A stretch of 24,180 nucleotides of DNA from a virus, in the IMG/VR virus record IMGVR_UViG_3300048592_000387, positions 1 to 24,180 of that record; one strand, 5' to 3'. Below are positions 1 through 24,180 of the stretch, one piece after another. A program made the position numbers and the translations under genes. The notes beneath the pieces were generated by a model. That model saw only the letters and a program-made list of their open reading frames with translations, had not been told where the DNA came from and did no database searches. Numbering within the stretch: the first letter of the stretch is position 1; each line of letters starts with the position of its first letter.

Positions 1-592
1 CGACTTTGGCCTCGCCCGCCTCAATCACGGCCATGTCGAACGCGGCGTCCGTGCTGTAGCCCTGCTCCTCTAGCTCTTTCGCCCGCTTGGTCACGTCCTC
101 CACTGACAGGCCAAGCGCGTCAAGTCGCATCTTGGAATTGTTCGCAAAAGTCAGAATGACTTGTTGCATATCCCAGCCCAGTTTACCGACGACTGTCGCC
201 AGTCTAACTGTCTGGTCTTCCGTCTTGCCCAGGCCGAGCGACATGATGTCCGTGGCCGACGACATGAGTTCGGCCGAGGTCATCATGCCGTTGGTAGCCT
301 CTTGCAGCCGGGCCATGAGCGCGTCGCCGCTAGAGCCGATGCTATCCGCCAGTCGCTCAAAGCGGTTTTGCATGGCGTCAATCTGCGCCCCGCGCTCGAA
401 TGTCTGCCACGCCTTGCCCATCAGGGCCACGGCCGTCTGGACGCCCGCCATTGCCACGCCGACGCCGACAAGTGCCTTCGTCGCCATGCCGCCAAACTGG
501 GTTAGCGCCGACTGGGCCTGCTTTACGCCCTTGTCAACGCCAGCGGCATCTATCTCTATGCGCCCGCGTGCGGTTCCGAGGTCTACGGTCAT
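1..592 (-). CDS. Tail tape measure protein, N-terminal part (cut by window edge)
   Basis: An open frame runs from ATG at 592 to the left edge, about 197 codons with no stop. The start begins MTVDLGTARGRIEIDAAG and is followed by small-residue and helical stretches (ALVGVGVAMAGVQTAVALMG) and long Ala/Gln/Glu-rich helix. This matches the N-terminus of phage tape measure proteins, which set tail length and sit inside the tail tube. Its start overlaps the stop of the upstream small ORF in an ATGA (589-592), so the two are translationally coupled. Position directly after the tail chaperone is the canonical siphovirus order. The rest of the protein, usually very long, lies outside the window, so later transmembrane or lytic domains cannot be judged. 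Confidence 0.88.
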   Translation of the reverse strand, partial: MTVDLGTARGRIEIDAAGVDKGVKQAQSALTQFGGMATKALVGVGVAMAGVQTAVALMGKAWQTFERGAQIDAMQNRFERLADSIGSSGDALMARLQEATNGMMTSAELMSSATDIMSLGLGKTEDQTVRLATVVGKLGWDMQQVILTFANNSKMRLDALGLSVEDVTKRAKELEEQGYSTDAAFDMAVIEAGEAKV

Positions 593-768
593 AGTCTAGC
601 CAGTGCGCTCCAATCGCCCGCCCCTGCGGGCTTACCCTTGCCGCCGCTGTCGTCTAGCGATTCAATCAGCACGGCCGCGTCGAATTGATACGCCGCCCAT
701 TCGTCGTCGATACCGACAATGGCGCTAGGCCGCTGGCTGTAGGTTCTCGCCATCAGGTGCAGCAACAT
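589..768 (-). CDS. Tail assembly chaperone, downstream partner (gpT-like)
   Basis: This small ORF of about 59 residues lies between the chaperone ORF and the tape measure, the place where lambda encodes the frameshifted gpG-T extension. It contains VGIDDEWAAYQFDAAVLI, then a Gly/Lys-rich turn and a short tail. It overlaps the upstream ORF by 44 nt and ends in an ATGA shared with the tape measure start, which argues that it is translated. The frame is +1 (or -2) relative to the upstream ORF and no obvious slippery heptamer is seen, so it may have its own start. ATG at 768 is chosen, with GGAAG just upstream; a GTG directly precedes it at 771. Function is inferred from position. Confidence 0.6.
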   Translation of the reverse strand: MLLHLMARTYSQRPSAIVGIDDEWAAYQFDAAVLIESLDDSGGKGKPAGAGDWSALARL

Positions 769-1153
769 CACTTCCGTTCGGTTCGACAGGAAAGGATTGA
801 ACCGCCGCGACCGGCCGGTTCACCTCCATAAAAATCTCTTGCTGGTCGAGGAAGTCGATACTGTCCAGGGCGATGCTGTCGCCCGCGCCGTCAACCGTCA
901 CTTGCGGGTCAACGGCCACGGCCATAACAACCGCGCCCACCGCCTTGACGTAGGCGGCCGTATCTTCTTCGCTGTACTCACCGCCCTTGCGGGGTTTCAT
1001 GCGCGTCGCCCGCTGCATCAACGTCACCGGAATAGTGCCGCTGGCGATGAGGCTTTCCAGCCGCACGCGCTTGACGAGCATCGTGCGACCGTCTGCGAGT
1101 GTGATTTCACGCGGGGCCGTGGCTGCCCGCCATGTCGCCAGTCTATCCGTCAC
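725..1153 (-). CDS. Tail assembly chaperone (gpG-like)
   Basis: A 142-residue protein encoded between the tail tube and tape measure genes. It begins with a beta-rich segment (REITLADGRTMLVKRV) and continues with helical segments and a disordered acidic/Pro C-terminus (EPNGSDVAAPDGENLQPAA), typical of chaperones that bind the tape measure during tail assembly. The start is GTG at 1153, preceded by GGAGG five bases upstream, a strong ribosome site. The neighbouring 1173-1192 hairpin separates it from the tail tube gene, which would let the tube protein be made in excess. Assignment rests mainly on synteny and size; sequence identity to a named family is not claimed. Confidence 0.65.
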   Translation of the reverse strand: MTDRLATWRAATAPREITLADGRTMLVKRVRLESLIASGTIPVTLMQRATRMKPRKGGEYSEEDTAAYVKAVGAVVMAVAVDPQVTVDGAGDSIALDSIDFLDQQEIFMEVNRPVAAVQSFPVEPNGSDVAAPDGENLQPAA

Positions 1154-1172
1154 ATTTTCCTCCTATGTGACA

Positions 1173-1192
1173 GGGGCCGGTTGCCCGGCCCC
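1173..1192 (-). terminator. Strong GC hairpin after the tail tube gene (attenuator-like)
   Basis: GGGGCCGG, loop TTGC, CCGGCCCC form a perfect 8-bp stem in the 56-bp gap between the tail tube stop and the chaperone start. No U-run follows on the minus strand, where the next bases lead into the GGAGG ribosome site, so it is more likely a partial terminator or 3' stabiliser of the abundant tube mRNA than a full terminator. Confidence 0.45.
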
Positions 1193-1209
1193 TTCTTCGT
1201 TGCGTCCGC

Positions 1210-1740
1210 TTAGCTGGTCGGCAGGGCGGTCGTGGCCTCGTGCTGGATAATCTTGACAACGCCATTAGAGCCGTCGTCAAGACACTGCACATCCACGGAA
1301 TTGACAAACCAGTTTTCATCAGAGAGGTCGATGCCGCCCCAGCCCGTCACCTTGCACTTGGGGAGCAGGACGTGGACATCGCCGCCGGCCTCGTCGCGGG
1401 CCAAGCCGTAAATCTTGAAGTAGGGCATGACATCGCCCGCGTTCAATTGCAGCGTCGTCAACTCATTCGGCGTCGTGCCGGACTGGCTGAGCGTCTTGCC
1501 GAACATGATCGCCACGGCCGCGCTACTGTAGCCACCGGCCGAAAGCGCCGCCGTGCCGCCCGACAGGCTGCCCATACTGACTTTAATCACGTCATCGCCG
1601 CGCAATTCCGCCGAGCTAAAGGTCGGAGAAAACGTCAACGTCTGCGCCGCGTCAAGGTCTTCTTGCACCGTCCCGCCGATGTTCGTCACCTTCAGGTCGC
1701 GCAAGCCGTACAGAAACTTACCGTATGTCTCGTTTGCCAT
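1210..1740 (-). CDS. Major tail (tube) protein
   Basis: A 176-residue protein beginning MANETYGKFLYGLRDLKVTN, rich in beta strands, Gly, Ser and Thr, with segments such as VMPYFKIYGLARDEAGGDVH and ENWFVNSVDVQCLDDG. These features and its position between head-tail connectors and the chaperone fit a siphovirus tube subunit, which polymerises around the tape measure. Length is in the usual 150-250 range. AGGTGA lies upstream of the ATG. The downstream hairpin at 1173-1192 fits a gene expressed at high level. No immunoglobulin-like C-terminal extension is seen. Confidence 0.8.
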   Translation of the reverse strand: MANETYGKFLYGLRDLKVTNIGGTVQEDLDAAQTLTFSPTFSSAELRGDDVIKVSMGSLSGGTAALSAGGYSSAAVAIMFGKTLSQSGTTPNELTTLQLNAGDVMPYFKIYGLARDEAGGDVHVLLPKCKVTGWGGIDLSDENWFVNSVDVQCLDDGSNGVVKIIQHEATTALPTS

Positions 1741-1747
1741 GCTTCAC

Positions 1748-2200
1748 CTAACGTCCTTGCTTGGCCTGGTTAGCCCAGGCCCGCACTTCTTCACGACTCG
1801 CGCCCGACGATGCCGCCAGCCGCTCAATTCCTTCGTCGTCCAGCGCCGCCAACTGCCGCGCCTCAGTCACACCCAGCGCGGCCAACTCAGGCGCCCGCTT
1901 GCCGCCGACGATGTTGGACACCGTTACCTCTGGCGCAGTCGGCGCGGGGGCGTCGGCTTCGGGGATAATGATGTTTTTCGGCTCTACGCCCATCGCCTCA
2001 GCCAGCGCCTTGCGGCCCGCCACTGACAGGCCGGGGGCCAGAGAGAAGCGGCCCCGCGGCTCGGTCAGCAGCCCGGCGGCCGTCTCAATGTCCACCTCGG
2101 TCATAAAGCCGTTGGCCGCGCTCCATTCGTATTCCCCAATGGTGTGAACCACCGGGCCGGGCAACCGCCGAACGCCAACCATCTGTTTCTTGTCGGTCAT
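1748..2200 (-). CDS. Virion-associated protein with helix-hairpin-helix-like C-terminus
   Basis: This 150-residue protein is encoded among the connector genes. The N-terminal half (MTDKKQMVGVRRLPGPVVH, GEYEWSAANGFMTEV) is of unknown fold. After an Ala/Pro linker near residues 92-100, the C-terminus (APELAALGVTEARQLAALDD, IERLAASSGASREEVRAWAN) resembles two short helix-hairpin-helix-like repeats seen in some phage structural proteins. Its start overlaps the upstream stop by one base (TAATG), so the pair is coupled. It could be a head or neck accessory protein; the exact role is unknown. Confidence 0.6.
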   Translation of the reverse strand: MTDKKQMVGVRRLPGPVVHTIGEYEWSAANGFMTEVDIETAAGLLTEPRGRFSLAPGLSVAGRKALAEAMGVEPKNIIIPEADAPAPTAPEVTVSNIVGGKRAPELAALGVTEARQLAALDDEGIERLAASSGASREEVRAWANQAKQGR

Positions 2201-2535
2201 TAGCTCACCCCCAGCCGCAGCGCGGCGAATGTCGTATTGGTCGTCGCGTCCCAGTCGATATGAATCGTCCCGTCCGACTGCATGTAGCGGTCGCTAAACG
2301 GGCCGATGAAGGGGTCGGTGTTCTCTGCCACGGTGACGGTGCGCGACGTGATGACCCGGCCCTCAAACGTCTCACCCACTTTCACCGTCAGCACCCGCGC
2401 CCCGGTCGTCTGCTTGACATGGAGAAACATGTCTTTCGACCAGGGAATTGCGTGCCCGTCGGCGTGGGCGTTGGCGTAGGTCGGGGCCAGCCCGCCCGGT
2501 ACAACCAGCTCCACTGTCTTAGATTGTCTTGCCAT
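2200..2535 (-). CDS. Hypothetical structural protein in connector cluster
   Basis: A 111-residue, beta-rich protein starting MARQSKTVELVVPGGLAPTY. It has alternating hydrophobic and polar strands (ARVLTVKVGETFEGRVITSR, TVTVAENTDPFIGPFSDRYM) and a final DGTIHIDWDATTNTTFAALR. The pattern suggests a small beta-sandwich. Encoded between the probable tail terminator and the tail tube, it may be a minor virion, head fibre or decoration component. I do not recognise the family. It is coupled by a one-base overlap to the next gene. Confidence 0.6.
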   Translation of the reverse strand: MARQSKTVELVVPGGLAPTYANAHADGHAIPWSKDMFLHVKQTTGARVLTVKVGETFEGRVITSRTVTVAENTDPFIGPFSDRYMQSDGTIHIDWDATTNTTFAALRLGVS

Positions 2536-2540
2536 TGCAT

Positions 2541-2963
2541 CTATCCTCGATACCGCGCCACCTGGTAGCGGCTGCGGTGCATGTAAGCCAATATCGCGTC
2601 GTCGTACTGGTCGCTCACGTCATCGATGTGGCGCACCTCATACGAACCGTCACCGATGTAACGCCGGTGCAGTACCACTCGCGCCCGTTCGGCCGCTTCG
2701 TCAATCGTCGCGTAGCCGGCGTGGTCGTAGAAGAACACCACCACGAAGGCGCGGTCATAAATCCCTTGCGGCCCGTCGGTCGCCGTCGTCTCGTTGCGAA
2801 CCAGCGCCGACGGCCGCACCCGCCCGTATTCGTCGAACGGGTGGGGCGCGTCCATCCCCGGCGTTAGCTGGGCGTTGGTGTAGATACCACCCGCCAGCAG
2901 CGCCGTGAGCGGGCCGTCGGCTTTCAGGGCGTTGGCTATGGCCGTCTTGGGGTTTGTCGTCAT
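2541..2963 (-). CDS. Probable tail terminator / tail completion protein
   Basis: This 140-residue protein starts MTTNPKTAIANALKADGPLT, followed by a short loop region and beta strands (YDRAFVVVFFYDHAGYATID), then EAAERARVVLHRRYIGDG. An N-terminal helix binding an alpha/beta core of about 140 residues is the usual shape of lambda gpU-like and DUF3168-like tail terminators, and the gene follows the HK97 gp10-like gene as expected. It starts at the base directly after the upstream TAA. The role is inferred from fold impression, size and order. Confidence 0.6.
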   Translation of the reverse strand: MTTNPKTAIANALKADGPLTALLAGGIYTNAQLTPGMDAPHPFDEYGRVRPSALVRNETTATDGPQGIYDRAFVVVFFYDHAGYATIDEAAERARVVLHRRYIGDGSYEVRHIDDVSDQYDDAILAYMHRSRYQVARYRG

Positions 2964-3338
2964 TTACCCGGCCCTGTCCATTAACCCGGCCATGCCGCGC
3001 ATAAGCACCCAGCCTTCCCTCATGACCGTTGGGCCGATGATGGCATAACGGCCGCCATTGGAGAGTTCCAGGTATTTGCCATAGGGGACGCCGTGCGAAA
3101 ACACAAGCGCCACTTTTTGGTCGTCCTGCTCCACCTCCGCCAATAACTGCCGCCGTGCCGCGCCGGTGCGGTCTTGCCACGGCGCTTCCTGTTTCATCTG
3201 GCTACGGATTCTGTCGGCCTGGCGTTCCAGATACGGCACAAGCGCATGGGTCTTTACCCGTTCGCCCGTCTTGGCGATGGCACGGCCGAGGTCGTCCGGG
3301 TCGCGCTTCCAGTCAATCCGAACGCGCATCCCGCTCAT
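2964..3338 (-). CDS. HK97 gp10-like head-tail / tail completion protein
   Basis: A 124-residue protein with RIDWKRDPDDLGRAIAKTGE, then a helix (ALVPYLERQADRIRSQMKQE), a WQDRTGAARRQL motif and YGKYLELSNGGRYAIIGPTV. The combination of 'DRTGAARRQL', 'YGKYLE..NGGRYAI' and 'P' is the recognisable signature of HK97 gp10-type proteins that act at the neck. It overlaps the upstream gene in ATGA (3335-3338). Size is typical for the family. Confidence 0.75.
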   Translation of the reverse strand: MSGMRVRIDWKRDPDDLGRAIAKTGERVKTHALVPYLERQADRIRSQMKQEAPWQDRTGAARRQLLAEVEQDDQKVALVFSHGVPYGKYLELSNGGRYAIIGPTVMREGWVLMRGMAGLMDRAG

Positions 3339-3685
3339 TGCAGCGACCTCACTTGAGCCACCGTAGCAACGTGGCGCTGCGGCATGACGGCCACCACTTC
3401 GTATTGGACACCATCATGGGTAAACCTATCGCGGGCGCGGATGTTCATCCACGGCGCACCGACAACGCGAATTGACGTTTGCGCCGATTCCGTGCCCGCG
3501 CCCGACGACGTGCCCGCGCCGCTGCCGTAGAGCCGGGCGTTCTGCGCCGCGATGACCTGCGTGCCGCGAATGAGGGCAATTGAGACGGTCAGGCCACTGC
3601 CCGCGCCGGTGATGTCCAGCGCGTCGGCCCGCATCTGGTCGCGCTCAACTGTACTCAGTATCACCGTTCGCCTCGCTGTAAGCAT
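3335..3685 (-). CDS. Probable head closure / head-tail stopper protein
   Basis: The frame encodes up to 116 residues. Beta strands (SGLTVSIALIRGTQVIAAQN) are followed by a Gly/Ser/Thr-rich loop (YGSGAGTSSGAGTESAQTS), then DRFTHDGVQYEVVAVMPQRH. The 'DRF...DGVQYEVVAV' pattern and size fit head-closure proteins that plug the portal after packaging. The ATG at 3685 lacks a ribosome site; a GTG at 3664 has GAGG six bases upstream and overlaps the upstream gene by only 20 bp, so the shorter form is likely. Confidence 0.6.
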   Translation of the reverse strand: MLTARRTVILSTVERDQMRADALDITGAGSGLTVSIALIRGTQVIAAQNARLYGSGAGTSSGAGTESAQTSIRVVGAPWMNIRARDRFTHDGVQYEVVAVMPQRHVATVAQVRSLQ

Positions 3686-4034
3686 CGACGCGCCGGAGTG
3701 ACCCGACGACGACCGACGCCGTGGCGCCGCTCGAACCGTAGCGCCGCCGCCAGTCGGCGGCCTGCTCCCGGTACTGGCGGGCGATGTCGCTGCGACTGAT
3801 GGACAGGTCGCCGCTGGTGAAGTTCGGGTGACGCGACCAGGCCGACGCCAGCGCCTCGAACCCGGCCGCCACCGCCCGACGCCAATCCCCCTCTAGCGCG
3901 ATCAATTCCTCAATTTCGCTATCGGTAAAATTGGCGTCACCCGGCAGCGGCCCGGCAGCAACCGTTGTATCCCGCAGCCAGAAGCGCACGCGGGATACAT
4001 CATCGGTCATTGCGTAGGCGTAGGTTACGGTCAT
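3645..4034 (-). CDS. Head-tail connector (adaptor) protein
   Basis: This 129-residue protein starts MTVTYAYAMTDDVSRVRFWL, then NFTDSEIEELIALEGDWRRA and helical VAAGFEALASAWSRHPNFTS. Small, mostly helical proteins with 'FTDxEIxxLI' after an N-terminal 'VRFWLRD' are typical of gp6/gp15-like adaptors that bind the portal ring. The ATG at 4034 overlaps the previous stop in ATGA (4031-4034), so I prefer it to the 40-codon longer open frame. The C-terminus (WRRRYGSSGATASVVVGSLR) is likely flexible. Confidence 0.7.
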   Translation of the reverse strand: MTVTYAYAMTDDVSRVRFWLRDTTVAAGPLPGDANFTDSEIEELIALEGDWRRAVAAGFEALASAWSRHPNFTSGDLSISRSDIARQYREQAADWRRRYGSSGATASVVVGSLRRVDAYSEANGDTEYS

Positions 4035-4246
4035 CGGCTGCCCTTTCTTGGCGTCGTCTTGGGCGCGGGTTGCACCTTCGCAGCCGGCGCGGGGGATTCC
4101 GTTACGTTCGTTTCCACTACCCCCGCGCCCGCCTCGGCGGCCGTTGCGAACCACTCGCCGCTATCCAGCATGGCCCGGCGTTGGGCCTGCCCATAGGCGT
4201 AGCCCTCCTGTCCGTCCTTGCCGTAAAGCCTGATAGGTTCACTCAT
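4031..4246 (-). CDS. Small hypothetical protein after the major capsid gene
   Basis: A 71-residue protein starting MSEPIRLYGKDGQEGYAYGQ, with helix QRRAMLDSGEWFATAAEAGA and an unstructured Pro/Lys tail (ESPAPAAKVQPAPKTTPRKG). GGAG lies six bases upstream of the ATG. It sits between capsid and adaptor genes and is coupled to the adaptor. Similar small proteins at this site are common and generally uncharacterised; the basic Pro-rich tail suggests a flexible binding arm. Confidence 0.6.
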   Translation of the reverse strand: MSEPIRLYGKDGQEGYAYGQAQRRAMLDSGEWFATAAEAGAGVVETNVTESPAPAAKVQPAPKTTPRKGSR

Positions 4247-4260
4247 ACGTCACTCCGTTC

Positions 4261-4293
4261 GCTACGGGGCGGGGGTTAGCCCGCCCCCGTAGC
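4261..4293 (-). terminator. Hairpin downstream of the major capsid gene
   Basis: GCTACGGGG (4261-4269) pairs perfectly with CCCCGTAGC (4285-4293); the stem continues inward with one bulged C. It lies in the 68-bp gap after the capsid stop. As on the tail tube side, there is no clean U-run, suggesting an attenuating or stabilising 3' hairpin that reduces read-through to connector genes. Confidence 0.4.
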
Positions 4294-4314
4294 CTATGAG
4301 GAGGTCAAACCGTA

Positions 4315-5436
4315 CTAGGCGGCCGTGCCGTCGGCCCAGTTGGCATTGTTGACGTAGCGCGGCGTGCCGTTCGTCCGGTCGCCAACACCCACGCCGAAGC
4401 GCGTCTGAATCATGAGGTTCTGCACCGGCGTGATGCCGGGCATGAGGCTGTCGCGCACAATCAGCGCACGCGGGGCGCGTTCACCTTCCGGCAACCGCAC
4501 GCGCAACGGGTTACGCATGTTGTTCGGGCCGTAGCTCTTAAAGCCGAAGCCGTAGTACTGCGGGATACCCGGCACAACCCACACACGAAAGCCGCTGATA
4601 GCGCCGATGGGCCGCTTGCCGTCGATGGCCGCGCCGGTGAAGGTGGTGACGGCCGTCAAGGCCGACTGATTGATAAGCTGCTCATTGACTGACACGAAAC
4701 CAGTCAGGCCGCTTACCGTCGATTCGTCCGACGGGCCGATGAGGAACTCATACGGAGCCTCATGGCCGTGTTCGCGCAGTTCGGCGGCGGCGTCGGTAAA
4801 GACGGCTGCGGTGAACGCGCCGCCGGCGATGGCGACGTAGTGCTCATGGTCGGAAGTGAATGTGGCGCCGCCGTAAGAGGGCGGGGTAAAGTCAACGCCG
4901 GTCGAGGCCGCGGCCGTCGCAAAGCCGGGCGAAAGTCCGGTGGCGCTGAGGCCGTTGACGCTGCCCGATTCATCGCCGCGCTTCAAGAGGCGCTGCAAGA
5001 GGGCCATGCGCCAGCGGTTGCGAACGGCGTCAAGGCCCATGAGCAAGTCGGCTTCGATGTCGGTCAAACGGGCGTCTTCCAGATAGTCGGCCGTCCAGCC
5101 CAGCATGTGATCCCACTTACGGAAGGGGAGCATGTGCCCGGCCAGCGCGGCGCGTTCCGGGTCAGGGCGGCCATACTCGGTATGGGCCACCATCGTACCG
5201 GTGTTGCCGATGGCGTAGCGCGTTTCGATCTGGTCGGTGTAGCTGACCAGCATCGACCAAAACGGGTCACTCGCCATGCCGGAATTGAAGCCGCCCAGCA
5301 TCGTCTCGGCCATGCCGACAATCTGGGCATAGGTCGCGCCGTCGCGCAGCCGGTATTTCTCCAGCAGCGTAGCGTCGATACCCGTCAGGATTACATTGTC
5401 TTTCGTGTCACGGTTGCCCCATGCCATTGTTGTCAC
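4315..5436 (-). CDS. Major capsid protein
   Basis: A 373-residue protein following scaffold and a decoration-like gene. It starts MTTMAWGNRDTKDNVILTGI, with a helical region (LLEKYRLRDGATYAQIVGMA), a strand/E-loop-like region (MVAHTEYGRPDPERAALAGH) and DARLTDIEADLLMGLDAVRN. The C-terminal half contains long beta/alpha segments and GFRVWVVPGIPQYYGFGFKS. Size and gene order fit an HK97-fold capsid subunit. No N-terminal delta domain of HK97 type is evident, in line with a separate scaffold gene. The start is ambiguous: GTG at 5436 is three bases after GGAG, while ATG at 5427 is twelve bases after it. Confidence 0.85.
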   Translation of the reverse strand: MTTMAWGNRDTKDNVILTGIDATLLEKYRLRDGATYAQIVGMAETMLGGFNSGMASDPFWSMLVSYTDQIETRYAIGNTGTMVAHTEYGRPDPERAALAGHMLPFRKWDHMLGWTADYLEDARLTDIEADLLMGLDAVRNRWRMALLQRLLKRGDESGSVNGLSATGLSPGFATAAASTGVDFTPPSYGGATFTSDHEHYVAIAGGAFTAAVFTDAAAELREHGHEAPYEFLIGPSDESTVSGLTGFVSVNEQLINQSALTAVTTFTGAAIDGKRPIGAISGFRVWVVPGIPQYYGFGFKSYGPNNMRNPLRVRLPEGERAPRALIVRDSLMPGITPVQNLMIQTRFGVGVGDRTNGTPRYVNNANWADGTAA

Positions 5437-5443
5437 TTACTCC

Positions 5444-5842
5444 TTAAGCCAGGGCCACCGGCTGCGGGTGGACAAAGAGCTTTGTGGCCGTCTCGGCGTA
5501 GCCGATGATAAAGCTCTTCGTGCCGGCGGTCTCTGAGTACTCGCCCGCCGTGTCGCTGATATAAATGGCCGTGCCGGGCGTGGCGTCTACCAACACCTCG
5601 CACGGGCCAAACAGAAGCACGTCCACCGGTTCGGTATCCGCGCCGGAATTGAGAGCAATTCCGGCAAACAGGACGACCGCCGACGCGGCCGCCGGGTCCC
5701 ACTTCCCATCCGATTTCAGGGTGACGATTTCGCCCGCCTCAGTCGTTGCCCCTAACGTGCCCTTGCGGATAATCGTCCGCGGGTCGCTGGGTACGACAAG
5801 GGCGCGAACGTCGGTCAGAGTAGACTTACGTCCAAAAGCCAT
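5444..5842 (-). CDS. Probable head decoration / capsid-stabilising protein
   Basis: This 132-residue protein starts MAFGRKSTLTDVRALVVPSD and is strongly beta-rich: GATTEAGEIVTLKSDGKWDP, VVLFAGIALNSGADTEPVDV and PGTAIYISDTAGEYSETAGT. The pattern (an entry in which a quantity is 'switched' by strands around 'G.A.....G....V.V..FG') resembles DUF2190-like or lambda gpD-like decoration proteins encoded next to the capsid gene. A GAGG site precedes the ATG. Function rests on synteny and strand pattern. Confidence 0.6.
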   Translation of the reverse strand: MAFGRKSTLTDVRALVVPSDPRTIIRKGTLGATTEAGEIVTLKSDGKWDPAAASAVVLFAGIALNSGADTEPVDVLLFGPCEVLVDATPGTAIYISDTAGEYSETAGTKSFIIGYAETATKLFVHPQPVALA

Positions 5843-5847
5843 TGTCT

Positions 5848-6441
5848 TTACCTCTTAATCACTTTCGCCAGTTGAGCGCGGTCGATGTGCCGAGCGTCAA
5901 GCCCCCACCGCGCCGCGTACTCGTTCACTTCGTCTTCTGTTACCACTGCCGGTGTCCCATTGCCCCCCGCGCGGCCGTCGAGCGGCGGCGGGGTGGGGCG
6001 ACTGAATACGGCCGCATTGGCGTCTAGCCACGCGGCCAGCTTCAGCGCGTCGTCATACTCCGGCACTAGCGACCGCATGTGCTCAGGGATGGCCGCGATG
6101 CGCCGCTCGTTGGCCGCCTGGGCCTGAGCGGTGATAGCGTCTAGCCGTTCCTGGAGCGCGTCGGCCGCGTCGGCTTTCGCCTTAGCAGACTGGTACAATT
6201 CCTTGTACTTGCCTTGCTCGGCCATTGCGGCCGTCTCGGCGTCGGTCTTGGCTTTCTCCGTCTGGCGCAATTTCGTGCGATAGCTGGCGGCCTCCTTGCG
6301 GGCGGCTTCCAACTCGGCGCGTAGTTGCTCAGGGGAGAGGGCTTGCGCGTGTTCGCTATTCGTCTGTTCGGGTTCCATCTGCTGTCCGTCTGCCGCCTGG
6401 GCTTCGGGTGTGGCCGCCGGGGCCGGGGTTGTGTCACTCAT
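5848..6441 (-). CDS. Capsid scaffolding protein
   Basis: A 197-residue protein with a disordered Pro/Ala/Gln N-terminus (residues 1-35), then a long charged coiled coil (LSPEQLRAELEAARKEAASY, RTKLRQTEKAKTDAETAAMA) and the tell-tale EQGKYKELYQSAKAKADAAD. The C-terminus is basic (ARHIDRAQLAKVIKR), as needed to contact capsid subunits. This is the standard layout of DUF4355-like scaffolds that guide procapsid assembly and are then released. AGGAG lies six bases before the ATG. It is the first gene after the terminator and promoter at 6.59-6.67 kb. Confidence 0.82.
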   Translation of the reverse strand: MSDTTPAPAATPEAQAADGQQMEPEQTNSEHAQALSPEQLRAELEAARKEAASYRTKLRQTEKAKTDAETAAMAEQGKYKELYQSAKAKADAADALQERLDAITAQAQAANERRIAAIPEHMRSLVPEYDDALKLAAWLDANAAVFSRPTPPPLDGRAGGNGTPAVVTEDEVNEYAARWGLDARHIDRAQLAKVIKR

Positions 6442-6474
6442 TGTGTGCTCCTGGCACTGTCCTAGAAACGCGAA

Positions 6475-6498
6475 GGGGCGACACTTTCAGGTCGCCCC
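6475..6498 (-). terminator. Hairpin in the leader of the scaffold-capsid transcript
   Basis: GGGGCGAC, eight-base loop, GTCGCCCC: a perfect 8-bp stem about 35 bp before the scaffold start. On the minus strand it is followed by TTCGCGTTTCTAG, a weak U-tract. It may be a weak terminator for read-through or a 5' stabilising stem on the capsid mRNA. Confidence 0.35.
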
Positions 6499-6588
6499 GC
6501 GTCAAGCCGAGCTATCCTATCTAGTGCCGCCCCGTAATTAACCGAGCGTTATGCAGTTGTGCGCGGGCGATATTGCCCACTTGGTTAT

Positions 6589-6617
6589 AGTTTAATCTTT
6601 ATGTTGTAGAAATGCAA
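6589..6617 (-). promoter_or_regulatory. Leftward promoter candidate for scaffold/capsid genes
   Basis: On the minus strand TTGCAT (6612-6617) and TAAACT (6589-6594) are separated by 17 bp, each matching four of six sigma-70 consensus bases, in the only AT-rich patch of the structural region. It lies just downstream of the 6635-6667 terminator and upstream of scaffold. The 314-bp gap 6442-6755 contains this promoter, the two hairpins and no credible gene. Confidence 0.4.
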
Positions 6618-6634
6618 TAGGCGCACAAAAGAGG

Positions 6635-6667
6635 AGCGCCGCGTTGGAGCCAGGGTCACGCGGCGCT
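6635..6667 (-). terminator. Rho-independent terminator candidate after the MuF-region genes
   Basis: AGCGCCGCGT (6635-6644) pairs perfectly over 10 bp with ACGCGGCGCT (6658-6667). On the minus strand the stem is followed by CCTCTTTTG, a short U-rich run. Placed after the 65-residue gene and before the AT-rich promoter patch, it would end packaging-gene transcription. Confidence 0.5.
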
Positions 6668-6755
6668 AATACAGAGGGATGGGGAGGAGTTGAAACCAGT
6701 CTGTCTAATTCGTGCCGTCAACAGTCTAGCATGGCGCGGCGGCCGTGTCAACGGG

Positions 6756-6953
6756 TTAGCGCTGCCGCGTCGGGACTGTCTGCGGCCGTCCTAGCAGGCG
6801 GTCTATCATTCTCAGTTTGGCAATGATGGTATCTCGCTCCAATTCCAGATAGCGCCGTAACTCGTCTGTTAACCCCGTAGCCGGAATGACTACCACGGCC
6901 ACCGGCGCGGGCATGGTGTCGGCTTCGGGGGGGGTGTTCGGAGAGTTAGTCAT
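6756..6953 (-). CDS. Small hypothetical protein with C-terminal helix
   Basis: The frame encodes 65 residues: a Pro-rich N-terminus, a hydrophobic strand (PAPVAVVVIPATGL) and an amphipathic helix (TDELRRYLELERDTIIAKLR) with a short basic end. No Shine-Dalgarno is obvious before ATG 6953; an internal ATG at residue 14 also lacks one. It sits between MuF and the terminator and is read in the same direction. It could be a minor virion or morphogenesis factor. I do not recognise it and translation is only moderately supported. Confidence 0.45.
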   Translation of the reverse strand: MTNSPNTPPEADTMPAPVAVVVIPATGLTDELRRYLELERDTIIAKLRMIDRLLGRPQTVPTRQR

Positions 6954-7000
6954 GCAACCGTTAATTTAATGATACTATGAGCCTATGCGCGGCCCCTGCC

Positions 7001-7636
7001 CTAGCCCTCGACCGCCTCTACACCGTCGGCCGTCTGCCGCCCGTACTCCTCAGTACAACGACAGTTTTTGGTACAAATGCGTTGGCCCGGCAGCTTATAG
7101 GTCGGGTCGCCCACTCGGAACCACTTACCGTCAAGTGACACGCACTCCGAACAGCTGTCGCGGGCATGGCGTACCGAGCGCACCATGTCAACGCCCGCCG
7201 CCAAGTTAGCCTGTTTGGAGCGGTAGAACGTCTCCCGCCCCGCCTGAGTGTAGAGTTTGGCCCGCACGCCTAACGTCCCGTCTAGCCGCTGCTTGCCACT
7301 GGCAATGTCGTTAGCGAAGCCGCGCAAGTAGCCGTACTGCTCCCTGATGATTTGCCCGGCGCGGCCAAAATCGACAGGCGTTAAGTTTGCCCACCCACCC
7401 CGCTCTAGGGCGATAGCGTTTAGATGGGTATTTTTCACGACGCGCCGCATACCCACTTCCCAATCGGCCAATGACACCTGCCGCCCGCGCAACGCCTCGG
7501 CCAGCGCCTTCGCGGGGTCGGCGGTATCGAGATACCTGTCCAACTCCCGGCGCACCGTAGACGACGCGACGAACCGCCCGCGCTCGTCACGGTATCGGCC
7601 AGAGACACCAGCGGTTGGTTCCCAGCGGTAGGGCAT
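7001..7636 (-). CDS. MuF-like minor head protein
   Basis: A 211-residue protein beginning MPYRWEPTAGVSGRYRDERG. The N-terminal two thirds are helical (VGMRRVVKNTHLNAIALERG, QIIREQYGYLRGFANDIASG). The C-terminal domain has the classic Mu gpF-type Cys/His-rich motif, DSCSECVSLDGKWFRVGD then LPGQRICTKNCRCTEEYG, with Cys pairs likely to bind zinc. MuF proteins are packaged in the head near the portal and are encoded just after it, as here. It overlaps the preceding small gene by one base (TAATG). No toxin domain is fused to the C-terminus. Confidence 0.85.
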   Translation of the reverse strand: MPYRWEPTAGVSGRYRDERGRFVASSTVRRELDRYLDTADPAKALAEALRGRQVSLADWEVGMRRVVKNTHLNAIALERGGWANLTPVDFGRAGQIIREQYGYLRGFANDIASGKQRLDGTLGVRAKLYTQAGRETFYRSKQANLAAGVDMVRSVRHARDSCSECVSLDGKWFRVGDPTYKLPGQRICTKNCRCTEEYGRQTADGVEAVEG

Positions 7637-7827
7637 TAGTCAACGTCCTCTGGCGGCGGCGTCTTGGCCGTATCCAGTAGCGCCGCGCCCCTGCTGCCCA
7701 TCCGGGCGCGGCCGTCGGCTTTGGCCGCCTCAATATCCTCTGGCGTGACAAGTGCCAGCATATCTAGCTCTTCGTCGGGCGTGTCGAGCGGCGGGCCCAA
7801 TGGGATAACCTTAGCGGGCTTTTTCAT
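7636..7827 (-). CDS. Small acidic protein between portal and MuF
   Basis: A 63-residue protein starting MKKPAKVIPLGPPLDTPDEE, with a helix (ALVTPEDIEAAKADGRARMG) and an acidic Pro-rich end. It overlaps the portal stop in ATGA (7824-7827) and the MuF start by one base, so it is embedded in a tightly coupled portal-MuF unit, which supports real translation. I do not recognise a family; a portal or MuF accessory role is inferred from location only. Confidence 0.6.
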   Translation of the reverse strand: MKKPAKVIPLGPPLDTPDEELDMLALVTPEDIEAAKADGRARMGSRGAALLDTAKTPPPEDVD

Positions 7828-9218
7828 TGCCCTACCCCCGTAACCGCGTCCGTTTGCAATAGCGCGGCCTGTTCTTCTTGCGAGTAGCCTAGCGCCGCAA
7901 GGGTCACAATCCCCTCAACGCCCAGCCCGGCCGCGCTTAGCGCCTGGACGATTGCCGCCCGCCGCTCCTCCACGGCCATCATATCAACGCGGCCGAATTC
8001 GGCCCATCGGGTTTCTATGTTTTCCCCCCGCGCAAGGTCGCGGCCGTTGCCGTACTCCTGATTCAGCTTGAGGGCGACGTACATAGCATCTTCCCACGCA
8101 TTGCCTAGCGCCACGGCCAGGCTGGAGACCTTCGCCACTAGCTGCCCATCGTCGGCGGCCTGAGTAGCCGCGCTTGCTATCTGCCCTGTCACTTGGAAGT
8201 ACTGTAGGGGGATATGCGACAGTTGCGCCATGCGGATAATAAAATCGTTACCGACCTCTCGCAGTTGGGCCAGGTCGCCGGGCGGGATGCTGCCCCAATG
8301 CGCGTCAGCGGCCGATACGCTCAACACGTCGCCCGCGTGGACTTCGGGCGCGTCGGCGGGCCATGACGCGCCGGTTAGCGTCAGCAGCGCCGCGCCGGTT
8401 TTGTCGGCGGCCTCTAGTAAGTCTAGCACGCTCTTATTCAGCGCCATTTGCAACGGCACAAGCGGCTCAATCTCCGATTCCCCCCAATTGCCGCCGTCGT
8501 CACGCCAGCGAAAGTGTACAACCGGGATACGGCCGATGGGGTTAGGAATGGGCCACGAGTAGCCCGCCTCCTCGAATGGTTCCCAGCCGTGGCCGCGCTC
8601 TATGTAGCGTTCTAGCCTGTCAGGCAAATACAAGTTTAGGCGGCGCGTCGTCTCTAGCTGGCCGCGTTCATCGAAGCGGCTTTCAGACCATACCTTTGAG
8701 GCCATTGTCATCTCGCGGCGCAAGTTGGAAAGGTAGTGAACCTTCATCCCCTCTACGCCATCATAGGCCGGTTCATGCGACAGGCGCGGCCGTCCGCTAT
8801 CGGCGTCCCATTCGACAAGGACGTAAGTATCGCCGTCTCTGGCCGTGGCCCGGTGGACTTGCGCCTGTAGCGCATCCATGCGGTTAGATGTCCACCACTC
8901 ATCAAGTAGACCATCATCGCCGCCGATACCCTCCGGCCCATCGAAGCCGATCACGGTTAGCCGCTCTACGCAAAGCTCGACCGGCATACGCAGATAGTTC
9001 ATCGACCACGGGAAACCGGCGTTAAGGCCAAGATACTCCCGTTGGCGGTCGGTCAACGGCACCTTGTGATCGCCGTCGTACCACTGGCGTAGGGCGACGT
9101 AATGGCGCTGCTGTTCCTCGTAATCGGCCGCCTGCCACCGGGCCAGGGCCAGCGAGGCGGGATTGACGGCCGCGTTAGCGCCGCGGCCGTTGGGCCGTTG
9201 AAAAACTGCGTTGAACAT
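7824..9218 (-). CDS. Phage portal protein (SPP1 gp6-like)
   Basis: A 464-residue protein starting MFNAVFQRPNGRGANAAVNP. Characteristic portal regions are visible: YVALRQWYDGDHKVPLTDRQ at the N-terminus, PWSMNYLRMPVELCVERLTV, a wing region with HEPAYDGVEGMKVHYLSNLR, PIPNPIGRIPVVHFRWRDDG, and the helical stem and clip region (PLVPLQMALNKSVLDLLEAA). The portal is the twelve-subunit ring at the head vertex used for DNA entry and exit. AGGAG is nine bases before the ATG, and the start overlaps the terL end by 44 bp. Length fits the SPP1/gp6 family (440-510). Confidence 0.9.
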   Translation of the reverse strand: MFNAVFQRPNGRGANAAVNPASLALARWQAADYEEQQRHYVALRQWYDGDHKVPLTDRQREYLGLNAGFPWSMNYLRMPVELCVERLTVIGFDGPEGIGGDDGLLDEWWTSNRMDALQAQVHRATARDGDTYVLVEWDADSGRPRLSHEPAYDGVEGMKVHYLSNLRREMTMASKVWSESRFDERGQLETTRRLNLYLPDRLERYIERGHGWEPFEEAGYSWPIPNPIGRIPVVHFRWRDDGGNWGESEIEPLVPLQMALNKSVLDLLEAADKTGAALLTLTGASWPADAPEVHAGDVLSVSAADAHWGSIPPGDLAQLREVGNDFIIRMAQLSHIPLQYFQVTGQIASAATQAADDGQLVAKVSSLAVALGNAWEDAMYVALKLNQEYGNGRDLARGENIETRWAEFGRVDMMAVEERRAAIVQALSAAGLGVEGIVTLAALGYSQEEQAALLQTDAVTGVGQ

Positions 9219-10533
9219 AGCTAGATACTCCTGCTGTGGGGATACCGCCGCCGCCGTCTAGATACATGACAAGATAGCGCATGGCGTCCATACCGTGGTC
9301 ATCGGTTTTAACCGGCACTTCATCGGCGGCGCGGCCGGCTTTCGTTTCCGGCCAGACGTAGCCGGGAAACTCCTTTTCCGTCGATACTGGCCGGCGCAAT
9401 TCTGCCAGGCGCGTATCCTGGCCTATTGTTGCATCGCGCACAATGTAGAGCCGGGGCTTGCCGTCGCCGGCCACCTTCAGCCGTTCGGCTACGGCGTCTA
9501 GCCCCGTTTTAATCCGCTTGTCAGCCGGCAGTGTCTTAATGCCATGTTCCTCCAGCGTGGCGCGGTCTTCGGCGTCATGGTCGGCTATTGTGGCCGTGAT
9601 TGTGTGGCCGCCAGTCATGGCGGTGATTTGCGGCGCTAGTTGGTTCACTGTCTGCTGTGACTGGTAAATCTCGCGTAGCAGGTAAATGCGGCCGTCGCTA
9701 TCTTCGCCCCACAGTTGGCATACGAACGGGTTAGAATAGCCGAAGTCGATCACCCGGTAGTGGCGCACCAGTGGCGGCACGGCCGCCGCGTCAATCAGGT
9801 GAATAGCCGGGTCGAATTCGTAGACCTGGCCGGCGCGGCCCACCCATAGCCCTAAACGGCCGCGTTTGTAGCGCACGCCGGTCATAGCGTCGAGCGCGGC
9901 CATTCTGTCGGGCGCGATTAACTCCCCGGTCGTTTGGTCAAATATCGTGGGGTTTTCCTCATGGCGCGATTCGATGAACACCACCCGCCGCCGCGTCTTA
10001 ATCCAGTGGTCGGGCACGTCGGGATTACAATCGCCCATGACCTGCGCGTAAGGCGCATGGCCCGCGCGGCCACTAGCGGCGCGGGTCAAGGCTTGCCACT
10101 CGTCTTCCGTCAACTCCTCGGCCTGATTGACGTAGATGAAATCATACTCAGAGGATAGCGTTTTGCCGGGGTTGTCCAGGCCGCCCGTTACCAGCCGCGC
10201 CCCATTAGGGTAGTCGTACCAGTCCGGGCGCGTGCCGCCCATGCGATCAACAGGGCAGCCGGGCGTGTCAGGCGGCGCGGGTAACACCTTGCGCTCGTAA
10301 GTGACAACGGCCGTCTGAATCAGGGATTGATACGTCTTGCGAACCATCAGCGCCCGCGCCCCGGCGTGCTTGCATAACAGCAGGTGCAGCCGATTTAGCG
10401 CCGTTATCGTCTTGCCCGTATCGTATGGCCCGCCGATGATGACTTCCGGCTCCCGGCAGTACATGAACCGGGCCGCGCCGCCGTAAGGGGTGAAGCCTGC
10501 TCGTGCTCGTTGGATAACGGCCGCGACGGTCAT
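9175..10533 (-). CDS. terL: Terminase large subunit
   Basis: A 452-residue packaging motor. The ATPase domain carries Walker A GGPYDTGKT (residues 34-42) and a Walker B-like YDFIYVNQAEELTEDEW. The coupling motif region follows as YAQVMGDCNPDVPDHWIKTR. The C-terminal RNase H-like nuclease shows the first Asp in VIDFGYSNPFVCQLWGE, a second in TATIADHDAEDRATLEEHG, and a third in TDDHGMDAMRYLVMY. It cuts and translocates genome DNA through the portal. It is coupled to the small subunit gene by an ATGA overlap (10530-10533). Length is typical. Walker B has Asn-Gln-Ala-Glu rather than Asp-Glu, as in several SPP1-like enzymes. Confidence 0.93.
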   Translation of the reverse strand: MTVAAVIQRARAGFTPYGGAARFMYCREPEVIIGGPYDTGKTITALNRLHLLLCKHAGARALMVRKTYQSLIQTAVVTYERKVLPAPPDTPGCPVDRMGGTRPDWYDYPNGARLVTGGLDNPGKTLSSEYDFIYVNQAEELTEDEWQALTRAASGRAGHAPYAQVMGDCNPDVPDHWIKTRRRVVFIESRHEENPTIFDQTTGELIAPDRMAALDAMTGVRYKRGRLGLWVGRAGQVYEFDPAIHLIDAAAVPPLVRHYRVIDFGYSNPFVCQLWGEDSDGRIYLLREIYQSQQTVNQLAPQITAMTGGHTITATIADHDAEDRATLEEHGIKTLPADKRIKTGLDAVAERLKVAGDGKPRLYIVRDATIGQDTRLAELRRPVSTEKEFPGYVWPETKAGRAADEVPVKTDDHGMDAMRYLVMYLDGGGGIPTAGVSSYVQRSFSTAQRPRR

Positions 10534-10874
10534 ACCTTATCCACGTCCACATTGACGATAGCGATGGTGAGCGGCCCGCCGTCCGGGCCGCCTAGCTCGA
10601 CAGTATCCTTTACCTTACCAAACGCCCGGTTCATTGCCTCCATTTGTAGCTTAGGGTTGTTCGACGTTATCCACTTCCGCATAAGCGCCTCGGCCATAGA
10701 TACCTTCTTGCCGTTGATCACAATAACGTTGCCATATTTATCTATAGCGTCCTCATGGAGCAGGCTCAACAACAACTCCTTAAGGTCGTCGGCCGTCTTT
10801 GGCCGCCCCTTTGTATTGCGGCGGGGGTCGTGCCCTTTCTGGAAGGGCTTGAGGTTTTCCGTTCGTCCGGCCAC
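10530..10874 (-). CDS. terS: Terminase small subunit-like protein
   Basis: A 114-residue protein with NLKPFQKGHDPRRNTKGRPK at the N-terminus, the 'FxxGxDxRRNxxGRPK' type opening common in phage proteins encoded directly before terL (DUF5681-like). A helical segment follows (ADDLKELLLSLLHEDAIDKY), then an oligomerisation-like part (ALMRKWITSNNPKLQMEAMN). It probably recognises phage DNA and loads TerL. The start codon is GTG at 10874. It follows the YhhQ-type gene by 20 bp, so the modification cassette and packaging genes share a transcript. Confidence 0.75.
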   Translation of the reverse strand: MAGRTENLKPFQKGHDPRRNTKGRPKTADDLKELLLSLLHEDAIDKYGNVIVINGKKVSMAEALMRKWITSNNPKLQMEAMNRAFGKVKDTVELGGPDGGPLTIAIVNVDVDKV

Positions 10875-10894
10875 AGTAATCCCACAGTATCCCG

Positions 10895-11557
10895 CTAGTC
10901 GGCCGCTATAGCTTCATTGAGCGGCTTATCCTCTACGGTGTAGATAAGCGGTAGGCTAACCACTGTCACCGCCGCCTTATAAAGAATCTGCCCCGAAGCA
11001 ATCCGAGTGATGGCCTGTCCGAATGGCATACTCTCCGCGCCGAACAGCGGCGGGAGCAACACGAACGCCAGCGCCGTAAAGACGATGGAATCAACCGGCA
11101 GGCTAACGAAGTTGGAAGCGACAACCCGCGACCACTGGGGCGCACGCGGGAAGCGCGTTTTCCAGAAGTGATACACCTCCGTATCGGTCAGCTCGCTACA
11201 GAGTTCGGCCACGATGGAGCCGATAGTGATAGCGGGAACGATGGCAAAGATTGCCGACCACGCATCGCCCAGCGCAAAGAAGTCCGGCGACGGTAGGCGC
11301 GAGATGATGAACAGGTAGACGGCCAGAAGGACGTTAAGGACGGCCGCGGCGAAGACGGCCGTCCTTGCCCACTCGCGGCCGAGCCTCTTGTGGATCATGT
11401 CGCGCAGGGTGAAGGTCAGGGCGAAGATGAACGTCCCGCCCGGCATGACAACGCCGCCTATCTCTACCAGCTTAGTAGCTCCTACGTCGGCTATGGCCTG
11501 GGCCATAACGTAGGTTCCGATGAGAAGTACAATCACCCGAATGGTTTGTTTTGGCAT
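10895..11557 (-). CDS. yhhQ: Queuosine precursor transporter, YhhQ/QPTR (VUT) family
   Basis: A 220-residue membrane protein with about six hydrophobic spans (for example IRVIVLLIGTYVMAQAIADV, AVFAAAVLNVLLAVYLFIIS and DSIVFTALAFVLLPPLFGAE). It has the family hallmark FTLRDMIHKRLGRE between spans 2 and 3, and later SNFVSLPVDSIVF and SGQILYKAAVTV. YhhQ proteins import preQ0/preQ1, the 7-deazaguanine bases. GGAG lies five bases before its ATG, inside the queC 3' end, so expression is coupled. In a phage, a transporter next to queC, queF and a transglycosylase suggests topping up the precursor pool of the infected cell for DNA modification. Confidence 0.88.
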   Translation of the reverse strand: MPKQTIRVIVLLIGTYVMAQAIADVGATKLVEIGGVVMPGGTFIFALTFTLRDMIHKRLGREWARTAVFAAAVLNVLLAVYLFIISRLPSPDFFALGDAWSAIFAIVPAITIGSIVAELCSELTDTEVYHFWKTRFPRAPQWSRVVASNFVSLPVDSIVFTALAFVLLPPLFGAESMPFGQAITRIASGQILYKAAVTVVSLPLIYTVEDKPLNEAIAAD

Positions 11558-11559
11558 GG

Positions 11560-12231
11560 TTACTCCGACATGTATCCTGTGGGGTCTACTACCCCCGCCA
11601 ACTTAAATGCCTCGCGCCGCTCGACGCAAGTCCCGCACACGCCACAATGAGCGTCGCCGCCTTTGTAGCAGCTCCATGTATCCGCGTAAGGGACGAATAG
11701 CGCCGCGCCGAGCGCCACTATCTCGGCCTTACTCATGTGGACGAATGGTGCATAAAGGTGTAACCCGTCGGCCGCGTAGCCGTCCGTGGCGAAGCGCTCC
11801 ATACGGTCAAACGCCTCAATAAACTCCGGCCGGCAATCAGGGTAAATAGGATGGTCGCCCGCATGGACGCCGGTTGCCACCAATGACGCGCCTTCAGCCA
11901 CGGCAGCGGCATAGGCGATGACCAGCATGATCGCGTTCCGGTTAGGGACGACAGTGAGGCGCATATTCGGCGCAGCGTAGTGGCCTTCTGGAATAGCAAT
12001 ATCGTCTGTCAGTGCCGAGCCGGCCAAGAGCGGCGTTAATGATGACAGGTCTATGATGTCGTGCTGCGCCGATAGAGCACCGGCGCACTTAGCCGCATAC
12101 CCTAATTCCTGCTTGTGCCGCTGGCCGTAGTCGAATGACAACAGGTGAAGGGTGTGTCCTTGCGCCGCCAGCTGATAGGCCAGCGTGACGCTATCCAGCC
12201 CGCCGCTTAGCAGCGCGATAGCCTTACTCAT
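11560..12231 (-). CDS. queC: 7-cyano-7-deazaguanine (preQ0) synthase QueC
   Basis: A 223-residue enzyme that converts 7-carboxy-7-deazaguanine to preQ0 with ATP and ammonia. The PP-loop SGGLDS is at residues 9-14; LSFDYGQRHKQEL and VVPNRNAIMLVIAYA are family blocks. The C-terminal zinc site is intact: Cys188, Cys196, Cys199 and Cys202 in CYKGGDAHCGVCGTC. Length is that of cellular QueC. The ATG at 12231 has GAGG six bases upstream and overlaps queF by 8 bp. QueD and QueE are not in the window, so its substrate must come from the host or from genes elsewhere on the phage. Confidence 0.95.
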   Translation of the reverse strand: MSKAIALLSGGLDSVTLAYQLAAQGHTLHLLSFDYGQRHKQELGYAAKCAGALSAQHDIIDLSSLTPLLAGSALTDDIAIPEGHYAAPNMRLTVVPNRNAIMLVIAYAAAVAEGASLVATGVHAGDHPIYPDCRPEFIEAFDRMERFATDGYAADGLHLYAPFVHMSKAEIVALGAALFVPYADTWSCYKGGDAHCGVCGTCVERREAFKLAGVVDPTGYMSE

Positions 12232-12601
12232 TATCTGCCTCGGCCGTTACTGTCAGTTGTAACCCGCCGCGCACCTGCTGAGTAAGGGTTACTCGAATAC
12301 GGGCCGGAGAAAGCACCCTGTCAATATCGGCCATGATTTCAGCGGCTAGTGATTCCGCAAACTGCGCCGTATCTCTAAAGGTTTGGAGATAGAGTTTGAG
12401 GCTTTTCGATTCAACGCATAACAGGCGAGGCGAGTATTCAACCTCGATGTGGTAAAAGTCGGGTTGGTTGGTAACAGGGCAATGGGACGTAAGCTCACCG
12501 CTTGAAAACGTCACCGATTGCACAGAGGGCGCGGGGAACGTGTCTAGTGCTTTCGTTGGCGCGGAGTTGGGGCGACCTAAGTAGTTAAATTGCTGGCTCA
12601 T
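12224..12601 (-). CDS. queF: NADPH-dependent preQ0 reductase QueF (type I size), atypical His site
   Basis: A 125-residue protein of the unimodular QueF type, which reduces the preQ0 nitrile to the aminomethyl of preQ1. Visible: catalytic Cys41 and Asp48 in SHCPVTNQPDF, and the NADPH/substrate motif ESKSLKLY at 64-71. Glu83 corresponds to Glu97 of the Bacillus subtilis enzyme. The residue before it is Ala82 where the family usually has His (FAE instead of FHE). The start at 12601 is chosen because GGAG lies seven bases upstream and it begins MSQQFNYLGR like family members; the frame is open further upstream. It overlaps the upstream gene by 17 bp. The likely product is preQ1 for DNA insertion, assuming the enzyme is active. 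Confidence 0.9.
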   Translation of the reverse strand: MSQQFNYLGRPNSAPTKALDTFPAPSVQSVTFSSGELTSHCPVTNQPDFYHIEVEYSPRLLCVESKSLKLYLQTFRDTAQFAESLAAEIMADIDRVLSPARIRVTLTQQVRGGLQLTVTAEADNE

Positions 12602-13826
12602 TCTCTTGCTCCGATACAGCCGACCCCGCATACAGTTCGTTGACGGCCGCGCCCATAAACCCGAAAGAAAGAGCGAGCGCGGCATAGCGAACGTTGTTTA
12701 ACCTAGGGACATGTGGCAGCGATTCACGAATCGCTGCCACATGTCCCTGCGGGTCGCAATACTGGCCCCAGCGCGAGGCGACTAACTCGACGCTGTTATT
12801 GTCCAGACTTACAACGTCATCGCCTAGCGCGGCAAGATACTCCAATTGCTTCTTCCAACTTCCTCCCAACAAGTGGACGCGCCGCCCGCGGAACACGTCA
12901 ACAGATAGCGGTGTTCCGCCGTGCGAAGTGGGGACGGAGTACCCTAGCATAAACTTGGCGGGGATACGGTCAACGCAATCATACTTGGGGATGACAATCA
13001 CGTTCTGCGCGTGGGCAGATAGCTCCTCAGCCCAATCGAGCACTTGCTCTAGCGGGTAGTACTCAATACCGGCCGCCGCGCATTGATTAGGCGTCATAAT
13101 ATCGCGTACTGTAGCGTAGCGCGGGCGGAACTTTTCGACTGCTGCTAAGTGAACAGCATGATCGTATTTTGAGTATTCGTTATCTATAAACGCCACTTCG
13201 TGACGCCCGGTCAATTCGTAGGTGTAGGGGCATAGCCGGTAGTGGGCGCTGTTGATGCCATACTTCAGCCCTGCCTGAACGGCGAGGCAGCAGGTACAGT
13301 CGGCCATCTGTAGAGTATAGATAACGTCTATAGGCAACTGGCGGGGATTGGGCCTGGCTCCTTTCTCTACGCCTGAATCGAATTGCGATTCGTTCATCGC
13401 CTCCAACTCAAACGGCTGCCACCAGTCCGACAAGTCTACCCCGGCGGCTAAGTCCAGTTGAATCACGGCCGGGTCGAAGTCGAGCGACACCTGCCCGGCG
13501 CGGTTGTCGGCGTAGGCCAGTTCTCGCGCCTGTCCTGTGGGGTCATCTAAGTCTAGGTCTTCGCGCATCACGGCGACCAGCCTATCGCCCCGCGTGCGAA
13601 CAATCAGCACGTCGTCTAGCCCGATGTCGGCGGCGCTCTCCAGCGTCTTGTTGCCGGCGATCACCTTGCCGTTCTTGTCCAAGAGAATAGACCGCCCCGC
13701 CCCGAGCTTCTGTAGAGACTGGCGTATCATGTAAGCGCCGCGTTCGGTTCCCCTGTTGGCGTTGCGTTCGTCGGGTTGCAAGTCTGATAGTTTGATGGTT
13801 TCGTTCATAATGGGTTTTTGTTTCAT
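12585..13826 (-). CDS. ParB-like domain fused to probable 7-deazaguanine DNA transglycosylase (DpdA type)
   Basis: A 413-residue two-part protein. Residues about 7-140 form a ParB/Srx-like domain: IKLSDLQPDERNANRG, then NGKVIAGNKTLESAADIG, and AYADNRAGQVSLDF. Residues about 160-400 carry VAFIDNEYSKYDHAVHLAAV, RPRYATVRDIMTPNQC, NVIVIPKYDCVDRIPAKFML, GRRVHLLGGSWKKQLEYL and DDVVSLDNNSVELVA. This looks like an alpha/beta-barrel TGT-like enzyme of the phage DpdA group (related proteins, as I recall, are filed under DUF6610), which swaps guanine for a 7-deazaguanine in DNA. It heads the queF-queC-yhhQ operon. The start is either ATG 13826, with almost no leader, or ATG 13808. A palindrome lies at residues 360-374. 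The function call is inference from context and remembered patterns. Confidence 0.68.
   Translation of the reverse strand: MKQKPIMNETIKLSDLQPDERNANRGTERGAYMIRQSLQKLGAGRSILLDKNGKVIAGNKTLESAADIGLDDVLIVRTRGDRLVAVMREDLDLDDPTGQARELAYADNRAGQVSLDFDPAVIQLDLAAGVDLSDWWQPFELEAMNESQFDSGVEKGARPNPRQLPIDVIYTLQMADCTCCLAVQAGLKYGINSAHYRLCPYTYELTGRHEVAFIDNEYSKYDHAVHLAAVEKFRPRYATVRDIMTPNQCAAAGIEYYPLEQVLDWAEELSAHAQNVIVIPKYDCVDRIPAKFMLGYSVPTSHGGTPLSVDVFRGRRVHLLGGSWKKQLEYLAALGDDVVSLDNNSVELVASRWGQYCDPQGHVAAIRESLPHVPRLNNVRYAALALSFGFMGAAVNELYAGSAVSEQENEPAI
12705..12748. repeat. 44-bp near-perfect palindrome (21-bp arms, 2-base centre)
   Basis: The left arm 12705-12725 begins AGGGACATGTGGCAGC. Its exact reverse complement is the right arm 12728-12748, with only AC between them. 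It lies wholly inside the transglycosylase coding frame (residues 360-374) about 100 bp before the queF start. In RNA it would make a hairpin of about 20 bp. Confidence 0.9.
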
Positions 13827-13834
13827 TCTGAAAC
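13820..13834. promoter_or_regulatory. Inverted repeat over the start codon of the modification operon
   Basis: GTTTCA-TTC-TGAAAC is a perfect 6-bp dyad with a 3-base centre that includes the ATG at 13826 of the ParB-DpdA gene. It lies just downstream of the predicted +1 near 13838. It may be a protein-binding site or a small RNA hairpin that hides the first start codon. Confidence 0.5.
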
Positions 13835-13844
13835 ACTCGCCCCT

Positions 13845-13874
13845 AGTATAGCACAGCCGTTCGCTCTATGTAAA
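13845..13874 (-). promoter_or_regulatory. Leftward promoter for the modification/packaging operon
   Basis: On the minus strand TTTACA (13869-13874), 18-bp spacer, TATACT (13845-13850) with an extended -10 TG (TGCTATACT). The predicted +1 is near 13838, giving a leader of only about 12 bases before ATG 13826 with no Shine-Dalgarno. The element GTGCTATACT recurs at 13986-13995 on the same strand. Confidence 0.65.
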
Positions 13875-13879
13875 TGCCC

Positions 13880-13924
13880 CTAGACGCCAAACGCCCGCGC
13901 CGGTTGGGGAGCGCGGGCGTCTAG
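13880..13924. ncRNA. Large GC-rich hairpin in the divergent control region
   Basis: CTAGACG (13880-13886) and CCCGCGC (13894-13900) pair with GCGCGGG (13911-13917) and CGTCTAG (13918-13924). This gives a 14-bp stem with a 7-base bulge and a 10-base loop. It lies upstream of the main leftward promoter, so it is either in a longer leader from the 13986 site, a terminator-like block, or a protein site. No known riboswitch consensus is recognised. Confidence 0.4.
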
Positions 13925-13985
13925 GCAAAATTCGGCGGGGTTGAGCCGGGCGGCTTTCCCACCTGCGAAGGGGTGAGGTAACGCC

Positions 13986-13995
13986 AGTATAGCAC
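13986..13995 (-). promoter_or_regulatory. Second leftward extended -10 element
   Basis: GTGCTATACT on the minus strand is an exact copy of the extended -10 of the 13845 promoter. No good -35 lies 16-18 bp upstream. If active it would add a leader of roughly 150 bases carrying the 13880-13924 hairpin. Confidence 0.35.
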
Positions 13996-13996
13996 G

Positions 13997-14024
13997 TTTA
14001 GAACGCCCATTCTAGTGCTATAAT
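13997..14024 (+). promoter_or_regulatory. Rightward promoter P1
   Basis: TTTAGA (13997-14002), 16-bp spacer, consensus TATAAT (14019-14024) with extended TG (GTGCTATAAT). It shares the GTGCTATA core with the two leftward elements. It lies about 95 bp upstream of the RHH gene. Confidence 0.55.
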
Positions 14025-14051
14025 GTGGGGATGAAACCCGCGCCTAACCCC

Positions 14052-14089
14052 TTGACTTTTAGTACTAGTACGTTTATACTTGGTACTAG
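14052..14089 (+). promoter_or_regulatory. Rightward promoter P2 with tandem GTACTAG operators
   Basis: TTGACT (14052-14057), 17-bp spacer, TATACT (14075-14080) is a near-consensus sigma-70 promoter. GTACTAG occurs at 14062-14068 and again at 14083-14089, exactly 21 bp apart (two helical turns). The first copy lies in a perfect 10-bp palindrome GTACTAGTAC in the spacer, and the second spans the predicted +1. This is the layout expected for autorepression by the small ribbon-helix-helix protein encoded 30 bp downstream. Confidence 0.7.
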
Positions 14090-14117
14090 GTAACACACCT
14101 TTCAGGAGTAAAGCGCA

Positions 14118-14318
14118 GTGAAAGACAACCAGTTAATTGAACCCGTCGAAGAAGAGGATAGCGACAAGGAGCGGATCACCCCCTGGGTTTCTGCCTCTGT
14201 CGCCCAGCGTTTGCGCCGTCTCGCCCGGCGCAACAAGCGCACCGTTTCGGCCGAAGTGGAGATCGCTATCGAGCGGCATCTGACCGAAGAAGAGCCGGCC
14301 GCCATGCCGCGCCAATAA
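14118..14318 (+). CDS. Ribbon-helix-helix (Arc/CopG-like) DNA-binding protein
   Basis: A 66-residue protein with an acidic N-terminus (MKDNQLIEPVEEEDSDKERI) and an RHH core. The core has a short strand (TPWVSAS), helix A (VAQRLRRLARRNKR) and, after 'TVS', helix B (AEVEIAIERHLTEEE). Such proteins bind as dimers with the strand in the major groove and usually recognise short tandem half-sites. The start is GTG at 14118, with AGGAG nine bases upstream. It is the first gene of the rightward operon, so it probably controls its own promoter and possibly the divergent one. Confidence 0.78.
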   Translation: MKDNQLIEPVEEEDSDKERITPWVSASVAQRLRRLARRNKRTVSAEVEIAIERHLTEEEPAAMPRQ

Positions 14319-14362
14319 AGCCATGACTGCCAACATTTAGGCAAAATTGAGGTGAGGGTCTC

Positions 14363-15736
14363 GTGCAATACGACGAATTTATCACAAATAAGGCGCAATT
14401 AGGAGGCCGGTATGGATTTGAGCCTATACACATGCCGTCTTACCTGTTCCCTTTTCAGGCCGCTCTAGTCGAGTGGGCAGTGCGCAAGGGACGCGCTGCC
14501 GTCTTTGCCGATTGTGGCATGGGCAAGACGTTGATCGAGATGGTATGGGCGCAAAACGTCGCCCGGCAGACCGGCAAGCCAGTCATCATCCTGACTCCGT
14601 TGGCCGTTGCCCCGCAGTTCATCCGCGAAGCTGAGCGCTTTGGCATCGACGCCGCGCGGTCACATCGGGGAGAGATAGCCGCCGAGATAGTCATCACGAA
14701 CTACGAGCGGTTGCACCTGTTTGACGCTGACCGCTTTGGCGGCGTCGTCTGTGATGAGTCTAGCATCCTCAAGAGTTTCGACGGCGTGCGCCGCAATGAG
14801 ATAACCGAATTCATGCGTCGCAAGGAATACCGTCTACTCGGCACGGCCACAGCCGCCCCAAACGACTACACCGAACTCGGAACGTCCTCGGAGGCTCTTG
14901 GCTATCTGGGCTACATGGACATGCTAGGCCGTTTCTTCACCAACAAGAAACGCACGGCTCGGCAGATGCGCGGGCGCTGGCGCGACGATGAGGACGGATG
15001 GCGCTTCAAGGGCCACGCCGAGCAACAATTCTGGCGGTGGGTCGCATCATGGGCGCGCGCCTTGCGTAAGCCGTCCGATCTAGGCTTTGCCGATGACGGC
15101 TTTAACTTGCCGCCGCTGCTCATTCAGAAGCATATCGTATCCGCCCGCGCCCCGCGCCCCGGTATGCTTTTCACCTTGCCGGCCATCGGTCTCCAGGAGC
15201 AGCGCGAAGAGCGGCGGCGCACTATCCGCGAGCGCTGCGAGATGGTTGCCGAATTGGTCAACCACACCGGGCAATCCGCCGTCGTGTGGTGTCACATGAA
15301 TGATGAGGGCGACATGCTACAGCGCCTCATCCCCGACGCCGAACAGGTTAGCGGCAAAGACGACGATGACGACAAAGAAGCCAAGTTCGGCCGGTTCTCG
15401 GACGGGCAAACCCGCGTCATTGTGACGAAACCCAAGATCGGCGCGTGGGGGTTGAACTGGCAGCATTGTCATCATCTGACGTTCTTCCCGTCCCACTCCT
15501 ACGAACAATACTACCAGGCCGTCCGCCGTTGCTGGCGATTCGGCCAACAATGCCCCGTCACGGTTGACATCGTATCAACCGAAGGTGAGGTAGAAGTCCA
15601 AAACAGCCTACAGCGCAAGGCGGACGCCGCCGCGCAGATGTTTACCGAACTCGTCGCCCACATGAACGACAGTATTTCTATTGACCGTTCCCAGTCATAT
15701 ACCGCCCCTATGGAGGTTCCCCAATGGCTATCCTAG
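14363..15736 (+). CDS. SNF2-type DEAD/DEAH-box helicase/ATPase
   Basis: A 457-residue superfamily 2 ATPase. Motif I is ADCGMGKT (residues 49-56), motif Ia IILTPLAVAPQF, motif II DESS (131-134) and motif III LLGTATAAPND. The C-terminal lobe ends with motifs V/VI, VIVTKPKIGAWGLNWQ and YQAVRRCWRFGQ. An acidic run (GKDDDDDKEAKFG) lies in the second lobe. Start is GTG at 14363 with TGAGG upstream. It overlaps the methyltransferase gene by 13 bp, so the two are co-expressed. It probably remodels or translocates on DNA during replication or together with the methyltransferase. No nuclease domain is seen. Confidence 0.88.
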   Translation: MQYDEFITNKAQLGGRYGFEPIHMPSYLFPFQAALVEWAVRKGRAAVFADCGMGKTLIEMVWAQNVARQTGKPVIILTPLAVAPQFIREAERFGIDAARSHRGEIAAEIVITNYERLHLFDADRFGGVVCDESSILKSFDGVRRNEITEFMRRKEYRLLGTATAAPNDYTELGTSSEALGYLGYMDMLGRFFTNKKRTARQMRGRWRDDEDGWRFKGHAEQQFWRWVASWARALRKPSDLGFADDGFNLPPLLIQKHIVSARAPRPGMLFTLPAIGLQEQREERRRTIRERCEMVAELVNHTGQSAVVWCHMNDEGDMLQRLIPDAEQVSGKDDDDDKEAKFGRFSDGQTRVIVTKPKIGAWGLNWQHCHHLTFFPSHSYEQYYQAVRRCWRFGQQCPVTVDIVSTEGEVEVQNSLQRKADAAAQMFTELVAHMNDSISIDRSQSYTAPMEVPQWLS

Positions 15737-16728
15737 ACCAGATGATTACCGACCGTTACGCGCTCTACTGTGGCGACTGCATGGAAGTCATGCCCAATTT
15801 GCCCGATGGCGCGATTCATTTCTCCGTCTATTCGCCGCCCTTCGCCGGCCTTTACCAGTACAGCAGTAGCGAGCATGACCTGAGTAATAGCCGCGACTAT
15901 GGTGAATTCATGACACACTATGAGTACGTCATCCGCGAGATCCACCGCCTGACCATGCCCGGCCGTATGACCGCCGTTCACTGCATGGACGTGCCGCGCT
16001 CCAATAACGGCCGGTCGGACTCCTTTATGGACTTCCCCGGCGACATCATTCGTTTGCATGAGCGCAACGGGTGGAGCTACACCGCCCGCTATCACGTCTG
16101 GAAAGAGCCGTTGACCGTCCGCAATCGGACGATGAAGAAAGGGTTGGCCCATCAGACCATTGTCGAGGATTCGAGCCGGTGCAGCGTGGCCGCGGCCGAT
16201 TATCTGCTTGTCTTTCGTCGAGACGGTGACAACCCCGTGCCCGTCGCCCACCCCGCCGGACTCAAGTCCTATGCCGGTTCCCGTCAAATGCCCGCCGATG
16301 TCCTCAAATACAAGGACTGGAATGGCCCTCAGATTGAGAACCGTTTCAGTCATTGGATATGGCGGCAGTACGCCTCAGCGTTTTGGGACGACGTGCGGCT
16401 TGACCGCGTTTTGCCCTTCCGTGAATCCCGCGACGAAGAGGACGAGAAGCACGTCCACCCGTTGCAATTAGACGTCATCGAGCGAGCCGTGGTCTTGTGG
16501 AGTAATCCTGGCGACCGCATTCTGACCCCTTTCATGGGCGTCGGCTCTGAGGTTTACGTGCCGGTGCAGTTGAATCGGTTCGGTCTCGGCATCGAACTAA
16601 AGCCAAGCTACTACCGGCAGGCGGTTAAAAACATGGCCGCTGTCGACGAAGACCAATACAACGACATGCCCCTATTCAGCCAGCCCGTCACAGAAGACGA
16701 AGAGGAGTTTGGGCTAGAGATAGCCTAA
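15724..16728 (+). CDS. DNA methyltransferase, beta-class N4/N6 type (SPPF motif)
   Basis: A 334-residue DNA methyltransferase with motif order IV before I. The catalytic motif SPPF is at residues 37-40 (SVYSPPFAGLYQY). The S-adenosylmethionine motif lies near residues 268-290 (RILTPFMGVGSEVYVPV, FGLGIELKPSYYRQAV). The Ser at the first position of SPPF points to N4-cytosine, though N6-adenine activity cannot be excluded. A long central region would hold the target recognition part. GGAGG precedes the ATG. Partnered with the SNF2 helicase and with no restriction nuclease in sight, it is probably an orphan enzyme that protects phage DNA. Target sequence unknown. Confidence 0.88.
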   Translation: MAILDQMITDRYALYCGDCMEVMPNLPDGAIHFSVYSPPFAGLYQYSSSEHDLSNSRDYGEFMTHYEYVIREIHRLTMPGRMTAVHCMDVPRSNNGRSDSFMDFPGDIIRLHERNGWSYTARYHVWKEPLTVRNRTMKKGLAHQTIVEDSSRCSVAAADYLLVFRRDGDNPVPVAHPAGLKSYAGSRQMPADVLKYKDWNGPQIENRFSHWIWRQYASAFWDDVRLDRVLPFRESRDEEDEKHVHPLQLDVIERAVVLWSNPGDRILTPFMGVGSEVYVPVQLNRFGLGIELKPSYYRQAVKNMAAVDEDQYNDMPLFSQPVTEDEEEFGLEIA

Positions 16729-16738
16729 GCCCGTAACC

Positions 16739-16799
16739 CACAATTCTAGCGATACGGGGCAGCCGTCAGGGGCGGCCAGGAAGGAACGTATCGGTTGTG
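16739..16799 (+). other. Potential stem-loop in the methyltransferase-HNH gap
   Basis: CACAA (16739-16743) and CGATACG (16750-16756) face CGTATCG (16787-16793) and TTGTG (16795-16799), forming a long imperfect stem in the 85-bp gap. An inner GGCAGCC/GGCGGCC pairing adds structure. No U-run follows. It may be a processing site or leader structure for the HNH gene. Confidence 0.35.
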
Positions 16800-16813
16800 T
16801 AGAGGATTTGAGC

Positions 16814-17209
16814 ATGACGACTTTAGTACGAGTGCCAACAGCAACCGCCCCGGCGGCCACTGTGGAACGGTATTGCGACGAATGCGGCGCGCCATTCCAG
16901 AGCAAGAACGCCGCCGCCGGTCAAGCCATGCTGGCCGGTAAGCTGCGAGTTTGCCCCGCATGCCAACGGCAGGGGGCAAGGACGACGCTCCCCTATAACG
17001 ACTATCTCAAAACCGAATGGTGGCAGCAGCGCCGGGCTAAGGCGTTGACCGAGGGCGGCCACAAGTGCCGCATCTGCGCGGCCACGGCGGCGCTCGAAGT
17101 CCACCATAACACCTACGAACGACTGGGCCACGAACGCGCCGCCGACCTCGTTGTGTTGTGCCGGAAGTGCCACCAGCTATTTCACGATAGCGGCGAACTG
17201 CGCTACTAG
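16814..17209 (+). CDS. HNH endonuclease with N-terminal zinc ribbon
   Basis: A 131-residue protein. An N-terminal zinc ribbon uses Cys21/Cys24 (CDEC) and Cys47/Cys50 (CPAC). The C-terminal HNH domain has CRIC (85-88), LEVHHNTYERLG with the catalytic His pair 97-98, and LCRKCHQLFH (Cys116, Cys119, His120). The ATG at 16814 is preferred because GAGG lies eight bases upstream. Small phage HNH enzymes act in packaging or as DNA-nicking nucleases; far from terL here, replication or recombination use is also possible. It is not obviously a homing nuclease, since no intron is seen. Confidence 0.85.
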   Translation: MTTLVRVPTATAPAATVERYCDECGAPFQSKNAAAGQAMLAGKLRVCPACQRQGARTTLPYNDYLKTEWWQQRRAKALTEGGHKCRICAATAALEVHHNTYERLGHERAADLVVLCRKCHQLFHDSGELRY

Positions 17210-17220
17210 AGGCCGCCGCT

Positions 17221-18141
17221 ATGAGCTACGCACTACAACGCGCCGTTTGGCAGAATGGGCCGACGGAGAGGAACCAATTTAACGTGCTCCAGGCATTGGC
17301 CGATTATGCCGATGATGACGGGGGAAACATCTTCCCGTCCATCCCCACGCTGGCCGCCAAGTGCCGAATGTCCGATAGCACCGCTATCCGCGCCCTAGAC
17401 GGGTTGGTTAAGGACGGTTGGATCACACGCAAGCGGCGCAAGAACGCCGTGAACACCTATCAAATCATCGTCGCCAAGCTTTCAGGATATGTCATTTTGA
17501 CACAACCTGAGACGGCCGAACCGCTAGAAGATGTCAATTTGACACCACTGGATATGTCATTTTGCAACCCTGGATATGTCATTTTGACACCCGATCCTAT
17601 CACTATAACCAATCACAAAGAAGAAGAAGAAGAAGAGCCCCCCTCCCCCGCCCCGCCAATCGAGCCGCCAATCGAGCCGGCAGTGGCATTGCGTGAACAC
17701 TTCGTGAAGCGCACGGCCATTCAGCCCAATGACCGGACGGGCGTCTATGACCGTGACTGGCAGCAGCCGTTAGGGCAGCTTCTGGCCCTGGCCGGCGGCG
17801 ACGCGGCCGCGGCCGTCGCCCTACTTGACCGCGCCCTGGCCGTGGCACGGGGCGACAACGAACGGCGCAAGACCTACACGGTATCTTGCCCGCGTTCGCT
17901 TCTGGGGATTGCCTCCAACCTGGCGGCCACTCAACAGACGGCCGCCACCGTGGCCGATGATGACACGATCTGGCAACGCGCCCTAGCGGCCGTCACCCGA
18001 CGCGACTTCACCGACGAACGGCTCAAGGCGGCTATCCGCGCCATTGGTGGTACTGGACGTATCGCCAGCGCCAACGGCCATGACACAGAGACCCTAAAAA
18101 GGAGTTTAGGACATGCCTATCGAAACGTTGCCGCCGCATGA
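17221..18141 (+). CDS. Winged-helix replication initiator with intragenic origin
   Basis: A 306-residue protein directly before dnaB. The N-terminus (residues 1-85) is an HTH_36-like winged helix: NQFNVLQALADYADDDGGNI, FPSIPTLAAKCRMSDSTAIR, ALDGLVKDGWITRKRRK. Residues 88-123 are encoded by four DNA iterons and show as protein repeats (GYVILTQ, EDVNLTP, DMSFCNP, GYVILTP). A Glu-run plus Pro linker (KEEEEEEPPSPAPPIEPPIE) separates a C-terminal helical domain (ALREHFVKRTAIQPNDRTG onward) that may contact DnaB. This matches initiators such as lambda O that bind iterons within their own gene. The gene overlaps dnaB by 29 bp. Confidence 0.78.
   Translation: MSYALQRAVWQNGPTERNQFNVLQALADYADDDGGNIFPSIPTLAAKCRMSDSTAIRALDGLVKDGWITRKRRKNAVNTYQIIVAKLSGYVILTQPETAEPLEDVNLTPLDMSFCNPGYVILTPDPITITNHKEEEEEEPPSPAPPIEPPIEPAVALREHFVKRTAIQPNDRTGVYDRDWQQPLGQLLALAGGDAAAAVALLDRALAVARGDNERRKTYTVSCPRSLLGIASNLAATQQTAATVADDDTIWQRALAAVTRRDFTDERLKAAIRAIGGTGRIASANGHDTETLKRSLGHAYRNVAAA
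17485..17590 (+). repeat. Four origin-type iterons inside the initiator gene
   Basis: GGATATGTCATTTTGACAC occurs exactly at 17485-17503 and 17572-17590, with diverged copies at 17527-17545 and 17550-17568. Three copies contain a perfect dyad TGTCA-N3-TGACA; the third ends TTTTGCAAC and loses it. Starts are 42, 23 and 22 bp apart, near whole helical turns. AT-rich and A-rich sequence follows (17594-17635), suitable for unwinding. Confidence 0.82.
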
Positions 18142-19447
18142 CCCAGAGGCAGAGGCGGCCGTGTTGGGGTCGTTGCTAATCGACCCCGATGCTTACTACG
18201 AAGTGTCCGAGATTCTAGCGCCTGAGGCGTTCTACCATCCTAGCAACCGCTGGCTCTATGAGGCGATCCAGTCGCTTAGCGCCCGGCAGGAACCGCCCGA
18301 TATTGTGGTCATTCAGGACGAGCTTATCCGCGCCGGGCGACTGGACGAGGTCGGCGGGATGTCTTACATGCTAAACCTGTTGACCGCCGTCCCCACGTCC
18401 ATCAATGCGGAGTACTACGCCCGCATTGTGGCCGACAAGGCGACGCGGCGGCGATTGATTCACGCGGCCGGGCAAGTCGCTACGGCGGCCTATGATGAGG
18501 CGCAACCGATAGGCGACGTAGTGGCCGCTGCTGAGGCGGCGGTCATGGGCGCGGGGGCTGATACCGACAGAGGCGCGGTAGTCAGTGCCCGCCGATACAT
18601 GACCGACTACCTGGACAACTTTCTAGCCGATGTCAATTCAACGGCCGCGCCCCGCGTCGTTACGACTGGACTAGCAGACCTTGACCGGCTGCTAGGCGGT
18701 CTCGAAGCGCCACATCAATACATGCTGGCCGGGCGCACGTCGATGGGTAAATCGTCGCTGGCTCTGGGCATTGCCCTTCACGCCGCCATGAGGCAGCACA
18801 AGCGGGTGATGATATTCAGCCTTGAGATGAGCAAAGAGCAGATCACAAACCGGCTTGTGTCGATGTTGACGCGCATTCCGGCCCAGGCGCTGAAGGCGGC
18901 GCGGCGGCGCTATTTGAGCCAGCAGCAGCAGGCGGCAGTGATGGACGCCGCCGGGCGCATTGCCGACCTACCGCTCTACTACGATTGCTCCGAGGGGTTG
19001 CGGCCCTCAGACGTGCGCGGGCGGGCGTCGCGTATCGCGGCGGCGCATGGGTTAGACCTCATCATCGTTGACCATATGCACATCATGACCGCCGACAACC
19101 CGACAGGGAATAACGTCAAGGACTTGGGCAGCATCGCGCTGTCACTGGCAAACCTTTACAAACACCTTGACGTGGCCGGGCTGACACTGGCTCAACTGAA
19201 TCGGGGCGTAGACGCCCGCGCCATTAAGCGGCCGATGTTGAGTGACCTCAGAGAATCCGGTCAAATCGAAGAAAACGCTTACGCCGTGCTATTCGTCCAC
19301 CGTGAAAGCTACTATGACGATACCGCCCCCAGTGGCACGGCCGAGGCCATTGTCGCCAAGAACCGTGACGGGGCGACCGGCTCCGTCGGGCTTTACTGGA
19401 ATGCAGAGCTATCCATGTTTGGCAACGCCGCCCAGGTGAATCTATGA
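18113..19447 (+). CDS. dnaB: Replicative DNA helicase DnaB
   Basis: A 444-residue hexameric helicase for fork unwinding. The N-terminal domain is standard (LPPHDPEAEAAVLGSLLIDP, EAFYHPSNRWLYEAIQSLSA, VGGMSYMLNLLTAVPTSINA). A linker leads to the RecA-like domain with Walker A GRTSMGKS (about 206-213), H2 IFSLEMSKEQITNRL and Walker B DLIIVDHMHIM. Arginine-finger-type and DNA-binding regions follow (LSDLRESGQIEENA, IVAKNRDGATGSVGLYW). AGGAG precedes the ATG. It overlaps the initiator gene, so the two proteins are made together, as in other initiator-helicase pairs. No intein is present. Confidence 0.95.
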   Translation: MPIETLPPHDPEAEAAVLGSLLIDPDAYYEVSEILAPEAFYHPSNRWLYEAIQSLSARQEPPDIVVIQDELIRAGRLDEVGGMSYMLNLLTAVPTSINAEYYARIVADKATRRRLIHAAGQVATAAYDEAQPIGDVVAAAEAAVMGAGADTDRGAVVSARRYMTDYLDNFLADVNSTAAPRVVTTGLADLDRLLGGLEAPHQYMLAGRTSMGKSSLALGIALHAAMRQHKRVMIFSLEMSKEQITNRLVSMLTRIPAQALKAARRRYLSQQQQAAVMDAAGRIADLPLYYDCSEGLRPSDVRGRASRIAAAHGLDLIIVDHMHIMTADNPTGNNVKDLGSIALSLANLYKHLDVAGLTLAQLNRGVDARAIKRPMLSDLRESGQIEENAYAVLFVHRESYYDDTAPSGTAEAIVAKNRDGATGSVGLYWNAELSMFGNAAQVNL

Positions 19448-19842
19448 CCACTTCCCCCACCCCACCCCATGACCTACGCTCCAATGACGACGCCGGCATC
19501 GCCGGGACGATTCACGAATGCGACCCGGCGGCCGTCGCCCGGCTCAAGGCGCTCATGGCTCAACAGCAGCCGCCGCGCTGGCAAGAGGCGCGACGACGCC
19601 AGTACAACGGCAGTCAGATTGTCGCCAATTTGCAACGCAGTGCCATTACCCACGCCGACCGCGTGCGGCTCGTCCTGAGTGACGAACAAATGACCGATGT
19701 CGAGCAACGCCGCGCCAATGGCGAGACGTGGGCCGGTATCGCCCGCGCTATGGGCTTAGTCCATACAACCCTCATGCTGGCCTACGCCCGGCAGACGCAC
19801 GCCGGGCAGCAGGCCGCCAAACAACAGGAGAAACCGCAATGA
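19444..19842 (+). CDS. Hypothetical protein with possible helix-turn-helix
   Basis: A 132-residue protein with a Pro-rich, probably disordered N-terminus and a charged Gln/Arg region (MAQQQPPRWQEARRRQYNGS). The second half has LVLSDEQMTDVEQRRANGET followed by WAGIARAMGLVHTTLMLAYA, a helix-turn-helix-like pattern with 'GETWAGIARAMGL' resembling resolvase/sigma-type DNA-binding helices. It overlaps dnaB in ATGA and the methyltransferase start in ATGA, so it is fully coupled. It could regulate DNA or act with the helicase; no family is claimed. Confidence 0.6.
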   Translation: MTTSPTPPHDLRSNDDAGIAGTIHECDPAAVARLKALMAQQQPPRWQEARRRQYNGSQIVANLQRSAITHADRVRLVLSDEQMTDVEQRRANGETWAGIARAMGLVHTTLMLAYARQTHAGQQAAKQQEKPQ

Positions 19843-20654
19843 GTAACCAACCGTTGCGCTATCTGTCGCTATTCAGCGGCATCGGCGGGATGGATTTAGG
19901 ATTTGATAGGGCCGGAATGGTGTGCGCCGGGCAGGTAGAGATAGATGACTATTGCCGCCGCGTGCTGGCGCGGCACTGGCCGGACGTGCCGCGCATGAAT
20001 GATGTGAGAGAGGTGCATGGTGACGAGTTTGGAGCAGTTGACCTTATTTGCGGCGGATTCCCTTGCCAGCCTCACAGTGTTGCCGGGCAGCAACGCGGCG
20101 CGGCAGATGACCGCAACCTCTGGCCGGAAATGCGCCGCCTTGTTGCCGCCATCCGGCCCGCTTGGGTTGTTGGTGAAAATGTGCCTGGAATCCGATCAAC
20201 TATCCTCGACGAGGTGGTATCTGACCTGGAAGGCAAAGACTACGAAGTCGGGATACTTGATTTTCCAGCTTGCGGCCTCCAGGCGTGGCACATCCGCGCC
20301 CGGATATACATCATCGCCTACCTACCCCACAGTCGCCGCGTCGGACTGGAAGGGGCGCAGCGGCAAGGGGCACATTGCCCGGCACGGCAACAAGAGGCTT
20401 TCGGACGCCATCTGCTATCCGACCGTGACGGCATCGGACGCGAGCGGTGGGCCGGGCAGCCAGGGGAGAGCGGGCGGCGACAACCTGAGGACCGTGATTG
20501 GTGGGCAGCTGAACCCGGAGTGGGTCGAGTGGTTCATGGGCTTCCCCATCGGATGGACAGAATTAAAGGACTAGGCAATGCCGTTGTCCCACAAGTTGCC
20601 GAGTGGCTGGGGCGGCACATCGTGGCCGCTGAAATGGAGGTAAACCCGCAATGA
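19839..20654 (+). CDS. C5-cytosine DNA methyltransferase
   Basis: A 271-residue Dcm-type enzyme, short for the family because the target recognition region is small. Motif I is SLFSGIGGMDLGF (10-22). Motif IV GGFPCQPHS has the catalytic Cys76. Motif VI ENV is at 113-115, motif VIII RARIYIIA at 153-160, and motifs IX/X include GLGNAVVPQVAEWLGRHI near 244-261. It methylates cytosine C5 in a specific DNA site (unknown), protecting from restriction. The ATG at 19839 is chosen for its ATGA overlap with the previous stop and AGGAG upstream. No endonuclease is adjacent. Over 550 bp of the gene is also open in the +1 frame (separate entry). Confidence 0.92.
   Translation: MSNQPLRYLSLFSGIGGMDLGFDRAGMVCAGQVEIDDYCRRVLARHWPDVPRMNDVREVHGDEFGAVDLICGGFPCQPHSVAGQQRGAADDRNLWPEMRRLVAAIRPAWVVGENVPGIRSTILDEVVSDLEGKDYEVGILDFPACGLQAWHIRARIYIIAYLPHSRRVGLEGAQRQGAHCPARQQEAFGRHLLSDRDGIGRERWAGQPGESGRRQPEDRDWWAAEPGVGRVVHGLPHRMDRIKGLGNAVVPQVAEWLGRHIVAAEMEVNPQ
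20017..20574 (+). CDS. Overprinted ORF within the cytosine methyltransferase gene (+1 frame)
   Basis: A 185-codon frame lies entirely inside the methyltransferase gene, offset +1. Its product contains LTVLPGSNAARQMTATSGRK, PPSGPLGLLVKMCLESDQLS, STRWYLTWKAKTTKSGYLIF and ends QLNPEWVEWFMGFPIGWTEL. From memory, this arrangement (PGS..AR.MT.TSGRK, LTWK, YPT.TASD, LNP.WVEWLMGFP.GWT) recurs in many phage and metagenome proteins, so it looks like a real family rather than chance. AGAGG lies upstream of ATG 20017 and is better spaced for GTG 20020. Its function is unknown, and the call needs conservation tests. Confidence 0.5.
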   Translation: MVTSLEQLTLFAADSLASLTVLPGSNAARQMTATSGRKCAALLPPSGPLGLLVKMCLESDQLSSTRWYLTWKAKTTKSGYLIFQLAASRRGTSAPGYTSSPTYPTVAASDWKGRSGKGHIARHGNKRLSDAICYPTVTASDASGGPGSQGRAGGDNLRTVIGGQLNPEWVEWFMGFPIGWTELKD

Positions 20655-20815
20655 CCGTAAACGCAGTAATCGCCGCAATTGTGTTCCTCATCTGCATCGC
20701 CGCGCTGGCCGTCCTGTGGGCCAATGGCATTGCCGACGAACCGCCCGCAACGGCCGCCGAGCGCAAGTACTGGCCGGGCGACGTGGTAGAGGATGATGGT
20801 GAATACCATGACTGA
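20651..20815 (+). CDS. Small single-span membrane protein
   Basis: A 54-residue protein, MTVNAVIAAIVFLICIAALA then VLWANGIADEPPATAAERK and a WPGDVVEDDGEYHD tail. One hydrophobic helix near residues 4-23 precedes an acidic, soluble C-terminus. It overlaps the methyltransferase stop in ATGA (20651-20654) and the next gene by 8 bp. Single-span proteins of this kind are common in phage early regions; function unknown. Confidence 0.55.
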   Translation: MTVNAVIAAIVFLICIAALAVLWANGIADEPPATAAERKYWPGDVVEDDGEYHD

Positions 20816-21062
20816 GACACGACCCGTCTACCACGCCGACCTAGCCGCCCTGGCGACCGAACGTCGCCGGGCGCTCGTCTACGCCGCGCTCAACGACGCG
20901 GGCGCGGCTGAGGCCGGGCTATTGCGCCTCGTGGCTGAGGTTGCCCGGCTGCGCGACCTCTTGGCACTGGGCACGCTAGACGACGATGCGCTCTACGCCG
21001 TGCGGCGGCAGTTGGGCGACTACCGGCAGTGCGCTGAGGCGTTGGGGGTGAATCTGCCGTGA
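20808..21062 (+). CDS. Hypothetical helical protein
   Basis: An 84-residue protein starting MTETRPVYHADLAALATERR, almost wholly helical with heptad-like Leu/Ala (LLRLVAEVARLRDLLALGTL, LYAVRRQLGDYRQCAEALGV). The start at 20808 is chosen because GGTGA is suitably spaced; ATG codons at 20793 and 20796 sit too close to their GAGG. It shares GTGA with the next methyltransferase. Possibly a small coiled-coil adaptor; I do not recognise it. Confidence 0.55.
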   Translation: MTETRPVYHADLAALATERRRALVYAALNDAGAAEAGLLRLVAEVARLRDLLALGTLDDDALYAVRRQLGDYRQCAEALGVNLP

Positions 21063-21865
21063 ATAACTGGCGCATAGAGACGGGCGACGCTTTGCGGCTT
21101 ATCCCGTCACTTGAGGGCGGCGCGGTTAACCTTGTCGTTACGTCGCCGCCCTACCCCGGCCAGATGGGCAACGGGCAAACGGTAGGCACGTGGCTGGAAT
21201 GGCTAACCGCTATCACCGCCGCGCTGCTGCCCAAGTTGGCCCCGGCGGCCGTCGTGGCTCTTAACGTGACATTCAAGCGCACCGACGCGGGATGGTTTGA
21301 CACTCGTCTTTTTACCGCCATTCCCGCTATCCTGGAGGCTGCCGGGCTGCGCTGCCATGACACCTACATTTGGCACAAGACGAACGGAGCGCAAAACGGG
21401 CCACTGGCCTATGCCGACGCGCCCGGCTATGAGGTCGTCTACGCTTATACCAATGCCGAGCGGCCCGGTAACGTGACGTTCAATCCTCAGCGCAAGCCCT
21501 ACGCCGCCAAGAGCATCAGCAGCAGCGGTGCGGCCCGCATCGGCTACGGGCGCACGAAAGAACCAAACGGCGACGGGGCGCGGCAAACGAACGTCCTAAG
21601 CCTCGCCACGCACGCCAGTGACGGCAACCGGCCGCGGGCGCGGGGCGTGTCATTCCCGCTGGAATTGCCGCGCCGATTCATCCGGCAGTACACCCGCCCC
21701 GGCGATCTGGTACTGGACTTCTGCGCGGGCGTCGGGACAACCGGCCGCGCCGCGCTGGAATTGGGACGGCGATTCATCGGCTTCGAGCTTGACGCAGAAG
21801 AAGCCGAACGGGCGCGGCAGTGGCTGGCCGCCGCGCCGACGCCACTATTGTCAGTAACGGAGTAA
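21059..21865 (+). CDS. DNA methyltransferase, SPPY type (probable N4-cytosine)
   Basis: A 268-residue methyltransferase with catalytic SPPY at residues 29-32 (VVTSPPYPGQMGNG) and SAM motif I near 219-245 (LDFCAGVGTTGRAALELG, RRFIGFELDAEEAERA), the beta-class order. SPPY is typical of N4-cytosine enzymes. A middle region includes YIWHKTNGAQNGPLAYADAP and the target recognition part. The GTG start overlaps the prior stop in GTGA. It is the third methyltransferase in the window, with no cognate nuclease nearby, suggesting anti-restriction use. Target unknown. Confidence 0.88.
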   Translation: MNNWRIETGDALRLIPSLEGGAVNLVVTSPPYPGQMGNGQTVGTWLEWLTAITAALLPKLAPAAVVALNVTFKRTDAGWFDTRLFTAIPAILEAAGLRCHDTYIWHKTNGAQNGPLAYADAPGYEVVYAYTNAERPGNVTFNPQRKPYAAKSISSSGAARIGYGRTKEPNGDGARQTNVLSLATHASDGNRPRARGVSFPLELPRRFIRQYTRPGDLVLDFCAGVGTTGRAALELGRRFIGFELDAEEAERARQWLAAAPTPLLSVTE

Positions 21866-21868
21866 CCC

Positions 21869-22108
21869 ATGAGCAAGACGATTGACTTCCCCGACCTTGA
21901 CGCCGCCATCGACGCCGAGGCGTGGCAGTGGCTACAGGAGGCCGCGCCCGTCTACGCCGATGCGGTCACAGCCGAGGTGCGACGCGGCCACGAGCCGGGC
22001 GACATCCGGCGGCGATTCATGCGCCTGACGCAACGCCCCGCGTTGGCCCTGAGGCTAGAGCAAGCCGCTCGCCACTTGCGGCGGCAACGACAGGAGGCGG
22101 GGCAGTGA
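21869..22108 (+). CDS. Hypothetical small helical protein
   Basis: A 79-residue protein starting MSKTIDFPDLDAAIDAEAWQ, then WLQEAAPVYADAVTAEVRRG, a 'GHEPGDIRRRFMRLTQRPAL' part and a basic C-terminal helix (RLEQAARHLRRQRQEAGQ). The basic helix suggests nucleic-acid contact. It has GGAG upstream and overlaps the next gene in GTGA. No recognised family. Confidence 0.55.
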   Translation: MSKTIDFPDLDAAIDAEAWQWLQEAAPVYADAVTAEVRRGHEPGDIRRRFMRLTQRPALALRLEQAARHLRRQRQEAGQ

Positions 22109-22374
22109 CCAACGACGATGAATACCTTGAAAATTGCCGCAATTGTGACAGTACCAAGATATACCAAATGGAGGGAACCGCCCTTTTTGTTGGCGGTAAC
22201 GAATACTGGGTAATGTGCTTTGATTGCGCCGCTGCGGGTGAATCGTCGTACGATTTCGGCATCAAAGAGGACGCCGAAGAATGCCGTTTTGTAGCGCGAG
22301 AATTTTGGAATTCTCACGGCTGGACTAGCAAGCGTTCCTCGATTGTCGCGCTGTTCTCGCAGGGGGAAGAATGA
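22105..22374 (+). CDS. Lar-like restriction alleviation / zinc-ribbon protein
   Basis: An 89-residue protein with a GTG start at 22105, chosen because AGGAGG is seven bases upstream and GTGA overlaps the previous stop. It has two Cys pairs, Cys11/Cys14 (CRNC) and Cys38/Cys41 (CFDC), with beta strands between (KIYQMEGTALFVGGNEYWVM). It ends in AEECRFVAREFWNSHG, close to the Lar family closing 'EAI..WN.R'. Lar proteins reduce host type I restriction or modify methylase action. The fit is moderate; a generic zinc ribbon is the alternative. It lies next to methyltransferases and a VRR-NUC gene. Confidence 0.6.
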   Translation: MTNDDEYLENCRNCDSTKIYQMEGTALFVGGNEYWVMCFDCAAAGESSYDFGIKEDAEECRFVAREFWNSHGWTSKRSSIVALFSQGEE

Positions 22375-22670
22375 CACGCTACGCGGCAAAGGTAGACAAC
22401 AATCAGCCCGCTATCGTCGCCCAGTTGCGCGGCGCGGGCTTCCACGTTTGGCCGACGCATCGACTGGGCGCGGGCTTCCCCGATATTGTTGTCACCGGCC
22501 GCCGCCTACCATCCGGCGACGTGGCCGCGCTGCTGGTCGAAGTGAAAGACGGCCGCGGGCAATTGACGGCCGATGAACGGGAATGGCACGCCGCCTATCC
22601 TGACGGCGGGCCGCTGATTGTGGCGCGATGCGCTGAGGATGTACTAGCGTGGTTCGGGCGGGCCGCGTGA
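22371..22670 (+). CDS. VRR-NUC domain nuclease
   Basis: A 99-residue nuclease of the PD-(D/E)xK-like VRR-NUC family. It shows QPAIVAQLRGAGFHVWPTHR, then GFPDIVVTG (residues 35-43) with the conserved Asp, LLVEVKDGRGQLTADERE with the E-x-K (57-59), and VARCAEDVLAWF at the end. Stand-alone VRR-NUC proteins in phages process branched DNA such as Holliday junctions. Overlap with the previous gene is ATGA. It is the last gene of this rightward cluster before the convergent minus-strand gene at 22676. Confidence 0.88.
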   Translation: MTRYAAKVDNNQPAIVAQLRGAGFHVWPTHRLGAGFPDIVVTGRRLPSGDVAALLVEVKDGRGQLTADEREWHAAYPDGGPLIVARCAEDVLAWFGRAA

Positions 22671-22675
22671 CGGGG

Positions 22676-22936
22676 TTATGCGTCGGGCGGGGTGGCGTCG
22701 GCGGACGGCGGCACAAGCAGCACCCTCAGCGCGTCCAGTGTGGCGGCCGGGTTGGCGCGGTAGGCAGTGGCGAGAGATTCCAGCATATCAGGAACCGACG
22801 GTTTACCAGTGTAGAGACTTGGCGCAATGACAATGAACCCCAGCCCGGCGGCTAGGTCGGTGAGGGCGTCTCTAGCATCCTCAGACAGTACCGGACGAAA
22901 GCTCTTGATTCCTGATTTATTGCTCTTGGGTGACAT
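22676..22936 (-). CDS. Probable RHH-type transcription regulator, leaderless
   Basis: An 86-residue protein, the only minus-strand gene of the right arm. After a basic start (MSPKSNKSGIKSFRPVLSED) come helix A (ARDALTDLAAGLGF), a short insert and GKPSVPDMLESLATAYRANP, a helix B-like part of ribbon-helix-helix regulators, then a Leu-rich end. From memory, 'RPVLSxDA..AL..LA..LGF...GKPS...MLE.LA' is a common RHH-related form. The -10 at 22943-22948 puts +1 on the A of the ATG, so the mRNA appears leaderless, with no ribosome site. It probably binds the TGTACA sites beside it. Confidence in function is moderate. Confidence 0.6.
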   Translation of the reverse strand: MSPKSNKSGIKSFRPVLSEDARDALTDLAAGLGFIVIAPSLYTGKPSVPDMLESLATAYRANPAATLDALRVLLVPPSADATPPDA

Positions 22937-22942
22937 ATGTAC

Positions 22943-22971
22943 AGTGTAATCAGGAATTGGTCAAAAGTCAA
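22943..22971 (-). promoter_or_regulatory. Leftward promoter of the regulator gene (leaderless)
   Basis: On the minus strand TTGACT (22966-22971), 17-bp spacer, TACACT (22943-22948). Counting six bases after the -10 puts the start of transcription on the A of ATG 22936. Confidence 0.62.
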
Positions 22972-22984
22972 TGTACATACCCTA

Positions 22985-23013
22985 TTGACAAGTATGTACA
23001 TACCTGCTACAAT
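22985..23013 (+). promoter_or_regulatory. Rightward promoter of the 23-24 kb early genes
   Basis: Consensus TTGACA (22985-22990), 17-bp spacer, TACAAT (23008-23013) with extended TG (TGCTACAAT). Two TGTACA operators lie in the spacer and at the start site, so a bound regulator would block it. It reads into the 78-residue gene at 23058. Confidence 0.75.
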
Positions 23014-23057
23014 ATGTACATAGTTAGGAATTGAGACAGAGAGACGGAGACAGAGAG

Positions 23058-23294
23058 ATGACAACCCTTTACGCAATCAACAAGACAACGGCAGCCGGCA
23101 CTCGGAATTGGATGGGCAAGGTTATTGGCCGGTATTCCACCGAGGGCGACATGATGGACGAGCTGACCGAGTATGGCGAGATGGCTAAGGCCGACGGCTA
23201 TAAGGTCGAATTCCTGACCGAGTACAGCTTTGTGGCCCGGTGCGGGCGCGAGACGAAGGTCTACACGGCCTACAGCTACACGGAAGGCAAGTAA
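23058..23294 (+). CDS. Small hypothetical protein, first gene of operator-controlled unit
   Basis: A 78-residue protein starting MTTLYAINKTTAAGTRNWMG, then KVIGRYSTEGDMMDELTEYG and a beta-rich end (YKVEFLTEYSFVARCGRETK). ATG 23058 is chosen because GGAG is eight bases upstream and it follows the promoter by about 40 bases; the frame is open slightly upstream. It looks like a compact alpha/beta fold, perhaps a host-takeover or inhibitor protein. I do not recognise it. Confidence 0.58.
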   Translation: MTTLYAINKTTAAGTRNWMGKVIGRYSTEGDMMDELTEYGEMAKADGYKVEFLTEYSFVARCGRETKVYTAYSYTEGK

Positions 23295-23312
23295 CCCCCC
23301 ACCCCAACAACC

Positions 23313-23345
23313 GGCCCGGCCAGTGCCACTAACACTAGCCGGGCC
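23313..23345 (+). other. Stem-loop between the 78-residue gene and the SWIM gene
   Basis: GGCCCGGC (23313-23320) pairs perfectly with GCCGGGCC (23338-23345), and AGTG/CACT continue the stem inside. It lies in the 76-bp gap, ends 13 bp before the AGGAG of the SWIM gene, and has no U-run. It may set relative expression of the two genes. Confidence 0.45.
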
Positions 23346-23370
23346 ACAGTCACCCACAGGAGACAGCGAG

Positions 23371-23748
23371 ATGGTACACAGTAACGGCAAGAACGGCAAG
23401 AGCGAAGACAAGGCGCGGGCATTGGTCACTACCGGGCGTGTTCGGTTGACGGACGGCGGCGCAAGCGTAACCAATGCTGAGGGGTTTGTCTACCGGGTTG
23501 ACTTCGACCTCGGCGGCAACGGCCCCCACTGCCAATGCAAGGGGTTTGAGTTTACCGGATGGTGCAAGCACCTGACGGCCGCTTACATGGTGGCGGGCGA
23601 GACGAAGGGCAAGCCGGAAGACGAAGAGCCGACTGACGACGAATGGATCGCCATGCAAGAAGACGAAGACCGCGCCCGCGAGTACATCCTCGACGCCGGG
23701 TTGGACTATGGCGACCTGGGCAGCGCGGCTTACGCGCTGGGGTGGTAG
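23371..23748 (+). CDS. SWIM zinc-finger protein
   Basis: A 125-residue protein with a basic N-terminus, beta strands (RVRLTDGGASVTNAEGFVYR, VDFDLGGNG) and a SWIM motif C-x-C-x8-C-x-H: Cys54, Cys56, Cys65 and His67 in CQCKGFEFTGWCKH. The C-terminal third is strongly acidic (KPEDEEPTDDEWIAMQEDED). SWIM domains bind DNA or proteins, and stand-alone forms occur in phage early regions next to recombination genes. ATG 23371 has AGGAG eight bases upstream. An acidic C-terminus suggests a partner-binding arm. Confidence 0.82.
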   Translation: MVHSNGKNGKSEDKARALVTTGRVRLTDGGASVTNAEGFVYRVDFDLGGNGPHCQCKGFEFTGWCKHLTAAYMVAGETKGKPEDEEPTDDEWIAMQEDEDRAREYILDAGLDYGDLGSAAYALGW

Positions 23749-23751
23749 GTG

Positions 23752-23838
23752 ATGACAATGACGACCTTTATCATCACCGCCCTTGTCCTGCTACTCATTG
23801 TCCTGTTGTGCTGGTTTGCCATGATGCGGACGGAGTAG
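23752..23838 (+). CDS. Micro membrane peptide
   Basis: A 28-residue frame, MTMTTFIITALVLLLIVLLC then WFAMMRTE, is almost entirely one transmembrane helix with a short charged end. AGG from the previous stop region lies just before ATG 23752; ATG 23758 is better spaced. It fills the gap between the SWIM gene and the next gene. Similar one-helix peptides are seen in phage early operons. Translation is plausible but unproven. Confidence 0.4.
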   Translation: MTMTTFIITALVLLLIVLLCWFAMMRTE

Positions 23839-23840
23839 CC

Positions 23841-24119
23841 ATGACCGACATGACCGAACGCACATTCTATCAAGACCTGGACAACGACGCGGCGTCCGAC
23901 TGGACGTCCGTCGCCAGTGGCCTTAACGACGTTGACCGGGCTTGGACGATGGCGACGCACTTGTGCAAGATGCACCGCTATCACCTGCAATCGTATCTCG
24001 GATGGGGCAAAGCCTACGGGCGCGGCCTCGTCACTGAGAATGAGTTGAACCGCTATCTGACCTGTTACCAACAAGCCGACGCACTGGGCATTAGCTGGCG
24101 TGCGTGGATGTTGAGCTAG
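23841..24119 (+). CDS. Hypothetical small protein
   Basis: A 92-residue protein starting MTDMTERTFYQDLDNDAASD, then WTSVASGLNDVDRAWTMATH, LCKMHRYHLQSYLGWGKAYG and a C-terminal helix (ELNRYLTCYQQADALGISWR). CGGAG precedes ATG 23841. It contains aromatic and His residues but no motif I can name. Located between SWIM and a probable recombination ATPase, it may belong to the same early recombination unit. Confidence 0.55.
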   Translation: MTDMTERTFYQDLDNDAASDWTSVASGLNDVDRAWTMATHLCKMHRYHLQSYLGWGKAYGRGLVTENELNRYLTCYQQADALGISWRAWMLS

Positions 24120-24129
24120 AGAGGTAATC

Positions 24130-24180
24130 ATGTTTGCACCGGCAGTTAAGACTGAGAGTAAGCTACGCCTCGCCTTCACC
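24130..24180 (+). CDS. Start of probable phage ATP-binding (AAA/RecA-like) protein, truncated
   Basis: ATG 24130 follows AGAGAGG and opens MFAPAVKTESKLRLAFT to the right edge. The 'KLRLAF' run is the typical lead-in to a Walker A in phage Sak4/AAA-type recombination ATPases, but the Walker motif itself is outside the window. The assignment is therefore a guess from 17 residues and from the SWIM/VRR-NUC context. Confidence 0.4.
   Translation, partial: MFAPAVKTESKLRLAFT

Follow-up and report, generated by a model that had tools for sequence, protein, structure and literature searches.

The locus analyzed here raises the question of whether a short run of queuosine-type genes, placed next to the terminase genes of a virus, serves to modify the phage's own DNA, and which of its products would insert the base. 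The results described below make it quite probable that this cassette does modify the phage's DNA and thereby blocks restriction, with QPTR, QueC and QueF supplying the base, a DUF6610 domain exchanging it and a ParB-like domain recruiting the enzyme.

Organization of the cassette

The window (the whole stretch of 24,180 bp that was analyzed) is a fragment, and the gene absences reported here apply to this contig and not to the whole phage. A sequence-only reading had proposed a 7-deazaguanine DNA-modification cassette of four minus-strand genes in positions 10895–13826, running into terS/terL, and the place, strand and order of these genes were all confirmed by family matches. The features of the region are the following:

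13845..13874, minus strand: promoter-like site (TTTACA-18-TATACT, extended -10) just upstream of the fusion gene, from a consensus scan only
12585..13826, minus strand: ParB-DUF6610 fusion, 413 aa (phrog_620 and PF20314)
13350..13826, minus strand: ParB-like domain, an exchangeable module (residues ~6–145 of the fusion)
12585..13349, minus strand: DUF6610 domain, predicted DNA-guanine transglycosylase TIM barrel (residues ~160–400 of the fusion)
12224..12601, minus strand: QueF, unimodular preQ0 reductase, 125 aa (TIGR03139)
11560..12231, minus strand: QueC, preQ0 synthase (TIGR00364)
10895..11557, minus strand: QPTR/YhhQ, queuosine-precursor transporter (TIGR00697 and PF02592, over the cut-off)
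10530..10874, minus strand: terminase small subunit, bordering the cassette downstream (weak DUF5681; position before TerL)
9175..10533, minus strand: terminase large subunit (phrog_2 / phrog_5653)

The fusion and QueF genes overlap by 17 bp and QueF and QueC by 8 bp, while gaps of 2 bp and 20 bp separate QueC from QPTR and QPTR from TerS, respectively. The ribosome-binding site and the overlap favor a QueF start at 12601 (ATG after GGAG; MSQQFNYLGR...) over that of the longest ORF at 12685. TerS was called from its position and from a 47% match to the gene following QPTR in the contig L008. The cassette is not a product of chance, since viral contigs yielded 28 relatives, many of them with the same neighbors. 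QueD and QueE were not found in the 24,180-bp contig by family search and no FolE was seen on it; the absence of these three genes, also claimed earlier, therefore holds within this fragment. Searches of the window for Rfam families and tRNAs gave no match and no preQ1 riboswitch, and a palindrome inside the fusion gene had no second copy in the viral contigs. A C5 methyltransferase of the window was also considered as a CmoX-type carboxymethyltransferase and ruled out by its motif (PCQ versus SPPC).

Proposed supply of the base by QueF, QueC and QPTR

QueF scored 96 bits with TIGR03139 (cut-off 86.9) and retains the catalytic Cys69 and Asp76 together with Glu111 and the motif ESKSLKLY, of the ESKxxK NADPH type; His96 is replaced by Ala. 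QueC reached 189 bits with TIGR00364 (cut-off 150) and matched PDB 2pg3 with an E-value of 1.8e-27. It carries the SGGLDS motif and the four-cysteine zinc site CYKGGDAHCGVCGTC, in which the spacing is C-x7-C, as compared with x8 in PMC13329287. QPTR/YhhQ scored 93.6 bits with TIGR00697 (cut-off 50.95), a family whose members differ in substrate (PMC11130926). No source of 7-carboxy-7-deazaguanine (CDG) for QueC was visible: QueD and QueE are missing from the contig, and QueC from both related candidate-host MAGs. The combination of import with last-step synthesis, noted in the earlier reading, was supported, and it is not peculiar to the window, since the contig L020 carries the same set (QPTR, QueF and QueC, no QueD or QueE).

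QueF had been taken as a sign of preQ1, in agreement with its TIGR03139 score, and preQ1-DNA is our best prediction for the modified base. The same cassette might instead deliver dPreQ0, dADG, dG+ or a base inserted as imported, dG+ being reached if QueF worked on DNA or served as an amidinotransferase. We consider this unlikely. The replaced His96 would fit such a base, and sequence hardly separates QueF from QueF-like proteins (PMC6884629), but the ESKSLKLY motif of the NADPH-dependent enzymes and a score above the cut-off both favor preQ0 reduction. Seven relatives have QPTR and no QueF, and their enzyme must therefore take whatever is imported; against this stands the halovirus HVTV-1, where QueF and DUF6610 occur together with mainly dPreQ1 in the DNA. 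No chemical data were found on the DNA of phages with the ParB-DUF6610 fusion.

The DUF6610 half of the fusion

The first protein of the cassette had been described as a ParB-TGT-like fusion. Its ParB-like half was borne out, but the C-terminal half belongs to another family: residues 184–362 matched PF20314 (DUF6610) with an E-value of 7e-37 and 127 bits against a gathering cut-off of 27, and matched neither PF01702 nor the DpdA1 and TGT HMMs made in this analysis. PF01702, searched over all records, matched 0 cassettes and also missed the known DpdA of the Mycobacterium phage Rinkes, so this search proves nothing alone and was replaced by the home-made DpdA1 HMM. The latter, built from 10 DpdA1 proteins, recovered all of the controls and Streptococcus virus MS1, and 0 DUF6610 proteins. 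The DUF6610 HMM gave 1.0 bit (not significant) with the DpdA2 of phage nt-1 (YP_008125322). When DUF6610 was compared with TGT by hhalign the probability was <1%, and in the comparison with DpdA1, also not significant, VVSLDNN was aligned with SVDSS at an E-value of 0.07; since the undisputed DpdA1 gave a similarly weak value against TGT (0.05) in the same set-up, the hhalign test lacks power. A PDB sequence search with an alignment returned weak matches only, ParB among them. Sequence searches thus gave no significant link of DUF6610 to TGT or DpdA, and this counts against the main explanation. Since the family differs from TGT, DpdA1 and nt-1 DpdA2, the term "TGT-like" is based on the predicted fold, the order of the motifs and the genomic setting, and not on homology searches.

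The earlier reading had looked to a structural model of this domain. The AF2 model showed a TIM barrel, with a pLDDT of 85.8 over the full length and 91.1 in the barrel. In the BFVD, Foldseek detected DpdA-type proteins outside DUF6610: one of phage Mufasa8 annotated as "queuine tRNA-ribosyltransferase" (E-value 3e-6) and R9TGF0 of nt-1 (1.4e-4), which was equated with YP_008125322 by its phage and its length of 464 aa. In the PDB, the TGT 4gh3 was found at 1.6e-3, but unrelated TIM barrels head the list, and no TGT was present among the top 50 matches of the barrel-only model. D167, D215, D242 and D342 are invariant across 25 relatives, and the order of the motifs parallels that of phage DpdA (DSGAF / LDVIGD / GGMVG / HGxG / SVDSS). 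D215, D242 and D342 follow the DpdA-like order in a register taken from the weak hhalign alignment (0.07); D342, in VVSLDNN, is the probable nucleophile, and D215 and D242 are probably the general acid/base and base-recognition residues.

The predicted barrel, the order of the aspartates, the operon context and the HVTV-1 relative make DUF6610 a likely DNA transglycosylase. The domain could also be an accessory barrel (a hydrolase, a lyase or a base-processing enzyme), with insertion performed by a host enzyme or through modified dGTP, as might be suggested by the lack of significant TGT homology and by other TIM barrels that score equally in the PDB. We judge this quite unlikely, given the invariant aspartates in DpdA-like order and the presence of DpdA-type phage proteins among the nearest barrels of viral origin. 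The phages Rinkes and Knocker each carry a DpdA in addition to the DUF6610 fusion, which would suit an accessory role, but in Rinkes QueF accompanies the fusion, which would fit one enzyme for each of two bases. Six otherwise complete de novo operons, described below, have no other inserting enzyme nearby.

Comparison with known systems

The gene gp69 of HVTV-1 encodes a PF20314 protein (E-value 2.7e-56) and adjoins FolE and QueE within the FolE/QueE/QueD/QueC/QueF stretch of this virus. In HVTV-1 DNA ~30% of G carries dPreQ1, and dPreQ0 stayed below the detection limit; the 2019 study identified no DpdA in this virus, and H. vallismortis may provide its own (PMC6884629). DUF6610 is a candidate for the enzyme missed there. 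Like the window, HVTV-1 (gp69) and its relatives HCTV-1 and HCTV-5 have a PF20314 protein, in their case in a QueF/C/D/E/FolE region, and YhhQ is present in HCTV-1 and HCTV-16. By contrast, gp69 has no visible ParB domain, shares ~20% identity with the window's domain, and comes from a virus with an archaeal host and the full de novo set.

Among the Mycobacterium phages, the Rosebush type, in which ParB is gene 1 and DpdA gene 2, shows the same order of functions as the window, with ParB first and the terminase last; in the related Phantasmagoria the order is free ParB, DpdA, QueC, QueD, QueE, FolE and terminase. Rosebush DNA contains dPreQ0 (PMC6884629). The window differs from this type in joining ParB and enzyme in one protein, with DUF6610 in place of DpdA1, in the added QueF, and in QPTR in place of QueD-QueE-FolE. 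Gene 1 of Rinkes, Knocker and Funsized, annotated as "ParB-like nuclease domain protein" only, is also a ParB-DUF6610 fusion followed by QueF in a Que operon; Rinkes gp1 matched PF20314, and the QueF, annotated as "GTP cyclohydrolase", matched PF14489. Unlike the window, these phages have a separate DpdA, the full de novo genes and no QPTR, and the catalytic half is 39% identical. The DpdA and DpdA2 proteins of CAjan, 9g and nt-1 and the bacterial DpdA share with DUF6610 the linkage to preQ0 genes and would share the TIM barrel and the order of the aspartate motifs, whereas the DpdA1 and TGT HMMs and nt-1 DpdA2 gave no significant match to it. MS1 (QueC, QueD, QueE, FolE, Vut_1, DpdA) resembles the window in having a QPTR-family transporter in a DNA-modification operon, but has a DpdA1-type enzyme and full synthesis.

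In the bacterial Dpd system, the TGT paralogue DpdA acts with DpdB, of the ParB superfamily (PMC12839542, PMC6392294). The window likewise places a candidate enzyme alongside a ParB-like protein; the bacterial genes, by contrast, belong to a restriction-modification island that also encodes DpdC and effectors. Among the selected window proteins scanned, neither DpdC nor an effector was recognized, apart from one protein with a generic helicase similarity to DpdE.

These comparisons also bear on the possibility that the genes are metabolic helpers raising the queuosine of host tRNA for phage translation, in which case the substrate of the fusion would be tRNA, or neither DNA nor RNA. QueF, QueC and QPTR serve tRNA queuosine in bacteria, the candidate hosts carry TGT and a VUT/QPTR-family transporter, and a role in increasing tRNA queuosine has been suggested for phages that carry Que genes but lack DpdA (PMC6884629). 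Nevertheless, we regard this as very improbable: the gene order is shared with Rosebush-type phages and the DUF6610 gene with HVTV-1, all with modified DNA, the fusion contains a ParB-like domain of a kind that also occurs beside DNA-modifying enzymes, and no QueA or QueG was seen among the cassette gene calls. DNA modification, as in the earlier proposal, remains the preferred explanation.

Exchangeable supply modules in the relatives

In six uncultured phages (L010, L012, L015, L017, L018, and L021) the genes QueF-QueC-QueD-QueE-FolE come after that of the fusion. The phage DpdA HMM, positive in Rinkes, Knocker and other annotated controls, detected no DpdA within ~8 kb of the fusion in these six, and therefore the fusion is the only candidate for base insertion in their operons. 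In seven separate contigs (L001, L003, L007, L008, L014, L016, and L032) DUF6610 is accompanied by QPTR without QueF, QueC, QueD or QueE, which ties the domain to a queuosine-base substrate; in L016 the DUF6610 protein lacks the ParB half. The supply versions are exchangeable among the relatives: some carry the whole de novo pathway and others depend on import, with just the fusion and QPTR. The window is a hybrid in which QueF-QueC is inserted between an import-type fusion and QPTR. Comparison of QPTR with the de novo genes gave a Fisher p of 0.0036 with kinship ignored, and tree-based independent pairs were too few for significance.

We tentatively suggest, at somewhat less than even confidence, that DUF6610 constitutes a class of DNA-guanine transglycosylases, including that of HVTV-1, which acts as a plug-in with swappable ParB targeting and swappable supply, by synthesis or by transporter only. 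PF20314, described in Pfam as of "unknown function", would gain a specific candidate job. If this is true, phages with the import-only version would build a micronutrient taken from their surroundings into their DNA, and their protection from restriction would therefore hinge on how much queuosine precursor is available. The prediction is that some phages need to import a vitamin-like base in order to protect their DNA.

The ParB-like half and the proposed mechanism

In the proposed mechanism, import by QPTR would raise the cellular preQ0/preQ1, QueC would convert any available cellular CDG to preQ0, and QueF would reduce preQ0 to preQ1. The DUF6610 half would then exchange guanine in DNA for the 7-deazaguanine base in a TGT/DpdA-type reaction, the ParB-like domain would bring the enzyme to DNA or select the sites, and dPreQ1 or a related 7-deazaguanine product would block restriction enzymes.

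The ParB-like half matched phrog_620 on residues 6–111 (E-value 2.2e-13). ParB proteins that act as CTP clamps have a GERR-type CTP-binding motif and a C-terminal dimer domain. Targeting or clamping had both been proposed for this half; the clamp was rejected on the motif, as the window ParB has GNKT in place of the GERR type, and the barrel follows directly. The domain shares 47–49% identity with a free ParB of Porphyromonas phage005 and with a ParB domain of Aphanizomenon phage CL131. In L035, another ParB subtype is joined to a catalytic half 79–81% identical to that of the window, so the ParB and catalytic halves are exchanged separately from each other; the ParB half is also found beside other DNA-modifying enzymes, where its function has been called unknown (PMC12783734). 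This exchange between fusions and the association with other DNA-modifying enzymes favor an adaptor or targeting role rather than a clamp. Phage DNA hypermodification cassettes would be modular both in their supply of the base and in its targeting, and the swappable ParB domain offers a lead on how phage DNA-modifying enzymes choose their sites.

The 7-Deazaguanine Cassette

Four consecutive minus-strand genes running into terS and terL were confirmed in the window, as the sequence-only reading had described. Three of the products, QueF, QueC and the queuosine-precursor transporter (QPTR), scored above the curated NCBIfam cut-offs.

12585–13826, minus strand, 413-aa ParB-DUF6610 fusion protein, first of the four genes
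12224–12601 (likely start), minus strand, QueF
11560–12231, minus strand, QueC
10895–11557, minus strand, QPTR/YhhQ transporter, followed by TerS and TerL

In QueF the catalytic Cys and Asp are retained, as are Glu111 and the ESKSLKLY motif; QueC retains the SGGLDS motif and the four-Cys zinc site. The window is a complete IMG/VR record of 24,180 bp; it is classed as linear and so probably represents part of a tailed-phage genome. From gene content, conservation, predicted fold and co-occurrence, we infer a modification system in which import by QPTR and the last steps by QueC and QueF would provide more preQ1, the DUF6610 domain would exchange guanine in DNA for this base, the ParB half would aim the enzyme, and the modified DNA would resist restriction. 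Phage 7-deazaguanine DNA, ParB genes beside DpdA and occasional phage YhhQ were already known (PMC6884629; PMC8651126). New, as far as the tools reach, are the DUF6610 assignment, the ParB fusion heading the cassette, the import-only and hybrid versions, and the independent swapping of ParB.

The Catalytic Half

In profile searches, fusion residues 6–111 resembled phage ParB families (phrog_620, 2e-13) and residues 184–362 belonged to DUF6610 (PF20314, 7e-37), while no TGT or DpdA model matched the protein. The C-terminal domain had been read as TGT-like; a barrel fold was predicted, and by sequence the family was DUF6610. The AlphaFold2 model, built on 25 relatives, gave a confident TIM barrel for this domain (pLDDT 91.1). 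Beyond DUF6610 members and ParB proteins, Foldseek against viral proteins retrieved a "queuine tRNA-ribosyltransferase" of Arthrobacter phage Mufasa8 (3e-6), a protein of Cellulophaga phage phiST (6e-6) and a 464-aa protein of nt-1 (1.4e-4), the last identified by phage and protein length as DpdA2 YP_008125322. Against the PDB, the full-length model had a TGT tenth in the list, behind unrelated barrels, and the DUF6610 domain alone had none in its top 50; the fold evidence for a TGT/DpdA-type enzyme is therefore supportive but not specific.

D167, D215, D242, D342, H318 and the G321-G322 pair were invariant in the 25 relatives. The motif order of DUF6610 (FIDND / VRDIM / VIVIPK / GYSVPTS / VHLLGGS / VVSLDNN) parallels that of phage DpdA (DSGAF / LDVIGD / VPxxHFG / GGMVG / HGLGVTS / SVDSS). 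VVSLDNN was aligned on SVDSS by hhalign with an E-value of 0.07, in a test of weak power at such distance, since the undisputed pair DpdA1 and TGT reached only 0.05.

Relatives and Supply Modules

The searches of viral contigs recovered 28 relatives, which were sorted by whole-record searches for QPTR, QueF, QueC, QueD and QueE plus local annotation (L numbers denote their loci or contigs). Full synthesis (QueF-QueC-QueD-QueE-FolE) was found in six uncultured loci (L010, L012, L015, L017, L018 and L021), in Mycobacterium phages Rinkes and Knocker, and in HVTV-1. QPTR was the only supply gene in L001/L002, L003, L007, L008, L014, L016 (a DUF6610 domain without ParB) and L032; it was joined by QueF in L019, L022 and L023/L024, and by QueF and QueC without QueD/QueE in the window and L020. 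HCTV-1 carried the full set plus QPTR. QPTR rarely occurs together with the de novo genes (both in 1 case, QPTR alone in 12, de novo genes alone in 8, neither in 4; Fisher p 0.0036, with relatedness ignored and some contigs short). Of 50,697 phage records, only four had a recognisable relative of the window QPTR; among cultured phages the import version has therefore hardly been seen. The DpdA1 HMM, which found all annotated controls, had no match within ~8 kb in the six uncultured full-synthesis loci, leaving DUF6610 as the sole insertion candidate in that range.

Several arrangements were also observed. In L016 (5626–8825) an SNF2 helicase, 39% identical to that of the window, directly precedes the DUF6610 gene, and QPTR follows. 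After the L020 fusion gene comes a second gene (8777–9898) that resembles the fusion weakly (24.5%, 3e-4) and has no DUF6610 HMM match. QueF and QPTR lie on the strand opposite to the ParB-DUF6610 gene in L022 (151–2688) and L023 (3915–7422), with weak helix-turn-helix matches after ParB in L022. Rinkes gene 2 (L004, 1299–1691), annotated as GTP cyclohydrolase, is QueF (PF14489; TIGR03139 match), and Knocker gene 2 (L081, 1310–1702) has the same position and kind of label; both phages encode a separate DpdA besides the fusion, perhaps giving two bases per genome. In Streptococcus virus MS1 (L082, 2749–3420) a QPTR-family transporter lies directly 5' of DpdA inside a full Que operon, which is an independent link between QPTR and phage DNA modification.

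Haloviruses

HVTV-1 DNA contains dPreQ1 at about 30% of G, yet the study behind this figure identified no DpdA and suggested that the host provides one or that a transferase escaped detection (PMC6884629). Its gp69 matched PF20314 (2.7e-56) and adjoins FolE and QueE within the Que-gene region; on this basis gp69 is proposed as the missing base-inserting enzyme. A DUF6610-like gene also lies near the DNA polymerase in Halorubrum phage HF2 (HrrHF2_365; L100, 4776–5690) and about 40 related haloviruses. No Que genes were present in the 10 kb viewed, and these viruses may modify DNA using host-made 7-deazaguanine.

Probable Hybrid Origin and Candidate Host

The catalytic half of the window protein had its closest matches among import-type proteins, at 64–66% for L032, L001 and L003 and 79–81% for a fragment in genome G319. 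QueC was most similar to its counterpart in L015, a full-synthesis locus (60–61%; QueF 44–51%). By these similarities the cassette is a hybrid of import-type and full-synthesis parts, most simply read as an import-type cassette that gained QueF and QueC together by insertion between its fusion and QPTR genes. L032, a contig of 4.2 kb, was binned in a Chloroflexota MAG, and the fragment in G319 comes from the same class, which suggests a Chloroflexota host, as a lead only because short contigs can be misbinned. Both genomes carry TGT and a PF02592 transporter, QueC was found in neither, and the organisms look like salvagers.

The ParB Half

Although its catalytic half is 79–81% identical to that of the window, the G319 protein differs in ParB subtype (26%, noise level), and its ParB half is nearest to L015, L019 and L020 (35–38%). 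The window ParB half shares 42–50% identity with its counterparts in L007 and L032. It is also 47% identical to a free-standing ParB of a Porphyromonas phage, next to a glucosyltransferase gene, and 49% to a ParB-like domain of an Aphanizomenon phage, in a gene that is labelled DNA methylase and neighbours a C5 methyltransferase. A third kind is common to L001 and L009 (60%); L016, L025 and L026 have none, and none is visible in HVTV-1. This pattern is as would be expected of an interchangeable adaptor or targeting module. Of the two roles proposed earlier, targeting or clamping, the swapped halves fit the first. The GERR-type motif is the CTP-binding motif of the ParB clamp, and GNKT at this position argues against a CTP clamp. 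ParBc fusions to methyltransferases have been noted, with their function given as unknown (PMC12783734).

Other Features of the Window

Within the fusion gene, and in frame with it, is a perfect 44-bp palindrome (12705–12748; arms of 21 nt, spacer of 2 nt), which as RNA would fold at -42.7 kcal/mol (z -8.5). At this position the relatives carry a stretch of about the same length but unrelated in sequence, and no other copy was found in viral contigs; a template-switch scar, a regulatory hairpin and an assembly artefact are candidates.

On the divergent early strand lie genes for an SNF2-like helicase that weakly resembles DpdE and for three DNA methyltransferases, two of N4/N6 type and one C5 with PCQ (14363–16728, 19728–20654 and 21059–21865, plus strand), so the phage probably has several kinds of DNA modification.

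Follow-up and report, generated by a model that had tools for sequence, protein, structure and literature searches.

A 44-bp palindrome in the coding sequence of a phage DUF6610 gene, probably written by a template-switch replication error

The presence of a long palindrome inside a translated phage gene raises the question of how it came to be there, and whether it does anything besides encoding protein. The window analysed here is a metagenomic contig of 24,180 bases, taken in full from an IMG/VR virus record, and the locus in question comprises the following features.

12585..13826, minus strand: host gene of 413 aa, with a ParB-like N domain and DUF6610 (PF20314), a predicted TGT-like TIM barrel
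12693..12746, minus strand: hypervariable loop between the conserved G361 and N377-N378, containing the palindrome
12705..12748, minus strand: palindrome of 44 bp, with perfect arms of 21 bp and a spacer of 2 nt
12728..12748, minus strand: 5' arm in the mRNA sense, AGGGACATGTGGCAGCGATTC, encoding (Q)GHVAAI
12726..12727, minus strand: spacer of 2 nt, GT in the mRNA sense
12705..12725, minus strand: 3' arm in the mRNA sense, GAATCGCTGCCACATGTCCCT, encoding ESLPHVP

The palindrome is real and beyond chance. The preliminary description reported two exact 21-bp arms around a 2-base centre, and the arms (12705-12725 and 12728-12748) are indeed complementary at 21 of 21 positions. The chance origin that it judged very unlikely can be set aside: in 60 sequences simulated from the window under a first-order Markov model, the longest arms were 11 bp, which is also the arm length of the runner-up close-spaced stem in the window itself. 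About 1.0 Mb of nonredundant, mostly viral DNA contained a single other close-spaced stem of at least 17 bp (20 bp, at the locus L023). The palindrome lies wholly inside the open reading frame 12585-13826 (minus strand), in frame and in coding phase 1, and encodes residues 361-375, one above the 360-374 first given. In the mRNA sense, its 44 nt form a hairpin with a stem of 20 bp and a 4-nt loop (-38 kcal/mol), and the region around it has a folding z-score of -5.1. The window has no further copy beyond a weak half match to one arm at 22002 (22002-22018, 14/17, within another open reading frame). The 20-mer arm was absent from the viral contigs searched, the palindrome core had no match in the genome contigs, the contigs matching a 15-mer held no close-spaced stem with arms of at least 14 bp, and a search for close DNA relatives among phages and plasmids found none.

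We compared the host gene with 41 related loci, of which 40 come from viral contigs and one from a Chloroflexota assembly. In these relatives, DUF6610 is well conserved as far as SLDNN, and the loop that runs from PDG to NN(V/P)xY differs in sequence in nearly every one of them, and often in length. Counted from the conserved G to [NT]N, the loop has 15 residues in the window versus 13 in the nearest relatives, L099 (60% protein identity), L003/L004 (52%), and L005 (51%), whose loops have no palindrome. When aligned to a profile of the homologues built without the window, the left arm and the centre (GHVAAIRES) fit the family pattern, and the two extra residues fall inside the right arm. The distal residues of the right arm (PHVPR) are absent from the relatives and stand in place of family sequence; in an ancestor of the kind proposed below, family-like GxGY codons would stand where the window reads CCACATGTCCCT. 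This comparison suggests that the 5' arm is probably the original one, i.e., the template, and the 3' arm probably the copy. In the predicted structure, the left (5') arm is placed on the beta strand 363-365 and the start of a short helix, and the distal right arm in coil. Codon usage failed as a test of the direction of copying because both arms, and not just the copied one, use codons seldom found in this phage (1.7th and 3.6th percentile). Because the relatives' loops are only two codons shorter, the palindrome would have replaced sequence rather than been inserted whole and, as judged from these alignments, it is neither ancestral nor an added piece of 44 bp. The preliminary description took absence from relatives as the sign of an insertion; the palindrome is absent from them, yet their loop is almost equally long.

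Such a pattern resembles known replication errors. In quasipalindrome template switching, imperfect inverted repeats are perfected when one arm serves as the template for the other (PMC7202029). These mutations were first described in phage T4 (Ripley 1982, rII) and are also known in E. coli thyA (PMC7202029) and in yeast genes; an inverted spacer has been described as one of its signatures (PMC8604942, PMC8794818), and a single event can create a long stem (PMC8794818). We propose, with a probability of about two in three, that the coding palindrome was made by such a template switch. The proposal is based on the perfect arms, the preserved frame, the variability of the loop, the absence of the palindrome from relatives, the two additional codons, and the recurrence of unrelated palindromes in the same loop. 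The short spacer (2 nt) and the clustering of replaced residues in one arm (PHVPR in the loop alignment) are also those expected of this mechanism. The gene would initially have contained a short inverted repeat, in the mRNA sense approximately CGATTC-GT-GAATCG. The growing strand would have folded back on this repeat, and the resulting short hairpin would have primed copying; the polymerase would then have copied about 15 more bases of the 5' (left) arm before returning to its proper template. The outcome would be two perfect arms, with about 9-12 bases replaced and 6 added in frame (two codons), and the new residues would have landed in a loop that is free in sequence and length among relatives, so that the change was tolerated. 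Four elements of this account are inferred: that the ancestor had the short repeat, which arm was copied, that a switch took place, and that the hairpin has no selected function. L099, the nearest relative (60% amino acid identity), has codons at the site without the short repeat, and this divergence is too large to rebuild the ancestor; since no relative above 60% protein identity was found, the ancestral bases and the switch points cannot be reconstructed. Of the origins first suggested, the scar of a hairpin-forming insertion comes closest, as a mutational scar fits best, though one left by overwriting rather than by the insertion of an element.

The kind of event is already known, and the window would provide a new and clear phage instance. 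As in the quasipalindrome mutations of T4 rII and E. coli thyA, first found in a phage gene, one arm appears to have been perfected from the other, but most known cases are small corrections observed experimentally (PMC7202029), whereas the window has an arm of 21 bp in a natural phage gene whose ancestor is lacking. Yeast coding genes also show arm homogenisation and spacer inversion that alter several neighbouring residues; there, the events were inferred from close strains and span at most 5 residues (PMC8604942), whereas here the comparison is made across 50-60% identity and concerns about 5 residues and 2 added codons. The mitochondria of nematomorphs have perfect inverted repeats within translated genes, like the one translated in frame here; the long ones are mostly in phases 1 and 2, and they reappear at an unchanged location while their sequence differs (PMC6649704). 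They are, however, numerous per genome and lie in conserved protein regions, whereas the window has one, in a nonconserved loop of a phage gene. Among coding palindromes, phases 1 and 2 constrain the protein least, and phase 1 least of all (PMC6649704); 11 of the 12 in-frame palindromes that we examined are in one of these phases. Finally, template switching can give rise to RNA hairpins with a long perfect stem in one event (PMC8794818), in that case in functional RNA genes, whereas the palindrome of the window is without demonstrated function. If the template-switch reading is correct, the locus shows clearly, in a natural phage gene, how a single replication error can write several new residues at once. 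It also cautions against assuming without further evidence that a perfect hairpin in a coding sequence is regulatory.

The same loop has unrelated palindromes in other loci: L106 and L112 (arms of 12 bp) and L111 (10 bp). With the window, this makes four palindromes with arms of at least 10 bp in 4.5 kb of loops versus 0.25 expected (background of 0.054/kb); when the window is left out and L106/L112 are counted once, there are two versus about 0.24 expected. L106 and L112 have 61% protein identity and keep the codon at 81 of 195 shared residues (42%), but the hairpin's eight codons are identical throughout, compared with four codons in the second-longest such run, and the outer pair of the hairpin differs on both sides (G-C vs C-G). 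In this one pair of sequences, examined post hoc, the codon identity hints that some hairpins in the loop are preserved as DNA or RNA. The core of the L112 hairpin was found elsewhere only in L144, where its position is unrelated and no long open frame covers it. On the other hand, such palindromes are not necessarily useful, because the one in L151, a cellular copy of DUF6610, holds a stop codon: this 13/1 palindrome (arm/spacer, 1653-1679) carries an in-frame TAG and, stop read-through aside, is unlikely to be beneficial. It is absent from L149, an intact paralogue in the same genome that aligns without gaps over 643 bases; we dropped L151 for dating the palindrome, the two paralogues being only 58% identical in DNA.

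Palindromes are also found in the dpdA-like genes of L023, the phage contig with the queC nearest to that of the window, and of L141 and L142. The dpdA-like open reading frame of L023 has four, with arm/spacer lengths of 13/4, 15/1, 10/3, and 20/2. The last shares its core with a 10/2 palindrome of L142, with the spacer inverted (TC, GA) and with a left flank altered so that it matches the right. At the place of the 10/3 palindrome, L141 has a 13/0 palindrome in which several pairs are changed on both sides, which selection and arm-to-arm conversion explain equally well. Such concerted changes of both arms at one location are thus seen for L023/L141 and for the outer pair of L106/L112, but not for the palindrome of the window. 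The palindromes of these dpdA-like genes (L023:440-1565, L141:3767-3792, L142:1741-1762) are perfect, several per gene, and in frame in L023 and L141. We also observed that the C-terminal parts of the three proteins have a repeated peptide of the AGLRLHLADTSNGINYGDADKG type, and that the L023 gene differs from that of L141 by an N-terminal insertion containing two palindromes. In L142 (1450-1500), the frame is cut short close to where L023 and L141 have their hairpin, and the C-terminal repeats go on in another frame, which could be a frameshift, an error, or recoding. The HLAD peptide of these tails was rejected as an element common to the window, which has none, and a 75-aa stretch of it searched in phages gave nothing. 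Together, these loci hint that palindromes accumulate in the modification cassette of these phages. A broader reading is that, in this group of phages, the cassettes for 7-deazaguanine modification of DNA (DUF6610, dpdA, queF, queC, transporter) are sites at which coding palindromes, including the 44-bp one, are repeatedly made and kept perfect, through unusually frequent template switching or a function of the hairpins; we regard it as doubtful. Their recurrence in one loop and one cassette makes it possible to examine whether template switching befalls, or benefits, some phages more than others.

If the hairpin has a function in the window, it might concern the genes that follow.

12224..12601, minus strand: queF-like gene (PF14489), likely start at 12601, open reading frame extendable to 12685
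11560..12231, minus strand: queC (PF06508), closest to queC of L023 (81% amino acid identity)
10895..11557, minus strand: Vut_1 (PF02592) transporter, adjoining queC also in L023

The start of queF is likely the ATG at 12601, which has GGAGCAAGAGA just before it, rather than the longer start at 12685. From 12601, the protein has 125 aa, near the 130-132 aa of the queF-type genes of the phages Rinkes, Funsized, and Knocker, and the palindrome lies 104 nt upstream. If the operon mRNA contained an RNA hairpin kept by selection, one that slows ribosomes or is cut by RNase III, it could alter the expression of queF, queC, and the transporter. The stability of the stem, its position ahead of queF, and the exactly kept codons of L106/L112, with their outer pair swapped on both sides, are consistent with this idea. 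Yet a stem of this kind is missing from most of the homologous loops (35 distinct ones), a hairpin conserved across the whole DUF6610 family was looked for and not seen, and the site lacks it in the mycobacteriophages with the DUF6610-queF order. A scan for an intrinsic terminator (GC stem and T run) at the palindrome found no T run behind the stem, and the window has no Rfam match above the gathering score. Conservation lends no support to the functions put forward in the preliminary description, whether a hairpin that tunes queF, a target of RNase III, or a binding site for a protein, and we consider a selected RNA hairpin unlikely. Translational bypassing was set aside because the frame is open through the hairpin.

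The palindrome could also be an artefact of amplification or assembly, the window being a metagenomic contig. Sequencing coverage is known to suffer at long inverted repeats (PMC6649704), and L023 has an N gap 7 bases past its own 42-bp palindrome. In the window, however, the palindrome preserves the reading frame and is flanked immediately on either side by conserved sequence, whereas a fold-back chimera would run on in inverted sequence; moreover, palindromes in this loop come from independent samples. An artefact is therefore improbable. At the N gap of L023 (1573-1574), L142 is about 100 bases longer, consistent with palindromes disturbing assembly.

An element that jumped in frame into the gene would account for the perfect arms and the permissive loop, and the Rickettsia palindromic elements, hairpin-forming DNA translated in frame within genes, are a cited precedent (PMC6649704). 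But those are repeated insertions, and the window shows neither an insertion of that size nor a second copy: the homologous loops (L003, L005, L099) are 2 codons shorter and not 15, multiple related copies are found neither in the window nor in the viral and genome contigs searched, and the arms of the other palindromes are unrelated. Such an insertion is quite improbable. ParB proteins act on palindromic parS sites, which they recognise via a helix-turn-helix domain. A DNA site for a dimeric protein (e.g., the ParB-like domain of the gene's own product) or a replication or packaging signal is very improbable, as the palindrome is single-copy and absent in relatives with the same domain, its 21-bp arms far exceed usual operator half sites, and family searches matched no helix-turn-helix in the host protein.

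The host protein matches the DUF6610 family (PF20314) with 127 bits, and its N-terminal, ParB-like domain has PDB profile matches to Spo0J/Noc/ParB. In the AlphaFold2 model (mean pLDDT 83.9), DUF6610 is a TIM barrel. In the structural comparison, tRNA-guanine transglycosylases rank first (VIA-align Z 13.5, rmsd 4.2, 231 aligned), with PdxJ barrels close behind (13.2); the DpdA structure 7ui4 is among the Foldseek matches. The modelled fold makes kinship of DUF6610 to TGT likely, with PdxJ barrels scoring within 1. The name transglycosylase, used for this gene at the outset, is thus plausible on fold, whereas the sequence families give only ParB-N and DUF6610. The window has a cassette of ParB-DUF6610, queF, queC, and the Vut_1 transporter (10895-13826), the latter likely for the uptake of queuosine precursors. 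The mycobacteriophages Rinkes and Funsized have a DUF6610-type gene followed by a queF-type gene, dpdA, and queC, an order of which Knocker shares the first three genes. No separate dpdA was found among those proteins of the window that were searched, and the DUF6610 protein, given its predicted TGT-like barrel, may itself be the base-exchange enzyme of the cassette. The same phage also has three DNA methyltransferase genes (15724-16728, 19728-20654, and 21059-21865), two of the N6/N4 type and one of the C5 cytosine type.
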